This document shows, in pieces, positions 1-64,000 of a DNA stretch of 64,000 nucleotides. This stretch comes from a virus, in the IMG/VR virus record IMGVR_UViG_3300042452_000781, positions 1 to 64,000 of that record; one strand, given 5' to 3'. The translations under genes and the position numbers were made by a program. How positions within the stretch are numbered: the first letter of the stretch is position 1; each line of letters opens with the position of its first letter. A model generated the notes under the pieces. That model searched no databases and was not told the origin of the DNA. It saw nothing but the letters and a program-made list of their open reading frames with translations.

Positions 1-1521
1 GGTAGATGATATGCCAGAAGACGTAGCATAACCAGAAGTCGTGGAAATTCCCGCATTTTGTGCATAGGTTGCAATTCCTGCAACAACTGCATAGGGGGAA
101 TTGGTAGAGATACCCGTTATTTGTGAACCATTTCCTATAAAACTTGTGGCGGATACAATTCCCACAATAAGATTAGGTGTTCCAGTAAGACCTTGGGATA
201 TAGTTGAAATTCCAGAAGTTACTGCATATGTTGCAGTGGTTGCAATACCCGCCGAGGATGAATAACCAGATATTGTTGAAATTCCAGAAGAAGTGGAGTA
301 ACCTGAAATGGTTGCAATTCCGGCTATATTTGCATAGGGTGAGTTGGTAGAAATTCCAGTTATTTGTGAACCATTTCCTATAAAACTTGTTGCAGTAACA
401 ATTCCTGCAACAATATTGGGAGTACCAGCAAGTCCTTGAGAAACTGTTGCAATCCCAGATGTATTTGAGTAGGTAGAAACTCCCGCAACACTTGAATATG
501 GAGAATTGGTAGAAATTCCGGTTAATTGAGAACCATCGCCTACAAATCTCGTTGCCGTAATAAATCCAACAATAAGATTAGGCGTTCCAGTAAGACCTTG
601 AGCTGCGGTTGAAACCCCAGATATAGTAGAATATGTTGAGACTGTTGCTATACCAGCCGTGGATGAATAGCCGGAAATAGTTGCATAGCCCGCAGCAGTA
701 GAAATGCCGGAAACATTTGAATATGTTGAAATTCCCGAAGATATGGCATAACTTGAAATTGTTGATATTCCAGAAGAAGTAGAGTAACCTGAGATGTATG
801 TATAAGTTGCAATTCCAGCATTATTCGCATAAGGGGAATTAGTGGAAATACCAGTTAAATTGGAACCATCACCCAAGAAACTTGTGGCGGTAACGATACC
901 TACAATAAGATTTGGAGTACCGGTTAGTCCTCGGGCAACTGTGGAAATTCCTGCTGTTGCTGCATATGTTGCAATACCGGCATTAATTGCATAAGATGGA
1001 ATACCTACATTAATTCCAGTTAGTTGTGATCCATCTCCAAAGAATCTTGTGGCAGTGACAATTCCTGCAATTATGTTATTTGTAATGAAATTATCTAAAA
1101 CTGTTACGTTTCCTTTAAATTCAGTATTAGTACCAGCAAAACTGACGACTGTATCACCAGACGAGGATAAAATGCTGTTACCACCTAGGCGTATTTTTCC
1201 GCTAAATGAGGTAATTCCAACAGTAGAACCATTGCCAATATAAAAAGAGGTTGGAGCATAAATTAGACGATCTGGACTAATCTGTATGCTACTTCCAATT
1301 GATAAATTCCCAATTAAGGGATTATATGATAGACCATAATTTGTATATACTATCTCTTTTGAAGCTGGAGTGTTATTTGAATTAACTAAAGTTAGATATA
1401 AGGTAACATCAGAAGTGGTGCTCTGGGTGTAGATGTAGTAGGCACTATCAGCCATTGGGTCTTGAACTGTACTGACCCGGTAAACTCCTGGACCTAATCT
1501 AATCCTAGATTTATCAATCAT
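1..1521 (-). CDS. Repeat-rich tail fibre-like structural protein, C-terminus beyond the window edge
   Basis: The reading frame starts with an ATG overlapping the TGA of the upstream gene (ATGA) and stays open for 507 codons to position 1, so the gene is cut by the window edge. After a unique N-terminal part of roughly 150 residues (start MIDKSRIRLGPGVYRVSTVQ), the protein consists of repeats. Five blocks of the form G-[IF]-[IV]-[TS]-A-T-x-F-x-G-[DN]-G-S-x-[LI]-T-G-I are separated by short units such as AGIATxSGYST and SGIST, and by the phrase GLTGTPNLIVG. This low-complexity Gly/Ser/Thr/Ile pattern is typical of cyanophage fibre and adhesin proteins. It is the last gene of a fibre cassette read after the portal gene. 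Role in host recognition is inferred from family and context. Confidence 0.8.
   Translation of the reverse strand, partial: MIDKSRIRLGPGVYRVSTVQDPMADSAYYIYTQSTTSDVTLYLTLVNSNNTPASKEIVYTNYGLSYNPLIGNLSIGSSIQISPDRLIYAPTSFYIGNGSTVGITSFSGKIRLGGNSILSSSGDTVVSFAGTNTEFKGNVTVLDNFITNNIIAGIVTATRFFGDGSQLTGINVGIPSYAINAGIATYAATAGISTVARGLTGTPNLIVGIVTATSFLGDGSNLTGISTNSPYANNAGIATYTYISGYSTSSGISTISSYAISSGISTYSNVSGISTAAGYATISGYSSTAGIATVSTYSTISGVSTAAQGLTGTPNLIVGFITATRFVGDGSQLTGISTNSPYSSVAGVSTYSNTSGIATVSQGLAGTPNIVAGIVTATSFIGNGSQITGISTNSPYANIAGIATISGYSTSSGISTISGYSSSAGIATTATYAVTSGISTISQGLTGTPNLIVGIVSATSFIGNGSQITGISTNSPYAVVAGIATYAQNAGISTTSGYATSSGISST
90..1075 (-). repeat. Five coding long repeats in the fibre-like gene
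   Basis: Blocks translating as G-[IF]-[IV]-[TS]-A-T-x-F-x-G-[DN]-G-S-x-[LI]-T-G-I lie near 1065-1015, 905-850, 575-520, 405-350 and 165-105. Between them are variable numbers of 8-residue units with the pattern [AS]-G-[IVY]-[AS]-T. The nucleotide copies are close enough (for instance around 105-180 and 345-420) to recombine. Confidence 0.8.
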
Positions 1522-1850
1522 AGAGATGCAGTATCCTCCACTATTAGAGAACCCTTAACCAGCTTAAACGTCTCATATTGATTTGTGATGATAATATCGA
1601 AATAATTTCTCCCAACGGATAATTGTTGTGTTATCTCCTTTTGCATACTTATATTAACATAACCGGTTTCACCTAAAACAGTAGCAACAAAAGATTTAAA
1701 AGACGTTGAAGATGGATACTTTCTTATCTTGGCAACTGCAGTATAATCGCTAATATTTAACGGATTTCCATCAAAAGAGTCAATCAAAAAAGATACAGAA
1801 AAATCTGTACCCTTTTCAATAGTGATTCCAGTGATTTCTTGTGTTGCCAT
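1518..1850 (-). CDS. Small virion protein of the fibre cassette (110 aa), unrecognised
   Basis: An ORF of 110 codons starting MATQEITGITIEKGTDFSVS, six bases after the upstream gene and overlapping the next start by ATGA. The sequence is mixed polar and beta-rich (alternating hydrophobic stretches such as FDIIITNQYETFKLVKGSLIVED), like small accessory or adaptor proteins found beside cyanophage fibres. I recognise no catalytic motif and infer a structural role only from position. Confidence 0.75.
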   Translation of the reverse strand: MATQEITGITIEKGTDFSVSFLIDSFDGNPLNISDYTAVAKIRKYPSSTSFKSFVATVLGETGYVNISMQKEITQQLSVGRNYFDIIITNQYETFKLVKGSLIVEDTASL

Positions 1851-1856
1851 TTTATA

Positions 1857-2123
1857 TTAGTTAGTAAATCCTACTTTATTGGCCTTAATCGCTGCACTTG
1901 TAAAAATGACATCTGTGGATAGTTTTTGTAAAAATTCTACGCTATAGCGTGGAATAGTAAAAGAATTTGAAGTGCTTGCTCCAACAGATGTTGAAATGCT
2001 GACTACGATTTCTCCGCCAGTATCATTACAAATTCTAACGCAAGTTGCAGAGTTGAGGGTTATTGCGGTTCCTGTTGTGGTGGGCGTTGAAACTTGTGTT
2101 TCAATCAGCTTTGTAATTTGCAT
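1857..2123 (-). CDS. Small structural protein (88 aa), unrecognised
   Basis: Starts MQITKLIETQVSTPTTTGTA. It is rich in Thr, Ser and Val with predicted beta strands (EIVVSISTSVG, FTIPRYSVEFL) and ends KANKVGFTN. No motif of known function. It sits directly downstream of a tandemly duplicated promoter-like segment and just before the 110-aa gene, so it is probably a virion component of the fibre cassette. The opposite-strand ORF over this region is a shadow. Confidence 0.75.
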   Translation of the reverse strand: MQITKLIETQVSTPTTTGTAITLNSATCVRICNDTGGEIVVSISTSVGASTSNSFTIPRYSVEFLQKLSTDVIFTSAAIKANKVGFTN

Positions 2124-2124
2124 T

Positions 2125-2176
2125 ATTATACTTCAATCTTATGTTTATTTATTATACTTCAATCTTATGTTTATTT
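2125..2176 (-). repeat. Perfect 26-bp tandem duplication with an ATAAATA motif in each copy
   Basis: Positions 2125-2150 and 2151-2176 are identical. Read on the minus strand, each unit contains AATAAACATAAG, and the junctions create late-promoter-like AATAAATA strings. The duplication lies immediately upstream of the 88-aa gene and at the end of the 409-aa gene, so it plausibly duplicates a late promoter. Confidence 0.85.
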
Positions 2177-3404
2177 ACCTACTTATCTCCTCCCAATCTA
2201 AAGAGCAGTGAATATTAGAATTTGTAACACTAGCCACTGCTGCCAGTGTCAATTCAAATGGAGTGTTATTTAAAGTGTTTCTTTCGAGTTGAAACTTAAA
2301 TAGGGACTCTTTTAAAATATCAACATTACTATTGAATTGATTAGAGGCGCTAAAATAACCTGAAGCCAGAATTCTACCACCGGTTATTAGCGTGCCGTTA
2401 ATGTTATACTCTACGGATGATTCGTTACCTGTATCAATCCATGTTCCACCAGACGTTGTTCCCCTAGAAACAACTTTCCAATTATAATTAGAATTATTGG
2501 TAATTCCCATAATAGAAAGTGCAGTAAGAATAACGATAGCATCCATTCTATTGGGTGTGGTTTTAAGGCGAATTGAAATTAACGGATAGAGTGTTCCGGC
2601 TACTGGCATAGTAACAGGTGTAGTTATCTGAGTGCCAACAGCTTGCTGAAGACCTCTTAGCTCGTAGCCACCTTCTGAAATAACAGTTGAACAAACCTGC
2701 TTTAGTGTACTAGAGCTTGTTGTTACTCCAACATTAGTTATTTCATATCTTATAGGTAGACTTGCGGTTGTCATATAAGTTGTCTCAATTCTATTGGCAT
2801 GATGGAAATAGTGTGCCGGAATTATTTTACCATCTATGATAAAACCGGCTCTTACAGTCCCCTCTCCTAGCCATTCAATATCTGTCCAAAATATCTGAGC
2901 CTTGGAAATATTCAATTTTATTCCAGTAGGATTTGATACACCAACTCCGGTTAAAGTGTCTACGTTCCATTGGGTTTGTGGAACTCTTGTTTCTGAAACT
3001 ATACCACTAGTAATGCTTCTTTCTACAATATTGACTGCATCACCATCTTGTTCAAAATATATCCCATTATCAATTCCGAAATAACCAATTCTTTGCCTGA
3101 GGTTTGGTTTAGGTGGATTCATAATGCCAGTATTGTTAATGCTCAATCCTTTGCCTGGTTGATAAGCGAATACTTTTGTCGTTTCTCGTATAATCTGGCA
3201 AGTTGCTCCGGTTCCAACAGTTAGTTCAACCAACCCCTGATGGGGATTAAAAGAATATGTGCTTCCAGCTCCAACAACTAAAGTTGACCAAAGATCATTA
3301 TCTCTATAACGATGACTAGAATCAAATAGTGTTAATGGATTTGAAGACTTTAACCTCCCAAAGGCATCATATATATTTTTACTCGGCTCGTATAAGTGTG
3401 ACAT
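2175..3404 (-). CDS. Virion structural protein (409 aa), possible fibre or adhesin component
   Basis: I place the start at the ATG at 3404, which overlaps the TAA of the upstream gene (TAATG), rather than five codons upstream. The protein begins MSHLYEPSKNIYDAFGRLKS and is beta-rich, with no transmembrane segments. A segment EHxx-like IIPAHYFHHANRIETTYMTT lies near the middle. It resembles conserved phage structural proteins with an N-terminal virion-anchoring part followed by a beta domain, but I cannot name a family with certainty. Its place in the fibre cassette downstream of gp20 supports a virion role. Confidence 0.75.
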   Translation of the reverse strand: MSHLYEPSKNIYDAFGRLKSSNPLTLFDSSHRYRDNDLWSTLVVGAGSTYSFNPHQGLVELTVGTGATCQIIRETTKVFAYQPGKGLSINNTGIMNPPKPNLRQRIGYFGIDNGIYFEQDGDAVNIVERSITSGIVSETRVPQTQWNVDTLTGVGVSNPTGIKLNISKAQIFWTDIEWLGEGTVRAGFIIDGKIIPAHYFHHANRIETTYMTTASLPIRYEITNVGVTTSSSTLKQVCSTVISEGGYELRGLQQAVGTQITTPVTMPVAGTLYPLISIRLKTTPNRMDAIVILTALSIMGITNNSNYNWKVVSRGTTSGGTWIDTGNESSVEYNINGTLITGGRILASGYFSASNQFNSNVDILKESLFKFQLERNTLNNTPFELTLAAVASVTNSNIHCSLDWEEISR

Positions 3405-4168
3405 TAGACTACTCTCCACCCATTATTGTAAATGATAGTTATTGAACCATAATCAAAAGCTATAGTAACCGCAGGCTTTCCATCAATAGTATCAGAACCG
3501 GATGAAATAATTTGAATATAACGGTTAGCTCCATTTGAAGCCTGACCTAATTCATCTTTGATTACATAACATGTTCCATTTGTTGAACTGTCAGGAAGTG
3601 TTATTGTAACCGCTCCTTGAAAATTTACTCCGATATAATAATCAGTTGTTTTTATTGTATAAGAATTTGTGGATACAGTCGTCGTGGAATATTGCATTCC
3701 ACTGCTACCCGGATCTGCACCTTCCCATTTTTTATTGGTGGTATTATAGCGAAGAAACTTATTATTAACTTTAGCTGAATTTCTATCTACATCATCTAAA
3801 AATTCTAAACGAGTTTCACCGCCTCCACCTATAATTGAGAGTTGTTGCTGTATTCTTGATAAAAAAGACTGGTAATGCTTCTGAAAGGCATCAACAGTCA
3901 AAAAGTTCTGATCTAAAGGGGTTAGCGGATCCTGGTTTTTTGTAGATGTAGGTTCAGCGAGAAGTCCTAAGGATTTCTCCAACAGGGAATGATCCTCTTT
4001 AATAAATTTAGTTTTTGTGCTCTTATCTCTTTTTTTCGGTTTAGTCTCCTCAATTAGAGGTTTAATAAAAAAATCATCAAAAGAAGTGGAAATTAATTCC
4101 TCCACTTCTTCCTGCTGTATCTTCTTTTCTTTACTTACTGCCTCAAAAAATTCTTTGAGGTCTCCCAT
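3404..4168 (-). CDS. Structural protein (254 aa) with coiled acidic N-terminus and beta C-terminus
   Basis: Begins MGDLKEFFEAVSKEKKIQQE and has a charged helical N-terminal half (residues 1-110) with Lys- and Glu-rich stretches. A glycine run (IIGGGGETRLEFLDDV) follows, then a beta-rich C-terminal part containing the phrase ITLPDSSTNGTCYVIKDELG, a pattern common in phage tail-fibre tip and knob modules. Start and stop overlap the neighbouring genes (TAATG on both sides), so translation is probably coupled to the small gene upstream and the 409-aa gene downstream. A fibre or adaptor role is inferred. Confidence 0.75.
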   Translation of the reverse strand: MGDLKEFFEAVSKEKKIQQEEVEELISTSFDDFFIKPLIEETKPKKRDKSTKTKFIKEDHSLLEKSLGLLAEPTSTKNQDPLTPLDQNFLTVDAFQKHYQSFLSRIQQQLSIIGGGGETRLEFLDDVDRNSAKVNNKFLRYNTTNKKWEGADPGSSGMQYSTTTVSTNSYTIKTTDYYIGVNFQGAVTITLPDSSTNGTCYVIKDELGQASNGANRYIQIISSGSDTIDGKPAVTIAFDYGSITIIYNNGWRVV

Positions 4169-4326
4169 TAATCTTTAGAACCATTAAATAAGGCTGCAGA
4201 TACTTCAGGCACCAATTCATCAATCTTTTCTAGAGCCTTCCCAGATAGAATATCTTTAATTCTATCACTAATTTGAGCCTGCGAATCATCGGCTGCAATT
4301 AAATCAAGTAAATCTTGTTCGTCCAT
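4168..4326 (-). CDS. Small protein (52 aa), prohead-core-like
   Basis: A short ORF read from the ATG at 4326: it begins MDEQDLLDLIAADDSQAQIS and ends EVSAALFNGSKD, with its TAA overlapping the next ATG. The central ISDRIKDILSGKALEKIDEL resembles the helical ALxxKalekIdelkpevA pattern of small T4-type prohead core proteins (gp67/gp68 relatives), which normally follow gene 20. That position match plus the pattern is the only evidence; the length is shorter than T4 gp67. Confidence 0.55.
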   Translation of the reverse strand: MDEQDLLDLIAADDSQAQISDRIKDILSGKALEKIDELVPEVSAALFNGSKD

Positions 4327-4347
4327 TTTGTTATATAATAACTAAGT

Positions 4348-4356
4348 CTATTTAGA
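4348..4356 (-). promoter_or_regulatory. Late promoter-like TCTAAATAG upstream of the 52-aa gene
   Basis: A CTAAATA element on the minus strand about 20 bases before the ATG at 4326, overlapping the stop codon of gp20. It matches the T4-type late promoter core (TATAAATA) except for its first two bases. Confidence 0.4.
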
Positions 4357-6502
4357 TTTCTCCACCCTTGGGCATTTTAGGTTCAACCGGAACTTTACCA
4401 GATTGACCATTTATGTTATTTGCAGCCTGAGAGGCCGCTACAGGGGCTTCTGGGGTGCCTGTGGGGGGTTCTTGGGGTGCCATATTGGGATCTAACGGTA
4501 AACCCGTTTCTGGGTCAACTGGGGCATTTGGATCAGGAATAGTTCCATCCTTTATTTCCTTTTCAATCAGCCCATCTTGCTCAATAATTTCTTCATCAGT
4601 CTGGCGGAGAATTTTTCTGCGTAGATAGTCCTGAGAGAAATATCTGCCGACATATGGTTCAGCCATTGTTACCATATTCAAACGTTCGGTAAATAGCTCA
4701 GATTCTTTAAGTTCGGCAAAGTGATTATCATATAGGAAATCAAACTGAATATGTTCAGCCATTTTTTTCCAATCTTCGGGTGTCACAATATTCTTTAGTT
4801 GAAGTTGGGTTCCCAATAGATCAATAAAAAGTTGAGAAAACCTTTTGCGCAATCTTCCTACAAATTTGGTAAACTTAACTTCATCTCTTAAGATTTCAGT
4901 TGAACGGCCTAGATTGAAACCGCTATCTCCACCGATTCTAGTTTCGGGCACGTTTAGTGACTTATAGAGATTTCTTTTGAAATATTCCAAATCAGTTAAT
5001 TCGCCTAAATTACTGTTTTTGGTATAGATTCCACAGGAAAGAGCAAAAGTGTGATAGTTATGAATAGACTCATCAGAATCAATTGTTAAAGTTCCCACTT
5101 CAATTTCATCAATTAGATATTCAATATTTGTGATTGCTATATTTTCTTTTTTATGAAGGGGAATCATACTCTGTCCTACAGACAAATCCTTTGCCTCAAC
5201 AAAGCCAATATCATAAATTGGGAATTTGTGGTCGTAGGTACAAATGATGCTCTCACCATTATCAAGAGTAATTCTCATAACCTTAGCACTCTTTTGAGTA
5301 ACCCCCGCCCAAGAAATTAAGCCAGGTGCAAACTCACCAGTTGTTGGATGACAAGAATAAGTCCAAAGTTTCTTACCATCTTTCATTTCAGACTCAATCT
5401 CTGAAATTGTTAGTTCTCGTCCGTCTAGTAAAGATACTTTTGTATCCATTGCTAGACATCCCGCAGGTAAGGTATCAACTTCAGTACCTCTACCACCTTC
5501 ACGTCTAGCAAACCAATAATCTTCCATAAGACTCATAAACTTACGGGAAGTATCAACTTCGCCCGTAATATTATTGTAGTTCATCTTATTGCGATACCTT
5601 AGCATAACTTCGCGTAGGTATTGTTCAGCCTTAGGCTTCGGCATACTGCCAACATCAATATAGAAAATTCTCTTTTCTGTGCTTCGGCTAAGACGATAAA
5701 TTACGATACTATCTTCAATCATTCTAAGTTGATTGAGAATTTTAATTGCCTTATTGAGATAAGAGAGTGTGGTTCCTTTATTGCGATCAACTAATCCCGA
5801 TGTGCAATATGCAATAGATTCTTTCGTGAATCTAATTCCCTTTTCAGCACCGGCTGACATATCGGCAGAACCAACTGGATAGGATTGTTTGGGGCTGTAG
5901 ACAAAATATTCGTCCAGTTCTGGGAATGCCATTTCATTTGGATTTTGATCTTCATATAATTTTGGAGACATATTATCACGCTTTTGCTTTTTCGCTTGTC
6001 TTACAAAGCGAATTTTCATAGAATCCACATACCTAAGATCTTGAATTCCCGCATGGGGATTCTTGAAGTCAATTAGCTTATGATAATGTAGTCTACCATC
6101 AATATACCAATTTCTAAATATCTCGTGAGACTTTTTATCAAAATCTAGCATCTCAAGAATATACTTAAATTCTCTGCGAATTGAATCTTTTATACCATCA
6201 CTGGCACTAAGATTTGATAATTCAATTTCAACCGGGGAATCATTAGTATCCGAAACAATCGCCTCATTTACAATATCTTCAATTGCAGTATCAACTTCGT
6301 GATGAAGTGACATTTCACGATACCGCTTAATTAAGTCAAATTCAGTTCGGTAAACACCTTCAATGTCTACATAAGAACCAAAAAAGCCAGTGGTCAAATA
6401 ATGATCAGAGCCGTCATCATTATTTGGTGGTACTGGCGATAGTAGGTCTTTTGTTAATTTCTTAGATTCATCTTCAATAGAAAAACCAAATAATTTAGCC
6501 AT
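4352..6502 (-). CDS. gp20: Portal vertex protein gp20, interrupted by a mini-intein
   Basis: 716 codons, of which residues 349-496 are an intein, leaving a 568-residue portal protein (T4 gp20 is about 520). Extein signatures include the N-terminal YREMSLHHEVDTAIEDIVNE, the RLHYHKLIDFKNP segment, and TEVDTLPAG joining to SNLGELTDLEYFKRNLYKSL after excision, which reproduces the conserved T4-type portal core. The portal dodecamer forms the DNA entry channel at one capsid vertex and docks the gp17 motor. The gene follows gp19 as in T4. The C-terminus is Pro-rich (DPNAPVDPETGLPLDPN), as in cyanophage homologues. Without splicing the protein would carry a foreign domain in its core. Confidence 0.95.
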   Translation of the reverse strand: MAKLFGFSIEDESKKLTKDLLSPVPPNNDDGSDHYLTTGFFGSYVDIEGVYRTEFDLIKRYREMSLHHEVDTAIEDIVNEAIVSDTNDSPVEIELSNLSASDGIKDSIRREFKYILEMLDFDKKSHEIFRNWYIDGRLHYHKLIDFKNPHAGIQDLRYVDSMKIRFVRQAKKQKRDNMSPKLYEDQNPNEMAFPELDEYFVYSPKQSYPVGSADMSAGAEKGIRFTKESIAYCTSGLVDRNKGTTLSYLNKAIKILNQLRMIEDSIVIYRLSRSTEKRIFYIDVGSMPKPKAEQYLREVMLRYRNKMNYNNITGEVDTSRKFMSLMEDYWFARREGGRGTEVDTLPAGCLAMDTKVSLLDGRELTISEIESEMKDGKKLWTYSCHPTTGEFAPGLISWAGVTQKSAKVMRITLDNGESIICTYDHKFPIYDIGFVEAKDLSVGQSMIPLHKKENIAITNIEYLIDEIEVGTLTIDSDESIHNYHTFALSCGIYTKNSNLGELTDLEYFKRNLYKSLNVPETRIGGDSGFNLGRSTEILRDEVKFTKFVGRLRKRFSQLFIDLLGTQLQLKNIVTPEDWKKMAEHIQFDFLYDNHFAELKESELFTERLNMVTMAEPYVGRYFSQDYLRRKILRQTDEEIIEQDGLIEKEIKDGTIPDPNAPVDPETGLPLDPNMAPQEPPTGTPEAPVAASQAANNINGQSGKVPVEPKMPKGGEI
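5015..5458 (-). mobile_element. Mini-intein in gp20 (148 aa, no endonuclease)
   Basis: Residues 349-496 of the gp20 ORF. Block A starts with Cys1 (CLAMDTKVSLLDG). Block B is GESIICTYDHKFPI with the TxxH motif. Block F/G is DSDESIHNYHTFALSCGIY ending TKN, followed by Ser+1. The terminal Asn and the Ser nucleophile are present, but the usual penultimate His is Lys. No LAGLIDADG or HNH motif exists between the blocks, so it is a splicing-only mini-intein of class 1. It sits in the conserved TLPAG/SNLGEL motif of the portal. Confidence 0.93.
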
Positions 6503-6525
6503 TATTAATTAATAATTTTAACTGA

Positions 6526-6534
6526 CCTATTTAG
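6526..6534 (-). promoter_or_regulatory. Late promoter-like GCTAAATAG upstream of gp20
   Basis: CTAAATA on the minus strand about 25 bases before the gp20 ATG at 6502, close to the spacing expected for a T4-type late promoter. It overlaps the extreme 3' end region of gp19. Confidence 0.45.
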
Positions 6535-6535
6535 C

Positions 6536-7162
6536 TTAGGTAATTGGAGAATTTACCTGATCGGTGATTCCGGTTGCATTTCCTGCGGTCCAGTGAGTCA
6601 TATGAAACTCTACAGTAAAAGTTTGAATCTGATCAGTAGAATCCCAGCTCAAATCAATCGGGCTCAGATTTGATGGCCAGGCATTATGAAGAACATATGT
6701 GCGAATGGGTTTAAAAGTTGAGCCGCTAGTTGCATTGGAGATGGTTGAGGATTCAATACCAGTATCATAACCACGGCCAAATTGTTGAACGTGAATAGCA
6801 TTTGCCATATAAGAATCTGGCCGAGTTACACCGGTTCCAGTTTCCATACGGTTGATTGCATTTGACCATGCCTCAAATGCAGTACGATTTTTGAAATTTT
6901 CGTCGTTGATAATTGTAACAGTCCAAGGGTCGTAAGTTCTATCTCCTGGGACTTTGAGGATTCTACCTCTAAAATTGACATCCACTGGATTTACATTAGA
7001 TGCCGGAATTGCACCACCTTTAGCCATAAATGTAAAGGTTTCATTATCCCAACCTGGAACAATCGTGGGGAATGCTGGAATACTAAGTTCAAATAAATTA
7101 GCTCGGGCGCCGCCGCCTGCTAGTTTAGATTTAAATGCGGTAATCGTTTTTAGTGTTGCCAT
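6536..7162 (-). CDS. gp19: Tail tube protein gp19
   Basis: 208 residues starting MATLKTITAFKSKLAGGGAR. It contains the T4-like phrases NLFELSIPAFPTIVPGW and RTYDPWTVTIINDENFKNRT, and ends in WDSTDQIQTFTVEFHMTHW, which fit the tube fold shared with cyanophage gp19. It polymerises into the inner tail tube through which DNA passes. It lies directly between sheath gp18 and portal gp20, the canonical T4 order. Length is somewhat greater than T4 gp19 (about 163 aa) but normal for cyanophages. Confidence 0.93.
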   Translation of the reverse strand: MATLKTITAFKSKLAGGGARANLFELSIPAFPTIVPGWDNETFTFMAKGGAIPASNVNPVDVNFRGRILKVPGDRTYDPWTVTIINDENFKNRTAFEAWSNAINRMETGTGVTRPDSYMANAIHVQQFGRGYDTGIESSTISNATSGSTFKPIRTYVLHNAWPSNLSPIDLSWDSTDQIQTFTVEFHMTHWTAGNATGITDQVNSPIT

Positions 7163-7202
7163 TTTAGTTCTTAAACCTCTGTGTTAATGTTGTATTGATA
7201 AA

Positions 7203-9368
7203 TCAGGCTCGGCCAATCACTTCATCAAAGCTTACTCCATTGCGGGTTGCAACAAAAGTAAGAGTGACATAATTGATTGATTTAACCGGTTTCAGGTAAA
7301 TATCAGCTCTGAACTCGTTATTATCAATTACTGCATCGGTATTGTTACTGGTATCACAGATAACCCGGAAATCATAAACACCACCTTTAGCCTGAATGTC
7401 TCTTAAGTATGGTTCAACAATATTGATAAAGTTTGAGCGGGTTTGTTCAGTATTGTTTTCAAATAGAGTTGCATTGGCTGTAGAACCAAGAGCCTGTTCA
7501 ACCGTAAGAAAGAGTCTGCGAACGTTAATTCTATCAAAAGCAGAGGCATAACCAAGAGCGGTTTTGTCGCCCCATAATGTAGGCCCAAAACCTGGAAGAT
7601 TTACAATGGCATTCACACGGGCCGGATATAGACGATCTCTTTGGTTGTTATCGGGACTGTAAGCTAGATTGATTGCTCCATTGAGAACTCCACGTTGCTG
7701 ACCAGCGGGAGAGTTCCAGGGATATGCAATAATACTAGTACGAATCATTAGACCAGCAATATCTGGATTACAGGGAATATAACGATAGCGATTATTGAAA
7801 CGGTCAAAGACATACTTATAACCAGAATCAAACACCGCAAAAGAAGAGCTTGAAAGTGAGGTGAAGAATTCAATGACATTATTGGTCTGAGCTTCAGTGT
7901 CAGTTAAACCAACAACATCAGTTCTATGTGGAGAAATTGTTGCAATACAATCTTTTCTTTGATTTGCAAGAGAAATGAGTTGATTAGCCTTGGCCTGCGA
8001 GTCAACTTTATTAATATAGCCAGGACCCATAATTAGATAATCCAGGGGGTACTTGTCTCTATTAGAGAAAAGTTGATAACCTGAAATAATTTCAGCTAGA
8101 GTTGGCAACATGCCACCATTAATTCCATAATCTTTACCACCTAAAAGTGAAAAGACTGCATTACCAATAGAACTAAAAGTTTTACTCTGAGTGGATCCAT
8201 TCCACAATCCTTCCGCGACCGTCAGCTTTGTGAATCCGGTGCTAAAGCCAGTTGGATATACGGTTTCATTATTGCTATTATCGGACGGGTTATCGCCAAC
8301 ATAGACATAAGAAGAATTGGTTGCAATATAATCCTTCCAGAAGATACTTTGAGGAGCATTTACAGTTGAGCGGGCATCATTAGCCTTGGAAAGATTTAAA
8401 TGCTTCTCAAGTAAATTGCCTTGAATACCTGTAATGTTGCCAGTGTCGTCAACAACTACAACGTGAATTGCATCATTTCTACTATTTCTATCGAAAGAAT
8501 ATTGATTAGTAGACGGCTTAGCTGCAATAGACTTCCAGTAAATTGTGCTGTTAGTGAGAGGAATCACCTGCTCATTATACCAATCTTTGGCATCAGTAAC
8601 AGTGGCAGTTGTAACATTGGCACCACTATTGTTTATAATTCTGACAACGTTTGTGGCTAAAAATGAGCGTAGTTGAGAGCGTTCTGCATAGTTTACTTTG
8701 GTTTCAACGTTGGCCGAATCGACAACGGAAACAATTTTTACATCAACCGTACTATTTCCAATACCAGTAACAATTGACTTGAGGTAACCGTTGAAAAGGG
8801 TAGTGGAACCGATACCAGCAGATGGCTGATTTACTAGAGGTGTGGTAATACCAAATCCAGCAACAACTTGAGTGGCCGCAGCACCAACCGTAAGAATTTG
8901 ATCAGCCTTATCGTCAATAATTGCAACCTTTAGATTATTTGCCCATTCACCTGGAGTCTTAGCGGCAAAAATATAAGTCTTTACGTCATCGGTGTGGTTG
9001 AGACTATAATCTTGAAAGTTTTTGATTTTTAGATCAACCTGACCTACTGTTGAAACCCCGACATTATCCCGTCTAGCATTGGCATTGACTAGATTGCTAC
9101 CATTGCTCCTAACTACGTTTAAAGTTCCACCGTAAGAAAGAAAAGAAGATGCAGATAACCAATACTCATATTGTGCATCAGTATTTTGGGGTTTACCAAA
9201 AACGTTGATTAATTCTTGTTCGGTTCTGATATTTACGGCTTCCTCTACCGGGCCGATACTAAATGGACCGACGATTGCTCCAATATTGTCAACAATATTA
9301 TCTACCCGTCCAACTGTTTGATCAACCTCTCTAATGATAAAACCGGGAGATAGTTGCGGAGTCGCCAT
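7203..9368 (-). CDS. gp18: Contractile tail sheath protein gp18
   Basis: 721 residues beginning MATPQLSPGFIIREVDQTVG. The N-terminal SPGFxxxExD start is the sheath hallmark. Further signatures are GPFSIGPVEEAVNIRTEQEL, the central SLANQRKDCIATISPHRTD region, and the C-terminal VNAIVNLPGFGPTLWGDKT followed by NVRRLFLTVEQALGSTANAT, typical of T4-type sheath domain IV. It forms the contractile outer tail layer around gp19. A consensus TATAAATA late promoter lies about 30 bases upstream. Confidence 0.95.
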   Translation of the reverse strand: MATPQLSPGFIIREVDQTVGRVDNIVDNIGAIVGPFSIGPVEEAVNIRTEQELINVFGKPQNTDAQYEYWLSASSFLSYGGTLNVVRSNGSNLVNANARRDNVGVSTVGQVDLKIKNFQDYSLNHTDDVKTYIFAAKTPGEWANNLKVAIIDDKADQILTVGAAATQVVAGFGITTPLVNQPSAGIGSTTLFNGYLKSIVTGIGNSTVDVKIVSVVDSANVETKVNYAERSQLRSFLATNVVRIINNSGANVTTATVTDAKDWYNEQVIPLTNSTIYWKSIAAKPSTNQYSFDRNSRNDAIHVVVVDDTGNITGIQGNLLEKHLNLSKANDARSTVNAPQSIFWKDYIATNSSYVYVGDNPSDNSNNETVYPTGFSTGFTKLTVAEGLWNGSTQSKTFSSIGNAVFSLLGGKDYGINGGMLPTLAEIISGYQLFSNRDKYPLDYLIMGPGYINKVDSQAKANQLISLANQRKDCIATISPHRTDVVGLTDTEAQTNNVIEFFTSLSSSSFAVFDSGYKYVFDRFNNRYRYIPCNPDIAGLMIRTSIIAYPWNSPAGQQRGVLNGAINLAYSPDNNQRDRLYPARVNAIVNLPGFGPTLWGDKTALGYASAFDRINVRRLFLTVEQALGSTANATLFENNTEQTRSNFINIVEPYLRDIQAKGGVYDFRVICDTSNNTDAVIDNNEFRADIYLKPVKSINYVTLTFVATRNGVSFDEVIGRA

Positions 9369-9397
9369 ATTTTATGCCTTTCATTAAGTCTTATTAG

Positions 9398-9405
9398 TAT
9401 TTATA
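9398..9405 (-). promoter_or_regulatory. Late promoter TATAAATA upstream of gp18
   Basis: An exact TATAAATA octamer on the minus strand 30 bases before the gp18 ATG. It matches the T4 late promoter consensus, which is recognised by the phage gp55-type sigma factor. Confidence 0.7.
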
Positions 9406-9427
9406 ATAATGGGCATTTAAGAGTGAA

Positions 9428-12103
9428 TTAATAGTTATATTCCCAAAAATAAGAAGCGGCATCATCATTATCGGCGGAAAACCATACATTCCCGTCTTGA
9501 TCAGTTGTTCCATCTTTTGCAAGAGAAAGGTATCTTTCGGTTATTTCGGGTAAAAGTTCAACAGTTGGTGCAAATCCGAAGGGTAGACCTTCATTTTCTT
9601 CCATTTCCTTTTCATGTTCTTCTCTTATATGCTTACGAATATCAGTCTCGGTCATTTCCTTGAAATATTCTTGAGTAATAATCCACGAGAATAGAACCAG
9701 GCAGGAAACTAGATCATCGTTTTTGCCTTCTTCTGCACTGAAGCTGTTATATCTGGAAACATACGTCGTAAGCTCTCCGTAAATATCAAAATCCCTAATA
9801 ATCAATTTATCTTCTTCGATAAACTGCTTAAGATTCATACAACCTTTACTTTTCGCTGGCTTTGACATCTTGATGCCGTATTTGACACCTTTACCCGAGA
9901 AATTTTGACCAGCAATTTGACCTCCCCTGCCCAAAGTTTTAGTTTGAATTACGTTCGGATAGCCATACTCATTATGTAAAATATCGGCAACATGTGCATC
10001 ATTATTAACTTCACAAAGAACATAGGCATCGTTATATGCTCTTGCAACTGGTTCAATAACGTCTGGAAATCTTAGAGCCGGAATGTTATTATTTCTATAC
10101 TTAGCAACAACTTTATATGGTATTTGTGTGGCATCAAAAACGACAAAGGCCGAATAGTCCAATTCAACACCTTGGGCAATATCTACCGTTATTACATAGA
10201 TTCTATCGGGTTGGGGTTCATCATATACATCTAATAATTCTTGACTTCTTATTGGCGTATCTATAACCATATTGGATAGTTTTACGCCACTAATAAGAGT
10301 ATCTGAAGAGCCCAGAAAGTCGCATTCAAATTCGGCGTCCCATTTAGTTTGACCAATGTTGGCGATAGTTTCTTCTTTAAAGTGTTGGTCTCTTCCTGGA
10401 ACATCTTGCCAATAAACCCGAGTTGGAATGTATTTATTTTTTTGCTTTATTGCATCATCCCAGAGCTTATAGAATTGATTTAGGCCATTAGGCGTACTGA
10501 CAATGATAACCTTTGTGTCTTTACCTGAAGTAATAGTGGGATATACCGAACTCATAAAGTTATCTGCTACCTGTTGAGGCACGAAAGCGAATTCATCAAG
10601 AAAGATGATATTATAAGTTCCACCTCTAACCGATGACGCAGACGTGGAAGCTGCAATAATTTTGGAACCATTTTCAAGTTCCATTGATCCTTTATTCCAA
10701 GATGAAACCCCTTGCTGTAGCCACCGTGGTAGGTTTTCATATCCCGTTTGTAGTCTATTGAGAATATCTCTAGCGGTACTTGCCTTGTTTGCAAGAACGG
10801 CAATATTTACATTATCATTGAAAATTGCATAATGTAAGAGAAATGCTACTGAAGTTGTAGAGTTGTGTGTTGGAATAAATGATTTTCCGCATAAAAATAA
10901 ATGGTCATCACTGTTAACTTGAATGCAAGCAACTGGCACACTAGATACCTTTTCAATAGAATGAATATAATGTCTTTTATCTTGCGGGCGAGTTTTTTTA
11001 GTTTTATTGATTACTTCTATTTTTCTGGGTAGATTGAAAATTATTTCCTCGGTTGTAAAAGAAACAGTATAATATTCAACACCTTTAATATCTTTACTTC
11101 TTATATTTGATTTAATGCCCATAGTGGAAAGGAGTTCCACAAATTGTATAATAATTTTGTAGCTTTTTTGATAAAATTCAAAGGCTCTACTGTCACGTTT
11201 CACAGAACCATCAGAATCCATTAATCCACGAAGAAGATTTAATCTATCTTCATGTGAAGATCTCAAATAATCTTGAGGAATATGTTTATTTTTTATTAAA
11301 TTGTATTCCTTTAGTTTGGGTTGTAGGTCTTTAATTCTAAAAATTATACAATTATTGATCTCTTTTTCCGTTTCTACTTCTAAATTCGTTTTATAAAAAT
11401 TGTAGTCATCTTTATGTGATACAATTCTACTGGTATGAGAATATCCATCTCCCAACCAAAGACCTAAAAGATATGGATCTATTTTTAAATCCTTTTTTGG
11501 TAAATTGATGGAATTTGCGCTTTCAATGTATAAAGAGCCTTGGACGCCTTTACCTCTTTTATTTTCGGTTCTTCTAGCATAAATTTCACTTATTTCTCCG
11601 GTTGTAATGACTTTTTTTCCGGCACTCCAATATGAACAATTTACTTCCCATAAATGGTCGGTTGAAGATATGATCTTTTCGCCAGTATCAAAGGTAATCT
11701 CATAACAATCGTGGTCATACATCGTTTCAGTTTTAGAAATAACAGAAACAATATTTCCAGATTGTGAAAAAACTTTGTCGCCAAGTTTAATTTCACCCAT
11801 TGTCGTCCAACCATTTACGGTTGGAATAGGTGTATCTAGAGAAAATGGCTTACCACTTTGGCGAGGGAGTAGGCATATATTAAAACGGTTATTCTGAAAG
11901 GACTGCATCATCCTCTCTTGAAAAGGAAACATTGCAAAAGGCTGTAACCCGTGGTCAAGGGTTACAATTTTCATATAATTCTTTGCAAAATAAACCGGAT
12001 CAACACTACATTTTGCCAGTTCTAGATATTGCTCTTCTGTTAAGTTAACTTTGGTATATTCTTTTTTTAAAAGGGGATTACCAAGATAATGTTCTTCAGC
12101 CAT
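9428..12103 (-). CDS. gp17: Terminase large subunit gp17, interrupted by an intein
   Basis: 891 codons; residues 86-414 are an intein, leaving a 562-residue terminase. The ATPase part has Walker A LLPRQSGK joined to STTS after splicing, Walker B NIIFLDEFAF (D503, E504 in the precursor) and the coupling motif IVSTPNGLNQFYKLW. The C-terminal nuclease has the acidic residues in VITVDIAQGVELDYSAFVVF, VLCEVNNDA and KNDDLVSCLVLF. It is the motor that translocates and cuts concatemeric DNA while docked on gp20. The gene lies between the 515-aa structural gene and gp18. The unspliced protein has no intact P-loop, so ATPase activity should depend on splicing. Confidence 0.96.
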   Translation of the reverse strand: MAEEHYLGNPLLKKEYTKVNLTEEQYLELAKCSVDPVYFAKNYMKIVTLDHGLQPFAMFPFQERMMQSFQNNRFNICLLPRQSGKPFSLDTPIPTVNGWTTMGEIKLGDKVFSQSGNIVSVISKTETMYDHDCYEITFDTGEKIISSTDHLWEVNCSYWSAGKKVITTGEISEIYARRTENKRGKGVQGSLYIESANSINLPKKDLKIDPYLLGLWLGDGYSHTSRIVSHKDDYNFYKTNLEVETEKEINNCIIFRIKDLQPKLKEYNLIKNKHIPQDYLRSSHEDRLNLLRGLMDSDGSVKRDSRAFEFYQKSYKIIIQFVELLSTMGIKSNIRSKDIKGVEYYTVSFTTEEIIFNLPRKIEVINKTKKTRPQDKRHYIHSIEKVSSVPVACIQVNSDDHLFLCGKSFIPTHNSTTSVAFLLHYAIFNDNVNIAVLANKASTARDILNRLQTGYENLPRWLQQGVSSWNKGSMELENGSKIIAASTSASSVRGGTYNIIFLDEFAFVPQQVADNFMSSVYPTITSGKDTKVIIVSTPNGLNQFYKLWDDAIKQKNKYIPTRVYWQDVPGRDQHFKEETIANIGQTKWDAEFECDFLGSSDTLISGVKLSNMVIDTPIRSQELLDVYDEPQPDRIYVITVDIAQGVELDYSAFVVFDATQIPYKVVAKYRNNNIPALRFPDVIEPVARAYNDAYVLCEVNNDAHVADILHNEYGYPNVIQTKTLGRGGQIAGQNFSGKGVKYGIKMSKPAKSKGCMNLKQFIEEDKLIIRDFDIYGELTTYVSRYNSFSAEEGKNDDLVSCLVLFSWIITQEYFKEMTETDIRKHIREEHEKEMEENEGLPFGFAPTVELLPEITERYLSLAKDGTTDQDGNVWFSADNDDAASYFWEYNY
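10862..11848 (-). mobile_element. LAGLIDADG intein in the gp17 P-loop, class 3 features
   Basis: Residues 86-414 (329 aa). The element begins with Pro (PFSLDTPIPTVNGWTTMGEI), not Cys, Ser or Thr. Block B is STDHLWEV, with Trp152 two residues after His150; block F is VACIQVNSDDHLFL with Cys393; block G is SFIPTHN with Thr412 and terminal Asn414, followed by Ser+1. The Trp-Cys-Thr set is the hallmark of class 3 inteins, which use the block F Cys as first nucleophile. Two LAGLIDADG motifs (YLLGLWLGDG at 211-220 and LLRGLMDSDG at 290-299) mark a homing endonuclease domain. Insertion is between Lys and Ser of the Walker A GKS. Confidence 0.93.
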
Positions 12104-12124
12104 AATGTGTGGAATATTGCAGGC

Positions 12125-12132
12125 TATTTATC
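12125..12132 (-). promoter_or_regulatory. Late promoter-like GATAAATA upstream of gp17
   Basis: On the minus strand 22 bases before the gp17 ATG and overlapping the stop codon of the preceding gene. One mismatch to TATAAATA. Confidence 0.5.
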
Positions 12133-13654
12133 AACACTTCCAACGGCGTCTTGCTGCCAATCCACGCTCACCATCCCAACTTCTAGAACGACTGCAAAAG
12201 TTTTTGCGACGTTTCGCAGCTTTACTTCCCGGTTCAACATCTCCAGTCACTGGAGCCTTAAGATTTGATCCAGTTGCTCTATTATAACGGTCCCGTCCTT
12301 TTTGGGTTAATCCCCCGCCTCTTGAGATGGGAAGCTTTTCACCTCTACCTACAGATAGACTCGGCCCCTCTTCCCTTAAACTATTACGTTTTTTGTCAAA
12401 AAACTTATCTTGATTTCTTATCGTAACTAAGGTTTCGTGATCCCTCCAAGGACAAGGTTTATCTTTTGGCTCTTCTGTTTCTTCAGGTTTAGCCTTTTCT
12501 GGTGTGACCTTAGACATCTTAAATTTTTCAATTCTCTCTTTTCTCTTATTAGTCTCTTGATCTACTCGCCTTTTGTTTAGGTTATCTCTAATTCCATCTA
12601 ATAGCCCCTCGTCAAAAACATCAACGTCTTCACCGATGGTTTTATTGTTGAGTAGATAATTTTTTGAATGGCTATTTGGAACTTGAATTAATGGTTGTCC
12701 AACATTTTGACTACCTAATTTATAGTTTAATACCTTTGCATCTGGATAAACTTTAATGATAGCATCTGTAACTTCTCTACGATTAGGAACTCTAACTTGT
12801 GGAAAGAATAATTGTGAAGACATCATCTTTCCTCTCCAGGAAAAAAGAATCTGCATTACTTGGCCATTTTGAACCGGTAGCACGGCTTCTTTAACACAAT
12901 TTGGGACAGTTTTGCCACTCTTTTTCTTGGTCCCAATCATTTCGTAGCCATCCCAACATGGATCCTTTTTCATTTTCTTGGCTTCAGAAATGAAATCAAA
13001 CTGAGTATCACCCAAAAGATCTGCAACTATAGTGGATTCAGATTGGGTATTCTCCACTTTTTTTAGCCGGCTATAATAATCGGGCTTCTCCGCAAGATGT
13101 TGAAGAGCAATTCCTTCAGCTTCTTCTTTGTTGTTGGTATGTTCTTTCTCAATTTTAATCCCCATCTTTAATTGCTTCTGAATTTTTGCAACAGAAACAC
13201 CGTGTTTTTCGGCAATTTTTTCAACACTTCTTACGGGCTTTGATCCTGTTTCCTTTTCGCTAGGATCGTTCTCATCGCAAGCACAGTCTTCTTCGGACAG
13301 TGATTTTAATATTTTATCAACGACTGACTCCTTAGTAAATTTAGGTAGAAGTGGTGTATTTTTTGTCACTTTACTAATATTGGGAACAGAAGATAGCTTA
13401 CTTGTTGGAATATTTCTGACCGCCTTTGTACCTGGCTTGGGTTTGGAGTTTTTATGTTCTTCTGGATTAATTTTAAAGGAGGATTCCTCTATGGGTCCAC
13501 CTGTATTCATATATTGAGCGGCATCGGTTGTATAATCTGCTGCTCTGGTAATTTTGGATTGAATCCAGGCGGGAATTTGTTGATCTTTGGACTTAATTTT
13601 GGATTTTAATAGTCTAATATTTTTCTCAATCGTTTCTAATTCAACATTAGACAT
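12131..13654 (-). CDS. Mosaic structural protein between gp16 and gp17, with an internal prohead-protease-type site
   Basis: The ORF opens at 13678, but the ATG at 13654 (MSNVELETIEKNIRLLKSKI) has AAGGAT just upstream and is preferred; the upstream ATG has no visible ribosome site. Counting from 13678, modules are: charged N-terminus; a DUF5661-like segment near 151-210 (EKHGVSVAKIQKQLKMGIKI, EHT and PDYYSRL); FDFISEA at 228-233 followed by KKDPCWDGYEMIGTKKKSG; a beta domain near 270-350; and a basic C-terminus (GGLTQKGRDRYNRATGSNLK, GSKAAKRRKNFCSR) like DUF6321. I-S-E/A matches the T4 gp21 cleavage rule. Probably a head component; function unknown. Confidence 0.8.
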   Translation of the reverse strand: MSNVELETIEKNIRLLKSKIKSKDQQIPAWIQSKITRAADYTTDAAQYMNTGGPIEESSFKINPEEHKNSKPKPGTKAVRNIPTSKLSSVPNISKVTKNTPLLPKFTKESVVDKILKSLSEEDCACDENDPSEKETGSKPVRSVEKIAEKHGVSVAKIQKQLKMGIKIEKEHTNNKEEAEGIALQHLAEKPDYYSRLKKVENTQSESTIVADLLGDTQFDFISEAKKMKKDPCWDGYEMIGTKKKSGKTVPNCVKEAVLPVQNGQVMQILFSWRGKMMSSQLFFPQVRVPNRREVTDAIIKVYPDAKVLNYKLGSQNVGQPLIQVPNSHSKNYLLNNKTIGEDVDVFDEGLLDGIRDNLNKRRVDQETNKRKERIEKFKMSKVTPEKAKPEETEEPKDKPCPWRDHETLVTIRNQDKFFDKKRNSLREEGPSLSVGRGEKLPISRGGGLTQKGRDRYNRATGSNLKAPVTGDVEPGSKAAKRRKNFCSRSRSWDGERGLAARRRWKC

Positions 13655-13709
13655 ATATCCTTCTGTATCTTTCTTCATTTAATTTGAGTATTAGAGAACT
13701 TTTTAGTAT

Positions 13710-14138
13710 TTATGTTTCTTCGCTAAATTGTTTCTTTATTAGCTTTAATGCTTCTGCAGTAGTTCCGGTAAATACTACATTATTTGTAGTAACACTTGAT
13801 GGGCCTTTGGGTCTAGTGTCTTCAATATCCTTCATTTTTTGTTGTAGATTGATCAATTTGTCAGCAGCATCTGAAACACTCTTAATAAGATGGCCAACAA
13901 CCTCATAGCCCCTGGCGGTATCAAGTTCTTGAGCTAGTTCTAGCGCATTTTGAATAGCCTCTTGACCCTTTTCTATAATAGTGTAATAATTTTCTCTAGA
14001 ATACTTATAATCAGTTTCAACATCATTAACTATTGGCTTTGCAACGGGCTCAGCTTTGACGATCTCTACATCAACATCAACGGTATTTGCTATATTGAAG
14101 GTATCATTCAATTTGGTAAATTTTTGTGTTCTAGTCAT
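13710..14138 (-). CDS. gp16: Terminase small subunit gp16
   Basis: 142 residues starting MTRTQKFTKLNDTFNIANTV, with AGGAG ahead of the ATG. The core YTIIEKGQEAIQNALELAQE followed by ARGYEVVGHLIKSVSDAADK and INLQQKMKDIED is the helical coiled-coil region of T4-type gp16. It recognises DNA and regulates the gp17 motor. Position between gp15 and the gp17 region is canonical. Size is near T4 gp16 (164 aa). Confidence 0.9.
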   Translation of the reverse strand: MTRTQKFTKLNDTFNIANTVDVDVEIVKAEPVAKPIVNDVETDYKYSRENYYTIIEKGQEAIQNALELAQELDTARGYEVVGHLIKSVSDAADKLINLQQKMKDIEDTRPKGPSSVTTNNVVFTGTTAEALKLIKKQFSEET

Positions 14139-14150
14139 TGTTTATGCTCC

Positions 14151-15155
14151 TCAAATATTATTAAATGTAAATCCAAAACTATCATCATAAGGTATTAGAG
14201 AATTGTCTTCTATAGTAATTCTTTTAACCTCAGAACCATTTGGGTGAACCTTTATTTTAGTTTTATCTTGACCACGCTTAACTCTTATTTTATTATTATC
14301 TTTACTTTCAACCAGTAATTCTTCATCACCAATGTCAATATAGGAATTTACAACTATATTACTGGAATTTGCAACCTCAATAACCGTATCGGTTGCGGAA
14401 ACTTCTTTTGTTAGGGTTGTTTCAACGATACCTGTATAATTTTGAATTGCTCTGGGGGTACTCTCTAAAACTGCATCCCGTGTTGGTGCTGTAGATAATT
14501 CACCGGCAACAAGACCAATAGAAACTTTCTTGATAATTTGAGAGTCTAATGATTTAGATGAAACTGGACCAAAAATATAAGTTTTTACTGTAAACTTTAA
14601 AGTATAAATGAGGGCTCGTCTTTCTCTAAAATCTCCCTCATATGTGTCGGAGGTTGAGATATTATCTAAAACAATATCTAAGTCCCTTTTCTCTGCTATT
14701 GAATCTAGTAGTGTAACACTAACCTTTAAGTTTGGTTGAAAATAAGGTAGAATCTGCTCAACAATTTGGAGCATATCATCACTATGTTGTGTCATTATGC
14801 TCAGCTCAAAGTTAATATTATATGGAGCTGGCATAAATGTCATTCTCATTGCATTGTTGTTAATGTCCTTAGCACAAAAGGAAGTGGTTGTGGTTACTTT
14901 CCTAGTGGGATCATAACTTATACCAATCATTTCATATGACATCCTGGGTAGTGTAATTTGAATAGGCTTATTGAGATCTGGTACTTCTCTTAATCTGGCT
15001 AGAAACTTTTGAGTTGGTCCATATGCAATTGGAACCTTTCCTTTGAAGAAAATTCTACCTTCCTTATTTTTTTGCTGTATCTGAATATTATTAAAGAGTG
15101 ATCCGAAAATTATAACAGCTTTACGGATGGATTCGTTGTAGAAATATTCAAACAT
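14151..15155 (-). CDS. gp15: Tail sheath stabiliser / tail completion protein gp15
   Basis: 334 residues starting MFEYFYNESIRKAVIIFGSL; the phrases GSLFNNIQIQQKN and VPIAYGPTQKFLARL plus MSYEMIGISYDPTRK identify T4-type gp15. It caps the tail tube and sheath and joins the tail to the neck. The ATG overlaps the gp14 stop (TAATG). The C-terminal 100 residues (from about 230) extend beyond T4 length and carry the module VIEVANSSNIVVNSYIDIGD, a beta unit that also recurs in other structural proteins of this phage. Confidence 0.93.
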   Translation of the reverse strand: MFEYFYNESIRKAVIIFGSLFNNIQIQQKNKEGRIFFKGKVPIAYGPTQKFLARLREVPDLNKPIQITLPRMSYEMIGISYDPTRKVTTTTSFCAKDINNNAMRMTFMPAPYNINFELSIMTQHSDDMLQIVEQILPYFQPNLKVSVTLLDSIAEKRDLDIVLDNISTSDTYEGDFRERRALIYTLKFTVKTYIFGPVSSKSLDSQIIKKVSIGLVAGELSTAPTRDAVLESTPRAIQNYTGIVETTLTKEVSATDTVIEVANSSNIVVNSYIDIGDEELLVESKDNNKIRVKRGQDKTKIKVHPNGSEVKRITIEDNSLIPYDDSFGFTFNNI

Positions 15156-16534
15156 TAGAATTCACCGAATGGATTTTTAATTGTATAATCAATTATATTC
15201 TTAGATTCTTCTTCAATATTTATGTTATCTGCATATGTATCCTCAATATTATCGCCATAACTTGGGATCTCAATTTTATAAGTGGCACCACTTTCTTGGC
15301 CAATTATCGTCTCGCCCTGGCCAAAAGTTCCAGTTGGATTAGATAATTGTAGAATACCTGAAGGCATATCCCAACTCTTGACTCTTGCAGTTATACTAGA
15401 TGCACTACCAGCAACAACTTCGTTGTATATGTAAGTTCCGTAACCAACAAATACTGGATCTGATATTGTAACTATAGGTGCAGTGGTATAACCTAGACCA
15501 GAATTTACTAACTGAATTGATTCAATGGAACCATTTTTAACTACCGCTCGTGCTACTGCTGGCTGTGAAGAAATTCCAACGAATGAAACTGTAACTATTC
15601 CAACATATCCACTTCCACCATCTGAAATATTAATAGAATTAAGAACACCATTACCCAATGATGCTAATGCCTCAACTCCAGAACCTCCACCCCCATTAAA
15701 TATCACAGAAGGTGGCGTAGTATATCCAAATCCCGAATTTGTTATATTAACTGCCTGGACTCTTAATTTATCTGGATCTGGGCCACATATGTCAACAATA
15801 CCTCCAATCATTTCGGCAACACCTGTTGCGGTTTGGCCATTAGCTGGGGCTGTACTAAATGTTACAGTTGGTGCAGTAGTAAATCCATATCCACGGTTTA
15901 ACATTGTCACAAATCTGACTCCACCATTTACTACATTTGCCGTTGCTATTGCGCTTGAACCCGATCCAACCATCACATAAGATTGAATAAATCCCTCATC
16001 CTCAACATTATCATCAATAATATCAATGCTCGTATCAATAACCTCATTTTGATAACGAAATAGCTCACAATTGAGGCTATATGTATATGTTTTTCCTAAC
16101 TGATAAAAAGGCTTTTCGTGTTCAACAAATTTAATCTCAAAGATTCTATCTCCCAATGGAAAATATATTAAATCTCCTTCTTTGGGTCGGGTTGACAACT
16201 CAACATTTGGAAGTCTTTTTATTAATGGTGCAATATAGGTCTCAAATCGTTCTCTGGAGATTGTAATAGTTAGGTCATTCATCGGCTGGATGCCGAATTT
16301 AGTCATTAATGTACCAGCACCCTCATAACCATCATAAGTTTCAACATATGCCTCTATAGGATAAGCATTATTAAATTCAGATTCAATAACCTCGCGAATC
16401 ACCCGCTTTTTAGTGAGGTAAAATCTCGGAAGATAGAAAACATCTACACCATAGATTTTAATGGACTCATTAATTAAATCCTGAAGAAATCCCTGTTCTA
16501 CCTTTGAATCGTTATGAAAAAATGGATTGAGCAT
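15155..16534 (-). CDS. gp14: Neck protein gp14 with inserted GxGY beta-repeats
   Basis: 459 residues against about 256 in T4. The N-terminus MLNPFFHNDSKVEQGFLQDL and IYGVDVFYLPRFYLTKKRVI are gp14 signatures, as are PKEGDLIYFPLGDRIFEIKF and the C-terminal NIIDYTIKNPFGEF. Inserted between them (about 190-390) are repeated beta units such as NRGYGFTTAPTVTFS, NSGFGYTTPPSVIF and NSGLGYTTAPIVTIS. gp14 forms the neck with gp13 that seals the DNA-filled head and attaches the tail. It overlaps gp15 and follows gp13 by two bases. Confidence 0.93.
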   Translation of the reverse strand: MLNPFFHNDSKVEQGFLQDLINESIKIYGVDVFYLPRFYLTKKRVIREVIESEFNNAYPIEAYVETYDGYEGAGTLMTKFGIQPMNDLTITISRERFETYIAPLIKRLPNVELSTRPKEGDLIYFPLGDRIFEIKFVEHEKPFYQLGKTYTYSLNCELFRYQNEVIDTSIDIIDDNVEDEGFIQSYVMVGSGSSAIATANVVNGGVRFVTMLNRGYGFTTAPTVTFSTAPANGQTATGVAEMIGGIVDICGPDPDKLRVQAVNITNSGFGYTTPPSVIFNGGGGSGVEALASLGNGVLNSINISDGGSGYVGIVTVSFVGISSQPAVARAVVKNGSIESIQLVNSGLGYTTAPIVTISDPVFVGYGTYIYNEVVAGSASSITARVKSWDMPSGILQLSNPTGTFGQGETIIGQESGATYKIEIPSYGDNIEDTYADNINIEEESKNIIDYTIKNPFGEF

Positions 16535-16536
16535 AA

Positions 16537-17343
16537 TTATCCAATTAAATCAAAGGGGGGCATTTCATAATCGTAGGTCATTCTTTCTTCTATGTGAACA
16601 ATCTCTCTTTGAGCATCATCGTAAATTTGACGACCATTAAATTCCACGCCACCGGGAAGTTTCATTCCTTGATACTTAATTAAGTTTTGCCCCCATTGAC
16701 GCTTAATAATAGCCGTGGCATAACGTTTAAGAAATGAATCATTCCACACCTTATCCGATTCCGAAGGATCCATTGCTCTATAGCAATCAATAACAATATA
16801 ATTTCCAACCTCAACATCAGACCAATTCATATCAATATACAATTTATCTCCTCTTTTATTAAACCTAACAACTTTCTCGGGATTTAAAATCCAGTTAATA
16901 TCTTCAAGATACCTTTGAACCATTGTATATGAAAGGAGTTCCATTGAACCCCAGTAATATAAATCATTCAAAAATAGCTGGTATTTAATATTGAAAAGAC
17001 CACTAGAGAGTGTACTCCCCATAGAGAAATTAAATATTTTATTGACTCCAATTACATGGGGAGGAATCTTGATATAATTTGCAGTCTCGGAAAAATTATA
17101 ACCATCAATTGAAGTTGTTGCAATCCCAACCGGTCCTTTAGATCTATCAATATCTTCTTGTCTTATCTGATATTTGAGGTATGTTTGCATAACACCATCA
17201 AAATGACGCTCTTGAAACAACTGTAAAGCATCATCAATTAAATCATCTAGCTGTTCATCTGCAATAGCAATGTTTATCACCGGAGCACCCAATTGGCGCA
17301 AACAATAATCAATTAGTTGTTGACGAGAAGCAGGTTTAGCCAT
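16537..17343 (-). CDS. gp13: Neck protein gp13
   Basis: 268 residues. The start MAKPASRQQLIDYCLRQLGA with PVINIAIADEQLDDLIDDAL and LFQERHFDGVMQTYLKYQI is diagnostic for T4-type gp13. Later phrases KRYATAIIKRQWGQNLIKYQ and LPGGVEFNGRQIYDDAQREI are also conserved. It forms the head-completion ring with gp14. The gene is followed by gp14 within two bases, as in T4 and cyanophages. Confidence 0.95.
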   Translation of the reverse strand: MAKPASRQQLIDYCLRQLGAPVINIAIADEQLDDLIDDALQLFQERHFDGVMQTYLKYQIRQEDIDRSKGPVGIATTSIDGYNFSETANYIKIPPHVIGVNKIFNFSMGSTLSSGLFNIKYQLFLNDLYYWGSMELLSYTMVQRYLEDINWILNPEKVVRFNKRGDKLYIDMNWSDVEVGNYIVIDCYRAMDPSESDKVWNDSFLKRYATAIIKRQWGQNLIKYQGMKLPGGVEFNGRQIYDDAQREIVHIEERMTYDYEMPPFDLIG

Positions 17344-17382
17344 TATTTATTTTAGATTAAGCACTACTACTATGTATAAAGG

Positions 17383-17610
17383 TTATTGAAATTTACCTAA
17401 GACCGTTTTTAGAATATCTTTTATTTCGGCCATATCTTCTTTTAGGGTATCAAGTTCTTCTTCAATTTTTTCAACTTTATTTTTTTGAAGTTTTTTAATT
17501 TGCGCCGATATTAAGTATTTTTCATACTCGCTTTTGTTGTTATTTAATACCGCATTAGTTTTTACATCCCGAATTAAATCCGGGTGGCCATCTATTTTAG
17601 TGTGTTTCAT
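17383..17610 (-). CDS. Small conserved cyanophage protein (75 aa) with coiled coil
   Basis: MKHTKIDGHPDLIRDVKTNA leads into a stretch with Asn-rich AVLNNNKSEYEKYL and a C-terminal coiled coil (EKIEEELDTLKEDMAEIKDI). The ATG overlaps the stop of the 835-aa gene (TAATG). Proteins with the HPxLxRDxxTxAVxN start occur in cyanophage structural clusters next to gp13, but I know no demonstrated function. A virion assembly role is inferred. Confidence 0.8.
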   Translation of the reverse strand: MKHTKIDGHPDLIRDVKTNAVLNNNKSEYEKYLISAQIKKLQKNKVEKIEEELDTLKEDMAEIKDILKTVLGKFQ

Positions 17611-20117
17611 TAATAAGAGCCAGCTAGGGCAACAACTCGTAGATTTTTAATTCTCGGTGGATACGCCTGATTAGTTGAGGTCCCAACTAATTTAATGCTA
17701 TAATACCTAAATGACGGTAAATTATCAACCGTAAATGTGTATTCCCTGTAATTAACTTTGGAACCTTCAAATCCTAGAGCGTCATCTTTAACTATTTTAG
17801 AGTCAGATAAACCACTATTTTTAGATGAGTCAATGGTTTTATTGAATGAGTTTATATTATCGTAACCAGGGAAAGGGAAATAAACTAAGGCTGCATCTTT
17901 GGTATTTGATACTGAATATAAACATTTGATTTCACTGAATACGTTAATATGTCCGGTTAAGTAAATTTTAATTGCATTTGCCGGTAGTTCAAGCTCAATT
18001 GGAATATTTGCATAAACAAAAGCTGATGGATCGCCCTTTAGAGTAGAAACACGGTCGTCTAGAGCAAAATCGGTAATTAAATTGTCAACTCTATTAGTGG
18101 TAAAGCTCATTGCAACTCTTTGAAGGTCAATCGCGGGTGACACATAAGAATTTTGTGTATTTAATTCCATGTTGAGCGTTAACGATTTGTTTCCAATAAG
18201 TGAATTTAAATTCTGTTTCTCGTTAACTTTGGCTGCCACAATTCGTGTGGAGTTTAGAAAATTATTTTCATTTAAACTGATTTCAGTAAACCCGGAATCA
18301 ACATATGATAATTCCCCACCACTAATGCTCGTTCCAGTTATAGTCCTTAATTTTGAAGACAGATTTGTTTGTGGTAAAACGATGGCATCAACCAGAGGAT
18401 GAACTATCTCAAAGGCAATATTTTGAGTGGCCTGAATGGTGGTTCCGCCAGTTGATTTTTCCTGATTAAAGAAAAGTCGCCCTAAAGGTGATCCTGAACT
18501 CCTATCGGATATTCCTTGTGGTAAATTTGGATTATTTGTGGTATTTGTAAAATTTATTTTAATTTTATAATAATCTAAACCAATTGAATTTGTTTCAGTT
18601 GAATCGCTGAGAGTGTGTTCTTTATTAATTCTTCGCAAAGAGACGCCATTCAACTCATACTTCATTACTGTAGTGTGCATTGAATAATAGCCTGCTAAAG
18701 TTTGATCAATTTGACGAGTAATGCCGGTTAAATTATTACCCGAAATGCCCGTATAAGCTATGATTTCCTGTCCTATTAGAATATAGCCAGGATTAGCTGC
18801 AGATACAGTTACGTTTTCAAATATAGTAAAATCAGATGAATCCTGAATCGCAATATTGCCTGTTGCAGTATTTGAATAATCAGCGGTTAATTTTGTAACA
18901 TTTACATCACTAGAAACATTTCTTAATACTACCTTATTAACGCTAGAGTGCATTCCATGGTTTTTATGATTTACTTTAATATGTTCACCATTTTTATTTG
19001 TTACCAAGCTATTGGGGAATGCTTTTGATAAATGTGAAAAATAAATATCACTGGTTATACCAGAGTTGTTAACATAAGTTAAAGTTTTAGAAGAATCGCC
19101 AGATGAGAATTCCCCTTGAACATTATTAACTATGAGTTCATTTATTCCTGCAACATTTTGAACCGAAAGTTGTAAATTTAATCCTAGGCTAGATGCGCCA
19201 ATTTGTGGTGCAGTTAAAACATCTCCAATTAAATACCCATTTCCTCCTGTGCTAATTGTTGCACCAATTGAACTAACAGAACCATTCAAAACCGTAATAT
19301 TTGCAGTTGCATTTCTACCATTTCCAGTTAAAGATATTAGAGGCACATTATTAAATGTGAATGAACCCATTGAGGGCGTATAACCTATGCCAGAATTAAT
19401 AACATTAAGAGTAGAGGTAGCTGAACCGGCAAAGCCAACGTAAATACCTTTACCCGTAGAATTGACTTGAGTTATTCTGTTTCCCGGTGTGAGGTTAGAT
19501 GACAAGACTGTTGAACCCAACCCTATTCTAATTTCTCTGGCATTTATCTCTAATGGGTTATTAATAAGATTTGCAATTTGATGGTTTCCAACTGAAAGTT
19601 CTGAATTGTAAAAATTAATGTCCCCAGACGATGATTTAAAATTTGCCCTATAAAGAGTAAATTTTAAATCATCACTTTGTATTGGAGTCCAGGTTGTTCC
19701 ATTTTGGGATTTAAAAAGAGAACCCGAAAGGGGCTGCTTTGTTACAAAAACCACACTATTAGAATTAGCTGCTAAATCCTTTTCCGATAATCTTGAGATG
19801 TGAACGAGATATTGATCAGAATTTGATAGTAAGCATATGCAATGAAATTCACCACCTTTAAGATAAACGGGTGATTCAAATGTTACTCTAGTTGCTAGAG
19901 TTCCATCATTAGAGGTTGAAATTTTATCAGGCGATAGAACCACTTCGGCGTGGCGATAAACAGAATCTGTCGGTATTCCGTACTGCAAAGAGCGTAATTG
20001 TACTGTTACCGGCAATTCTGCATCCTTACTATAGAAAAATAAATCCAAAGAAGTTACAAAGTATCCACTATTTGGATTAACAAAAAATGATTGTGCAATC
20101 GGATCTACTAACTTCAT
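17610..20117 (-). CDS. Large cyanophage virion structural protein (835 aa)
   Basis: Starts MKLVDPIAQSFFVNPNSGYF, followed by VTSLDLFFYSKDAELPVTVQ. The DPIAQSF...G.F.TS.DLFF...D...PV..QLR phrase is a conserved opening of large cyanophage structural proteins located between gp8 and gp13. The middle carries GxGY-type beta-repeats (NSGIGYTPSMGSFTF, STGGNGYLIGDVLT). The C-terminus (VDNLPSFRYYSIKLVGTST) looks like a beta-sandwich. It probably replaces the T4 gp9-gp12 peripheral baseplate or fibre set, which is absent here; that is inference from position. Confidence 0.85.
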   Translation of the reverse strand: MKLVDPIAQSFFVNPNSGYFVTSLDLFFYSKDAELPVTVQLRSLQYGIPTDSVYRHAEVVLSPDKISTSNDGTLATRVTFESPVYLKGGEFHCICLLSNSDQYLVHISRLSEKDLAANSNSVVFVTKQPLSGSLFKSQNGTTWTPIQSDDLKFTLYRANFKSSSGDINFYNSELSVGNHQIANLINNPLEINAREIRIGLGSTVLSSNLTPGNRITQVNSTGKGIYVGFAGSATSTLNVINSGIGYTPSMGSFTFNNVPLISLTGNGRNATANITVLNGSVSSIGATISTGGNGYLIGDVLTAPQIGASSLGLNLQLSVQNVAGINELIVNNVQGEFSSGDSSKTLTYVNNSGITSDIYFSHLSKAFPNSLVTNKNGEHIKVNHKNHGMHSSVNKVVLRNVSSDVNVTKLTADYSNTATGNIAIQDSSDFTIFENVTVSAANPGYILIGQEIIAYTGISGNNLTGITRQIDQTLAGYYSMHTTVMKYELNGVSLRRINKEHTLSDSTETNSIGLDYYKIKINFTNTTNNPNLPQGISDRSSGSPLGRLFFNQEKSTGGTTIQATQNIAFEIVHPLVDAIVLPQTNLSSKLRTITGTSISGGELSYVDSGFTEISLNENNFLNSTRIVAAKVNEKQNLNSLIGNKSLTLNMELNTQNSYVSPAIDLQRVAMSFTTNRVDNLITDFALDDRVSTLKGDPSAFVYANIPIELELPANAIKIYLTGHINVFSEIKCLYSVSNTKDAALVYFPFPGYDNINSFNKTIDSSKNSGLSDSKIVKDDALGFEGSKVNYREYTFTVDNLPSFRYYSIKLVGTSTNQAYPPRIKNLRVVALAGSY

Positions 20118-20146
20118 TTATTTTTCTAATTTGATATACTATTTAT

Positions 20147-23100
20147 TTACCGACCAGCAAGAGTCCTGGCTACATTATTTAATTGATTGAGATCGGAAAC
20201 ACTATTAATATTTTTAATTCCAGCTTCATTCCTTAGTTGTTCTACCGTGAATGATGTGCCATTTTTTGCATTAATACTATCAACCAATCTTTGTCCCTCA
20301 GCGGAAGCTGTAATTTTACTACTGCGGAGATCAATAACCCCATTTGACCAGGGGGTTGGTACTTGTACTGCCGGCGCTGGAGGTGGACTGGCTACTACGG
20401 CTGCAGGCGGGGAATAATATTCGGGTACACTTGGGGGCGTATAAACTGGAGGAGTATAAACTGGAGGAGTATAATAAACCGGAGTAGCTGGTTCATTAAC
20501 AACTGGGGGTGAATAATAATTTGTATCATTTTGAGGTGGATAATAAATTGGTGTAATTGGAGGTGTGGGTGTTTGAGGGGGCTCATTTCTAACTATATTT
20601 TGTTCAATTGAGTCTAGTCTACCTGACGAGTAGTATTTTTCCTCAGAAAATGTTGTAGCCGCTCCATCAATTGAAGAATTTGTCGGGCTATTGGTTAATC
20701 TAAAAACTCTTGTTCCACTTTCAAATGAAGGATTTTCATTGATATTTCTATCTGGGATAAAAAAGCAACCAATTAAATCACCTGAACTATCTGTTACTAA
20801 CTTAATATTAGAATTAATTATAGCTTCAGCTCCTGAGGTTTGCCCCTTAAGAGTCATTCCACTATCAATATAACCACCAAAATCACCCTGAACCATATTA
20901 GCCAGACTATAGGTATCAACATTTAAAATGGTAGTTGTTGATGAATAAAATTCAGGAATGGTTTTATCTGATGAATATGGATTTTGTTTGTATGTTACTG
21001 TTGGTGCATTATATGGCCCAAATTTGTGGTTACTGGATGCACATCTAAATTTAATTTTTGCAGAGGTATTACTGTTTGTTCCAACTATAACTTCGCCAGA
21101 ACTAAATGTTCCACTAACCATTGATATTTCTATTAGTTTGGGTACTATAAATTTATCAAAAGATCTTCCATCAAAATAAGGATATAATCTAGTTAAAGTC
21201 TTCATTCTTTTGGCAGTAAATTCAACATTTCTAGAGCGAAGATATGGAATAACTTGACTACTAAGAATACTATTGCCACTAGACCATATGCTAGATATGG
21301 AATCCCATAGAACTGGATTAAAGCCGGCTTGCGGGTCAAGACCAAGTGCTGAGATCTGTTGTGGGGAAGGTGTATAATTTGAGGCTACCGTAACATTTTT
21401 TGTAGAAACTGTTACTTGGTCGGCCCATACATCTGAAGATGGATAGAGTATGATAGTGCCGCTAAATGTATTATTGCGATAAGAAGCAACATTGTCAACC
21501 CTAGTTGAATAGGGTTGAACAATTTCTACAACTTCATCATAATCTAATGTTAGTAGCTCTCCGGTTTTCTTTACATTTGATCCGATTAAATCATTTGAAT
21601 ATTTTAGGTCTACAAGAGTATCTGCAACTGTTCCTATTCCTACAATGGAATTTGATGCAATAATTAAATCTAATTCGGTTGTATAGTGGCTAGGGCGAAG
21701 TTCACTGTTGGTAATATCAATACTGTTTTTTATGATTGTATCTTTTTGTTGAGTGGTTGATGAATTAAAATTATCAACAAAGAAGCCTGACTTAAATCTA
21801 TTTAATCCTGAAGTGTCTGGAATGAATAGATTGGCCGTATCTGTCTCAAGTAGAGTCAAAGACGTGTAATATTCTAAATTATAAATTCGGTCTTCAAGAT
21901 TTTTAATATCTTCCATTCTGTATCTTTTATGAGATACAAGTTGTATATTTACATCATCAGTATTGCAGAGATATGCTGGCAGATAAATTGAGGCAATTTC
22001 TAGTGCATTATCGATAGAATTTGGTGGTTGTGGAGATTCCGCTGGAACTCCTACTACTAATTGAATTTGACTATTTTTTGTTAAAAATAGCTTATCATAC
22101 CTAGGTAGATAAAAAGAATAATCAAGATTAATGGATTCATCGGATGCTAAAATATTTTTAGGATTGGATGAGCTATTTGAAAAATCTCTGCCTAAAAATT
22201 CAAAAGGAGATCTTGAGTTCTCTAATACGTTATATTGTGATACCCTCGGCCTTACATCTATAATATCTGTTAATGAAATTCCATCTACTTTGCCCAGTTC
22301 ACAGTAATCAAAATTCCTATAGGAATTTGAGGTCACAATATCTCCAACATCTGAATTTAAATAATTAGCAGACTCAAATATTACCGTTATTCTTTTATTT
22401 GGTTCCCTTGCAGTTGGATTTCTGGAAATTTTTGAATAATCATAGATTGTGGATTTTTGACCAGAATCAAATGAAAAATGTGAAGTAATGTCAGAATCCC
22501 CGTTTTCACTTGCTGATATAGTTGCAGTAACCCCGGTTTCCTGGAAGGTTATAGATTCATTTATATTAAAATTAGCAGAATTTAAATAAACAAAATTAAT
22601 ACTAAGATCATTAACTGGCCTAATGAGAACCCCAACCGCATTTGAGATCGTTCCAATAAACTTTTCTCCAATAAGAAGATCTCCAGTTTTATTTGTCTGA
22701 CCATTAATCATGGAAAGATTTAGTTTGGGTAGGGTCGCAGAATTTACCGTGGATGATTCAAACACGCCATAAATTTTAGTAACATCTGGAGTGAGTAAAC
22801 AAATGTCATTATCTTGAACCCGTGATCCATATGGATAATTCCCATAAACAAGCCCGTCATTTAATGTGGTAGTGCCTATACCAGATGCACTGTATTTTGA
22901 CTTATCAAACGTAACAATATTGATTCTATTTTTGTATTTTACTTTCTCGTTAATGTTTACTTTTCTTAGAGTTGCAATAAGTTTTGCATTTGAATTATTA
23001 CCAAGGCCGCTTATAGTTAAAGTTGAAGAGCCATTCCCAAATGTAAATTTGTCTGGAGATAATACTTCAGTTGTTCCATCTTCTCTGATTAAAACGTAAC

Positions 23101-25288
23101 GTTCTTCATCAAATGGTAGGAAAGTTTCGTTTGAATCTGCTGAAATTGGACCAACGGCGTTTGAGGTTATAGTAACATTGAACTGTTTTCGGATTACTAA
23201 ACTAGAATTCGAAAGATTTACATTTGATACTTTATCTTTTGGTATTTTTGTATATAGCGTATTATCCTGAGATTTTGCAAATTGTGAAGAAAGAATAGTA
23301 AAATCTGAGGGATTAATTGTAGTTGTAGGTAGTTTACCATCACAGATACCCGCTACAGAAGTTACTCCAACTATTGTTAGATTTTTAGGGTTGACTTTAG
23401 TTACTCTTGCAAATGTGCTGGTTGTTAAGCCGGGAGACGAAAAAGCTACAATATTTCCAACGTTGACGTTTCCAACAAACGTATCCGAGGTTCGGGTTAC
23501 GGTTGAAATTCCACTTCCAGAATCAACGGGGCTTATATTTACTTGACCAATTTGTAAATTATTATATTGTTTGACATCTGCCGTGAATGTGTATGCAGTC
23601 CCGACCACACCATATACAGACTTTACATCATTTAAAGAATAAGAAGTAACGGCTGTGGATACTCTAGTATTTTCAATACCATTAAAGGCGAGTTTTTCGC
23701 CTACAGCGAACGTGCCCCTAATATCATAAACAGTTGTAATTCCGCTATTTCTTGAATCATAACGCAGAAACCCTGTTGCTCCACTTGATTTTCCTAGAAC
23801 TTGGCATGGTATATTGTAGAGCGTGTTGCTATCTAAATTCTGATTGAGAGTTATTTCAGTATATACCTGAACATCAAATAAAGAAATATCCCACTCATTT
23901 AGGTTGGGGTTAGATGAAGAATATGAACCAGATTCTAGAGCAAAGTCATACACCCGTGCTAGACCTATTTCTTTTCCGGCTGCTACAGTTTGAACATTAT
24001 CTATTCTTGAGTCCCTAAGACTTAAAGTATAGTTTGTTGAAATGCCAATGTTAGGAGTTCCATAAACTCTGTTCAGAGTTAGGCTAGAGCCGGTATAATA
24101 TACAAGCTCTTGCTTTTCTAACAATTTAGTTGTTCTTGGTTTTAGAAAATCAATAAAAGATGGGCTTATCGTTTTTGACTCGTATCCCTGAACATATGCC
24201 TTTACTGGCGATATGTGATAAATACCTAATTCTTCGCTAGGTGTATTTCCACTATAGGTTACATCTGAAGAATTGTAAATACCATTATTACCCAAAAGGT
24301 TATTTAAGGATTCACTAATTGATACTACAGGTGGGCTTATATAATAATTTCCAGATTCATCAAATGTTCTTTTAGCAAATTCCTGCTCTAAAATATTATA
24401 TGATGAAACTTCTTGAGTATCTATTAGGTTTCCATTTTTAATTTCTAAAAGTTGAACGAAATTGCTAGGCTTATCTTCATTTGTTCCGTATTTTGTTAGA
24501 ATTAACTGAATGGATAGCCTGTCGGCGCCGGGTGCAGTATAGTTTGGTGATCCATTGGCATTATCAAGGAGTTCAATTTTATTAAAAGAATTAATGATTG
24601 ATTCCTCAACAAAGAACCCCACCTTATATGATGGCGTGTTAGTATATTGACTTAATAGTAGAGTTTGCTTATAAACGTTTACGAAATTTCCCCTAATAAA
24701 ATAAACACCATCTGAAACTGTAACTGAGGATGCAATAGAATTGCAATTGCTTGTGATAGTGGCTGCAAAAGTTTCACCTGCCGTGAAAACAACGGTCTCT
24801 CCAGTCGAAATTGTTACATTGACAGAAGTGTCCAGTGTAATCTCTTCTCCATCTGTAAAAAGTTCGGCGGTTCCATTTGTAGAATCGGAACCAATATATT
24901 TCAGATAAAGAGAAGCATTCCCTCTTAGTGATTCGTTTTGCGTTCTAACTAATATTAATTTTGCCCTAATACCACTCGTTTTGCCTATAATAGTTTTACC
25001 AACTAATAGTGGAATGTAGGTAGATACACTAATTCCGTTATAAGAATTTTGAAGCTCTACTACTTGTAAATTATTATCGTAATCAATATTACCCGGAATT
25101 ACAATAGAACCTTCTTTGAAAACATGACTTCCAAATTTTTCAATTTGATCTTGTAAGATTGATTGTAAATTATTAACTTCTCTTGCCTGGACTGGCTTTG
25201 ATGGCTTAAAAAGAACACGATGATAATTATCCTTAGGATCAAAATCATCGTTATATGGAGTAATATTTAAATTTGTTTCCTGGGGCAT
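20147..25288 (-). CDS. Giant structural protein (1713 aa), DUF4815-like
   Basis: The N-terminus YNDDFDPKDNYHRVLFKPSK and VQAREVNNLQSILQDQIEKFG match the start of DUF4815 proteins, common in T4-like cyanophages beside baseplate genes. The body is long and beta-rich. Around residues 1560-1640 is a Pro/Tyr-rich linker with units like YYTPP and VYTPP, followed by a compact C-terminal helical tail (GTSFTVEQLRNEAGIKNINS). Four bases separate it from gp8. It is likely a peripheral baseplate or fibre-anchoring protein; exact role unknown. Confidence 0.85.
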   Translation of the reverse strand: MPQETNLNITPYNDDFDPKDNYHRVLFKPSKPVQAREVNNLQSILQDQIEKFGSHVFKEGSIVIPGNIDYDNNLQVVELQNSYNGISVSTYIPLLVGKTIIGKTSGIRAKLILVRTQNESLRGNASLYLKYIGSDSTNGTAELFTDGEEITLDTSVNVTISTGETVVFTAGETFAATITSNCNSIASSVTVSDGVYFIRGNFVNVYKQTLLLSQYTNTPSYKVGFFVEESIINSFNKIELLDNANGSPNYTAPGADRLSIQLILTKYGTNEDKPSNFVQLLEIKNGNLIDTQEVSSYNILEQEFAKRTFDESGNYYISPPVVSISESLNNLLGNNGIYNSSDVTYSGNTPSEELGIYHISPVKAYVQGYESKTISPSFIDFLKPRTTKLLEKQELVYYTGSSLTLNRVYGTPNIGISTNYTLSLRDSRIDNVQTVAAGKEIGLARVYDFALESGSYSSSNPNLNEWDISLFDVQVYTEITLNQNLDSNTLYNIPCQVLGKSSGATGFLRYDSRNSGITTVYDIRGTFAVGEKLAFNGIENTRVSTAVTSYSLNDVKSVYGVVGTAYTFTADVKQYNNLQIGQVNISPVDSGSGISTVTRTSDTFVGNVNVGNIVAFSSPGLTTSTFARVTKVNPKNLTIVGVTSVAGICDGKLPTTTINPSDFTILSSQFAKSQDNTLYTKIPKDKVSNVNLSNSSLVIRKQFNVTITSNAVGPISADSNETFLPFDEERYVLIREDGTTEVLSPDKFTFGNGSSTLTISGLGNNSNAKLIATLRKVNINEKVKYKNRINIVTFDKSKYSASGIGTTTLNDGLVYGNYPYGSRVQDNDICLLTPDVTKIYGVFESSTVNSATLPKLNLSMINGQTNKTGDLLIGEKFIGTISNAVGVLIRPVNDLSINFVYLNSANFNINESITFQETGVTATISASENGDSDITSHFSFDSGQKSTIYDYSKISRNPTAREPNKRITVIFESANYLNSDVGDIVTSNSYRNFDYCELGKVDGISLTDIIDVRPRVSQYNVLENSRSPFEFLGRDFSNSSSNPKNILASDESINLDYSFYLPRYDKLFLTKNSQIQLVVGVPAESPQPPNSIDNALEIASIYLPAYLCNTDDVNIQLVSHKRYRMEDIKNLEDRIYNLEYYTSLTLLETDTANLFIPDTSGLNRFKSGFFVDNFNSSTTQQKDTIIKNSIDITNSELRPSHYTTELDLIIASNSIVGIGTVADTLVDLKYSNDLIGSNVKKTGELLTLDYDEVVEIVQPYSTRVDNVASYRNNTFSGTIILYPSSDVWADQVTVSTKNVTVASNYTPSPQQISALGLDPQAGFNPVLWDSISSIWSSGNSILSSQVIPYLRSRNVEFTAKRMKTLTRLYPYFDGRSFDKFIVPKLIEISMVSGTFSSGEVIVGTNSNTSAKIKFRCASSNHKFGPYNAPTVTYKQNPYSSDKTIPEFYSSTTTILNVDTYSLANMVQGDFGGYIDSGMTLKGQTSGAEAIINSNIKLVTDSSGDLIGCFFIPDRNINENPSFESGTRVFRLTNSPTNSSIDGAATTFSEEKYYSSGRLDSIEQNIVRNEPPQTPTPPITPIYYPPQNDTNYYSPPVVNEPATPVYYTPPVYTPPVYTPPSVPEYYSPPAAVVASPPPAPAVQVPTPWSNGVIDLRSSKITASAEGQRLVDSINAKNGTSFTVEQLRNEAGIKNINSVSDLNQLNNVARTLAGR

Positions 25289-25294
25289 TGGGAG

Positions 25295-26842
25295 TTAGAA
25301 TAGCAAAATTACTTTAACGTCTTCTTGTTGATTGATAGACCTTGGTGTAGATGGCCGGTTGTCAACATGAATAATATCTCCAGAATATTTCTTTACTTCG
25401 GGATTTGATATACCATTTGTAAAGTTTTGCCCCAGATAATTATTATTTATTGTATTATAGTCGCCGTTAAAAGTATTGTCAATCGGTACAACACTAGAAT
25501 TACAAATTAGATTAAGTGAACCGTCTTGGGTGGGGGTGCTAGTGAAGTTGTTTAAGTTAAAACCATAAGTTGGGGATGAATTTTGGGAACCATCTCGATT
25601 AAACCCAGCTAGAGAACGGTCTTGCCAGTACCTTAAAACATTATTCGTGTAATCAAATGATGCAACTCTTCCAATAGCCGTTGCCCCCACTCCAATAGTC
25701 TGAGTAAAAGTTGAATTTGCCGGAAATGTACCAGAATTCAAATTTGTCCCTGAAACTTTAATTGCGGATAATGCACTGGCTCGGTCAGTATTTAATAAGG
25801 TTGTTGAGCCAAATGTTTGGGCATTTTTCACTATTCCAAATCTTGCGGTTTGATTTCCTGTAATAAAATCAGGATTTGTTGGGTCATTCTCAAATCTAGC
25901 ATATAGCATCACCTTTGATGCACCAAGCTCTCGGTAAATATCGTAACCATGACCACCCTTTGGCGGAATGATTACATTAAACACTGGAGTCAAAGTTCCA
26001 ACTTGAATATTGACAGAACTCAAATCAACTGTACCATAGGTATAACCAGTTCCACCTTTAGTCACGGTTATAGAATCAACTTTTGAATCATTGTTGACGA
26101 CAACTGTTGCTTCTGCACCATAACCATCTCCTACAATTTTAACTTTGCTGTAGGCAGTGTTTGGGGCACCAACGGACACTCCTCTATTCGCAATAGTGAT
26201 AATTTTTATTTGTCCCCCATTGATGGCATTATTTCTTATTGGAGAGTATTCTGCATTTGTTTCCCAGTCCGATGGGACTGGAATATAATTTGCAGTAACA
26301 AACTTAATAATATCACTAGGTTTAATTGTATAAAGGTATTTCCATATGTACCCATCTCCACCATCTCCTGCACCTCTTGGTTCCAAATCTGTAAAAGTGG
26401 GCTCATTTAATGATGGTCTACCATTAGGATTTTCGGGGTCAGCTCCATTGAAAAGACAAATATAAACTTTATAGTCCTCATTGACTACATAATATCCCGA
26501 AGCATAAAGGCTAGTTGCACCAGACGGTCTAGAAACATTAGTTCTGGTAATGTCATTACGATACATATCATAAATTGTACCAGATGCCCATGTTGAGTTT
26601 TTAATTATAAGTCTAACATTATTCGTATATATTTTTTTAAGTGCGATCATTGTATCCCAATAATCGTTCTCTTGGTCAAAACTGTCTTTCGGGGCGGGCG
26701 GATTTGCATTCCAGGTGGATTGATACTCCGTTGCATTCGGAAGGCCAATAAAAGTATAATAGGTGTCTCTACCAGTAGACACAGAATTTACAAAGTTCTT
26801 TGCCAGTGATATTCTATGTTGTTCAGTGACTATTGCAGACAT
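25295..26842 (-). CDS. gp8: Baseplate wedge protein gp8
   Basis: 515 residues starting MSAIVTEQHRISLAKNFVNS. The phrases YTFIGLPNATEY, WDTMIALKKIYTNNVRLII and GDGYIWKYLYTIKPSDIIKF are characteristic of cyanophage gp8, which bridges baseplate wedge components. A GxGY beta-repeat (VTKGGTGYTYGTVDLS) is inserted near residue 270, which partly explains the greater length than T4 gp8 (334 aa). It lies immediately after gp7, as in T4. Confidence 0.9.
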   Translation of the reverse strand: MSAIVTEQHRISLAKNFVNSVSTGRDTYYTFIGLPNATEYQSTWNANPPAPKDSFDQENDYWDTMIALKKIYTNNVRLIIKNSTWASGTIYDMYRNDITRTNVSRPSGATSLYASGYYVVNEDYKVYICLFNGADPENPNGRPSLNEPTFTDLEPRGAGDGGDGYIWKYLYTIKPSDIIKFVTANYIPVPSDWETNAEYSPIRNNAINGGQIKIITIANRGVSVGAPNTAYSKVKIVGDGYGAEATVVVNNDSKVDSITVTKGGTGYTYGTVDLSSVNIQVGTLTPVFNVIIPPKGGHGYDIYRELGASKVMLYARFENDPTNPDFITGNQTARFGIVKNAQTFGSTTLLNTDRASALSAIKVSGTNLNSGTFPANSTFTQTIGVGATAIGRVASFDYTNNVLRYWQDRSLAGFNRDGSQNSSPTYGFNLNNFTSTPTQDGSLNLICNSSVVPIDNTFNGDYNTINNNYLGQNFTNGISNPEVKKYSGDIIHVDNRPSTPRSINQQEDVKVILLF

Positions 26843-26856
26843 ATTATTCTTTTTAG

Positions 26857-26865
26857 CTATTTATG
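26857..26865 (-). promoter_or_regulatory. Late promoter-like CATAAATAG upstream of gp8
   Basis: ATAAATA on the minus strand about 17 bases before the gp8 ATG, overlapping the last codons of the gp7-like gene. Confidence 0.5.
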
Positions 26866-29800
26866 TGTAATTTTTATATTTGAGGGGATTAATTCTTTTG
26901 ATTATGGGTGATGTATTTATTCCAGAAATTCCATTAGTATAAACTGTAAATTTGTCGGATGAAACTCCATCAGGAATTGTAATTCTACCCCAACTATAAG
27001 TCCCATAAAAATTTGTCGCGGCAATACCAATATTGTTATTTTCCACTGATGTTATAACTCTAGCAATAGAGGTTGTTCCAATTCCCGAAACAACTGTACT
27101 GGCAATTGAAACTGAGGAAACTCTATAGACATTATCGAGATAGGTTGTTCCGGTTGAAATTAAAGAGCCGTTTTCATCTAACGATTTGATCCCATTGCCA
27201 AGGTGGGAATTTTTAACCACGAAATAGTATCCGGTTTGAATACCACTAACTGTAATTGCAGTGCCCACAATATTTGAATTTCTAAGGAATGAATCTTGCG
27301 GTATAAAGAGATCAAATATGAGAGCCGTTGATGCAATTCCAACTGAAGAAGTACCTATGCCTGAAATTAACCCGAAATCACCAGTATAGTTGCCGGCAGT
27401 TACGTCCTCGAAAATATTCTTAGGATTTTCAATCATAACTTGCGGCAGGGAAGTGAAAGTATAACCTACTCCGGGGGAGTTTATGGTTATTGAACTTATT
27501 GAACCTGATGAAATAAATGCAGTAGCATATGCTCTTGATGCAGTTGTAAATCCAACCGGAATCGGAAATGAAATTGCAGGAGAAGTAGCATAACCTTTCC
27601 CACCATCTATTGGTGTTGCAGAAACGATGGAACCTAAATTTGATACGGTTACAGTGGCAATAGCAACTCTAACTTCATCTTGAGAAACTATTCTCAATTT
27701 GTTTCTATAATCCAGAACGGTATTTTCCCGCTCATCATCAAATATGGTTCTAACATTCTCAACGAATAGTATATTTGTATTAATACCAACCGTTTTGATA
27801 ATATTTGTTGTTGGTTCTATAATATCCTCATAGATTTCTCTATTTTTGGTAACTTCAGTTTGATTTATGAAGAGATCTTCAGTCTGCTTCCTCCATCTTA
27901 TTGGTCTAGTATAAGATTCATCTTCGGCCACTCCGGCTCCACTGTATGTGATAGTGTTAACTGTATCAGATGAGGGTACGCCCGTAACTAACCTATCAGT
28001 TTCGGCATAATAAAAATCATCTTCCAATCTAACTAAATCTCCAGGTTTTACTGTTTCCACAACATCAACATCAATAACGTCGTTTGACCCAGAACCTCGA
28101 TAAAATAGAATTGCACATGAATAATTTTCTCTGGGGGGCTCGCTAAATGTTATAAAACTGCTACCGGTAATGGAATAACTCTCACCTGGGATTTGGAGAA
28201 TACCATTTATAAAAACAAGAAAAATGGTGTTGATGTCAATTAGTGAATTATAACCAGCCCGAATACTTCTTAATTCTTCATCAATTTTGAGGGGGAAGGA
28301 ACGTCTATTTCCATCAAATAGAATTTCAATTGAGTCAATAAGTTGTAATTGACCAAAAGACCACCCGGAAAATTCATTATTATAAATCTCATCCACTAGA
28401 ATTTTAAAATCAGAATATTGTGGTCCGGCTGGTGGATCATCTTCGGTAGTAGTGATAGTAATTGTACCACCACTTTGCCTCGATAAAGGATCTGTCTTGA
28501 CATTCGTAAAGGATGAATAGCGAAGTGTTCCAAGTTTATTTGATGCACCAAAGACTATATTATAGGTGCTACTGTTTAGTGTATTTTGATTCCCGCCATC
28601 AGAAACCCCCGGGGTAGAAGAGGTAGATTCGTTGATATATTGTGCAGTGCCAGTATTGGTTGCAGTGAACAATGAAACTGCATTATTTACGCCACAAAAA
28701 CTTTCTGTACCATCAAGATAAAACGAACCAAAAATAAGTTCAAAACGATTGGCCCAATTATGAACCTGGGCCAATCCCGAGGTGCCACCAGTAGAACTAG
28801 ATGTAGCTGTATCAAAGTAATAATCAAATCTTTGTTCGCCTAATACACCTGTAGATTGGCCTAATGGTATCCAATTGCCTACAGGAGCATAATTGCCAAC
28901 CAAACCTGTGTAGATAAAGTTTCTTCTGTTGGGAATAGCTCCAGTATTCATTGCCCCACCTGCGGGGTTAAACTGCATTGGTCTAGTATTAGATATTAAA
29001 TCTGGAACTGGCACATATGTAGCCCCAGAAGCGGTGAAAGTAAAGGTGATCGCACTACCAACCAGTGGAGGTGGAATTAGAGAAGATGGAATTCCTACAG
29101 TACCTCCAATAGCTACAGTTAAAATATCACCCTTTTTATAACCAAACCCACGATTAACAATTTCAACATCCACAACACTAGAGTTGATACCAACAGTAAG
29201 ATTAGCTCTTGCTCCAGTTCCAATTCCAGAAGATAATAGTGGTATATTTACATAAGGAAGTGGTGCATCAAATCTTATTGTGGGTGGATTTGTAAATGTA
29301 AACCCAGCCCCCGGATTAGTCAGATTAACGGAAACTACGTTTCCATTTAGAACGGAAGCTATACCAACATTTTGGAAAGTAGATAAACCGGCGATTGGAG
29401 AATAAGCACTAATCATTACGGTTTGGAGACCAGATCTATAACCGGATCCCGCATTATTGATGGTTATAGATGTAATCGTCCCGGCTAAAGAAACGTTAGC
29501 AGTACCTCCGGCAGAAACTAGCGGTTGTATCCCATACCCACGACTATACCCGATAGAAACGATTACTCCCCCTATTGGTAGCCCGGATCCATTTACGTCA
29601 TTCACCTGTGTTGCGGGGGCTCCTAGGAACCTTATAGACGATATTCCAGCGGTCTGTGAAATAGTGTAACTGTTGTATGCTCGGTTAAATCCGGTCAATT
29701 CGGAAGGAACTTGAAAAACTTCATTAATTAGTATTGAACCAGTATCTGTAGCAATTCCAGTAATATTTTGTGAATTACTTTTTAGAGTAAAAGTTGAAGA

Positions 29801-32800
29801 AATTCCGTTAAACCCACTAGAAATATCATCTAAAACAAAATTGGTATAATACGCATCATTTGGAGTATTTTTGATACCATTTCTCGTGAAAACTCTACCA
29901 TTAAAATTGAGAAACGATGTAATGCCGACATAATCAACATCTTCGGGTGAGCCCCCAACTGTTCCCATTGGCGATGGTCCTTTAGGTGGCTCTACAAAAT
30001 GTATAGTATTGTCAACAATATTGTAATTGCCTTGTATTTTATAAACTGTGGAATTTGCAGCATGGGTTGCGATACCGGTCCCAACCCAGGCTCGGTTAAC
30101 TGCAACGCTATTGGTTGATGCAATTCCAACAGAAATTACTTTTACAATTTCATCATCAATTTTTGCATAATCGCCACTAGCGAAATCCCCAATGCCCTGG
30201 AAGGAAATTGTCGTAGAACCTAGCCCGACAAATGAATTAATTGTAGTTGAGGTAGCGGTCGCCACAATTGGAGATTGAATGATACCACCTAGAGTTATGA
30301 TAGCCTTACTGTTTTGGTTAGTTGATTTTAATATGTGTGTACTACCAATTCCAACACTTGAGAGAATGAGAGGTATTGGTTTACTTTTGATGGCATTTTC
30401 TGCACTACTAGCTAATGCTATTTCAGATTCGCTGTATTTTACGACATATAAATTTGAGGGTAATTTGTCAGTAACACCGATTCCCGCGATATTAGTGCTT
30501 TGTATTCCTATTGGACCGCCGCTATAAGAATATGTAACTTTCTCACCATCAGCGAAGTAATGATTTGGTATTTTTATAATGTTATTTTGAATTTCAACAA
30601 CAGATTGACTACTACCATCAAAATTTCTAAGAAAAATATTTCTATTACGACTGGTTAGGTCAAACTGGCGGGTAATTCCGTCAAATTTTGGACTAATATC
30701 ATCAATAACTAGAACTCTATTTCCTACTACTAAAGAATAATCTTGTAATATTTTATTCTTAAAATAAATTTGATTAGATGCAAGATCCGTTCCAACTTTA
30801 AAATTATTTTCTGTGCCTAAATCATAATCAACAATAGCATTTAAGTCAACTTCTGAAATGCTGGATATATTGAGATTAAAAAGGGAATCATTTTGATCAG
30901 TATTGATACCACTTGACGGGGTGGATTCTACGATAAAATCTCCAAATTTTTTAAATCCAGCAATATGTGTTAGGCTACTGACCGGATTTTTCCAGGTGCC
31001 ATAGTCAATTTTAGATTTTAATGAATATGCAAAGGATTGATAATAATCACCGTCCTGGATTCTCTGAAATTCATTATCAAAAAATCCCTTTTCAGTATTC
31101 CAACCTTTTTTTACAATAGAGGATGAATTTGTGTTATATTTTGATTTAAAGTTATAGATTTTACTAACAGTCCCAAGCGAAAGGGAATCTGAGCCTGAAA
31201 TTAATGCCCCAGGGTACAAATCATCGGTCGAAGAAAGTGTCAAGAGTTCATTATCTTCGTTCCAAAATTGGACGATTCCTGTGAAATTATTTGAGGTAAC
31301 AATTTCGTCTTTTAGAAAAGAATTCTTGGTTAAATCAATTGTAAATTGTGGAAAGAATTTTTCTGGAACTACTGTCCCAGATAAAACCGATGTATTGAAT
31401 ATTCCGGGGTATTCGCCCGCCGATAATTTGTCGGCCATGCTATAAGTAATAGAGCCATTAGATCCACCGATATTTGGATTAATTTGTGTAATAGTGAATC
31501 TTGAATACTCATAAGAATATGAGTTATAACCTTTGGCCCCTGGATCTGTAATAATCGCAACATTTTCAATTAATACTTTATCTCCAACCATAAAGGGGAA
31601 ATCCGAAAGATTACTATACCCCTGATATAGAAATACTGTTACGTCTTTTGTGATAAAATTATATGTAATTGAATTTATTTGAATCCCATTTGAATTGTTT
31701 GTTGGAATAATTATGGGATCAACATTATTGATTCCCCTACTATTTTTAAATATCGTGACATCGCTATCTCCCAGTTCATATCTTAGGTCTACATCTGGAA
31801 CCCTTTTTAGTGTTAGACCATCCAATAAAACTAATGATGGAGGGAAAATATAATTTTTACCTTGAGACGCAATACCAACACTTTTCAATGTCGTTTGAGG
31901 CTCTACCTTAAGAACTAATGGAGTTTGAGTTAATGGGCTCAAAGTCAAATCTGCTGGATAGTCATAGCCTATATCGTTTATTTTTACACTGTTTATTCTC
32001 CCGATTGAACTACTAACAATCTCAAATATTGCATTAGATCCATTCTTGGTAATAACCGAACTGATTCCAGGGAGAAACTGGTATCCACCTCCACCTGAAG
32101 TGACAGTAATTCTGTCAATAGGTCCAGTTGCACTACTGGAATTTGTGATGTAGTTTACATTTCCATTATAGCTAGATTTTTCTGGAATATTTGGTATCGT
32201 ATAAGAGAACGCAGTGGTGCCCACTCCGCTAACCACATAAGACCCAGAATAAGAACTTTCAACAAAGTTAATTTTGTTGTAATTGTTATTATATTCTTTA
32301 TCAGTATAAACTGTTTGGCCTGTTTTAGAAATTAAGTTATAATATAGCTCGTTTGGTAAATTGCCATCATTCGTTAGAGTAACCTTTGCTACGGGGTCTA
32401 TACCAATTTTTCCATTTTTGGTTAGGTTAAATGTGCTAGTTTCATATGTCGTGTAGAATTTATTGGCGAAATGGTAATCTGTAAAAATATCAAAATCAAA
32501 TGAAGAGACTGTTTCAAATCCATTAAATTCGGAAAGAGAATGATCCGACAAGTCAAATATTATAGAATTACCACCAATAACATCAATACTTGGATTGATT
32601 TCTGAGAAAGCCCCCGGAGTGCTACCACTCAGTTCTACAAATTCCCTAGCTATTACTGCGCCATAGTAAGATCTACTCAGTCCAATTTTATCCGAATTGA
32701 CGACAATTGTATAATAAATTCCATTATTTTCTAGTCCAATTGTTGGAGAATTTGAAGTATAGATTATCTTTTTACCACTATAATACCTATGATTTTTAAT

Positions 32801-35800
32801 GGTGATAAAATTATCAACAACATCTATAGATGCAAAAGTTCTAGGATTTATAAGAAGCCTTTGAGTTTCTTTACTATATAAAACCTTAATAATTTGGTCT
32901 TCTTGTGGTTGCACATCTACGATAATTTGGTCATTTGGGAGCAATTCCGAAACTGATTCAGTGAAAACTGAGACTAAATTTTTATCAACTTGACCGCTAG
33001 TTGATTCATAAGAGGTCAAAAGACTATGCTTCTTCCCTGTGCCGGTGTTGTTATAGTATAGAATTTTCGCAGCACTTGTAGTATTATATCCGACATAATT
33101 TCCAGTGGAACCTACTCCAACCTTTTCAGTGGAAAGGCCAACAAAATCGCCAGAATATGCCACCGCATATAATATTGAACCGTCTGCCAGTGGATAAGTT
33201 AAGGGGCCGCTCGTTACGCTAAAGGATGAGCCCCCATTGTTTTTATAGATTAACTCCTCTCCTGTTGTTAGTGCATGTTCAGGAATGTATATTGATCTTG
33301 TAGGGACATAAACACTCGTAGGGCCGATTCCTGGATTTGAAAAGAAGATCGTAGTTCCAATACCGACACCCACAGATTCTGTCGGGTTGAAGTAAATTTC
33401 TTTATTAATAGGAGAATTTGTAAATCCCTGTCTCCCTGTGGGTATGAAGAATTTTCTAGGAATTTCTACTATTTCTGTACCTGCAATATGAGAAGTTCCT
33501 AAAGTTCCTGCATATTGTCGCTCTACTAATAATCTTGAAGATTTCAGATCAACATTCAATACTTTTATCTTTTCATCTTCTATTTGGAGTATATCATTTT
33601 CTCTAATATTTGGATAATTTAAATTTCCATATAGGTTAAGATATGTTATAGTTCCAGTAAAAAATGGAGCATCTAAGTTTGTATTTAATGTAAACTTTCG
33701 CCCTTCAACTGAGATTCTAAAGACTCTTTGTAACTGAGACTGATTGTGAGATAAATTTGAAATGCCTACTACATCATTATTTTGAAACAGGTGGGGCTCT
33801 TTGCAGAATCCTATAATTCCATATTGTGCATTTGGTGTAAATTCAACATCATAATATGAAGTGGAGGCAATGCTAATTGAGGAAACATTTTTCCCAATTA
33901 TTGACGACACTTCTGCTGCCGCATTTATACCACCTGAAATATCACTATTGAATAATAATTTGTCTCCAATTTTATAATTATCTCCACCCTCGGAAACTAT
34001 AATCGCCTCAACCGAACCTGGAAGTATGCTCGTTATTGTTGAGGTTTGTTCATATTGGCTGAAAGGTTGAACGAGATATTTGTAGAAACTATTTTTGGAA
34101 TTAAATGCAAACGGGGTTACATTTCTCAACCAACCAGTGCCATTTAAATCAATTAAATCTTGATTTGACGAGTAAATAAAATTAAAATCTACAACTTTTG
34201 AATGGTATGTATTTCCTATAAAATATGGAAAGGCCGGCTTAAAATAATTTGCAAATGCCCCAACAGTTTCATATGCACTGTTAGAAATCGTTGAAAAATA
34301 CGCATATGTTCCATTAGGAAATTCTGGTGTCACACAATAACGGCCATTGTGCTCATCTAAATCGCCTGTATTTTTGAATTGGTAATCGTCAACAAAAAAT
34401 CCTTGGGGATATAGAGTTAGGTTCGGTCTGTTTGCGTCTATTACAATTTGATAAGAACTTTCTATACATTTTACGGCACCGCCTGTCTGTCTTTCATAAC
34501 CATATGGTCCGTAAATTGGGCTTCCATCATATGCCCATCCTAAAATTGGGGAGTGAGAATCTGATACCTTTTCTGTTCCATTTACGAACTGTAAATCAGG
34601 TTGATATGTTAAATTACCTGCAATATATTTCGATGCCGATAGGATTCCCCTCAACTTTCTTGGGGCATAACCATGAGTATATTGTAACCCGTAGTCTGAA
34701 TTTATACTCTTTGAGATAATTCCATCATCATCTACAATTTTATTTGTCTGAAATAGTCTTTCAATATTGTTAACAGTCCATCTTTTTATATTGGCCCTAA
34801 TTTTGGCACCATAACCGGCGGGGGTTACTGTTAAGTAAGTATTTCTTGGATCATAATCATAACCGGAATTGATAACTTTTACTTCCTTTATCTCACCATT
34901 TTCAATAATGGGGGTTAATCTTGCACCTCTACCGGAACCAACAATAGTAATGTCTGGAGGAGAGTTGTATCCTACACCAGAATTGATTACTAATACTTGG
35001 GTTATTTTCCCACCGGTTACAATTGCCTGTAATTGTGCCGATTCGCCACTCTTGAAGTTAATCGTTGGTTGCCTATTGTAATTTAAAATGTCTTCTTGGC
35101 CATATTTTTTCCCGCCATTTTCAACTAATACTGAAGTAATTTCACCTCGGAAAATTGGCTGAATTTTGGCTGAAAAGTGAGTGCCAATTCCAGAAATTCC
35201 ATCAATAGTTACAATAATAGGTTCATAGTTGAAATAATGTGTTCCAGTGCCTGAATTTGTAAGAGTTACGAATTGGCCAGTCTTAAAATAATAATCTGGA
35301 ACCTTTGGTGCAACTTCTGACAATTTGAAGCTATTTTCATTTATTGCCGTAACGTAGTAACTCCTATTTGTGGCTAGTCCTGAAATTGGAGCGTCAGTAT
35401 AACCTTCATAAACAATCAACTCACCAGTCTTAAAGTTATGCTCACCTTTATTGATTATATTTGTTTCAATACTAATTCCCCTATAGTCAACGGAAACTTT
35501 ACGATTTTTATAGCCTTCTCCTGGATCAACTATATTAACGGATGAAACCTTTGTTTTAGGTGAAGCTGAAACGATTCTATGGTTAGCTATTCCACTTGGA
35601 ATTAAGGTAATAGTGTTGATGCCCGAAATTGCATCAGAATAAATCTTATGCAATTTGATACTCTGGGCATCCACCGTAGATGTAAAATATTGAGAATTTG
35701 TTGTTATACCAGTAACTTTGGTTAAACCATCTGGCTTGAAGATTACCTTTTCTGCATTGTTAAATCCGTGAAATGTACTAAATCCGATGACATTATTTAC

Positions 35801-38131
35801 AATTGAGGTAGACTCAAAACTAGCAGAGTGCTCAAAAAGACTAATTTCGGCCCTGGCCCTGGCATTTTTACCATTACCGCCTGAAATAGTGATGGATGGC
35901 TCAGAATTAAAATTAAGACCTGGATTTAAGATTCTAATTTCCTTTAAAGATCCGGTCACTTCACAGTTGGCTAGAGCCTCAGAACCCGTTTCATCGGTAA
36001 TCTCAATTAGTGGGGGATTGATAACATCATAATCCGATCCAGGAGAGATGACGACAATGGAATCTATAGGTCCATAGAATACAGCATCCTGTGATTTATA
36101 GTTTAAAATTTCAACACCGTTGTTCAGAATACCAGTATTTCCAATCGGCGTCGGTGTAGGTGTTACTGTTGGAATTGGTTTTGTGATTTTTCTGAAAAGC
36201 TTTTGATGGTTTAAAGTTTTACCGAAAAAATCATTATACGAAAGAGTGTTGTTCGTTACGGTTCCCCGAACACTAACGAAAACCCCAGCTTTTAAATTTG
36301 TTCTACTTGTCGCTAATGATATGGAGTCTTTTGTGACTTTCTTGGCATAATAGATACCTTTTGCGATTCCGAGATTGCTAGAAGTATAATCGTAAATTAC
36401 CACATCGCCAGTATAGAATCCATGATTTGTATAGTTTATTACGGTTCCATTAAAGGTGCCATTTAAAATAATCCCCCGAGCATTTACTTCCAATGGCTCT
36501 TGAAAATAACCCGGAATGGATGGCGTGGAAACGTAATAGTTTTCAGAAGAATCAACATAAACATTTTGAACATTCGCCAGATAATTGCTAACATCTGGAA
36601 AATTTGTGGCTGCTGCCCTAGTAATTTCTCTCTCAATATAGTCAATATTTGAGAAAACGAGTTCACCCTGCCCCTGGACAATAAACGTATTGAAATTTAT
36701 TTTAGAATAGATTGGGGTTCGTATAATTGTTCCATTTTTATAGAAAATTTTTATTATATCGCCAGCATTTAGGGAATTTTCATCAATCGTTTTAACTTCA
36801 TATTGTCCCGTTAGCGAATCCAATAGCCTTATTGATTCTAAAATGTAGCAGCTTGGAATATTGTATTGCCAAGTTTTTGACCGAATATCATTACTCAATT
36901 TCCCTAAAGATTTTGGCCTTATATCATCCCCAACATTTAATTGGTAGGCATTAACGATTTCTTCAAAATCACCAATAACTCCAGTTACACGAACACTCAC
37001 AACATCTGAGGTATTCTGGCCGCTGTAACCATATGCAAAGGCATTTACCGCAACTGTATCGCCGGCATTTAGATTAAATGAAATGCCAGAACATCCGAAA
37101 AACTGGTTTATAGATTTTGAGGTATAGTTTAGAACTGAATTGTCGCTCAATAGCAAAGAACCTGCCTGTGGAAATCCAACTGTAGAATCTACATCTAAGG
37201 TTGTGGAACCAATAGGCGCAGAGCTTGTCAGTTGAGTTTTAGGATGAATTGAAAATTCTCCGATTTCACTCGTATTTCGGTTAAAATCATAATCTAGACT
37301 AATAATATAGTAGGTTTTGTCTCCGCGATTTATTTTCTCTACCTTACTAATCGATCCAGTAGCTTTATTATAATACTCTGTTTCATCTTGAAATAATGTT
37401 CTGTTCTCCAGAAGAGTCGGGTCGCCAAAGATAGACTCAACAACTAAATCTTTTGATACTCTATATTCGGCATCAGATGGGGTAAAAAGATAATCCCTTG
37501 GCTTTAGTACTTGTACGGGTTCACCGTAAAGAGCCCCAAAAAGTATCTCAAATGCCTTATCTGTACCCTTGGTGGCATAGAAATCTTTTGACCTTTGAAT
37601 GAAAGTTGTCTGGTTTAATTCATCAGTGAATTCTCTACCCTCAAACCCTGGAATAAGCTGCTTCTTGAGCTTTTCTAAGAATCTGTTAAGGAAAAGAACG
37701 CTAAGATTTTCTACAATAGCATTGTCTAGATGACTAGAAGATTCTGTTGTTGAAAATTCTAAATTATAATTCGATGTACCACAAAACCCTCTTACACAAT
37801 CGTTGAAAGTCGTATCAGTTTTTGAAGTATATGTAATAATTTCGGAATCAATTTTTAATAGCCCATATGATTCTGGAAAACCTTTAGTTGAGGTTACTGT
37901 AATAACGGTATCAGTAAATGAAATATCTGTAGTTAAGAATGATGATTGTATATTGTTTGTTAGATTTTCTAATTTTGTATATTGATCAATATTAGGAATT
38001 AAATCAAACGGTCCACCTTTATATTCACCTGAAACAAAATATTGGCGCATAAAATCCACCAATAGTGGTGATTCTTCTCTTAGAAAAGAAGGAATCTGGC
38101 TTCCAACGATAGAGCTTATTTTAACTTTCAT
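26861..38131 (-). CDS. gp7: Giant gp7-like baseplate wedge initiator (3756 aa) with YHYH-like domain
   Basis: By far the largest gene. The N-terminus (SSIVGSQIPSFLREESPLLV, DFMRQYFVSGEYKGGPFDLI) and KDFYATKGTDKAFEILFGAL match the wedge-initiator gp7 of cyanophages, which is expanded several-fold relative to T4 gp7 (1032 aa). Near residue 1200 the phrase LGWAYDGSPIYGPYGYERQ marks a YHYH-like domain. Most of the rest is repeated beta units, including SGGDNYKIGDKL and NSGYDYDPRN. It lies between gp6 and gp8 as expected. The expansion may make it both wedge scaffold and peripheral adhesive structure; that is inference. Confidence 0.9.
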   Translation of the reverse strand: MKVKISSIVGSQIPSFLREESPLLVDFMRQYFVSGEYKGGPFDLIPNIDQYTKLENLTNNIQSSFLTTDISFTDTVITVTSTKGFPESYGLLKIDSEIITYTSKTDTTFNDCVRGFCGTSNYNLEFSTTESSSHLDNAIVENLSVLFLNRFLEKLKKQLIPGFEGREFTDELNQTTFIQRSKDFYATKGTDKAFEILFGALYGEPVQVLKPRDYLFTPSDAEYRVSKDLVVESIFGDPTLLENRTLFQDETEYYNKATGSISKVEKINRGDKTYYIISLDYDFNRNTSEIGEFSIHPKTQLTSSAPIGSTTLDVDSTVGFPQAGSLLLSDNSVLNYTSKSINQFFGCSGISFNLNAGDTVAVNAFAYGYSGQNTSDVVSVRVTGVIGDFEEIVNAYQLNVGDDIRPKSLGKLSNDIRSKTWQYNIPSCYILESIRLLDSLTGQYEVKTIDENSLNAGDIIKIFYKNGTIIRTPIYSKINFNTFIVQGQGELVFSNIDYIEREITRAAATNFPDVSNYLANVQNVYVDSSENYYVSTPSIPGYFQEPLEVNARGIILNGTFNGTVINYTNHGFYTGDVVIYDYTSSNLGIAKGIYYAKKVTKDSISLATSRTNLKAGVFVSVRGTVTNNTLSYNDFFGKTLNHQKLFRKITKPIPTVTPTPTPIGNTGILNNGVEILNYKSQDAVFYGPIDSIVVISPGSDYDVINPPLIEITDETGSEALANCEVTGSLKEIRILNPGLNFNSEPSITISGGNGKNARARAEISLFEHSASFESTSIVNNVIGFSTFHGFNNAEKVIFKPDGLTKVTGITTNSQYFTSTVDAQSIKLHKIYSDAISGINTITLIPSGIANHRIVSASPKTKVSSVNIVDPGEGYKNRKVSVDYRGISIETNIINKGEHNFKTGELIVYEGYTDAPISGLATNRSYYVTAINENSFKLSEVAPKVPDYYFKTGQFVTLTNSGTGTHYFNYEPIIVTIDGISGIGTHFSAKIQPIFRGEITSVLVENGGKKYGQEDILNYNRQPTINFKSGESAQLQAIVTGGKITQVLVINSGVGYNSPPDITIVGSGRGARLTPIIENGEIKEVKVINSGYDYDPRNTYLTVTPAGYGAKIRANIKRWTVNNIERLFQTNKIVDDDGIISKSINSDYGLQYTHGYAPRKLRGILSASKYIAGNLTYQPDLQFVNGTEKVSDSHSPILGWAYDGSPIYGPYGYERQTGGAVKCIESSYQIVIDANRPNLTLYPQGFFVDDYQFKNTGDLDEHNGRYCVTPEFPNGTYAYFSTISNSAYETVGAFANYFKPAFPYFIGNTYHSKVVDFNFIYSSNQDLIDLNGTGWLRNVTPFAFNSKNSFYKYLVQPFSQYEQTSTITSILPGSVEAIIVSEGGDNYKIGDKLLFNSDISGGINAAAEVSSIIGKNVSSISIASTSYYDVEFTPNAQYGIIGFCKEPHLFQNNDVVGISNLSHNQSQLQRVFRISVEGRKFTLNTNLDAPFFTGTITYLNLYGNLNYPNIRENDILQIEDEKIKVLNVDLKSSRLLVERQYAGTLGTSHIAGTEIVEIPRKFFIPTGRQGFTNSPINKEIYFNPTESVGVGIGTTIFFSNPGIGPTSVYVPTRSIYIPEHALTTGEELIYKNNGGSSFSVTSGPLTYPLADGSILYAVAYSGDFVGLSTEKVGVGSTGNYVGYNTTSAAKILYYNNTGTGKKHSLLTSYESTSGQVDKNLVSVFTESVSELLPNDQIIVDVQPQEDQIIKVLYSKETQRLLINPRTFASIDVVDNFITIKNHRYYSGKKIIYTSNSPTIGLENNGIYYTIVVNSDKIGLSRSYYGAVIAREFVELSGSTPGAFSEINPSIDVIGGNSIIFDLSDHSLSEFNGFETVSSFDFDIFTDYHFANKFYTTYETSTFNLTKNGKIGIDPVAKVTLTNDGNLPNELYYNLISKTGQTVYTDKEYNNNYNKINFVESSYSGSYVVSGVGTTAFSYTIPNIPEKSSYNGNVNYITNSSSATGPIDRITVTSGGGGYQFLPGISSVITKNGSNAIFEIVSSSIGRINSVKINDIGYDYPADLTLSPLTQTPLVLKVEPQTTLKSVGIASQGKNYIFPPSLVLLDGLTLKRVPDVDLRYELGDSDVTIFKNSRGINNVDPIIIPTNNSNGIQINSITYNFITKDVTVFLYQGYSNLSDFPFMVGDKVLIENVAIITDPGAKGYNSYSYEYSRFTITQINPNIGGSNGSITYSMADKLSAGEYPGIFNTSVLSGTVVPEKFFPQFTIDLTKNSFLKDEIVTSNNFTGIVQFWNEDNELLTLSSTDDLYPGALISGSDSLSLGTVSKIYNFKSKYNTNSSSIVKKGWNTEKGFFDNEFQRIQDGDYYQSFAYSLKSKIDYGTWKNPVSSLTHIAGFKKFGDFIVESTPSSGINTDQNDSLFNLNISSISEVDLNAIVDYDLGTENNFKVGTDLASNQIYFKNKILQDYSLVVGNRVLVIDDISPKFDGITRQFDLTSRNRNIFLRNFDGSSQSVVEIQNNIIKIPNHYFADGEKVTYSYSGGPIGIQSTNIAGIGVTDKLPSNLYVVKYSESEIALASSAENAIKSKPIPLILSSVGIGSTHILKSTNQNSKAIITLGGIIQSPIVATATSTTINSFVGLGSTTISFQGIGDFASGDYAKIDDEIVKVISVGIASTNSVAVNRAWVGTGIATHAANSTVYKIQGNYNIVDNTIHFVEPPKGPSPMGTVGGSPEDVDYVGITSFLNFNGRVFTRNGIKNTPNDAYYTNFVLDDISSGFNGISSTFTLKSNSQNITGIATDTGSILINEVFQVPSELTGFNRAYNSYTISQTAGISSIRFLGAPATQVNDVNGSGLPIGGVIVSIGYSRGYGIQPLVSAGGTANVSLAGTITSITINNAGSGYRSGLQTVMISAYSPIAGLSTFQNVGIASVLNGNVVSVNLTNPGAGFTFTNPPTIRFDAPLPYVNIPLLSSGIGTGARANLTVGINSSVVDVEIVNRGFGYKKGDILTVAIGGTVGIPSSLIPPPLVGSAITFTFTASGATYVPVPDLISNTRPMQFNPAGGAMNTGAIPNRRNFIYTGLVGNYAPVGNWIPLGQSTGVLGEQRFDYYFDTATSSSTGGTSGLAQVHNWANRFELIFGSFYLDGTESFCGVNNAVSLFTATNTGTAQYINESTSSTPGVSDGGNQNTLNSSTYNIVFGASNKLGTLRYSSFTNVKTDPLSRQSGGTITITTTEDDPPAGPQYSDFKILVDEIYNNEFSGWSFGQLQLIDSIEILFDGNRRSFPLKIDEELRSIRAGYNSLIDINTIFLVFINGILQIPGESYSITGSSFITFSEPPRENYSCAILFYRGSGSNDVIDVDVVETVKPGDLVRLEDDFYYAETDRLVTGVPSSDTVNTITYSGAGVAEDESYTRPIRWRKQTEDLFINQTEVTKNREIYEDIIEPTTNIIKTVGINTNILFVENVRTIFDDERENTVLDYRNKLRIVSQDEVRVAIATVTVSNLGSIVSATPIDGGKGYATSPAISFPIPVGFTTASRAYATAFISSGSISSITINSPGVGYTFTSLPQVMIENPKNIFEDVTAGNYTGDFGLISGIGTSSVGIASTALIFDLFIPQDSFLRNSNIVGTAITVSGIQTGYYFVVKNSHLGNGIKSLDENGSLISTGTTYLDNVYRVSSVSIASTVVSGIGTTSIARVITSVENNNIGIAATNFYGTYSWGRITIPDGVSSDKFTVYTNGISGINTSPIIKRINPLKYKNYT

Positions 38132-38134
38132 TTT

Positions 38135-40033
38135 TTATCGCGTTGAATTTCCATTTAGATAACTTGAAGATGTAATATAGCTTGAACCTGATATATCACC
38201 ACCTGAAGATATATCATCTGAAACCATATTTATCGTAGAATAATTGAGATCCATTTGAAGATATAGGTCTTGTAAACCTATAACATCGTTTGATTTCGGA
38301 ATTACTGAAATTTCAATGATATTATTTTTAATGGTTGATAAAATATTTATTGAACTTATTTTAATCTCTCCTGTTGAGTAATCAATGGTCCCAACATTAT
38401 TTCTGATGACTAGTGGAGCATCTTTATTGGTGAATAGAAATAGCGTGCCCGTATATTCATCCGATGGTCTATCGGATATGTAAACGGTGTCGGAAATACC
38501 GCTGACCGTAAATCCAGACGACTTTATGTTGTAGCCATTGATATTTTTAATATGAAATGAATTTCCGAAGCAAGTTTCATAATTTGCAAAAGTGTTCAGA
38601 ACTACTCTTACATCCCGTCTTAATTGAATTTTTGTTATGTTAGATGTTACAGATGCATGACTGTCATCAATCAATTTTTGAAATCTACTATACTTAAATC
38701 TAGACCCAAATCCGTTTAGTTCATATGATTTTGAATAGCTCTGGATGTTATCCGATACTATACTTTTAACATATTCAGGGGATGGAGCAAGATTTGGATT
38801 ATAATATACGTTACTGAATATTTCAATAAAGAGATATTTTAGATCAATAATCTCGGGAACTATTCCGCTTACCGCATAATGCTTTAACTTATTTTTGAGA
38901 TTATCTTTAATGCTATTTGGCACAAAATTACCATAAAATGGTTTGATAGTAATGAATACTTTACCATATTGAGGTGGTGATAAAGTTTCTCCACCATATG
39001 CTGTCACACTTTCGGCCTCTGGATAAATTCTGGGGATGATAGCTTCATAATCCTCGGGAGTTACACACCTACCTTGAGCTGCATAGTTTTTAGGTGCAAG
39101 TTTTTTAATTGAATTGATAGATTCAATTTCTTTGCCGCCACTTGATGCAATGTTTGTCGTAATTACAGAAACACCAGATGTCACAGAACTGTTGTTATTA
39201 TCTACAAGTCTCCCAATAAACGAAAAAGAAGATACACCATTAGCAGCAGAATCATTAGTTGTAACATAAGAAACCTCAATATAATTTTGGCTGTTTAGGC
39301 TAACCCCAAATATACCATCTCCAAAAATGAGTTCATATCTTTGATCTTCAATTTCTTGAATGAAAAATATTTTTGAGGTAGAATTTACATTAAAAAGATT
39401 GTCGGCAAAAGTGAACTTATTTGAGGTTGATGTAGAGATACTATCTCTTACGGTTACTCTTATGGTTGAAGTATCAATTTTTGGATTATCTAAAATATAT
39501 CTTTGTGGTGGTGCTGGATTCAAAGATTCAACGGTAAAGTTATTAATTACGAACGAACCCTCAATTATCTCGATAGACTCAAATAGTGCAATATCATTGA
39601 CAACGGGTACTGTTATATCGTTGGCAACCGAAAAGGTATAAGATTCATTTCCGAACGCCAGAGAAGAGCACACCAGGCCCTTCTTTAGGGTCAATGAGAT
39701 TGGCTTATTTGAAAAAGAGGAAGTATCAACAAAAAACGAAATATTAGCCCGCGCCGCTGTAGAACTCCTCGGCAAGTAGCCGATTTCTCTGGCAGCGGAA
39801 ACGACATTTTCTCTTAAAGTCGCACTATCAAGAAATGCCTCATTGGAAAGCATATTTCCAATGAAGGCATTTGTGTATGTATTATATGCAAGAACGTCTA
39901 TAATTACCGATAGATTTGAACCCTCAAAATCATAATCGGTAAAGTTTGAATTAGACCTTAGATACTCTTTAAGAGCTACCCTAATCTGGTCGTAATCCAA
40001 TGTGGTAAAGTTGACTATGGGTGATGTAGCCAT
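38135..40033 (-). CDS. gp6: Baseplate wedge protein gp6
   Basis: 632 residues, close to T4 gp6 (660). Signatures are the N-terminal NFTTLDYDQIRVALKEYLRS, NFTDYDFEGSNLSVIIDVLA, and YNTYTNAFIGNMLSNEAFLD with SAAREIGYLPRSSTAARANI, plus CVTPEDYEAIIPRIYPEAES. It forms the dimeric core of each wedge and the ring around the hub. The ATG overlaps the gp25 stop codon region, and the gene is followed within two bases by gp7. Confidence 0.95.
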   Translation of the reverse strand: MATSPIVNFTTLDYDQIRVALKEYLRSNSNFTDYDFEGSNLSVIIDVLAYNTYTNAFIGNMLSNEAFLDSATLRENVVSAAREIGYLPRSSTAARANISFFVDTSSFSNKPISLTLKKGLVCSSLAFGNESYTFSVANDITVPVVNDIALFESIEIIEGSFVINNFTVESLNPAPPQRYILDNPKIDTSTIRVTVRDSISTSTSNKFTFADNLFNVNSTSKIFFIQEIEDQRYELIFGDGIFGVSLNSQNYIEVSYVTTNDSAANGVSSFSFIGRLVDNNNSSVTSGVSVITTNIASSGGKEIESINSIKKLAPKNYAAQGRCVTPEDYEAIIPRIYPEAESVTAYGGETLSPPQYGKVFITIKPFYGNFVPNSIKDNLKNKLKHYAVSGIVPEIIDLKYLFIEIFSNVYYNPNLAPSPEYVKSIVSDNIQSYSKSYELNGFGSRFKYSRFQKLIDDSHASVTSNITKIQLRRDVRVVLNTFANYETCFGNSFHIKNINGYNIKSSGFTVSGISDTVYISDRPSDEYTGTLFLFTNKDAPLVIRNNVGTIDYSTGEIKISSINILSTIKNNIIEISVIPKSNDVIGLQDLYLQMDLNYSTINMVSDDISSGGDISGSSYITSSSYLNGNSTR

Positions 40034-40434
40034 TAACGTGTCGGCTGAAGAGCAAAGGATAATTGTTGAGGCTGGGCATCAATTCCGATAATATTGTATC
40101 TTATGACAACATCGTAGGCATTTTCATCATAATTAGGATTTACGTCAACAGATGATAATGATACCCTGGGTTCATAGTTCCTGATTGTATTATCAATTTC
40201 ACTTTGAATATTAGAGGCAGTTGAATCTGTTAGATTTTCAAATAAGCTTCTAGATACACTACAACCAAGATTACTTTGGAAAAATCTTTCACCTTGTAAT
40301 GTATAGACTAAATTACGAATAGAGCGGGATATTGCTGTTTCATTTTTTAGAGCAATAATATCAAACGTTAAAGGGCTAACCTTAAAGGAAGAAGAAAGGT
40401 CTTTGAAAGATTGACTTATTCGCTCTAATGCCAT
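40033..40434 (-). CDS. gp25: Baseplate wedge protein gp25
   Basis: 133 residues, the normal length for gp25 (132 in T4). Diagnostic are FDIIALKNETAISRSIRNLV and YTLQGERFFQSNLGCSVSRS, followed by EIDNTIRNYEPRVSLSSVDV, the GPW/gp25 fold. It initiates sheath assembly on the baseplate. It is the first gene of the baseplate run here; a late promoter-like AATAAATAG precedes it. Confidence 0.95.
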   Translation of the reverse strand: MALERISQSFKDLSSSFKVSPLTFDIIALKNETAISRSIRNLVYTLQGERFFQSNLGCSVSRSLFENLTDSTASNIQSEIDNTIRNYEPRVSLSSVDVNPNYDENAYDVVIRYNIIGIDAQPQQLSFALQPTR

Positions 40435-40457
40435 TATTATAAAACAATCGTTATAAT

Positions 40458-40466
40458 CTATTTATT
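40458..40466 (-). promoter_or_regulatory. Late promoter-like AATAAATAG upstream of gp25
   Basis: ATAAATA on the minus strand 25 bases before the gp25 ATG, overlapping the stop codon of the 41-aa gene. Confidence 0.5.
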
Positions 40467-40590
40467 AGCCAAGTAGAACTTTTTCTCTATCTTTAGTTTC
40501 TTTGCGTTCAAATAACTCTGTTTCTTCTTCTAGAGAAGATTCCATGAATTCTTCACTATCCACTTCTCGGATTAATTTTGGTTGTTCCAT
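40465..40590 (-). CDS. Small acidic protein (41 aa), unrecognised
   Basis: An ORF of 42 codons from the ATG at 40590 (MEQPKLIREVDSEEFMESSL) ending in a TAA at 40465. Highly charged, with Glu runs and a basic tail (KETKDREKVLLG). It lies between a divergent late promoter and gp25, which supports it being real, but it has no family I can name. Confidence 0.55.
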   Translation of the reverse strand: MEQPKLIREVDSEEFMESSLEEETELFERKETKDREKVLLG

Positions 40591-40611
40591 TGTATTATCA
40601 ATTGACTGATC

Positions 40612-40628
40612 CTATTTAGCTAAATAAT
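40612..40628. promoter_or_regulatory. Divergent late promoter pair sharing a palindrome
   Basis: The palindrome ATTTAGCTAAAT (40614-40625) creates CTAAATAGG reading left toward the 41-aa gene and gp25, and CTAAATAATG reading right toward the plus-strand gene at 40648. It sits exactly between divergent genes, 22-25 bases from each start. Confidence 0.55.
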
Positions 40629-40647
40629 GTTACATTGATAAACTAAA

Positions 40648-41307
40648 ATGGAAAGCGTAGATTTTAAGGGTTTGTATGAATCTTATAGAAGTGTTTATAA
40701 TGAAGAAGTAGAGGAGCTTGATGAGATGAAAGAGGGCTATACCGATCCAAAATTCAATAGAAAAGAATATTTAGCCAAACTCTCAAAACGGGGTGGCATG
40801 GGGATGGGCACGAAAGAAGATCCTCATGGTTATAGAGACCCTAAAATGGCTAAAGTTGGTGCAGAATTTGTAAAAAGGACAACTGCACGATCCAAGTCAA
40901 AAAAGTCTGGAGAGCCTGATGAATATAAAACTGAAAAGGAATCACAATCAAAACTGAGATCTACCAATGAATCCACCGATCTATATGATCTAGTTCTAGA
41001 ATATCTTCTTGATGAAGGTCTTTGCGAATCAGTTGAAAATGCTGAGATTATGATGGCTCATATGAGCGAGGGTTGGGTTGATGCTATTGTTGAAGAAAAG
41101 AAAGTTGTGATGAGCGTCACTTCACCTACCGGGAAGAATCGGCAACTAAATACAACTCGCGCAACGAGTCCAGCAAAAAATCTATCAGGTCAGGATCGCC
41201 TTGCTGCCGCGAAAGATTTGAGGCAGAAAAAAGTAGACAAGCGTGCGTACCAAATTAGCGCAAAACTAAAACGTAGGTATGGACTTAGAAGTAGTGATTT
41301 AGATTGA
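40648..41307 (+). CDS. Cyanophage protein (219 aa) with shared C-terminal EGL-MSEGW motif
   Basis: Begins MESVDFKGLYESYRSVYNEE. The N-terminal LYESYRSVY motif is a recurrent opening of small cyanophage proteins. Near residue 115 it has YLLDEGLCESVENAEIMMAH followed by MSEGWVDAIVEEKK, a motif shared with the genes at 42566 and 44180. The C-terminus is basic (QKKVDKRAYQISAKLKRRYG). It is expressed from the late divergent promoter and ends at a strong terminator. Possibly a head-associated protein; function unknown. Confidence 0.75.
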   Translation: MESVDFKGLYESYRSVYNEEVEELDEMKEGYTDPKFNRKEYLAKLSKRGGMGMGTKEDPHGYRDPKMAKVGAEFVKRTTARSKSKKSGEPDEYKTEKESQSKLRSTNESTDLYDLVLEYLLDEGLCESVENAEIMMAHMSEGWVDAIVEEKKVVMSVTSPTGKNRQLNTTRATSPAKNLSGQDRLAAAKDLRQKKVDKRAYQISAKLKRRYGLRSSDLD

Positions 41308-41330
41308 GATTTTTAATTGTTGATTGCAGC

Positions 41331-41358
41331 AAAAAGCCCCCAAATCGGGGGCTTTTTT
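41331..41358. terminator. Bidirectional terminator between convergent genes
   Basis: AAAAAGCCCCC, loop AAAT, GGGGGCTTTTTT: a perfect GC stem with an A-run on one side and a T-run on the other. It can end both the plus gene finishing at 41307 and the minus gene finishing at 41363. Confidence 0.9.
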
Positions 41359-41362
41359 AATG

Positions 41363-41497
41363 TCAACCTTGACCTCGATAACGCTTTCGGGCCTTATTTG
41401 AGCTAGTAGAAGCATATTTTGTATGCTTTCCATCGCCTTGTCTGGACTTCTTTGGTCTAGATTGAATGTCGCTTGAACTCTTTGTCTTTGCTGCCAT
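41363..41497 (-). CDS. Small basic protein (44 aa)
   Basis: ATG at 41497 with AGGAG seven bases upstream. It begins MAAKTKSSSDIQSRPKKSRQ and ends SNKARKRYRGQG. The run RQGDGKHTKYASTSSNKAR is familiar from small conserved proteins of T4-like cyanophages, but no function is known to me. Strongly basic, so nucleic-acid or capsid association is possible. Its ribosome site overlaps the stop codon of the upstream 46-aa gene, suggesting coupled translation. Confidence 0.7.
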   Translation of the reverse strand: MAAKTKSSSDIQSRPKKSRQGDGKHTKYASTSSNKARKRYRGQG

Positions 41498-41507
41498 GGT
41501 TTTTCTC

Positions 41508-41648
41508 CTAAACGTAATTAAAATCTACTTTGTCTTCGTCAATTTCGCCTTTATAGGCTTTTTCGGCTAATTCAACTAAAATAACAAGAGATTCTTCTTC
41601 TGTTACTTGTTTATGAATTACTTTCCCGTCGTATAGAATGTTAATCAT
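41508..41648 (-). CDS. Small acidic protein (46 aa), unrecognised
   Basis: ATG at 41648, starting MINILYDGKVIHKQVTEEES and ending KVDFNYV. The composition is a short beta hairpin followed by an acidic helix. It lies two bases after the glycosyltransferase gene and its TAG is part of the ribosome site of the next gene, so the three form one transcription unit ending at the terminator at 41331. Confidence 0.6.
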   Translation of the reverse strand: MINILYDGKVIHKQVTEEESLVILVELAEKAYKGEIDEDKVDFNYV

Positions 41649-41650
41649 TT

Positions 41651-42487
41651 TCAAATTGCGAACGTCTTTTCGTGGCCAACTCTAATTCGTGGATCTACCC
41701 ACACCGGAATCCCTTTTTCTTTTGCGGTCAAGCAGAAGCCAACGTCTTCACCGCAATAATCAACAATCTCACCATTATTAAAGGTCTGGAGCAACGGCGG
41801 CCACCAGGGATATTCCATACTCTCAAATACACCTTTTTGAACCATCAGCCAGCCCCCACCAACATAATCACAAGTAAATGGCTTCTTGCGCGATAGCATT
41901 GTTTCAATCTTTTCCATATTCATCATCCCTTTGTTCTTGACAAATTCATCTGATTCTAACCAAAATGCACAGGCAGTATGTTCACGATCCTCGGTTGAAT
42001 ACCAACCAGATGCAATTGCCCTAGTCTTAGATTGATCAATATGTTGATGTAATCCTAGTAGTTTACCATCATCATCTCGCACCTCATCGTATGTAACCGC
42101 CTCATCTGGTAGAGCAAGATCACATAATTGCCAAAAATTCTCCGGTGTGAATGCAATATCGCTATCAATCCACATTTGATAATCATATTCTATTTGGCCC
42201 TGCCAGGGAACCTGATGTGGACCAGCGAGTACATTAGCCCCGAGAACCTTACAACGAGCAAAATTTACCATACTGCTATAATCTTGCTGAATATGCAATT
42301 GCATATTATTCTGGGCAATTTGAAAACACAACTGCACGAAATTTTTCAGAAAGTTATAAGAGCAACCTCTTCCAGGTAGACATAAAACTATAGATTTCCC
42401 CTGCATCTTTTGCTTGATCTTATTATAATCCCATTCAGGCTCAACTACAGTTGGTTGCCTCTCTTTAATTTGAAACCCCTTGGCCAT
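41651..42487 (-). CDS. Putative glycosyltransferase
   Basis: From the ATG at 42487 (MAKGFQIKERQPTVVEPEWD) the protein has 278 residues; a TTG at 42532 would add 15. A GT-A-like fold is suggested by IVLCLPGRGCSYNFLKNFVQ near the N-terminus, the acidic DxD motif in YDYQMWIDSDIAFTPENFWQ, and the late GEDVGFCLTAKEKGIPVWVD. The DxD would bind the divalent metal and nucleotide sugar. Similar proteins occur in T4-like cyanophages, where the acceptor (phage DNA, virion protein or host glycan) is unknown. It heads a three-gene minus-strand unit. Confidence 0.8.
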   Translation of the reverse strand: MAKGFQIKERQPTVVEPEWDYNKIKQKMQGKSIVLCLPGRGCSYNFLKNFVQLCFQIAQNNMQLHIQQDYSSMVNFARCKVLGANVLAGPHQVPWQGQIEYDYQMWIDSDIAFTPENFWQLCDLALPDEAVTYDEVRDDDGKLLGLHQHIDQSKTRAIASGWYSTEDREHTACAFWLESDEFVKNKGMMNMEKIETMLSRKKPFTCDYVGGGWLMVQKGVFESMEYPWWPPLLQTFNNGEIVDYCGEDVGFCLTAKEKGIPVWVDPRIRVGHEKTFAI

Positions 42488-42533
42488 ATTGTTCGCTTTT
42501 GCAATAATGCGTCCTATATAGGTGCTCTCCAAT

Positions 42534-42541
42534 CATAAATA
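42534..42541 (+). promoter_or_regulatory. Late promoter-like CATAAATA for the plus-strand cluster
   Basis: ATAAATA on the plus strand 25 bases before the ATG at 42566. Confidence 0.5.
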
Positions 42542-42565
42542 ATTTGAAGAACTAAGAGTGTTTGA

Positions 42566-42841
42566 ATGCCTATTGATACCGCCGAGTTAAAGAGACTCAT
42601 TGCCAAGAAGTCTGCCAAATTGAGCAAACCACCCTCGTATGGAAAGACTAATAGAACGCAGACTGATGAGGCGGAAAAGGAATTTAAGAATGAGCGTGAT
42701 AAGCTGATGAAAGAGTATAAAGAAATCATTGCAGACATTTTATTCAATGAAGGATTGGTTGATTCTCAAGAATCCTTGAAAGTAATTCTTGGTGTTATGA
42801 GTGAGAGTTTTATTGAAAAAGTAGCTAGAAATTCCAAATGA
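42566..42841 (+). CDS. Small helical protein (91 aa) with the shared EGLVDSQES...MSE motif
   Basis: Begins MPIDTAELKRLIAKKSAKLS. The C-terminal half ILFNEGLVDSQESLKVILGV followed by MSESFIEKVA matches the motif in the genes at 40648 and 44180. It is translationally coupled (ATGA) to the basic protein at 42838. It is first in a four-gene plus-strand operon that may be packaged into the head; function unknown. Confidence 0.75.
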   Translation: MPIDTAELKRLIAKKSAKLSKPPSYGKTNRTQTDEAEKEFKNERDKLMKEYKEIIADILFNEGLVDSQESLKVILGVMSESFIEKVARNSK

Positions 42842-43476
42842 AAACTTTTGACCAGTTTATAAACGAGGCTAAGCACGGCCCCCGTAGCTCAAAGGAACGA
42901 AGACAGCAAAGAGGCGAGAATTTATCAAAAATTCTAAAACGGAGAATGGGAACTAGAGCCAAAATTCGTGGTGGAAGCGATGAACATATTCACACCACTT
43001 CAGATCCTGATGATGTTTCAATAGAAATTAGAAAATATAAAAATCCAGCACATTATGCTGCAGGTGAAACCCCAAAGGTCAATACTATTAATGGAAAAAA
43101 TGTAGTCGTTAAAAACTCAGAAAGAGCGTTTAAGGCAAATCAGCTAAGAAAACAAATAACCAAAAATCGTAGAAACCCGAAAGGAACCGTATTCACTACT
43201 GATATTGTCCCAAATTTAGAAAGAGGACATGGTGATTTTGAGAACATTAAAAAGAGAACTCAAAATCTTAAAAAGGCTGTTGGAAATGTTCCAAGAGAAA
43301 TTAAAAAAGCCGGAGGAAAGTCTGGTGATGTTGTTATTGGAAAACCCGGTCAAACTCAAAGTGGCGGTCCAGAAAAAGCCGGAAGAAATTCCAGGGCTAA
43401 GTTATATAAAAAGCTACTTCCTAATGCCAGTAAAATGAACCCCGTTACAAATCGTATGATGGGTAAAGTAGAATGA
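42838..43476 (+). CDS. Basic candidate internal head protein with capsid-targeting-like N-terminus
   Basis: 212 residues. The N-terminus MKTFDQFINEAKHGPR closely resembles the capsid-targeting sequence of T4 internal proteins (MKTYQEFIAEA), and I-N-E/A fits the gp21 protease rule ([LI]-x-E before A/G), predicting removal of ten residues. The rest is very basic and Lys/Arg-rich (KERRQQRGENLSKILKRRMG), which suits packing with DNA. No enzyme motif is evident. It overlaps both neighbours by ATGA. Packaging and injection with DNA are inferred by analogy. Confidence 0.78.
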   Translation: MKTFDQFINEAKHGPRSSKERRQQRGENLSKILKRRMGTRAKIRGGSDEHIHTTSDPDDVSIEIRKYKNPAHYAAGETPKVNTINGKNVVVKNSERAFKANQLRKQITKNRRNPKGTVFTTDIVPNLERGHGDFENIKKRTQNLKKAVGNVPREIKKAGGKSGDVVIGKPGQTQSGGPEKAGRNSRAKLYKKLLPNASKMNPVTNRMMGKVE

Positions 43477-43856
43477 AGACATTTGAAGAATTTCTGAATG
43501 AGGCAAATCAACCAAAATCCGATGCCCTAAAAACTATCAGTAAAAACTGGGAAAGAAGACCAAATTATAAGGGAGTCAACGTATATGCAACTCAAAATAA
43601 AGACCACATAAGAGTTCACGACTTATTTGTGCCGTCTCATTTGAGGGGCAAAGGTGTTGGTGGTAGAGTTATGAAAGGAGTTACAAGATTAGCAGATAAA
43701 CAGGGCTCCAAAGTATCTTTAAATCAGGCCCCGGCTCCAGGTTATAAGAAAAAGTTAGACACATTTTATAAGAATTTTGGTTTTAAGTCTAATAAAGGAA
43801 GAAATAAAGACTTTACAACAAGAGATACACATATCAGGCAACCAAAAGATAAATAA
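43473..43856 (+). CDS. GNAT-like acetyltransferase with capsid-targeting-like N-terminus
   Basis: 127 residues starting MKTFEEFLNEANQPK, again a T4 internal-protein-like leader with the gp21-type site L-N-E/A after residue 10. From about residue 35 it follows the GNAT pattern: a beta strand HIRVHDLFVPSHL, the acetyl-CoA loop RGKGVGGRVM ([RQ]-x-x-G-x-G), the helix KGVTRLADKQG, and a C-terminal YKNFGFK that resembles the GNAT FYxxxGF motif. It is short for the family but has the core. The sequence suggests an acetyltransferase delivered in the virion, comparable in logic to T4 Alt; the target is unknown. Confidence 0.8.
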   Translation: MKTFEEFLNEANQPKSDALKTISKNWERRPNYKGVNVYATQNKDHIRVHDLFVPSHLRGKGVGGRVMKGVTRLADKQGSKVSLNQAPAPGYKKKLDTFYKNFGFKSNKGRNKDFTTRDTHIRQPKDK

Positions 43857-43866
43857 AATAAAAAAG

Positions 43867-44151
43867 ATGCAACCAAACAAGACATTTGAAGAATTTCTTT
43901 CTGAGGCCATTGCAGCCACTAGAGCTACAACTAGAGGCAGAAAAATTCCAGGCGCGGCTCAGAAAATAACTGCCCAAAATGACCGCAGAGAAGAAGCCCG
44001 AGCACGCCAACGTGAAAGAGAGGCTCAAAGGCAGAGAGACATTGAATATGCTCAAGAGCGAAGAGCGAATCCAGAGCTTATTAAAAAAGAAGCAAGAAAA
44101 AGAACCCTTCCCAGTAGAATGGAAAGAGCCGCACAAAAGTTGGGTTTATGA
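43867..44151 (+). CDS. Small basic candidate internal head protein (94 aa)
   Basis: I choose the ATG at 43867 (MQPNKTFEEFLSEAIAAT) because the longer ORF starts inside the upstream gene. KTFEEFLSEA repeats the capsid-targeting-like leader with site L-S-E/A. The remainder is an Arg/Glu/Gln-rich helix (RREEARARQREREAQRQRD) with a basic tail (RKRTLPSRMERAAQKLGL). Third member of the leader-bearing set in this operon. Confidence 0.72.
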   Translation: MQPNKTFEEFLSEAIAATRATTRGRKIPGAAQKITAQNDRREEARARQREREAQRQRDIEYAQERRANPELIKKEARKRTLPSRMERAAQKLGL

Positions 44152-44158
44152 TAAATAG
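44150..44158 (+). promoter_or_regulatory. Late promoter-like GATAAATAG
   Basis: Plus strand, 22 bases before the ATG at 44180, overlapping the stop of the preceding gene. Confidence 0.5.
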
Positions 44159-44179
44159 ACTTAATAAGTAATTTGTGAA

Positions 44180-44578
44180 ATGGACATTAGAGAACTTTCT
44201 AATTTGTATGATTCTTATGTGGCCATTTACGAGATGAAGTCCACTCGTATTTCAAAGAGTAGAGAAGCTTATATTAATCCCGATCAAAGTAAAGACTGGA
44301 AGCATAATAAAGAATTAAATTGGGGCGAAACTCATCCTAAAGTACCTTCACATAAAGAAGCAATGGTCAAAAGACTAAAATTTGCCATTGGCACTCAAAG
44401 GCGTCAAGATAAAGAAACTGGTATGCGTGAACACGTCTTAGATTATCTTGTAAATGAAGGCTACGTTGATTCTTATGAGTCGGCTGAATGTGTTTTAGAG
44501 GCTATGAGTGATGAATGGTTGGAGAGTATCGTTGAGGCGAAGAAAGCTAAAATTATGGTTGACGTTAATAACCCATAA
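44180..44578 (+). CDS. Cyanophage protein (132 aa) with shared EGYVDSYES...MSDEW motif
   Basis: Begins MDIRELSNLYDSYVAIYEMK, again the LYxSYxxxY opening. The C-terminal YLVNEGYVDSYESAECVLEA and MSDEWLESIVEAKKAK match the motif of the genes at 40648 and 42566, and S-I-V-E/A would fit a gp21-type site. It has its own late promoter-like element and ends at a long hairpin. Function unknown. Confidence 0.75.
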   Translation: MDIRELSNLYDSYVAIYEMKSTRISKSREAYINPDQSKDWKHNKELNWGETHPKVPSHKEAMVKRLKFAIGTQRRQDKETGMREHVLDYLVNEGYVDSYESAECVLEAMSDEWLESIVEAKKAKIMVDVNNP

Positions 44579-44589
44579 GTGAAATTTTT

Positions 44590-44618
44590 AGGGGTTCTCT
44601 TAATAAAAGAGAACCCCT
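44590..44618. terminator. 11-bp perfect hairpin between convergent genes
   Basis: AGGGGTTCTCT, loop TAATAAA, AGAGAACCCCT. It lies between the plus gene ending at 44578 and the minus endonuclease gene ending at 44688. There is no strong T-run on its downstream side in either direction, so termination is likely but not certain. Confidence 0.5.
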
Positions 44619-44687
44619 TGTCAGGTTAACAGTGATAGTATGAATATACCGAAGAGTTCAAAGAATAGGAGGAGTTGGAGCATTTTG

Positions 44688-45488
44688 TTAATTGAGAGAA
44701 TTTAAAACTTTTTTCTTTCTTCCGCCCACTCCAGGACACTTTTTGCCTTTATTGGGCGGAACCTTACTTTTCATAGGATTTCTGTCCCCTTGCTTTGAGA
44801 AACGCCTGCAGCAAGTTTGTCCCATTTTTAATCCAGTAACTAGAACTTCTCTTTCTCCACCGCAATCACAATACACTTTAACTTTAGACCATTTTGTTAT
44901 TCTGGATGGAATGTAAACTACAGACAATCCTCTTCTTTGACATTCTTGTGCAATGTGTTCTCTCCAATACTTATCGCCATAAGATGTAGTTCTATTTTCT
45001 CGCAAAATTACTTTTGCTTGTTTTAATAATACCATAATTGAACCTTTTGATAGCCCAATCTTGTTTGCAATTTTGGTAATTGAAAGTTTTTCATTCTCAT
45101 AAAGATACTTTGCATAATCTCTATGTTGTTGATTTATACTTATTCCTCTGTTCCAACCACCTTCCACATAATCATTATTTGTTTTGTTAATGCAAAGTGG
45201 ATTGTTTTTTAAATTGTAAGTTTGAAGAACAATGGTCTCATAATCAACAGCATCTTTATCTGTTTCAAAAAATGCTATAGGATACAAAGTTCTTTTTAAG
45301 AGATTCCAATTACTATCAGAAGAACTTCCAAGATAACCATCGTTTAAATTATGAGTTGAATGCTTCCCGAAATAAAAGTAGTTCGGATTTTCTTCTGAAA
45401 CTACAACGTAAACAAAATGAAATTCACCAGTAGATTTACTTCTTACACTTTCTACCAGTAAATTTGAATACAATAAGTCCTTGTCCAT
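44688..45488 (-). CDS. GIY-YIG-like free-standing homing endonuclease
   Basis: 266 residues. Residues 25-60 contain FVYVVVSEENPNYFYFGKHS followed by DGYLGSS, a GIY-YIG variant as found in phage seg-like endonucleases. The middle has a helix-turn-helix (YENEKLSITKIANKIGLSKG). The C-terminus has Cys pairs (VYCDCGGE, QTCCRRF) and a NUMOD3-like GDRNPMKSKVPPNKGKK DNA-contact motif. It lies directly downstream of the psbA terminator. Free-standing endonucleases next to psbA are known in cyanophages (F-CphI of S-PM2 is one), so it may target psbA alleles; that is inference. Confidence 0.8.
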   Translation of the reverse strand: MDKDLLYSNLLVESVRSKSTGEFHFVYVVVSEENPNYFYFGKHSTHNLNDGYLGSSSDSNWNLLKRTLYPIAFFETDKDAVDYETIVLQTYNLKNNPLCINKTNNDYVEGGWNRGISINQQHRDYAKYLYENEKLSITKIANKIGLSKGSIMVLLKQAKVILRENRTTSYGDKYWREHIAQECQRRGLSVVYIPSRITKWSKVKVYCDCGGEREVLVTGLKMGQTCCRRFSKQGDRNPMKSKVPPNKGKKCPGVGGRKKKVLNSLN

Positions 45489-45530
45489 ACGGGTTCATAG
45501 TTTTAACGGCATTGCTATTTAGTGCGTATT

Positions 45531-45555
45531 AAAAAGGGAGAACCGAAGTTCTCCC
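45531..45555 (-). terminator. psbA terminator
   Basis: On the minus strand GGGAGAAC, UUCG-type loop, GUUCUCCC followed by TTTTT. A textbook intrinsic terminator about 40 bases after the psbA stop codon. Confidence 0.92.
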
Positions 45556-45593
45556 AATTTTGCCGATATGGTTCTATGAACCGTAACTATTTA

Positions 45594-45652
45594 TCAACCA
45601 ATAGTTGGGGCTTTTAGAGCAATTTCTTGAGTAGAAACTGCAGCCAAATCTA
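45594..45652 (-). CDS. psbA: psbA exon 5 (codons 341-359)
   Basis: Begins TA completing Leu341 and reads [18 protein letters not shown] to a TGA. A344 is the processed C-terminal residue in mature D1, so the last 15 residues would be removed by the host CtpA protease. Confidence 0.88.
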
Positions 45653-48097
45653 CACTTGGCCCATAAGTTTACCATTCTTATGGAGTGGACTATATCATCA
45701 CCATTGAAGGTGTCGGACGCTTATTCCTGTTATTAAGGGGACTAAACCCCTCAGGTAGTCTCTGAAGTTTCCTCAAGTGTACTTGAGGCTTACCTGCTGA
45801 TTGCCCAGTGTTTTGGAGGGTTTCCAGCAATTCATCCGATGTTTCATCTATCAATTACTTGATAGAGCCACTAGATTTTCTAATGGGAAGTTGTGGGCGT
45901 TTCTCTCATGTCGTTTGTTATCGTAAGAACTCTTTATTTCTTACTTCTTACTATCACTAGTAAGTCCAGACTATCTCTTCATCCGTTCTGGATGCTGGGC
46001 ATTCGTGGGTAGATTATTGTTGGAACTCACTACCTAGTCGTTAGACCTGCCGAAGAACCTATGTCCTCTTCGGATTGGTACGGGATTGTCTACTTGAGAG
46101 TTTCCCCGTTTAACCCAGTTTCGTCAAGGAATATTCCTATTCCAGGGTGACTACATTTAAGAAATCACTTCCATTCCAAGCCCAGCTTTGTTCAATACGT
46201 CCGACCAGGTATTAATTACCCGACCTTGACTATCTTGGATAGATTGATTGAAATTAAATCCGTTCAGGTTGAATGCCATAGTGCTAACACCAAGAGCAGT
46301 AAACCAGATGCCCACAACAGGCCATGCGGCGAGGAAGAAGTGCAGCGAACGGGAGTTATTAAAGGACGCATATTGGAAAATAAGACGACCGAAATACCCG
46401 TGAGCGGCAACAATTGAATAAGTTTCTTCCTCTTGGCCAAACTTATACCCATAATTTTGAGATTCATTTTCGGTTGTTTCACGAACAAGGCTGCTAGTGA
46501 CTAACGAGCCATGCATCGCTGAGAAAAGACTTCCTCCGAATACTCCCGCCACACCCAACATGTGAAAAGGATGTTGAAGGATATTGTGTTCTGCCTGGAA
46601 TACCAACCATTAGGCAGAACGGGGACCTATGTTTTCATAGGGATTGGACTATCTCATAATTAATAGAAATTTCTATTAATCTCGGGCGCTGATTCTGGTT
46701 ATTAAGAGGGCTATACCTCTCCAGTAGTCTCTACACTTTACATGAGTGTACTCAAGTCTTAGCACGGTATTGGCATATCTATAAGACTTAGCTTTCACCG
46801 TTTTCACCCGATTTATACTACACATTGGTTTAGTTTATGTAGTTAAAGGTTCCTGAAATGCCAAGGGGCATCGCATCTGAAAAAGAACCTTGACCGAAGG
46901 GATAGATTAGGAATACGGCAGTAGCAGCAGCAACGGGTGCGCTGTAAGCAACCATAATCCAAGGACGCATTCCGAGACGATAAGAAAGTTCCCATTCACG
47001 GCCCATGTAGCAGTAAATACCAATCAGGAAGTGAAATATGATGAGTTGAAATGGACCCCCATTATAGAGCCATTCATCAAGACTTGCAGCTTCCCAAATT
47101 GGATAAAAATGCAGCCCAATAGCATTAGAAGAAGGAACAACAGCACCAGAGATAATGTTGTTACCATACATTAGTGAACCAGCAACTGGTTCACGAATCC
47201 CGTCGCTTACATCTAACAAACAACCATATCAATAGACTTAGGTTGTTTCTGTTGGCGAATTCGATTTGCTCTTTTTGCGTTTTCAACTCTTCCACCGTTT
47301 TCTACCCACTCTTTCCAAGTTTGTAGATGAGAAATACATTCGGTTATTCTTTCCCCCCGTCTTACTCCCATATAAGGGAGTATTTTTTGTAGAATGAATA
47401 AGACCTTTTCTTTTTCTCCGATGTGAAGGGTATAAACTTGTTTCCCTGTTACCGTTTTTCTTGATGGAGAAAAGTAAGATTTATCTAAAAGTTTGCTCAA
47501 CCTTTGGATAATATCTTCATCAACCATAGAAATTTTGATAAAGGGTGCTGGTGGTGTTTTAGAAATTTCATAGCGGTCTTTGGAACGATCATCTATTCCA
47601 AAGTATCCTTCACCTTCTAATAAACCAGCAATCCAAGCAATATCAGTTTCAGTTAAATTTAACATTTTGGTTTGCGTCTTCTGTATTATTTATACAGCAT
47701 TAGCAACAAAAAGTCAACAGTAGATGTGTGGACTATATCTTCACCCTTTATAGAAGGGGCTGGGCACTTAAACCTGTTATTAAGGGGACTAAACCCCTCA
47801 GGTAGTCTCTGAACCTTCCCCAAGTGTACTTGAGGCTTGGCTGCTGATTGCCTTTCGGTTTCCAGCAATTCACCCAGTTTCGTCAATACTCTTACGAGTA
47901 AGGGACACCGATTAGTTAATGTCTACAGGAGGTGCGCCAATAAAAGCGATAATAAAAACTGAAGTAGCAGCAAGAAGGCAAGGAATCATAAGAACTCCAA
48001 ACCATCCCACATATAAACGATTGTTCGTTGAAGTAACCCAGGAACAAAATTGCTCCCAGAGATTACCCCCCGAGCGTGTAGCAATTGAAGCGGTCAT
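45594..48097 (-). CDS. psbA: Photosystem II D1 protein, five exons split by four group I introns
   Basis: Joining 48097-47919, 47205-46837, 46607-46164, 45911-45883 and 45652-45594 gives 1080 nt, or 359 residues plus stop, the usual D1 length. At every junction the exon ends in T and the intron in G, as group I introns require. The product starts [20 protein letters not shown] and keeps the QEEET and [15 protein letters not shown] phrases. It retains the manganese-cluster ligands D170, E189, H332, E333, H337, D342 and A344, and H190 beside Tyr-Z. Phage D1 maintains host photosynthesis during infection. Oddities: Ile at the usual Met331 and Leu at 184. Confidence 0.93.
45653..45882 (-). ncRNA. 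psbA group I intron 4 (230 nt)
   Basis: Lies within the Leu341 codon (CCAT/TAGAT). The minus strand has the P7-like pair CAGAGACTA (near 45760) and GATATAGTCC (near 45690) and the stretch TTAAGxxGGGGTTTAGTCCCC-type P8. It lacks an ORF. The core is strikingly similar to that of intron 1. Confidence 0.88.
45883..45911 (-). CDS. psbA: psbA exon 4, 29-nt microexon (codons 331-341)
   Basis: Reads HERNAHNFP with partial flanking codons, i.e. D1 residues 331-341 including H332, E333 and H337. Found by matching the conserved D1 C-terminus; both ends agree with the U/G group I splice rule. Confidence 0.88.
45912..46163 (-). ncRNA. psbA group I intron 3 (252 nt)
   Basis: Splits codon 331 (GTGAT/ACATGAG). 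It has GACGAAACTGGGT near its 5' end and GAAGAGATAGTCTGG as the P7 3' strand. No ORF. The sequence between differs from introns 1, 2 and 4, so it is a separate group I lineage. Confidence 0.85.
46164..46607 (-). CDS. psbA: psbA exon 3 (codons 183-331)
   Basis: Starts with the G completing Met183, then [20 protein letters not shown], and runs to NKAGLGMEV. Contains E189 and H190, the H215 and H272 iron ligands ([10 protein letters not shown] and FFLAAWP regions) and the [17 protein letters not shown] phrase. Confidence 0.92.
46608..46836 (-). ncRNA. psbA group I intron 2 (229 nt)
   Basis: Splits codon 183 (TACAT/GTTGG). The core contains GTAGAGACTACTGGAGAGG and the P7 3' partner GAGATAGTCC. 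No ORF. Related in sequence to introns 1 and 4, but more diverged. Confidence 0.87.
46837..47205 (-). CDS. psbA: psbA exon 2 (codons 60-183)
   Basis: Starts with the C completing Ile60, then [20 protein letters not shown] and runs to GISGTFNY. Contains Tyr161 and D170 ([13 protein letters not shown] region) and H118 ([10 protein letters not shown]). Confidence 0.92.
47206..47918 (-). ncRNA. psbA group I intron 1 (713 nt) with endonuclease gene
   Basis: Splits codon 60 (GACAT/CGACGG). It begins TAACTAATCGGTG, has GACGAAACTGGGT, GAATTGCTGGAAACC, CAGAGACTACCTGAGG and the P7 3' strand GATATAGTCC near 47730. A LAGLIDADG ORF occupies its 3' part and stops seven bases before the splice site. Confidence 0.9.
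47213..47665 (-). CDS. Intron-encoded LAGLIDADG homing endonuclease
   Basis: 150 residues starting [34 protein letters not shown] is a single LAGLIDADG motif, so the enzyme would act as a homodimer. Later phrases [20 protein letters not shown] and [13 protein letters not shown] fit LAGLIDADG domains. It lies wholly within psbA intron 1, after the ribozyme core, and should drive intron homing into intronless psbA. Confidence 0.88.
47919..48097 (-). CDS. psbA: psbA exon 1 (codons 1-60)
   Basis: [20 protein letters not shown] through [10 protein letters not shown], the D1 N-terminus and first membrane helix ([19 protein letters not shown]). Reads into the intron and stops three codons later if unspliced. 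Confidence 0.93.
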
Positions 48098-48400
48098 ATT
48101 TGAAAAAAAGGTAACAAATATTCGCGGGGACGAATGTGATTATTATTTCTTCTCTCCCCCAGAGAAGATATGAGAGACGTATTTGATGTGCAAAGTCTCG
48201 GTAAGCACGGGAGCAAGTTAGGAATCCCTGACCTGCTTGTGTATGTATGGTAACACTTTTTGTGGATTAGTCAAGGGGTGTTGTGTCAGTTGAGGGAGTG
48301 ACCTCTTAGTTTAGTTTTGAATAATCAACTACCATATTCCATAAGGAGTATTGCCAGAGAACAGTCCGGGTCAATTCGGCTTCCGTGAAAACTATTATCC
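48098..48400 (-). promoter_or_regulatory. psbA upstream region with promoter and 5'-UTR hairpin
   Basis: No gene is visible here. On the minus strand TTGACT-N16-TACCAT (48246-48273) is a sigma-70-like promoter. The leader of about 140 nt contains an 8-bp hairpin TCTTCTCT, loop GGGGG, AGAGAAGA (48148-48168). No clear Shine-Dalgarno precedes the ATG. Confidence 0.5.
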
Positions 48401-48637
48401 CTAGATGTCTGGTCTGTTGAAGTTTGGCCGATGTATATACAAGGTAAATACAAGTCCTAGCCAGCCAAATAATACACTTGTGACGGAGAGAAAACTTACT
48501 GGGGCATGGACTCCAAGTGCTATCGCCAAGCAAGAAACTGTGCATTGTATTGAATAGACTGCTGCCTGCATTAAGGTTGGTGTGTTATCACGGTAGTTTC
48601 GAATTACCAGATTACAGCTACGAAAAAACTTGCACAT
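48401..48637 (-). CDS. Small putative membrane protein (78 aa)
   Basis: The ATG at 48637 overlaps the TAA of the RHH gene (TAATG), which argues that this ORF is real. It has two hydrophobic stretches, AAVYSIQCTVSCLAIALGV and VSFLSVTSVLFGWLGLVFTL, consistent with two transmembrane helices and a short Asn/Arg-rich tail. No family recognised. It closes the operon that starts with the LRV gene. Confidence 0.55.
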   Translation of the reverse strand: MCKFFRSCNLVIRNYRDNTPTLMQAAVYSIQCTVSCLAIALGVHAPVSFLSVTSVLFGWLGLVFTLYIHRPNFNRPDI

Positions 48638-48816
48638 TAGGGTTTCGGTACGAACACAAATCCCTTTCCTTCGCGATCTGCGGCTACCATCAGCTCAAGG
48701 GTATCAATTGCGGCTCTAATTACCTCCTCTTTCGGTACTTTCATGCTTGCTGATAGCTCTTCTAAGCGATCAACAAAATCTCTACTGGCATTAAATTGAA
48801 TCCGTTTTATTGTCAT
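48637..48816 (-). CDS. Small ribbon-helix-helix DNA-binding protein (59 aa)
   Basis: Found by translating between neighbours: MTIKRIQFNASRDFVDRLEE, then ELSASMKVPKEEVIRAAIDT. A short beta strand (IKRIQFNAS) followed by two helices is the RHH pattern of small repressors and antitoxins. The start overlaps the upstream stop (ATGA) and the stop overlaps the membrane protein start (TAATG). It may regulate this operon; an antitoxin role beside the membrane protein is possible but unsupported by any toxin motif. Confidence 0.7.
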   Translation of the reverse strand: MTIKRIQFNASRDFVDRLEELSASMKVPKEEVIRAAIDTLELMVAADREGKGFVFVPKP

Positions 48817-49115
48817 AGCTTAAACATATCGGGAAACTCTTCTGGCTTCAACTCTACTACATTGCAACGGGAAACATCTTCATGTTCACCTAAACCAAAC
48901 TCCTCATAAAGAAAGTCGGCTATGTGCTCCGTAAAATAATCACGGAAAGCATTGGGCGTACTTAATTCATTACAATCGTCAATAGCTATATTAAACCCAA
49001 CATAAAAAGTAACCTTATAACATCTCATATCTTTACGAGATGCCATATGGATTTCAATGTCTGTTTGAAGTTGTTGCAGCTCCGCAAAAGAGAGTTTATT
49101 TAAATCAATTTTCAT
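48813..49115 (-). CDS. Hypothetical protein (100 aa)
   Basis: MKIDLNKLSFAELQQLQTDI opens with a helix rich in Leu and Gln, followed by an acidic C-terminal half (EHIADFLYEEFGLGEHEDVS). No family recognised. It overlaps the RHH gene by ATGA, so the two are probably co-translated. A TATACT hexamer lies 13 bases upstream of the ATG and may be an internal -10 element. Confidence 0.65.
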   Translation of the reverse strand: MKIDLNKLSFAELQQLQTDIEIHMASRKDMRCYKVTFYVGFNIAIDDCNELSTPNAFRDYFTEHIADFLYEEFGLGEHEDVSRCNVVELKPEEFPDMFKL

Positions 49116-49147
49116 CGTGAGTGGTCTCAGTATAATTTGGTTCTATA

Positions 49148-49279
49148 TTAAATAATTCTCTTAAATGCTTCACCGAGACTATGTTCTGCACCCTCGTAAA
49201 CATCCATGCCGGCTGGGCCAACATCCAATGACCATACATACTGGTCATTTTCGGGTCTGTACCATATTTCAATGTTCAT
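49148..49279 (-). CDS. Small hypothetical protein (43 aa)
   Basis: ATG at 49279 with GGAG upstream: MNIEIWYRPENDQYVWSLDV, ending EAFKRII. It is an intact paralogue of the broken gene at 49627-49809 (MNIKIEYRPE, ending SLGEAFERII). Overlap with the end of the preceding gene (TGAAATG) suggests coupling. Function unknown. Confidence 0.65.
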   Translation of the reverse strand: MNIEIWYRPENDQYVWSLDVGPAGMDVYEGAEHSLGEAFKRII

Positions 49280-49280
49280 T

Positions 49281-49457
49281 TCATTCTCCTTTAATATTTT
49301 CAGAATAAACTTTGGCTGCGGTCTTGGCTATTTCAAAGTATTCATTGAATAAAGTTTCCTGATCTTCGGAATTCCATTCACGAACAACACGATAAGAAAC
49401 CTGCTCCGCTATAAGTTTGATATAAATCCGTGCCAAAACATCTAAATTAATATTCAT
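49281..49457 (-). CDS. Small hypothetical protein (58 aa)
   Basis: I choose the ATG at 49457 (MNINLDVLARIYIKLIAEQV) preceded by GGAG, instead of a TTG 12 bases upstream. Helical, acidic C-terminus (EYFEIAKTAAKVYSENIKGE). Coupled to the small gene at 49279. No family recognised. Confidence 0.6.
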   Translation of the reverse strand: MNINLDVLARIYIKLIAEQVSYRVVREWNSEDQETLFNEYFEIAKTAAKVYSENIKGE

Positions 49458-49458
49458 T

Positions 49459-49634
49459 TCAGTCTCCAAAACAAGGGTCTGACGGGTTCCACTGATAGCA
49501 CCAATTCAATTTAGAATTAACTGCTTCAGGCTTTCCCTGTAAATGGCATTTTGTTATCTTTCTTACTGTAATAAGAATGGGGGGGGTCTGGTTCTCGAAT
49601 AAAGGCAGTTGTGACATCTTTGTGGTTCATTCAT
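49459..49634 (-). pseudogene. Cys-rich small gene with frameshift at a run of eight C
   Basis: From the ATG at 49634: MNEPQRCHNCLYSRTRPPP in one frame. After the C8 run (49579-49586) the coherent continuation ILITVRKITKCHLQGK ... CYQWNPSDPCFGD lies in the -1 frame and ends in TGA at 49459. Together they form a compact Cys-x2-Cys protein with five or more Cys. The total is 176 nt, so one more C would restore a single 58-aa frame. Either a true frameshift, programmed slippage or a homopolymer read error. Confidence 0.6.
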
Positions 49635-49809
49635 CGTTAGGTGCCTCCCTATAACTCCTTCCAATTAGTGTCCTATTGTAAATAATTCTCTCAAATGCCT
49701 CGCCAAGACTATTCGCCTGTCCGCAATACTCATCAATACCATCAGGTCCATCATACAATACTCATTCATAAGAAACGGTTTCGGGTCTGTACTCAATTTT
49801 AATGTTCAT
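49627..49809 (-). pseudogene. Paralogue of the 43-aa gene broken by an in-frame TGA
   Basis: MNIKIEYRPETVSYE, then TGA (49762-49764), then VLYDGPDGIDEYCGQANSLG and EAFERIIYNRTLIGRSYREA to a final TGA. Alignment with the intact gene at 49148-49279 puts the TGA near a Trp codon position (QYVWSL), consistent with a single TGG to TGA change. The reading frame is otherwise intact over 61 codons. Confidence 0.7.
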
Positions 49810-50035
49810 TTAATTCCGGCCATGTATGGCCCAAAAGGTCAATTGAAAACCCGACTTTCCAAAAATAACAGAAGAAGCTGAGAAGCTGATTTCCACCCAT
49901 GCTTATCTGCCAATAGGGCCAGAGCGCGGGTTTAGTTTCATAATCAAAAGAAATTTGAATTAGTGTTCCCCAAGAAGTATGCAAAAATCCGAAAGAGTAA
50001 TCGTCGGCCTTATTAAAGGTGAATAGTTTAATCAT
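49799..50035 (-). CDS. Hypothetical protein (78 aa)
   Basis: The ATG at 50035 (MIKLFTFNKADDYSFGFLHT) is preferred to the TTG one codon earlier, and lies inside the stop region of the preceding gene. Aromatic-rich (WPYWQIS, FFCYFWKVGF). No family recognised. Its end overlaps the start of the broken paralogue by 11 bases. Confidence 0.6.
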   Translation of the reverse strand: MIKLFTFNKADDYSFGFLHTSWGTLIQISFDYETKPALWPYWQISMGGNQLLSFFCYFWKVGFSIDLLGHTWPELNEH

Positions 50036-50378
50036 CAATCAAATTCTCAAGATCATCAAAGAAATTTTCATCCAATGGAACACAGTCATCCAGATTAATG
50101 TTTGCGGTCATTTCCATCAAATCCTCTAAAAATTCTTTAGGATAGGTATCATCTTCATTCAAATCATACCAGAATGTTAAATAGCATTCTTCAAAGGGGT
50201 TATCCTCATCTTGAAGAGCATAATTCTTTTGATTTTCAGGAAACCATACAAGGTCCATCCAGGTATGAAAATTGTTATAAATGGATGTCCATCCTGTCAT
50301 CCAACAGTGTTCAATCCAATAATTCCACCAATTTAACTTGGTCTTGTCTGTTGCTAAAATAGGTCTTGAAACTGTCAT
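50028..50378 (-). CDS. Hypothetical acidic protein (116 aa)
   Basis: MTVSRPILATDKTKLNWWNY, unusually rich in Trp and Asp/Glu (WMTGWTSIYNNFHTWMDLVW; C-terminal NFFDDLENLIDD). Starts by ATGA overlap with the LRV gene. The acidic, Trp-rich character is reminiscent of DNA-mimic or inhibitor proteins, but that is speculation; no family recognised. Confidence 0.65.
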   Translation of the reverse strand: MTVSRPILATDKTKLNWWNYWIEHCWMTGWTSIYNNFHTWMDLVWFPENQKNYALQDEDNPFEECYLTFWYDLNEDDTYPKEFLEDLMEMTANINLDDCVPLDENFFDDLENLIDD

Positions 50379-50779
50379 AATGTTGGATGCTCCTTATAAA
50401 ACTCATAGGCTCTTACGGTTTGAATGATTTCTCTTGTTGCGTTTGGGTTTCTTTCAACTCTCCAGCGAACATTAAAGCTCTCATCTCGGGCAAGAATTGT
50501 TAGAGTTTCGGGTGGTGTGTTAGGATTGGATGCAACTCCACAGCGAACAGTCCAATCCTCATCTTGAGCAAGAATCGTTAGAGTTTCGGGTGGTGTGTTG
50601 GGGTTGTTTGCAACTCTCCAGCGAACATCAACATCCTCATCTCGGGCAAGAATTGTTAGAGTTTCAGATGAAGAAGTCATAACGAAATCAGTAGTGCAAC
50701 CACCTCCACTGCCTCTTACAACTACCATAATATCATCTGGAAACTCGCTCAAGGCTTCAATCAATTCGGCCTTTGTCAT
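50375..50779 (-). CDS. Leucine-rich-variant (LRV) repeat protein
   Basis: 134 residues: an N-terminal helix (MTKAELIEALSEFPDDIMVV), a Gly-rich turn, then three tandem repeats of about 26-30 residues of the form ETLTILAxDEDxxVRWRVANNPNTPP. This is the LRV pattern, a helical solenoid of unknown binding partner. It heads the overlapping operon that runs down to 48401. A remnant of the same repeat lies at 61045-61103 and a single related unit occurs in the gene at 56021. Confidence 0.78.
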   Translation of the reverse strand: MTKAELIEALSEFPDDIMVVVRGSGGGCTTDFVMTSSSETLTILARDEDVDVRWRVANNPNTPPETLTILAQDEDWTVRCGVASNPNTPPETLTILARDESFNVRWRVERNPNATREIIQTVRAYEFYKEHPTL

Positions 50780-51106
50780 TTTGGGTGGCGGAGAACTGTT
50801 TAGGTATTATGAACCAATTTCTGCATAATAGTGAAATGAGTGGACAGTTTTTCCTTTGACCCTTTTGGTGAAATTTTTTGGCGGGAAAATTTTTAATGGA
50901 TGAGGGGTGTCTTAAAACATATGGGACCCATTGACTTTTTATTTAAAACGCACTTGGGGGAATGGGTGGATGGGCGGTTCTTATCGCTAGGCCCAGGGGC
51001 CAGGCCCAGGGGCCAGGCCCCAATGGACGGCTAGGCTACTGTCCATAGTACACTTAGACTATAGTACAACTGTCCTATAAGACCTGCTTATCACCCAATA
51101 AACATA
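50780..51106. other. Gene-free gap with GC-rich tandem repeat
   Basis: No ORF with coding character is visible. It holds the upstream region of the LRV operon and, at 50989-51021, a 13-bp GC-rich repeat. A CATAATAC element 40 bases before the LRV start is a weak -10 candidate. Confidence 0.6.
50989..51021. repeat. 13-bp GC-rich tandem repeat, 2.5 copies
   Basis: AGGCCCAGGGGCC repeated at 50989-51001 and 51002-51014, then AGGCCCC. The unit can fold (GGGGCCAGGCCCC). Its GC content stands out sharply from the AT-rich surroundings. Confidence 0.9.
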
Positions 51107-51112
51107 AGAAAA

Positions 51113-51132
51113 GGCCCCCCAGATTGGAGGCC
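51113..51132 (-). terminator. Helicase gene terminator
   Basis: Minus strand GGCCTCC, AATCT, GGGGGGCC then TTTTCTT, 28 bases after the stop codon. Confidence 0.85.
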
Positions 51133-51159
51133 ATTAACTATAAGAACTGTCTTCAATAC

Positions 51160-52650
51160 TTATAGAGATTTAGGCGGAACATTCACCATGGTTAGGTGTT
51201 GTTTAGCGCGGGTAACTAGCACGTAGCATAGATTATCCTCCTGCCCAAGTTCCCACGGTTGCTTAGCCCATTTGCTAGGAGAATATGTGTTCATTCCTAG
51301 AGCAAACACTCTATTCCATTCTCTACCCTTTGCCTTATGAATTGTAGATAGCGTTAGAACTTGTTGTTTGCCGGTTTCGGTATCACCAAACAGCTCCCGA
51401 ATCTTACCAATTAATATATCCAAAGAATCCGAATCCTCGCACTGATATATAAAAACCTTAAGAGTTTCCGCCTGATCTTCTACAACCTGGCACCTAGAAT
51501 CGTTGCCCTTTTCTTTATGCTTGGCGATCTCTTTAGTCGCCCATTCTTCTAACCGAATCTCTAATTCTCCAACATTCTTTACAGTCTTCCAGCGCATGGC
51601 TAGTTTAATCAATCCCTCACCGATTGAACGGCCTTCTACTCTACAGGCAACCGAGTTACGGATCAATTTGTATGCTAACTCCACCAAAGGTTTAGTATTA
51701 CGACAGATGATAACATCCTGGGGTTTGGATATCTTAATAAGATCACCAATCTCACAAGCATCAACTATACCATCAGGTGCAGTTTCGTGAGCCTCAATAT
51801 GATTGACCCAACGATTGGCCACCTTAACTATATTCTTAGGGCACCGATAAGTGACCGTAAGAGGCAGAGTTTCTGCCTTGAATTCTGCCCGAATGTTATT
51901 CAGTGATTCGCTATCCGCCCCAGTAAATCCATAAATCGCCTGGCAAGGATCGCCTACAGCGATTAACCTACCATTAGGCTTTAACATCATTTTAACTAGA
52001 GCACGTCTGGAGGCATTAGTATCTTGCGCCTCATCTAACAAAATATAATCATACTGCCAAATCTTCATTCTATTAAGAATAGGAAGATATATCATATCAC
52101 TAAAGTCTACAATTTGTGTCAGTGAATTGCTCACCTTAAGAAGATATTGTGCAGCATCTATTCCTTGTTCTTCACTTATATTGTTGGGGAGCGTTTCTGC
52201 TATATTATAATGATTTAACATCTCTAGCCAATTATCTAGATTATTCTCCAATACTGCTCCTATTCCACACTCTTTAGCCATTGCGGCTGCGGATATAACA
52301 AACGACTGTAGAGTTTCATATTCACCAGTGAATTCTCTACGGGCAAGTTCCCGTAGTTTGTTGCCGTCAACCTTAACGCGACTTACGGCCCTACGAATAG
52401 CACCAAAACCGAAACTATGAAGTGTTCCTACCTTAATAGGAAGATTAAATGGGGCAATTTTAGATTCTATCTCAGTTGCGATTGACTTGTTAAATGCACA
52501 GAATGCCCCGTTGCCTTGAGCAACTTTAGACATTTCAATCAAGGTTGTTGTTTTGCCGGCACCAGCTACCGCTTCCAGAACGAGATTGGCGCGGGAAGAT
52601 GTAACAAATTGAACAGCGGCGGTTTGCTGGGAGGAGAGTGAGCGAGCCAT
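51160..52650 (-). CDS. UvrD/Dda-like superfamily 1 DNA helicase
   Basis: 496 residues. Motifs in order: Q-motif SLSSQQTAAVQF; I LEAVAGAGKTTTL; Ia near KVGTLHSFGFGA; II YDYILLDEAQDT; III LIAVGDPCQAIYGFTGAD; IV LTVTYRCPKNIV; V LTLSTIHKAKGREWNRVFAL; VI LCYVLVTRAKQHLTM. Such 3'-5' or 5'-3' SF1 helicases act in phage replication and recombination. It is longer than T4 Dda (439 aa) and nearer to bacterial UvrD-like stand-alone helicases. It has two candidate promoters in a leader that carries an inverted copy of the dispersed repeat, and its own terminator. Confidence 0.92.
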   Translation of the reverse strand: MARSLSSQQTAAVQFVTSSRANLVLEAVAGAGKTTTLIEMSKVAQGNGAFCAFNKSIATEIESKIAPFNLPIKVGTLHSFGFGAIRRAVSRVKVDGNKLRELARREFTGEYETLQSFVISAAAMAKECGIGAVLENNLDNWLEMLNHYNIAETLPNNISEEQGIDAAQYLLKVSNSLTQIVDFSDMIYLPILNRMKIWQYDYILLDEAQDTNASRRALVKMMLKPNGRLIAVGDPCQAIYGFTGADSESLNNIRAEFKAETLPLTVTYRCPKNIVKVANRWVNHIEAHETAPDGIVDACEIGDLIKISKPQDVIICRNTKPLVELAYKLIRNSVACRVEGRSIGEGLIKLAMRWKTVKNVGELEIRLEEWATKEIAKHKEKGNDSRCQVVEDQAETLKVFIYQCEDSDSLDILIGKIRELFGDTETGKQQVLTLSTIHKAKGREWNRVFALGMNTYSPSKWAKQPWELGQEDNLCYVLVTRAKQHLTMVNVPPKSL

Positions 52651-52664
52651 AGGGGTTTCCCTGG

Positions 52665-52692
52665 ATTACTCAGACATTCTAGCACACTGGCA
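52665..52692 (-). promoter_or_regulatory. Second helicase promoter candidate TTGCGG-N17-TAGAAT
   Basis: Minus strand, just upstream of the helicase ATG (coordinates approximate). Sigma-70-like with correct spacing. Confidence 0.45.
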
Positions 52693-52735
52693 GCGGAACC
52701 GCAACATTTTCTTAAATTATATTAAAAGGCAGGGT

Positions 52736-52773
52736 TAGCGTGCCGTTTTGTATAAACGCGATTCGTTCGCTTC
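52736..52773 (-). repeat. Dispersed 48-nt repeat, inverted copy
   Basis: Read on the minus strand it gives AGCGAACGAATCGCGTTT and TACAAAACGGCACGC, i.e. the opposite orientation to all other copies. It lies in the helicase leader downstream of the promoter at 52792. Confidence 0.8.
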
Positions 52774-52791
52774 TATTCTGTTGTCTAATCT

Positions 52792-52821
52792 ATTCTAGCA
52801 ACTGCCGGTGGAATATGTCAA
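52792..52821 (-). promoter_or_regulatory. Helicase promoter TTGACA-N18-TAGAAT
   Basis: Minus strand TTGACA, 18-base spacer, TAGAAT. It would give a leader of about 140 nt before the helicase ATG. Confidence 0.65.
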
Positions 52822-52868
52822 GCCTTCTAACCATTAGGATTGCTTATCACCCAATAAACATAATAAAA

Positions 52869-52887
52869 GGCCCCCAATAAGGAGGCC
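52869..52887 (-). terminator. Terminator of the 78-aa gene
   Basis: Minus strand GGCCTCC, TTATT, GGGGGCC then TTTTATTAT. Confidence 0.8.
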
Positions 52888-52899
52888 CATTAACTATAC

Positions 52900-53136
52900 T
52901 CACATATTCTGAATATCAATATCAAGAGCTAAAGTAGTGTTAGGCTGCTTAAGTCTAATAATATCCCCCATAACTTCGCGCCGGCAAACTACACCAGTCC
53001 AACCCATAATTGACTTCGAGAGTCTAACAATTTGTATATCAGTTAGACAATCTGTTCTGATAATCTCCTGCCTGCTATAGCAGTCGTTAACACTGTTATC
53101 AATAAGGCCGACTTTTTCAACTATAATCTTAATCAT
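52900..53136 (-). CDS. Hypothetical protein (78 aa)
   Basis: MIKIIVEKVGLIDNSVNDCY leads a mixed alpha/beta protein ending PNTTLALDIDIQNM. No motif recognised. Single gene with its own terminator; upstream sequence TTGTAG-N17-GATATG is only a weak promoter candidate. The GGCCGG before the ATG (ACCCCGGCCATG) is shared with the gene at 53791. Confidence 0.6.
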   Translation of the reverse strand: MIKIIVEKVGLIDNSVNDCYSRQEIIRTDCLTDIQIVRLSKSIMGWTGVVCRREVMGDIIRLKQPNTTLALDIDIQNM

Positions 53137-53290
53137 GGCCGGGGTGTTGCTTTGGGACCTTCATATCCTACATCATCGGATGCCCTACAACCGACCAACC
53201 ATTGATGATCTTATCTTATGTGTCCGATAAGCAACGCTAATGTTCCAAACTGCTCCAACCATGCTAGGATAGTTTCAAGAACAAAATAAG

Positions 53291-53340
53291 AGCGAACGAC
53301 TCGCGTTTATAGAAAATGCCACGCTAATCCTGCTCTTAAC
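53291..53340 (+). repeat. Dispersed 48-nt repeat copy
   Basis: AGCGAACGACTCGCGTTT, then ATAGAAAATGCCACGC and TAATCCTGCTCTTA. Contains the hairpin GCGA-ACGAC-TCGC. Located between a terminator and the next leader. Confidence 0.9.
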
Positions 53341-53365
53341 TAATAATATAAAGATATAATAAAAG

Positions 53366-53383
53366 GCCCCCCAATAAGGGGGC
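53366..53383 (-). terminator. Terminator of the 133-aa gene
   Basis: Minus strand GCCCCC, TTATT, GGGGGGC then TTTTATTATA. Confidence 0.82.
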
Positions 53384-53389
53384 AATTAA

Positions 53390-53791
53390 CTATGCAAGAT
53401 CGCTCACAACTTCTGTACCATCCAGATAATGTGGAACACCGGCAATATAATCAATCGGCTCAAAGTTTCCGACTACATCCCACGTTTCGGTGGTGAGAAA
53501 ATTGTTTAGGGCAAACTCTGCAAACTTCATTGCGCCATCATTAGTCTTGAACTGCCCCAGATAATAATTGCATTCAGTAGTTGGGCCATCTGAAGTCATC
53601 TCAACCTTTACAAATAAGATTCCTAATTCTCTACCAGAACCTACCGTAAAGTTGATATAATACTGGAAGTCGTCAAATGCTGTTCGTATCGTATTGCTGT
53701 AAATGCCCCCTACAATCTGTTCTTGATTGTTTAGATAATTCCATACCAAACTTTGGTCTAGACCGATAGCCATAAACTTGTTGTTAATCAT
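53390..53791 (-). CDS. Hypothetical protein (133 aa)
   Basis: MINNKFMAIGLDQSLVWNYL; a soluble alpha/beta protein with TVGSGRELGILFVKVEMTSD and a helical segment AMKFAEFALNNFL. No family recognised. It is the first right-hand gene with a complete type A promoter cassette (53821-53875) and its own terminator, so it is probably expressed early and alone. Confidence 0.65.
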   Translation of the reverse strand: MINNKFMAIGLDQSLVWNYLNNQEQIVGGIYSNTIRTAFDDFQYYINFTVGSGRELGILFVKVEMTSDGPTTECNYYLGQFKTNDGAMKFAEFALNNFLTTETWDVVGNFEPIDYIAGVPHYLDGTEVVSDLA

Positions 53792-53820
53792 GGCCGGGGG
53801 TGTTGCTTTGGGACTCTTTA

Positions 53821-53875
53821 AGAATAAACCGGTTTGGCTAGTCTGTCAAGCCTTGACCGATAAGCGTTTCTTATC
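53821..53875 (-). promoter_or_regulatory. Type A promoter cassette for the gene at 53390
   Basis: TTGACA (53849-53844), 17-base spacer, TATTCT (53826-53821). Nine bases upstream is the inverted repeat GATAAG-N5-CTTATC at 53859-53875. Confidence 0.8.
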
Positions 53876-53895
53876 GTTGAATAAACATAAGAAAA

Positions 53896-53914
53896 GGCCC
53901 CCGATTGGAGGACC
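53896..53914 (-). terminator. Terminator of the AbrB-like gene
   Basis: Minus strand GGTCCTCC, AATC, GGGGGCC then TTTTCTTATG; one mismatch in the stem. Confidence 0.7.
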
Positions 53915-53929
53915 TTAACTATACCGAAA

Positions 53930-54544
53930 TCATCCAGGGAATTGTGTAGACAAGAAAGGAACTTCCGTCCAGATTCCTATAACCTTTGTATCATCCTGAA
54001 AGGGTTTAACTATAGACCAAACTTTATTGCGACTGAATAGATTACAGCCACAAAAATGCATAAGAATTCTGTTTAACCTTTCCTTAGTAGATTTGGGACC
54101 TCCACTTACACGCAGAATTACAACTTTACGCTTGAAATCTACTGCTGCGAACAGCTTTTTCTGGTGGTAAATGTTTAGAGCATCTTCACTACATTTGTGA
54201 TTGAAGTTTCTACCCGTTAGCACTACAGCATCGGTACGGTAGTTATAGTAATTCTGATGCCGGATTGCCTCAATCAGACTGCGAATGGCTGGAGATTTAG
54301 AAGGATAATTATTGGCATCATTAAATATATCAATCATTGCTTGATATTGTTTAGCCACTAAAATGGCCTCATAATAAGCAGTAAAGGCTACCTCGCCTGT
54401 TTTTTTGACTCTAGTATATCCTGCTGCCCTAATAAGTTCTGCACGGGAAGCATAATCGCTTCCTTTCTTGTTGTGCTCAAGTAGAGCTAATCCCGTAAGT
54501 CTTTCTTGTGTTGTGTAGTCAATAACAAGCTGTTGGCTGGTCAT
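53930..54544 (-). CDS. Protein (204 aa) with an AbrB-like N-terminus
   Basis: I choose the ATG at 54544 (MTSQQLVIDYTTQERLTGLA). The ORF extends 37 codons further, but that part lies in the shared intergenic leader. Residues 12-65 (GLALLEHNKKGSDYASRAEL, IRAAGYTRVKKTGEVAFTAY, YEAI) resemble the cyanobacterial AbrB-like (CalA) regulator domain: GKALL...K.EL...CGY....G.....FY.A. The rest, with a Cys-containing LMHFCGCNLFSRNKVWSIVK, is unrecognised. A regulator borrowed from the host is possible. Confidence 0.6.
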   Translation of the reverse strand: MTSQQLVIDYTTQERLTGLALLEHNKKGSDYASRAELIRAAGYTRVKKTGEVAFTAYYEAILVAKQYQAMIDIFNDANNYPSKSPAIRSLIEAIRHQNYYNYRTDAVVLTGRNFNHKCSEDALNIYHQKKLFAAVDFKRKVVILRVSGGPKSTKERLNRILMHFCGCNLFSRNKVWSIVKPFQDDTKVIGIWTEVPFLSTQFPG

Positions 54545-54584
54545 TTGTTTACTGGCAACCTGCCAGTGATTGGTTGACTTGCTT

Positions 54585-54690
54585 AGTATAGGGGCAGTTC
54601 TGGCTGATACTGGCTGCTGGTGTGCCAGTTGTAGAAGTGTCTGAGAGGCACCCACAAGCGTCTACAATGGCCTTAGAATACTCTTAACAA
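54585..54690 (-). repeat. Type B leader copy
   Basis: Minus strand contains ACACTTCTACAACTGGCACA, then CAGCCAGAACTGCCCC and TATACT (54590-54585) followed by a GCAAGTCAACC stretch. Conserved with 57363, 57955 and 58520. Confidence 0.8.
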
Positions 54691-54698
54691 CCTAGGAC

Positions 54699-54744
54699 AG
54701 CGAACGACTCGCGTTTATAGAAAATGCCACGCTAATCCTGCTTG
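54699..54744 (+). repeat. Dispersed 48-nt repeat copy
   Basis: AGCGAACGACTCGCGTTT, ATAGAAAATGCCACGC, TAATCCTGCT; hairpin GCGA-ACGAC-TCGC. Confidence 0.9.
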
Positions 54745-54772
54745 TTTATAAAAATATAAGAATATAAGAAAA

Positions 54773-54788
54773 GGCTCCCGAAAGAGCC
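54773..54788 (-). terminator. Terminator of the 89-aa gene
   Basis: Minus strand GGCTC, TTTCGG, GAGCC then TTTTCTT. Confidence 0.82.
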
Positions 54789-54796
54789 TCTATAAG

Positions 54797-55066
54797 TTAT
54801 GCTAATGCTCCAAGATTGCCTAACTGTATGGCTATCTTATGGGCGGCAATTCGTCGGTCGTTTAACATAAAAGTTGTCCGACCTTTGGAGATCCTACAAC
54901 TAATTTTAATATCAGTAAATCGCCCCTCTCCGGCATAACCTTGGCAGTGTAAGTCTGCCTCGCCTATAGCCCTTCCAGGCAAACCCATATTAGAAAGGGC
55001 TAACGTTTCAACATCCTTTCGCCGTTGGAAGTTCTGATCAAAGCTGGCGAGAGTGTAGGAAGCCAT
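54797..55066 (-). CDS. Hypothetical protein (89 aa)
   Basis: MASYTLASFDQNFQRRKDVE; a basic alpha/beta protein with GRFTDIKISCRISKGRTTFM and a C-terminal helix (RRIAAHKIAIQLGNLGALA). No family recognised. Single-gene unit between a type B leader and a terminator. Confidence 0.65.
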   Translation of the reverse strand: MASYTLASFDQNFQRRKDVETLALSNMGLPGRAIGEADLHCQGYAGEGRFTDIKISCRISKGRTTFMLNDRRIAAHKIAIQLGNLGALA

Positions 55067-55204
55067 TAGACTTGAGCGGTTGACTTGTTTATCCTAGAGG
55101 CAGTTCTGGCCGTTACTAGCTGCTGGTGTGCCGGTTGTAGAAGTGTCTGGAAGGGGCCTAGAAGAGCCTGCAAGGTGCTTAGAATACTCTTATCACCATA
55201 AGAC

Positions 55205-55249
55205 AGCGAACGACTCGCGTTTATAGAAAATGCCACGCTAATCCTGCTT
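55205..55249 (+). repeat. Dispersed 48-nt repeat copy
   Basis: Same sequence as the copy at 54699, followed by the terminator of the upstream gene. Confidence 0.9.
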
Positions 55250-55270
55250 GTTTATAAAAATATACAAAAA

Positions 55271-55294
55271 AAGAAGAGAACCGAATCTCTTCTT
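55271..55294 (-). terminator. Terminator of the 103-aa gene
   Basis: Minus strand AAGAAGAGA, TTCGGT, TCTCTTCTT then TTTTTG. Confidence 0.85.
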
Positions 55295-55305
55295 ATATCT
55301 TTATA

Positions 55306-55617
55306 TCAGTGCTTAGAACTCCAGGCTATAATCTTATTGGCTGCTACTTCAATAGAATCTGTATTACATTTACGAAACTTTTCTGTTTCAGACCTATTGA
55401 ATTGTTCAATCTTACCTGCTCCGATATGAAACATAGCATATCGGGAATTATGATAAATCCCGTTAATCCACTGTTCCATTGGATCTAACGAAACCTTGAC
55501 GATTAGACTGGCATTTTCTTCTCCACCTAGAGTGGATCTTTCCACATAATAATAAGGAAAGATTCCACTCAATAGTTCAATCAATTTGGTCTCGTCTTCG
55601 GTGGATGGGATGAACAT
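55306..55617 (-). CDS. Hypothetical protein (103 aa)
   Basis: MFIPSTEDETKLIELLSGIF; alpha/beta with a strand-rich centre (ENASLIVKVSLDPMEQWING) and a C-terminal helix (SIEVAANKIIAWSS). No family recognised. Served by a type A promoter cassette. Confidence 0.65.
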   Translation of the reverse strand: MFIPSTEDETKLIELLSGIFPYYYVERSTLGGEENASLIVKVSLDPMEQWINGIYHNSRYAMFHIGAGKIEQFNRSETEKFRKCNTDSIEVAANKIIAWSSKH

Positions 55618-55641
55618 TTGTATGGTTCTGGTGACTTTCTA

Positions 55642-55697
55642 AGAATAACAGGCTTGACCGTGGTTGTCAAGCCCCTGAACGATAAGCGTTTCTTATG
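55642..55697 (-). promoter_or_regulatory. Type A promoter cassette for the gene at 55306
   Basis: TTGACA (55670-55665), N17, TATTCT (55647-55642). Inverted repeat GATAAG-N5-CTTATG at 55681-55697; the stop codon TAA of the upstream gene is inside its CATAAG arm. Confidence 0.8.
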
Positions 55698-55881
55698 CCA
55701 AGCAGAAGTCAATAGTAGTTTTTACTCCATTGTTTACTTCAATCAACTTTAATGGTCCATCTTTTTTATCTAAGAAAGACCTAGCCTTTTCATAGGTCTT
55801 AAACTTACCTAAACAAGTGTCAAGAGTTGGGCCGAATTGATTGAAAGATGACCCTGGTCTTACTACTTCATAGGTTGACAT
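55693..55881 (-). CDS. Hypothetical protein (62 aa)
   Basis: The ATG at 55881 (MSTYEVVRPGSSFNQFGPTL) has GAGG upstream and is preferred to the TTG two codons earlier. Contains CLGKFKTYEKARSFLDKKDG, a short alpha/beta unit resembling small domains that read KTYxEArxFL; no function known. Confidence 0.6.
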   Translation of the reverse strand: MSTYEVVRPGSSFNQFGPTLDTCLGKFKTYEKARSFLDKKDGPLKLIEVNNGVKTTIDFCLA

Positions 55882-55911
55882 AATCAATCCTCAGTGGTGG
55901 TTGACTTTTTA

Positions 55912-55966
55912 AGAATAAACCATCTGCAAGGGTATGTCAAGCCTTGAATGATAAGCATTGCTGATG
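55912..55966 (-). promoter_or_regulatory. Type A promoter cassette for the gene at 55693
   Basis: TTGACA (55940-55935), N17, TATTCT (55917-55912). Degenerate inverted repeat GATAAG-N5-CTGATG at 55950-55966. Confidence 0.78.
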
Positions 55967-55990
55967 GCCCGAAGGCTTGACATACATTAA

Positions 55991-56010
55991 GAGGTAGAAT
56001 AATCTACCTC
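55991..56010 (-). terminator. Hairpin at the 3' end of the gene at 56021
   Basis: GAGGTAGA, ATAA, TCTACCTC: perfect 8-bp stem, weak T-run (TTAATGTA), so a moderate terminator. Confidence 0.6.
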
Positions 56011-56020
56011 TTATTAGTTT

Positions 56021-56497
56021 TTATTGAAATTTACCCCTTGCAACCTGTAGTTCAAGAATAAACTTATCAAGTTCTTCTTTTTTGTAGAAGTATATATTAC
56101 AACTGCGGCCAGCATCATTCCAAACCTCAACGCTAACAATCGTTTGAACCCCTTCTGTAACCGGGTTGCCATTAGTTCCACCATATTCTCGCTTAATATA
56201 GTAAACTTCATAAGTATCTAAACCAGAGAGCGGAAGAATTGGCGTGTTATTGTAGATTTCTTCCCGTTCTTTGCGTCTCTGTTCTTTATAATCTTCTACT
56301 TGTTTGGCCACTTCTTCTACATTTTCGGTTATACCAACCTTTTTAATTGCACCATTAAGATCATGTTTGGGAAAATTAAATGCTGCAGCAGAGTGAACAC
56401 TAGTATCTGTATCTTGGGCCAGAAGCCTTAGGATACTTGTTGGGGTGTTTCCATTCTGGAGATCGATAATGTCCTGAATCTGTTCAGTGGTGGCCAT
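56021..56497 (-). CDS. Protein (158 aa) with one LRV-like unit
   Basis: MATTEQIQDIIDLQNGNTPT leads into SILRLLAQDTDTSVHSAAAF, which matches the repeat unit NTPPETLTILAQDEDxxVR of the LRV protein at 50375. A charged helix (EEVAKQVEDYKEQRRKEREE) and a beta-rich C-terminal domain (YEVYYIKREYGGTNGNPVTE, FYKKEELDKFILELQVARG) follow. Function unknown. Confidence 0.68.
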   Translation of the reverse strand: MATTEQIQDIIDLQNGNTPTSILRLLAQDTDTSVHSAAAFNFPKHDLNGAIKKVGITENVEEVAKQVEDYKEQRRKEREEIYNNTPILPLSGLDTYEVYYIKREYGGTNGNPVTEGVQTIVSVEVWNDAGRSCNIYFYKKEELDKFILELQVARGKFQ

Positions 56498-56524
56498 TTG
56501 ATCTTGTTGCTTTGGGACTTTTTA

Positions 56525-56579
56525 AGAATAAACCTTTTTAGTCAGCCTGTCAAGCCTTGAATGATAAGCACTGCTGATG
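56525..56579 (-). promoter_or_regulatory. Type A promoter cassette for the gene at 56021
   Basis: TTGACA (56553-56548), N17, TATTCT (56530-56525). Degenerate inverted repeat GATAAG-N5-CTGATG at 56563-56579. Confidence 0.78.
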
Positions 56580-56634
56580 GTCCGAAGGCTTGACATACTG
56601 ACTTCTCTGCTGCTATACTTTAAGAAAGAAAATA

Positions 56635-56682
56635 AGCGAACGACTCGCGTTTATAGAAAATGCCACGCTAATCCTGCTCTTA
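56635..56682 (+). repeat. Dispersed 48-nt repeat copy
   Basis: AGCGAACGACTCGCGTTT, ATAGAAAATGCCACGC, TAATCCTGCTCTTA. The only copy next to a type A cassette instead of a type B leader. Confidence 0.9.
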
Positions 56683-56709
56683 GATAAAAATATAAGAATA
56701 TAAGAAAAA

Positions 56710-56726
56710 GCCTCCAATAAGGAGGC
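56710..56726 (-). terminator. Terminator of the 97-aa gene
   Basis: Minus strand GCCTCC, TTATT, GGAGGC then TTTTTC. Confidence 0.85.
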
Positions 56727-56738
56727 ATAAGAATATGT

Positions 56739-57032
56739 TTATCGATCAATAATAAATCCTATTTTGTGTACCCCATCAGGAATTTCTCCAAGTATAACTT
56801 CATATTTGTAAATACCGTTATTTTCATTACTTACCTCGTGAAATGGAATCTCAACTTCTAATAATTCGTCGGGATCAATACAATCAATTCTAATATCATC
56901 TCCAAAATACTCGGCGGTTTCCTCCGGTAAGGAAACCTCCATTTCTTTACAAAATTGTAACACTTTAATGTGTTTTTGGTGCTCCAGATCTAAAGGTGAG
57001 CGAAAACCCTTTACACTGATTGACACTGACAT
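56739..57032 (-). CDS. Hypothetical protein (97 aa)
   Basis: MSVSISVKGFRSPLDLEHQK; acidic, with a helix KHIKVLQFCKEMEVSLPEET and a beta-rich acidic end (CIDPDELLEVEIPFHEVSNE, ILGEIPDGVHKIGFIIDR). No family recognised. Confidence 0.65.
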   Translation of the reverse strand: MSVSISVKGFRSPLDLEHQKHIKVLQFCKEMEVSLPEETAEYFGDDIRIDCIDPDELLEVEIPFHEVSNENNGIYKYEVILGEIPDGVHKIGFIIDR

Positions 57033-57058
57033 TGTTTTGATTGGTTGGGGACTTTTTA

Positions 57059-57113
57059 AGAATAACAGGAGTTTAGGCGGTTGTCAATGGTTGATTGATA
57101 AGAACTGCTTATC
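57059..57113 (-). promoter_or_regulatory. Type A promoter cassette for the gene at 56739
   Basis: TTGACA (57087-57082), N17, TATTCT (57064-57059). Perfect inverted repeat GATAAG-N5-CTTATC at 57097-57113. Confidence 0.8.
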
Positions 57114-57114
57114 G

Positions 57115-57336
57115 TTACCAATTCGCTGCAATTTCCTTGGCATTATCGCCAAGGAAACTATAACAAGCATCGGGAACTGGCCTACCCAAAATTTGACAAC
57201 AACGCACCAATTCATCGCCGTCTGCCTGTATCCTGACCATGCCGTAGCAATTTACATTTAACCATTTCTTGGGGTCTTCGCTGGGAGTGGCTGGAATGTA
57301 GGCCATGGCGCCATTCAAATCACGGGCAATTAACAT
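57115..57336 (-). CDS. Hypothetical protein (73 aa)
   Basis: MLIARDLNGAMAYIPATPSE; small alpha/beta protein with WLNVNCYGMVRIQADGDELV and RCCQILGRPVPDACY, four Cys in the second half. No family recognised. Ends two bases before the inverted repeat of the next cassette. Confidence 0.62.
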   Translation of the reverse strand: MLIARDLNGAMAYIPATPSEDPKKWLNVNCYGMVRIQADGDELVRCCQILGRPVPDACYSFLGDNAKEIAANW

Positions 57337-57362
57337 GGTTGCGGAGATCTGTTGACCTGTTC

Positions 57363-57476
57363 AGTATAGGGGCAGTTCTGGCTGATACCGGTTGGTGGTG
57401 TGCCAGTTGTAGAAGTGTCTGAGAGGCGTCTGGATGGGGCTGTAATGGCGTTAGAATACCTTTAACACCATAAGAC
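57363..57476 (-). repeat. Type B leader copy for the gene at 57115
   Basis: TATACT at 57368-57363 with the conserved upstream CAGAACTGCCCC and ACACTTCTACAACTGGCAC stretches. Nearly identical to the leader at 57955. Confidence 0.8.
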
Positions 57477-57523
57477 AGCGGGCGAACCGCGTTTATAGAA
57501 AATGCCACGCTAACCCTGCTCTT
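57477..57523 (+). repeat. Dispersed 48-nt repeat copy, stem variant
   Basis: Starts AGCGGGCGAACCGCGTTT: the hairpin is GCGG-GCGAA-CCGC, a compensatory change relative to GCGA/TCGC elsewhere. Confidence 0.9.
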
Positions 57524-57550
57524 AGATAAAAATATAAGAATATAAGAAAA

Positions 57551-57566
57551 GGCCCCCGAAGGAGCC
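57551..57566 (-). terminator. Terminator of the 103-aa gene at 57617
   Basis: Minus strand GGCTCC, TTCG, GGGGCC-type stem then TTTTCTT. Confidence 0.78.
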
Positions 57567-57616
57567 TTTATATTACCAATTATTACTAAACCTTATTTTA
57601 TATACACCAGACGAGA

Positions 57617-57928
57617 TCAAGATGGGCCGTGCAGGTTAGGCGTAAACCACGGGAACCACCCGTCAATAAAAAAGTTGTACGTGTGACATTTGAAATCTGG
57701 GCCTACAATAACCCAATGTCCGTCCGGATTACATCCTGGTAGCCCAATTTCAGTCCAATATATCCAGGCTCTCCTAGTTGTTCTCTTCGTGAATTCAGAT
57801 GGCTCTACACCTACCTTTACCATAACATCTTCGGTGGGTAAATCTGCAATCTGGGCCCATATGGGGCAACCAGTCTTTGGTGCGGATTCAATTGGCTCCA
57901 TTTTTTGGCCGTTAACGGTGATAGTCAT
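57617..57928 (-). CDS. Protein (103 aa) with a DUF551-like opening
   Basis: MTITVNGQKMEPIESAPKTG contains PIESAPKTG, typical of the phage and bacterial 'W-x-PIExAPKDG' family (DUF551-like), followed by the Trp-rich RRAWIYWTEIGLPGC and DGWFPWFTPN. Function of the family is unknown. Type B leader and own terminator. Confidence 0.65.
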   Translation of the reverse strand: MTITVNGQKMEPIESAPKTGCPIWAQIADLPTEDVMVKVGVEPSEFTKRTTRRAWIYWTEIGLPGCNPDGHWVIVGPDFKCHTYNFFIDGWFPWFTPNLHGPS

Positions 57929-57954
57929 GGTGGTTTGGATCGGTTGACTTGTTC

Positions 57955-58068
57955 AGTATAGGGGCAGTTCTGGCTGATACCGGTTGGTGGTGTGCCAGTT
58001 GTAGAAGTGTCCTAGAGGCGTCTGGATGGGGCTGTAATGGCGTTAGAATACTCTTAACAACCTGACAC
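57955..58068 (-). repeat. Type B leader copy for the gene at 57617
   Basis: TATACT at 57960-57955, followed by GAACAAGTCAACC and preceded by the conserved GGCACACCACCAACCGG block. Confidence 0.8.
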
Positions 58069-58115
58069 AGCGTAAGAAGCGCCTAAACACAAACGGGCAC
58101 GCTAATCCTGCTCTT
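58069..58115 (+). repeat. Dispersed 48-nt repeat copy, diverged
   Basis: AGCGTAAGAAGCGCCTAA, then ACAAACGGGCACGC and TAATCCTGCTCTT. The stem becomes GCGT-AAGAA-GCGC (one G.U wobble). Confidence 0.85.
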
Positions 58116-58142
58116 TTTAAGAATATAAATAATACCAAAAAA

Positions 58143-58157
58143 CCTCCAATAAGGAGG
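58143..58157 (-). terminator. Terminator of the 108-aa gene
   Basis: Minus strand CCTCC, TTATT, GGAGG then TTTTTTGG. Confidence 0.8.
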
Positions 58158-58164
58158 CTATTGT

Positions 58165-58491
58165 TTATACTGACTGTAAGAACTGTAAAGACTTAACTAA
58201 ATCTCTTTTTACCCATGTTGGTAGATTATTATACTGATCACTTTCAATAATATCTTCATGGATGATTAGACATCCTTTGATATAACAATTACCTTTCCGA
58301 CCTTTCATTTCATTTACATTATTTACGGTTATTGCGGCTTGCATATTCCAAAAGAAAGACGAAACATTGTCGGCTAATTTCTGGCTGTTACTACCCTTAA
58401 GGTTTAGCCTATTAGCTAGTCTCCTGCCCGTCATTGTTGAAAAATGACGTAGAAACGGGATCTGTTCATTGGTGGGGAAGGGGCAGATCAT
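58165..58491 (-). CDS. Hypothetical protein (108 aa)
   Basis: MICPFPTNEQIPFLRHFSTM, basic, with GRRLANRLNLKGSNSQKLAD and a C-terminal helix (TWVKRDLVKSLQFLQSV). No family recognised. Type B leader upstream. Confidence 0.63.
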   Translation of the reverse strand: MICPFPTNEQIPFLRHFSTMTGRRLANRLNLKGSNSQKLADNVSSFFWNMQAAITVNNVNEMKGRKGNCYIKGCLIIHEDIIESDQYNNLPTWVKRDLVKSLQFLQSV

Positions 58492-58519
58492 CGGCTTGCC
58501 TGGGGTGGTTGACTTGTTT

Positions 58520-58634
58520 AGTATAGGGGCAGTTCTGGCCGTTACTGATTGGTGGTGTGCCAGTCTTAGAAGTGTCCTAGAGGCACGTCTGAAGCGTCTG
58601 CAATGGCCTTAGAATACTCTTAACAACCTAGGAC
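58520..58634 (-). repeat. Type B leader copy for the gene at 58165
   Basis: TATACT at 58525-58520 followed by AAACAAGTCAACC. Confidence 0.8.
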
Positions 58635-58681
58635 AGCGAACGACTCGCGTTTATACAAAACGGCACGCTAATTCTGCTCTT
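58635..58681 (+). repeat. Dispersed 48-nt repeat copy
   Basis: AGCGAACGACTCGCGTTT, then ATACAAAACGGCACGC and TAATTCTGCTCTT; closest to the inverted copy at 52736. Confidence 0.9.
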
Positions 58682-58710
58682 AACTAATAATATAAAGATA
58701 TAAAAAAAGA

Positions 58711-58722
58711 CTCCCGAAGGAG
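58711..58722 (-). terminator. Terminator of the 139-aa gene at 58737
   Basis: Minus strand CTCC, TTCG, GGAG with flanking pairs, then TCTTTTTTT. Confidence 0.75.
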
Positions 58723-58736
58723 CCTTATTAAATCAA

Positions 58737-59156
58737 TCAACAAGAAGGTTGAAAGTATATCTTATCGGTTGGAGTCATAATTGTAGTAATAACTCCATCA
58801 TCACTTACTGTAGTCTTTTCCTCTAACCAATAAAATGCAGTTTCAAGTCTGCCACCCTTTCGTATAAGTTCTCTTTCCTCTTCAGTTAGATTATCCCACT
58901 TGTTTAATACTTTACGACCATCCAGGCCGATTGTAAGTAATAGGGTGTGCTTATCAAGCATTGATTGCCATTTAGCATAAGCATAAGACGTTAATGCCTC
59001 TTGCTTATATTTTGGGAGCCTCTTAAAGGCTGGCTCCGCGTATAGATTATTAAGGCCATCTTTGGCATGGTTTAGATTTTGTCTGTAACTTACTGCCGCA
59101 GATATGGCTCCATTGATTCTGGCCTGATAGTTTGAATAAACATCGGTGGTGGCCAT
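58737..59156 (-). CDS. Hypothetical protein (139 aa)
   Basis: MATTDVYSNYQARINGAISA; mostly helical (QEALTSYAYAKWQSMLDKHT, NLTEEERELIRKGGRLETAF) with a short beta end. No family recognised. Type A cassette upstream, own terminator. Confidence 0.66.
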   Translation of the reverse strand: MATTDVYSNYQARINGAISAAVSYRQNLNHAKDGLNNLYAEPAFKRLPKYKQEALTSYAYAKWQSMLDKHTLLLTIGLDGRKVLNKWDNLTEEERELIRKGGRLETAFYWLEEKTTVSDDGVITTIMTPTDKIYFQPSC

Positions 59157-59185
59157 GGTGGTTTGTGGGGCTGGGGGACTTTTTA

Positions 59186-59241
59186 AGAATATCAGGAGCT
59201 TGAGAGGTTGTCAAGCCCCTGAACGATAAGCAGTTCTTATC
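59186..59241 (-). promoter_or_regulatory. Type A promoter cassette for the gene at 58737
   Basis: TTGACA (59214-59209), N17, TATTCT-position hexamer (59191-59186). Perfect inverted repeat GATAAG-N5-CTTATC at 59225-59241, overlapping the TGA of the upstream gene. Confidence 0.8.
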
Positions 59242-59686
59242 AGTATACAAAGGGTAGAATCTTATCACGTAGGGCATAAATTTCATCGTCTAATTCTTTG
59301 ATTTTATTAATTGTGGCTTCAACTTCATCTAGTGTGTATTCTGTATATTCTTTCGGTTCTTTAAGACTGCTAAGATCATCAAAATTAATCCTTGCAATAT
59401 CGAAATGTTTAGTTGCTCTTTCGGTTCTGTGTTCTGATACTGAATACCTATAAGAAACTTCTGCAGATATACTACAAGAATAAAAGTGAAATATAATAGA
59501 ACACCCGTAACCAGCTCTGAGAATGTCCATCTCATCACTGATCTTCTTAATAAAAGTTCTATAAGGAGTGGTCTTGATTACCTTCTTACCGATATAGGGT
59601 TCTAGAATTGTGTTTATCTTATCGTTAATTTCCCTGGCCAGTCTGTTGACTAAATTGGTGGCTTCAACTTTGGCAGCGAGTGTCAT
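59240..59686 (-). CDS. Hypothetical protein (148 aa)
   Basis: The ATG at 59686 (MTLAAKVEATNLVNRLAREI) is chosen because the longer ORF runs through the upstream promoter cassette. Helical N-terminus, then a beta core (GCSIIFHFYSCSISAEVSYR) and a C-terminal coiled coil (YTLDEVEATINKIKELDDEI). No family recognised. Confidence 0.65.
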   Translation of the reverse strand: MTLAAKVEATNLVNRLAREINDKINTILEPYIGKKVIKTTPYRTFIKKISDEMDILRAGYGCSIIFHFYSCSISAEVSYRYSVSEHRTERATKHFDIARINFDDLSSLKEPKEYTEYTLDEVEATINKIKELDDEIYALRDKILPFVY

Positions 59687-59717
59687 GGTGGTGTGGTTGT
59701 GGGCAGTTGACTTTTTA

Positions 59718-59773
59718 AGAATATCAGGAGCTTGAGAGATTGTCAAGCCCCTGAACGATAAGCATTTCTTATC
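59718..59773 (-). promoter_or_regulatory. Type A promoter cassette for the gene at 59240
   Basis: TTGACA (59746-59741), N17, TATTCT (59723-59718). Perfect inverted repeat GATAAG-N5-CTTATC at 59757-59773, overlapping the upstream TGA. Confidence 0.8.
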
Positions 59774-60080
59774 ATTCAAAAATGATGTTTTCGTCTAAAG
59801 AATTAAACCCGGTTAATTCCTTAAAAGAATTCTTAAGATACTTAATGAGTGTAGTGATATTTTTACCCTTAAACTGTGCCAGATCAATTATATCATCGCC
59901 ATACTCAATCTCATCGGGAATCTCTAGAATTTTGATCTTACCTGTTACAATATGAATAGGATAGAAATACCATCTGCTACCCATAAACTCGCTTCGGTTT
60001 TGAGCATCTGAAACTGTAGGGAATTCCCCTTCAGTTACCTTTTCACCGTCAAGAGCGAGACAGACAAGTTTGTAAGACAT
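59772..60080 (-). CDS. Hypothetical protein (102 aa)
   Basis: MSYKLVCLALDGEKVTEGEF; opens with a beta hairpin resembling small 'YKLVCLxxxG' domains, then GSRWYFYPIHIVTGKIKILE and a helix. No family recognised. Confidence 0.65.
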   Translation of the reverse strand: MSYKLVCLALDGEKVTEGEFPTVSDAQNRSEFMGSRWYFYPIHIVTGKIKILEIPDEIEYGDDIIDLAQFKGKNITTLIKYLKNSFKELTGFNSLDENIIFE

Positions 60081-60101
60081 TGTGGTGGAGTGGTTGACTT
60101 C

Positions 60102-60521
60102 TTAAGAATACCCGGTTTTTAAGGGCTTGTCAATGGTTGAATGATAAGCAGTTCTTATCCAATATGAAATATCAATTTCCTTTAGTGTTTCAAGAATATT
60201 ACCGGGAACTAATACTTCTACACTATCAGCATAAAATACCTTAAAGGCGCGATCTATTAGGGCAATTTCTAACGGCCCCATAAGATAGGGAGCACAACCA
60301 ATCATAACACCTTCACACTTATCTCTATGGCCACCGTCATAAAGAAACCTATAATCACTTGCAATGTAGGCTATATTTTTAGCCCTTTGTATTATGGGAA
60401 GCTCGCTAAGTGTAAGAAGTTTTCTAACCTCTTGGAGCATATCATCAATGTGAATATCAACAATTCCTGTGGCTATTTGTTCTGCGGTTGCATCGTGTTG
60501 AGTTAGATTGATAATGGCCAT
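60102..60521 (-). CDS. Hypothetical protein (139 aa) with NLTQHDAT opening
   Basis: MAIINLTQHDATAEQIATGI matches a phage and bacterial family that starts with NLTxHxATxEQ, function unknown to me. The rest includes CEGVMIGCAPYLMGPLEIAL. Its last 20 codons overlap the type A promoter of the next gene. It follows the zinc-ribbon gene by about 25 bases without its own promoter, so the pair is probably an operon. Confidence 0.7.
   Translation of the reverse strand: MAIINLTQHDATAEQIATGIVDIHIDDMLQEVRKLLTLSELPIIQRAKNIAYIASDYRFLYDGGHRDKCEGVMIGCAPYLMGPLEIALIDRAFKVFYADSVEVLVPGNILETLKEIDISYWIRTAYHSTIDKPLKTGYS
60105..60159 (-). promoter_or_regulatory. Type A promoter cassette for the gene at 59772, inside a coding end
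   Basis: TTGACA (60133-60128), N17, TATTCT (60110-60105). Perfect inverted repeat GATAAG-N5-CTTATC at 60143-60159, all within the 3' end of the gene at 60102. Confidence 0.8.
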
Positions 60522-60545
60522 TTGATTGGAGGTAAGTTTATAAAG

Positions 60546-60776
60546 TTACGGTAGTTCATCCTTAGTTTTGATAAGTTGATTCAGAATATAATTAAATGCT
60601 CGTTTCATATCTTCGGGTGATACCTCTACTTCCACTAACTTTTCTTCGGTATCAAAACAATAAGAACATGTATTACAAGAATACCGACGCACGGTTACAT
60701 CACCAGATTCTAAAAGCTTATGTGTTGTTAGAAGATGGTTACGGTCGTAACCATTACAGATTGGACATTGGGCCAT
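60546..60776 (-). CDS. Small zinc-ribbon protein (76 aa)
   Basis: MAQCPICNGYDRNHLLTTHK and YSCNTCSYCFDTEEKL give a Cys-x2-Cys ... Cys-x2-Cys pair for one zinc ion, arranged like the ribbon of NrdR-type or transcription-related proteins. The C-terminal half is an acidic helix. The partner is unknown. Confidence 0.72.
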   Translation of the reverse strand: MAQCPICNGYDRNHLLTTHKLLESGDVTVRRYSCNTCSYCFDTEEKLVEVEVSPEDMKRAFNYILNQLIKTKDELP

Positions 60777-60913
60777 TTGAGGCGGGGCAGGGGGACTTTT
60801 AATAATATACCATTTTCAGGTTCGCTGTTGTGGTGGTGGGTCAGTTGTAGAAGTGTCTGGAAGGCACCTAGAAGAGCCTGTAGGGGGCCTAGAATACCTT
60901 AGACAACCTAGGA

Positions 60914-60960
60914 CAGCGTAAGAAGCGCCTAAACATAAACCGGCACGCTAATCCTGGGCT
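60914..60960 (+). repeat. Dispersed 48-nt repeat copy, diverged
   Basis: AGCGTAAGAAGCGCCTAA, then ATAAACCGGCACGC and TAATCCTGGGCTCTT; partner of the copy at 58069. Confidence 0.85.
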
Positions 60961-60987
60961 CTTATAAAAATATAACGAATACAAAAT

Positions 60988-61013
60988 AAGACTCCCCCGA
61001 ATGAGAGAGTCTT
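60988..61013 (-). terminator. Terminator downstream of the LRV remnant
   Basis: Minus strand AAGACTC ... GAGTCTT with a 12-base interior, then TATTTTG. Confidence 0.7.
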
Positions 61014-61044
61014 ATCTTAATGGATTAGGGCATGTTGAGGGCCT

Positions 61045-61103
61045 CTTATTGATTGGGGGAAGCAAGAATTGTTAGAGTTTCTGATGGAGTGTTGTGAGTG
61101 GAT
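61045..61103 (-). pseudogene. LRV repeat remnant
   Basis: Minus-strand translation gives STHNTPSETLTILASPNQ then a stop. NTPSETLTILA matches the repeat unit of the protein at 50375. No start codon in frame and only one unit remains, between an intact promoter and terminator. Confidence 0.75.
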
Positions 61104-61135
61104 TAGAGCATGATGGGAACCTCTCTTTCTTCTTA

Positions 61136-61190
61136 AGAATAACAGGGGCTTGAGAGTTTGTCAAGCCCTTAATGATAAGTGTTTCTTATT
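61136..61190 (-). promoter_or_regulatory. Type A promoter cassette facing the LRV remnant
   Basis: TTGACA (61164-61159), N17, TATTCT (61141-61136). Inverted repeat GATAAG-N5-CTTATT at 61174-61190. Confidence 0.78.
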
Positions 61191-61494
61191 GGAGAAACAT
61201 TCCACTTTCAAAGGGAACATCTTTACCATTATCATTTACGAACCATTCAAAGTTCTTTTGAAAGATCCCCCAACCACGAGATTGAAGTATAGCATTTAGC
61301 CGGCTCTTTGTGGTTTTTGTTTGCCAGCCGCCATCAAAGATTTGGATAAAATTACCACCAATTTTGGCAATAAGATTGCCGTGGAGTAGAACTTTAATAA
61401 CTCCATCTTCGGTGATTACGGTAGTGTTACCACCGCCGAAGTTCCTGCCATTGGAGATGGCTTGATTCATCTTCTGTTCAATGATGCGGGTCAT
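61186..61494 (-). CDS. Phage protein (102 aa), 'GGWQTKTTKSRLNA' family
   Basis: The central IFDGGWQTKTTKSRLNAIL and the flanking beta strands (VIKVLLHGNLIAKIGGNFIQ) match a common small phage protein family found in many phages of diverse bacteria, function unknown. The C-terminus WGIFQKNFEWFVND is also typical. Type A cassette upstream. Confidence 0.75.
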   Translation of the reverse strand: MTRIIEQKMNQAISNGRNFGGGNTTVITEDGVIKVLLHGNLIAKIGGNFIQIFDGGWQTKTTKSRLNAILQSRGWGIFQKNFEWFVNDNGKDVPFESGMFLQ

Positions 61495-61520
61495 GTGTCT
61501 GGGGGGTGGTTGACTTTTTA

Positions 61521-61575
61521 AGAATAACAGGGGCCTGAATGAATGTCAAGCCCCGAATGATAAGAACTTCTTATT
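61521..61575 (-). promoter_or_regulatory. Type A promoter cassette for the gene at 61186
   Basis: TTGACA (61549-61544), N17, TATTCT (61526-61521). Inverted repeat GATAAG-N5-CTTATT at 61559-61575. Confidence 0.8.
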
Positions 61576-61577
61576 GG

Positions 61578-61727
61578 TCAATTATCTATTTCCAAAATGG
61601 GCCAAAGTAAACCGCCAATAATTCCAAAAGGAATGGCGAATAGGATAACACCTACGGGGCCAAGATAAAAACCAGAAAGACCACTAATAGTCATAACAAA
61701 CAGCAGATTGAAGTAATTGATTTTCAT
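61578..61727 (-). CDS. Small membrane protein (49 aa)
   Basis: The ATG at 61727 (MKINYFNLLFVMTISGLSGF) is preferred; the longer ORF runs through the promoter. Nearly all hydrophobic: two segments, FNLLFVMTISGLSGFYLG and VGVILFAIPFGIIGGLLW. No family recognised. A holin-like or inner-membrane role is conceivable but unsupported. Confidence 0.6.
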   Translation of the reverse strand: MKINYFNLLFVMTISGLSGFYLGPVGVILFAIPFGIIGGLLWPILEIDN

Positions 61728-61758
61728 GTTGATGGTTGCTTTGGTTGAGGACTTTTTA

Positions 61759-61814
61759 AGAATACCAGGTTTTTGTCGGGCTGTCAAGGGGTTGGATGAT
61801 AAGGAGTTCTTATG
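61759..61814 (-). promoter_or_regulatory. Type A promoter cassette for the gene at 61578
   Basis: TTGACA (61787-61782), N17, TATTCT-position hexamer (61764-61759). Inverted repeat GATAAG-N5-CTTATG at 61798-61814. The upstream gene's stop TGA is within TTGACA. Confidence 0.8.
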
Positions 61815-62032
61815 CTGACCCTGCCATCCCTCAACCATCTAACAACCGGCTTCAATGATTTTTGGTCTGGCCACTTATAATAGCCGTCATCTATTAAGTT
61901 TTTGCCTACATGTGTAACCTCAACCTCTTCATTATCCACGTTCAAATAAATCGAGGTGCCGAACTGGGCTGCGGCATCGGCACTGAAATAAGCATGGCGT
62001 GGGGTTTCATCCATGTTTTCAAGGGTAGTCAT
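61784..62032 (-). CDS. Hypothetical protein (82 aa)
   Basis: MTTLENMDETPRHAYFSADA; small acidic alpha/beta protein with TSIYLNVDNEEVEVTHVGKN and WLRDGRVSIRTPYHPTP. No family recognised. Its last codons overlap the promoter cassette of the next gene. Confidence 0.62.
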   Translation of the reverse strand: MTTLENMDETPRHAYFSADAAAQFGTSIYLNVDNEEVEVTHVGKNLIDDGYYKWPDQKSLKPVVRWLRDGRVSIRTPYHPTP

Positions 62033-62100
62033 TTGATTGGGTTTGGGACTTAACTATAATACCACATTTTGTGTGGTGTGGTGAATGTGTGTGCCAGTTC

Positions 62101-62313
62101 TTAAGGTGTCTCTTGAGCATAGACGAACTTAACGAATTCTCCTACTTTATTATCATCGTGATAGCAATCTTGCATTGATTCTAACTTACAATAAACATCA
62201 AGATAATGATCTCCTAGGTAATTCATAAGGAATTGACCATATCTTAGCCCTTTGCTATCGTGGCAGTATGCACTGTTGGCCTCTGCAAAGAACCTATCGG
62301 GGCAGAATGTCAT
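62101..62313 (-). CDS. Hypothetical protein (70 aa)
   Basis: The ATG at 62313 (MTFCPDRFFAEANSAYCHDS) is preferred over the ORF opening. GLRYGQFLMNYLGDHYLDVY and DCYHDDNKVGEFVKFVYAQE recall a family of small phage proteins with R..G..xMN.L and FYDD.K motifs; function unknown. It follows the next upstream gene closely, so the two are likely co-transcribed. Confidence 0.65.
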   Translation of the reverse strand: MTFCPDRFFAEANSAYCHDSKGLRYGQFLMNYLGDHYLDVYCKLESMQDCYHDDNKVGEFVKFVYAQETP

Positions 62314-62336
62314 TTGTTTGGGGTGTTGTGGAAGAA

Positions 62337-62600
62337 TCAATTAACAGAGTAGCCAATATAACCGTATGCTACTGTAATACCAGCAGCAACGGGAACCTTT
62401 AATGCCCGACATTTACAAGCCTGCCATAAAGGTTTTAATTTGGGTTCATAAATTAACACATGCCAATCTACTGCATCTGATAATGTCGGTAGACCGTCTA
62501 AATCCATTTCAAGACTATGACGTTTTACGAATCTTAGTGCAGATTCGTTTAGTCTCTCCTTATCGGATTCGGTGAATGAACGAATAATAGAAAGGGACAT
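62337..62600 (-). CDS. Hypothetical protein (87 aa)
   Basis: MSLSIIRSFTESDKERLNES; helical with KRHSLEMDLDGLPTLSDAVD and a hydrophobic C-terminus (VPVAAGITVAYGYIGYSVN) that could be a membrane anchor. No family recognised. TACAAT 32 bases upstream is a -10 candidate of the type B kind. Confidence 0.62.
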   Translation of the reverse strand: MSLSIIRSFTESDKERLNESALRFVKRHSLEMDLDGLPTLSDAVDWHVLIYEPKLKPLWQACKCRALKVPVAAGITVAYGYIGYSVN

Positions 62601-62794
62601 CGGTGGAATCGGTTGACCTTCTTATTGTAGTGGGCAGGCGTGGGACCGATGGGCGAGTGTGTGCCAGTTGTTGAGGTGGTTAGCTATATTTTGATATTTT
62701 CTTGCGTTTTTATTTGTGTGCATGGTGTTTAGGGTCTTACTGGCTAAGTCCACTAAGACGGGACACCTTCTAAGATACTTTAACTGCATTTAAT

Positions 62795-62864
62795 ACTCAA
62801 TAAGACCTTCCATTACTCAATAAGACCTTCCATTACTCAATAAGACCTTCCATTACTCAATAAG
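62795..62864. repeat. 20-bp direct repeats, 3.5 copies
   Basis: ACTCAATAAGACCTTCCATT at 62795-62814, 62815-62834 and 62835-62854, plus ACTCAATAAG to 62864. Further isolated CAATAAGACC copies follow near 62925. Confidence 0.95.
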
Positions 62865-62894
62865 CTTAATATGCTCAATATACTTAATAAGACC

Positions 62895-62970
62895 ATTCCT
62901 TTATGCTTTCATACGCATATCCATTCAATAAGACCTTAAAACTTATTCCTTTATGCTTTTAGACACATAT
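62895..62970. repeat. 26-bp direct repeat pair, 50 bp apart
   Basis: 62895-62920 and 62945-62970 share ATTCCTTTATGCTTT and end CATAT, with about four mismatches. Confidence 0.85.
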
Positions 62971-62998
62971 TTGTTTAAAATGATTAAAATACGTTTTT

Positions 62999-63409
62999 TT
63001 AATACTCATAGAGATTTTTTGAATAGTTTAATGGGACCATCTTCGCTCCACACGAATCTTTGCCTCTTGAATTGTGGGTGGGTGGCTTATGTTGCTCTAG
63101 TTGTTCTTTCAGTTTATTCAGTTGATCTTCGGTTTCTTGAATAGTCTGGAGCAGTTGTTGGGTATTAATTTGTTTTGGTGTGATTTTTAAGATGTCAAAT
63201 TGGCTAGAATGATATACCGACCACAAACCGGAACTTGTCCATGTGAGGCAAGCATCTAGAGAACTGTTATCCATATAAAATGGATACTTTTCGGATAACC
63301 AAGATGTCAACACAGAACTAGAATCCTCGATAATTCCGGTGCGAATTTCGCCATTTCGTAGCGTAACGGCTACTTCTTTGTTGAGAAAGTCAGCAAGATT
63401 GATGGTCAT
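62999..63409 (-). CDS. Sm-like-domain protein A (136 aa)
   Basis: MTINLADFLNKEVAVTLRNG then EIRTGIIEDSS, and SQFDILKITP: the L-x2-hydrophobic-x5-V-x-hydrophobic-R-x-G pattern of an Sm/Hfq-like small barrel. The middle has a coiled coil (TIQETEDQLNKLKEQLEQHK). Paralogue of the gene at 63533 in its first 20 residues. An RNA-binding role is suggested by the fold resemblance only. Confidence 0.62.
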   Translation of the reverse strand: MTINLADFLNKEVAVTLRNGEIRTGIIEDSSSVLTSWLSEKYPFYMDNSSLDACLTWTSSGLWSVYHSSQFDILKITPKQINTQQLLQTIQETEDQLNKLKEQLEQHKPPTHNSRGKDSCGAKMVPLNYSKNLYEY

Positions 63410-63438
63410 TTGGGGCTTTTGGTTCGGTTGACTAGATC

Positions 63439-63495
63439 AGTATAAGGGCAGTTCTGGTTGGTTTTGTTGGCCGTGTGCCAGTTGTTCAGGTGTCC
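63439..63495 (-). repeat. Type B leader, partial copy
   Basis: TATACT at 63444-63439, followed by GATCTAGTCAACC and preceded by CCAGAACTGCCC and an ACTGGCACAC stretch. Confidence 0.7.
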
Positions 63496-63532
63496 TCTGA
63501 GGATATATTATCTTCCAAGGGGAAACGTATCA

Positions 63533-63940
63533 CTATTCCCAAACTCCTTTATGATGAATACAACAAAACTTTGGTCCTGTTTTTAATGATGCAAACAATC
63601 CTTGGTCATCATCAGCCGTTGCAACAATTTCCACAAAGGAATCGCCAGCATTTCGTTTTTCGGATGCAGTTGTATTTGGAAAATCACAATACCCGTTTTC
63701 CCAATATTGACAAGATTCGCAATATCTCTCTGCCGGAGGAACATACTCTTCAATTTTTACAATATCCTGTGGGCATTTCATATTACCAACCCATTTGCCG
63801 TCTTGGTGGTATTCTTGGTCGTTTATTTGATAAGGATAATCTATAAATTTATTATATCTTACAGTTCCGAATTCTGTTGAACTATTGCGGGTTGTGATGG
63901 TTACAACCTTATTAACATAGTCTGCAAGATTGATGGTCAT
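63533..63940 (-). CDS. Sm-like-domain protein B (135 aa) with Cys cluster
   Basis: MTINLADYVNKVVTITTRNS and STEFGTVRYN mirror protein A; YPYQINDQEYHQDGKWVGN and CPQDIVKIEE complete the Sm-like pattern. The C-terminal half has Cys-x2-Cys-x6-Cys (YCESCQYWENGYCDF) and a final FCCIHHK, a likely metal site absent from protein A. Last complete gene in the window. Confidence 0.62.
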   Translation of the reverse strand: MTINLADYVNKVVTITTRNSSTEFGTVRYNKFIDYPYQINDQEYHQDGKWVGNMKCPQDIVKIEEYVPPAERYCESCQYWENGYCDFPNTTASEKRNAGDSFVEIVATADDDQGLFASLKTGPKFCCIHHKGVWE

Positions 63941-64000
63941 TTGTGCTTTTGGTTTGGGTGACTTTTGTATTCTAGAGGAAGAGGTGTTAGCGTGCCAGTT

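Follow-up and report, generated by a model that had tools for sequence, protein, structure and literature searches.

Promoter cassettes in the window

The window analysed here is the whole 64-kb stretch (64,000 nucleotides) of the virus record IMGVR_UViG_3300042452_000781. Between its small variable genes a strong sigma-70 promoter is repeated, and a zero-mismatch search returned TTGACA-N17-TATTCT exactly 11 times, always on the minus strand. An inverted repeat (IR) precedes each copy, at the positions that had been reported in the first-pass annotation. Cassette 1 (53821..53875, minus strand) consists of the IR at 53859-53875 (GATAAGAAACGCTTATC, minus strand) and the TTGACA-N17-TATTCT promoter at 53849-53821. 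In cassette 2 (55642..55697; IR 55681-55697, CATAAGAAACGCTTATC; promoter 55670-55642) the stop codon of the upstream ORF lies in the distal arm. Cassettes 3 (55912..55966; IR 55950-55966, CATCAGCAATGCTTATC; promoter 55940-55912) and 4 (56525..56579; IR 56563-56579, CATCAGCAGTGCTTATC; promoter 56553-56525) are followed by cassettes 5 (57059..57113; IR 57097-57113; promoter 57087-57059), 6 (59186..59241; IR 59225-59241; promoter 59214-59186) and 7 (59718..59773; IR 59757-59773; promoter 59746-59718). The upstream ORF of cassette 8 (60105..60159; IR 60143-60159; promoter 60133-60105), located at 60102-60521, reads through the element. The remaining exact copies belong to cassettes 9 (61136..61190; IR 61174-61190; promoter 61164-61136), 10 (61521..61575; IR 61559-61575; promoter 61549-61521) and 11 (61759..61814; IR 61798-61814; promoter 61787-61759), again on the minus strand.

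Three further promoters, absent from the first-pass annotation, share the palindrome. Cassette 12 (52792..52848, minus strand) combines the IR at 52832-52848 (GATAAGCAATCCTAATG) with TTGACA-N18-TAGAAT from 52821 and is located upstream of a UvrD-like helicase gene (51160-52650). On the plus strand, divergent promoter-like sequences were detected 11 bp from the IRs of cassette 3 (TTGACA-N17-TAATCT, 55977..56005) and cassette 4 (TTGACA-N18-TATACT, 56590..56619).

The promoter-proximal arm CTTATC is invariant in 11 of 11 cassettes, and variation is confined to the distal arm: five palindromes are perfect 17-mers (53859, 57097, 59225, 59757 and 60143), four carry one mismatch (55681, 61174, 61559 and 61798) and two carry two (55950 and 56563). 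The earlier description of the same 17-bp repeat at all eleven promoters therefore holds for the proximal arm and is slightly overstated for the complete 17-mer, since six of the 11 copies deviate from it. The gap of 9-10 bp to the −35 hexamer given there was recovered as 9 or 10 bp after the end of CTTATC, as were the stop codons in the arms, several cassettes having the end of the upstream gene inside or beside the distal arm. By hexamer geometry the palindrome is centred at −53/−54. The genes downstream of the cassettes are mostly uncharacterised, and the promoters of the window are near consensus and may need no activator.

A motif scan yielded 14 matches to the generalised pattern ATHAG-N5-CTDAT-N10..13-TTGAC in the window, compared with a mean of 0.01 and a maximum of 1 in 100 dinucleotide shuffles. 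The palindrome ATHAG-N5-CTDAT itself occurs 15 times, always between 51,077 and 61,813, and for 12 of these 15 a TTGAC is present at 10 or 11 bp on at least one side.

Distribution among phages and prokaryotes

The phage pattern was present in 76 stretches of IMG/VR; with the half-site permuted the count was 9 and with the pattern reversed 3, while 84,980 bacterial and archaeal genomes gave 18 scattered matches, which is chance level. Of the 74 cases with a TTGAC no more than 65 bp away, 63 have it at 10 or 11 bp. Other T4-like and T7-like cyanophage contigs have the same arrangement of palindrome and promoter; in the T7-like contig L057 the site is flanked by the genes for terminase and for the phage RNA polymerase, and a 248-kb contig has 22 promoter-linked copies, next to the 14 of the window. 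Strict ATAAG...CTTAT scans of isolates missed most cassettes; a relaxed pattern was used instead and was matched by the isolates S-H38, S-CREM1, DSL-LC03 and B23. No matches were obtained in the well-studied cyanophages S-PM2, Syn9, S-RSM4, P-SSM2, P-SSP7, S-CBP3/4 and Syn5. The loci L023, L024, L026-L030, L032, L033 and L036 were set aside, as they share one repeated promoter with CTTATC but without dyad.

The palindrome at host Rubisco operons

The palindrome AT.AG-N5-CTTAT is also conserved upstream of the Rubisco/carboxysome operon (csoS1-cbbL-cbbS-csoS2) in 20 of 20 alpha-cyanobacterial genomes examined; the site stands at the Rubisco/CCM promoters of the presumed host group in all 20 operons, with an invariant proximal arm. 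The distance from the palindrome to TTGAC (−35) is 43 bp, or 42 bp in one of the 20 genomes, and its centre lies at about −87 if the transcription start fits the hexamers. The phage site, 10-11 bp from the −35, is hence 32-33 bp (about three helical turns) nearer to RNA polymerase than the host site, on the same face. TGATAAG-N5-CTTAT is rare in the hosts, with 0-4 copies per genome on both strands, mostly the Rubisco-operon site and then petF. Because the palindrome was also located between prmA and petF (6 genomes) and between cbiX and DUF2811 (2 genomes), its host regulon is wider than Rubisco. At position 3 of the half-site the phages mostly have A (ATAAG), and the host sites have A, C, T or G.

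Comparison with known regulators

RbcR (CbbR/Ycf30) is a LysR-type activator of Rubisco and carboxysome genes. LysR-type proteins are nearly unique in the hosts, one HTH_1 protein being present in 14 of 16 alpha-cyanobacterial genomes. A LysR gene was absent from the nine phage records examined, and a phage-encoded LysR protein was therefore rejected as the binder. The best PDB match of the host protein is 5y2v, titled 'Rubisco operon transcriptional regulator', a match that does not separate RbcR from NdhR; the protein is left unnamed by family because it had no NCBIfam match above cut-off. In Prochlorococcus MED4, RbcR is named as its LysR-type regulator (PMC6778093). No evidence of an alpha-cyanobacterial RbcR binding the Rubisco-operon site was found in the literature searched.

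In Synechocystis the RbcR motif is ATTA(G/A)-N5-(C/T)TAAT, and RbcR activates from a position some 90 nt before the start (Bolay 2022, as cited in PMC13249358); bound at about −10, RbcR represses (PMC13249358). The cassettes (ATHAG-N5-CTDAT) resemble this motif in the arms, the spacer and the G/C edges: two 5-bp AT-N-A-G half-sites are separated by 5 bp in the T-N11-A form of LysR sites, and the same palindrome stands upstream of the host Rubisco operon. They differ in the third base, which is mostly A in the phages (ATAAG) but T in the Synechocystis motif (ATTAG), in the shorter distance to the −35, and in being present in many copies per genome and in phage DNA. The position of about −90 reported for activation, which is a property of the Synechocystis target promoters and not of the site, is not that of the phage site, the centres lying at −53/−54 in the phage and at about −87 in the hosts. 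Compared by eye with the consensus columns of 93 phage cassettes, the motifs of NdhR (ATAG-N8-CTAT), CmpR (TTA-N7/8-TAA), NtcA (GTA-N8-TAC) and Pho boxes (CTTA-N7-CTTA) did not fit. For the MarR regulator of phage P-SSP7 (PMC9692554) there is no defined palindromic motif for comparison.

Interpretation of the palindrome

We consider it likely, from the sequence comparison, that the palindromes are operators of host RbcR which activate phage promoters, probably early ones, and which may also titrate RbcR. Since at least a dozen promoters of this virus of photosynthetic bacteria carry the host Rubisco site, the host regulator of carbon fixation probably has a hold on the expression of its genes. 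RbcR at the phage site would contact the alpha-CTD or a sigma region and thereby recruit RNA polymerase to the successive phage promoters, whose small genes are probably early; in a T7-like relative the site stands at the promoter that precedes the phage RNA polymerase gene. As a likely side effect, the many phage operators would pull RbcR off the Rubisco operon. We infer all four of these elements: binding by RbcR, activation by binding, early genes and titration. Several observations speak against this reading: the known activation by RbcR occurs from about −90 and not from −53, the third half-site base is T in the Synechocystis motif and mostly A in the phages (although it varies in the host sites), the window promoters are so near consensus that they may do without an activator, and many well-studied cyanophages are without the element.

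That the palindrome acts instead at the RNA level, as a hairpin by which the transcript of the upstream gene is terminated, processed or protected at its 3′ end, as in the promoter-stem-loop cassettes of T4-type phages, is highly improbable. It does follow or overlap stop codons in cassettes located between genes, and a second hairpin over the −35 and spacer is significant in 5 of 11 window cassettes. However, the palindrome folds with only 0 to −3.4 kcal/mol and is followed by the linker and the −35 instead of a T-run, so that it lacks the stable G+C-rich stem and T-run of an intrinsic terminator, and termination by the palindrome, the alternative raised in the first-pass annotation, is not upheld. 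In 32 of 93 non-redundant phage cassettes pair 3 is mismatched without compensation, which indicates that DNA and not RNA structure is conserved; the palindrome is moreover retained where no gene terminates in it, recurs at the host Rubisco promoter, and leaves the terminator-like part to the other hairpin. Known RNA families were not detected in the 52-64 kb region of the window, and an UP-element is disfavoured by the strict dyad and the unvarying sequence. On sequence grounds the palindrome behaves as a protein site. The regulator site near −55 that had been suggested originally fits these data, with a centre at −53/−54, a spacing fixed over unrelated phages, conservation of sequence rather than structure and the identical palindrome at the host Rubisco operon.

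Among protein-based explanations, it is unlikely that RbcR binds as a brake at −53 until release by a metabolite, or that the array is mainly a sponge lowering Rubisco/carboxysome expression. LysR proteins can repress by position, as RbcR does near −10, the promoter-linked sites form a multi-copy array in both the window and the 248-kb contig, and Calvin-cycle transcripts of Prochlorococcus drop during infection (PMC5082946); yet a pure sponge requires neither promoter linkage nor a fixed gap of 10-11 bp, and a brake just upstream of the −35 alone would not block polymerase. Quite unlikely, too, is a different factor, whether from another protein family of the host or a small DNA-binding protein of the phage, for which the match at the Rubisco promoter would reflect its host regulon. 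The additional host sites at prmA/petF and cbiX/DUF2811 and the mostly uncharacterised downstream genes would suit such a factor, but the half-site length and 5-bp spacer are those of RbcR, the position at the Rubisco operon resembles that published for RbcR, and the NdhR, CmpR, NtcA and Pho box motifs do not fit.

Relation to other phage promoters

In five of the 11 cassettes a hairpin of the T4 'PeSL' type additionally overlaps the promoter. The example at 59192..59222 (minus strand) overlaps the −35 and spacer with a stem of 12 bp (−18.3 kcal/mol) followed by TATTCTT, and hairpins of the same design are located at 59724-59754, 55650-55674, 61146-61168 and 61530-61554. A terminator-like role, distinct from that of the palindrome, may be assigned to this second hairpin in these five; among the 93 phage cassettes a hairpin reaches p ≤ 0.05 in 30%. 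PeSL, for promoter-early stem-loop, names cassettes found in T4-type phages (Arbiol 2010 and Comeau 2014, both cited in PMC4503421). Shared with them are the repeated intergenic sigma-70 promoters in a variable ORFan region and the hairpin overlapping the −35 and spacer in about a third of cassettes, a hairpin-over-promoter design also seen in the RB49 examples. In contrast, a regulator palindrome is added in the present cassettes, and none was found at the cassette distance in RB49 or T4.

Phage genes preceded by sites for host transcription factors are known from the regulation of cyanophage S-PM2d promoters by PhoB (PMC10976474) and from NtcA boxes in 16 cyanomyoviruses (PMC3037559). As in those cases, phage transcription would be tied to the nutrient state of the host, but here the regulator is one for carbon fixation, the cassette is repeated and keeps the palindrome at a constant distance from its strong sigma-70 promoter, and in T7-like contigs the palindrome also accompanies the promoter that precedes the RNA polymerase gene.

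Cyanophages need light and depress host CO2 fixation. Possible, though on balance doubtful, is the further reading that host RbcR serves as an infection licence in T4-like and T7-like phages alike, with the takeover promoters firing according to the carbon-fixation state and the operator array stripping RbcR from the Rubisco operon; if this were true, a single cis-element would sense photosynthetic status and at the same time reduce carbon fixation. The RbcR-operator reading itself offers a concrete and testable link in which the host Rubisco regulator would be wired into phage promoters, and the growable isolates S-H38 and S-CREM1 have the element. Its simple sequence signature can be used for mining such promoters from metagenomes, and carbon status would join phosphorus (PhoB) and nitrogen (NtcA) among the cues known or proposed for cyanophages.

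Palindrome-promoter cassettes in the window

The source phage was taken as a T4-like cyanophage, because the psbA-like gene in the window matches Synechococcus myoviruses and the helicase shares 63% identity with its counterpart in Synechococcus phage B23 (Kyanoviridae). The window derives from a 64.6-kb IMG/VR virus record, and its right-hand part contains mostly small minus-strand ORFs, ten of which were tested against Pfam; nine were without match and the remaining one was Kyanoviridae Gp96. At 62796-62900, CTCAATAAGACCTTCCATTA repeats in tandem.

The eleven promoters with upstream repeats described in the first-pass annotation were all located where it had placed them. That the repeat is the same in each holds for the promoter-proximal arm, CTTATC, which is invariant, and not for the distal arm, which varies. 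A widened pattern (ATHAG-N5-CTDAT with TTGAC 10-13 bp further on) occurred 14 times in the window versus a mean of 0.01 in shuffled sequences. The added sites are a twelfth cassette, ahead of the UvrD-like helicase gene, and two promoters on the plus strand that read divergently away from palindromes 55951 and 56564. All ATHAG-N5-CTDAT palindromes of the 64 kb are confined to 51.0-61.8 kb; three (51077, 53227 and 54792) are without TTGAC at 10-11 bp.

Termination, named in the first-pass annotation as the alternative to a regulator site, was not supported: the palindrome has a folding energy of only 0 to -3.4 kcal/mol, and what comes after it is a linker and the promoter, not a T-run. The regulator-site reading gained support from 93 non-redundant phage cassettes, collected with the other four stem pairs held fixed so that only pair 3 was informative: this pair was A-T or T-A in 61 cassettes, and the other 32 had an uncompensated mismatch (A-A, A-G, C-T, T-T) there, the picture expected of a protein site whose third base is loosely specified.

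In five of the eleven cassettes a second stem was found, with the -35 in its 5' arm and the 3' arm within the spacer, for instance CAGGGGCTTGA...TCAAGCTCCTG (-18.3 kcal/mol), directly followed by TATTCTT. These hairpins were stronger than in shuffles preserving TTGAC, and p<=0.05 was reached in 30% of the 93 phage cassettes. Since some promoters of the T4-type phage RB49 share this -35/spacer design, this part resembles the promoter-early stem-loop (PeSL) cassettes of T4-type phages (cited in PMC4503421).

A second intergenic element ("type B") lies within 52,700-60,960 (e.g. 54700, 55205, 56636, 57475, 58068, 58633 and 60910), where a conserved AGCGAACGACTCGCG...CCACGCTAATCCTGCTC block adjoins terminator-like hairpins, whose arms by eye appear to covary between copies, and TATTCT/TATACT boxes; no Rfam match was obtained for it. 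At 56590-56720 (+) a divergent TTGACA-N18-TATACT promoter, also present in a relative (L011, + 9645), would produce an antisense transcript of one type B block, a predicted RNA of ~120 nt with a terminator-like hairpin at its end.

Distribution among phages and prokaryotes

The pattern ATAAG.A...CTTATC-N9..11-TTGACA was found in 76 IMG/VR stretches, most of which have a suitably spaced -10-like box, versus 9 for a permuted half-site and 3 for the reversed pattern. A similar scan (N9-10) over 84,980 prokaryote genomes gave 18 scattered matches, about chance level. The contigs examined were from T4-like phages related to S-PM2 and S-CAM4 and T7-like phages related to S-CBP4. In the T7-like contig L057 the site lies between the terminase and phage RNA polymerase genes, which is the place of an early promoter, and the phage promoters carrying the site are probably early; in contig L063 it lies ahead of a redoxin gene and psbA. 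Among isolates, sites were carried by S-H38 (6), S-CREM1 (4, one directly upstream of a DNA helicase gene), DSL-LC03 (1) and B23 (1), and by none of the others scanned, including T4, RB49 and many well-known cyanophages.

Several contigs showed variants. At L063:2327 and L080:7416, palindrome and promoter occur with a terminator-like hairpin (in L063 AAAGGGG-GTTGACAA-CCCCTTTATTTTT, with psbA further downstream) upstream of a small hli-like ORF and a redoxin gene. In the cassette at L012:13697 (-) the usual repeat is replaced by a different palindrome, TATTCAATTTTGAATA, which may be the site of some other regulator. Contigs such as L047, L052, L053 and L057 have an additional half-site further upstream (CTTATC-N6-ATAAG-N5-CTTATC), an arrangement that might suit a LysR tetramer.

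A counterpart at the host Rubisco operon

The relaxed phage site is a LysR-type T-N11-A palindrome, and the published motif of RbcR, the host LysR-type regulator of Rubisco and carboxysome genes, is ATTA(G/A)-N5-(C/T)TAAT (2026 review, PMC13249358). Therefore, carboxysome/Rubisco operon upstream regions of 20 alpha-cyanobacterial genomes, found via CsoS2, were examined. AT.AG-N5-CTTAT was present in all 20, separated by 43 bp (42 bp in one case) from the TTGAC that follows. The asymmetry of the window recurs here: CTTAT never changes, and the third base of the distal arm does. If the -35 and -10 are as assumed, the centre of the site would fall near -87, in agreement with the ~90 nt ahead of the transcription start from which RbcR activates (PMC13249358).

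TGATAAG-N5-CTTAT is rare in these hosts and mostly represents the Rubisco-operon site; most other matches lie between prmA and petF. The same palindrome stands between prmA and petF in six host genomes, L231, L239, L240, L241, L245 and L249 (about 1509), and in two others, L232 and L248, it separates cbiX from a DUF2811 gene; both locations are candidates for additional RbcR targets in alpha-cyanobacteria. Of 16 genomes, 14 encode a single LysR HTH protein, and RbcR is named as the LysR-type regulator of Prochlorococcus MED4 (PMC6778093). A LysR gene was sought in nine phage records and none was found; the literature searched yielded no evidence that RbcR of alpha-cyanobacteria binds at the Rubisco operon.

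Proposed use of RbcR by the phages

Of the 74 cases in eight phage stretches where TTGAC occurs within 65 bp of the palindrome, 63 have a gap of 10 or 11 bp. Compared with 43 bp in the host, the phage distance of 10-11 bp is shorter by 32-33 bp, that is three helical turns, so that RbcR, which we infer to bind here, would adjoin the -35 on the same DNA face as in the host; transcription starts were deduced from promoter hexamers. Because of this geometry and the fixed gap we favour activation, in which RbcR would touch RNA polymerase. Repression by RbcR and its titration are also possible, and these effects are not mutually exclusive.

Phage use of host regulators has precedents in the control of cyanophage genes by host PhoB (PMC10976474) and in the NtcA boxes of cyanomyoviruses (PMC3037559), and no paper tying RbcR to phages was found in the literature searched. 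For the cassette itself the precedent is the PeSL; what would be new here is the putative link between RbcR and phages.
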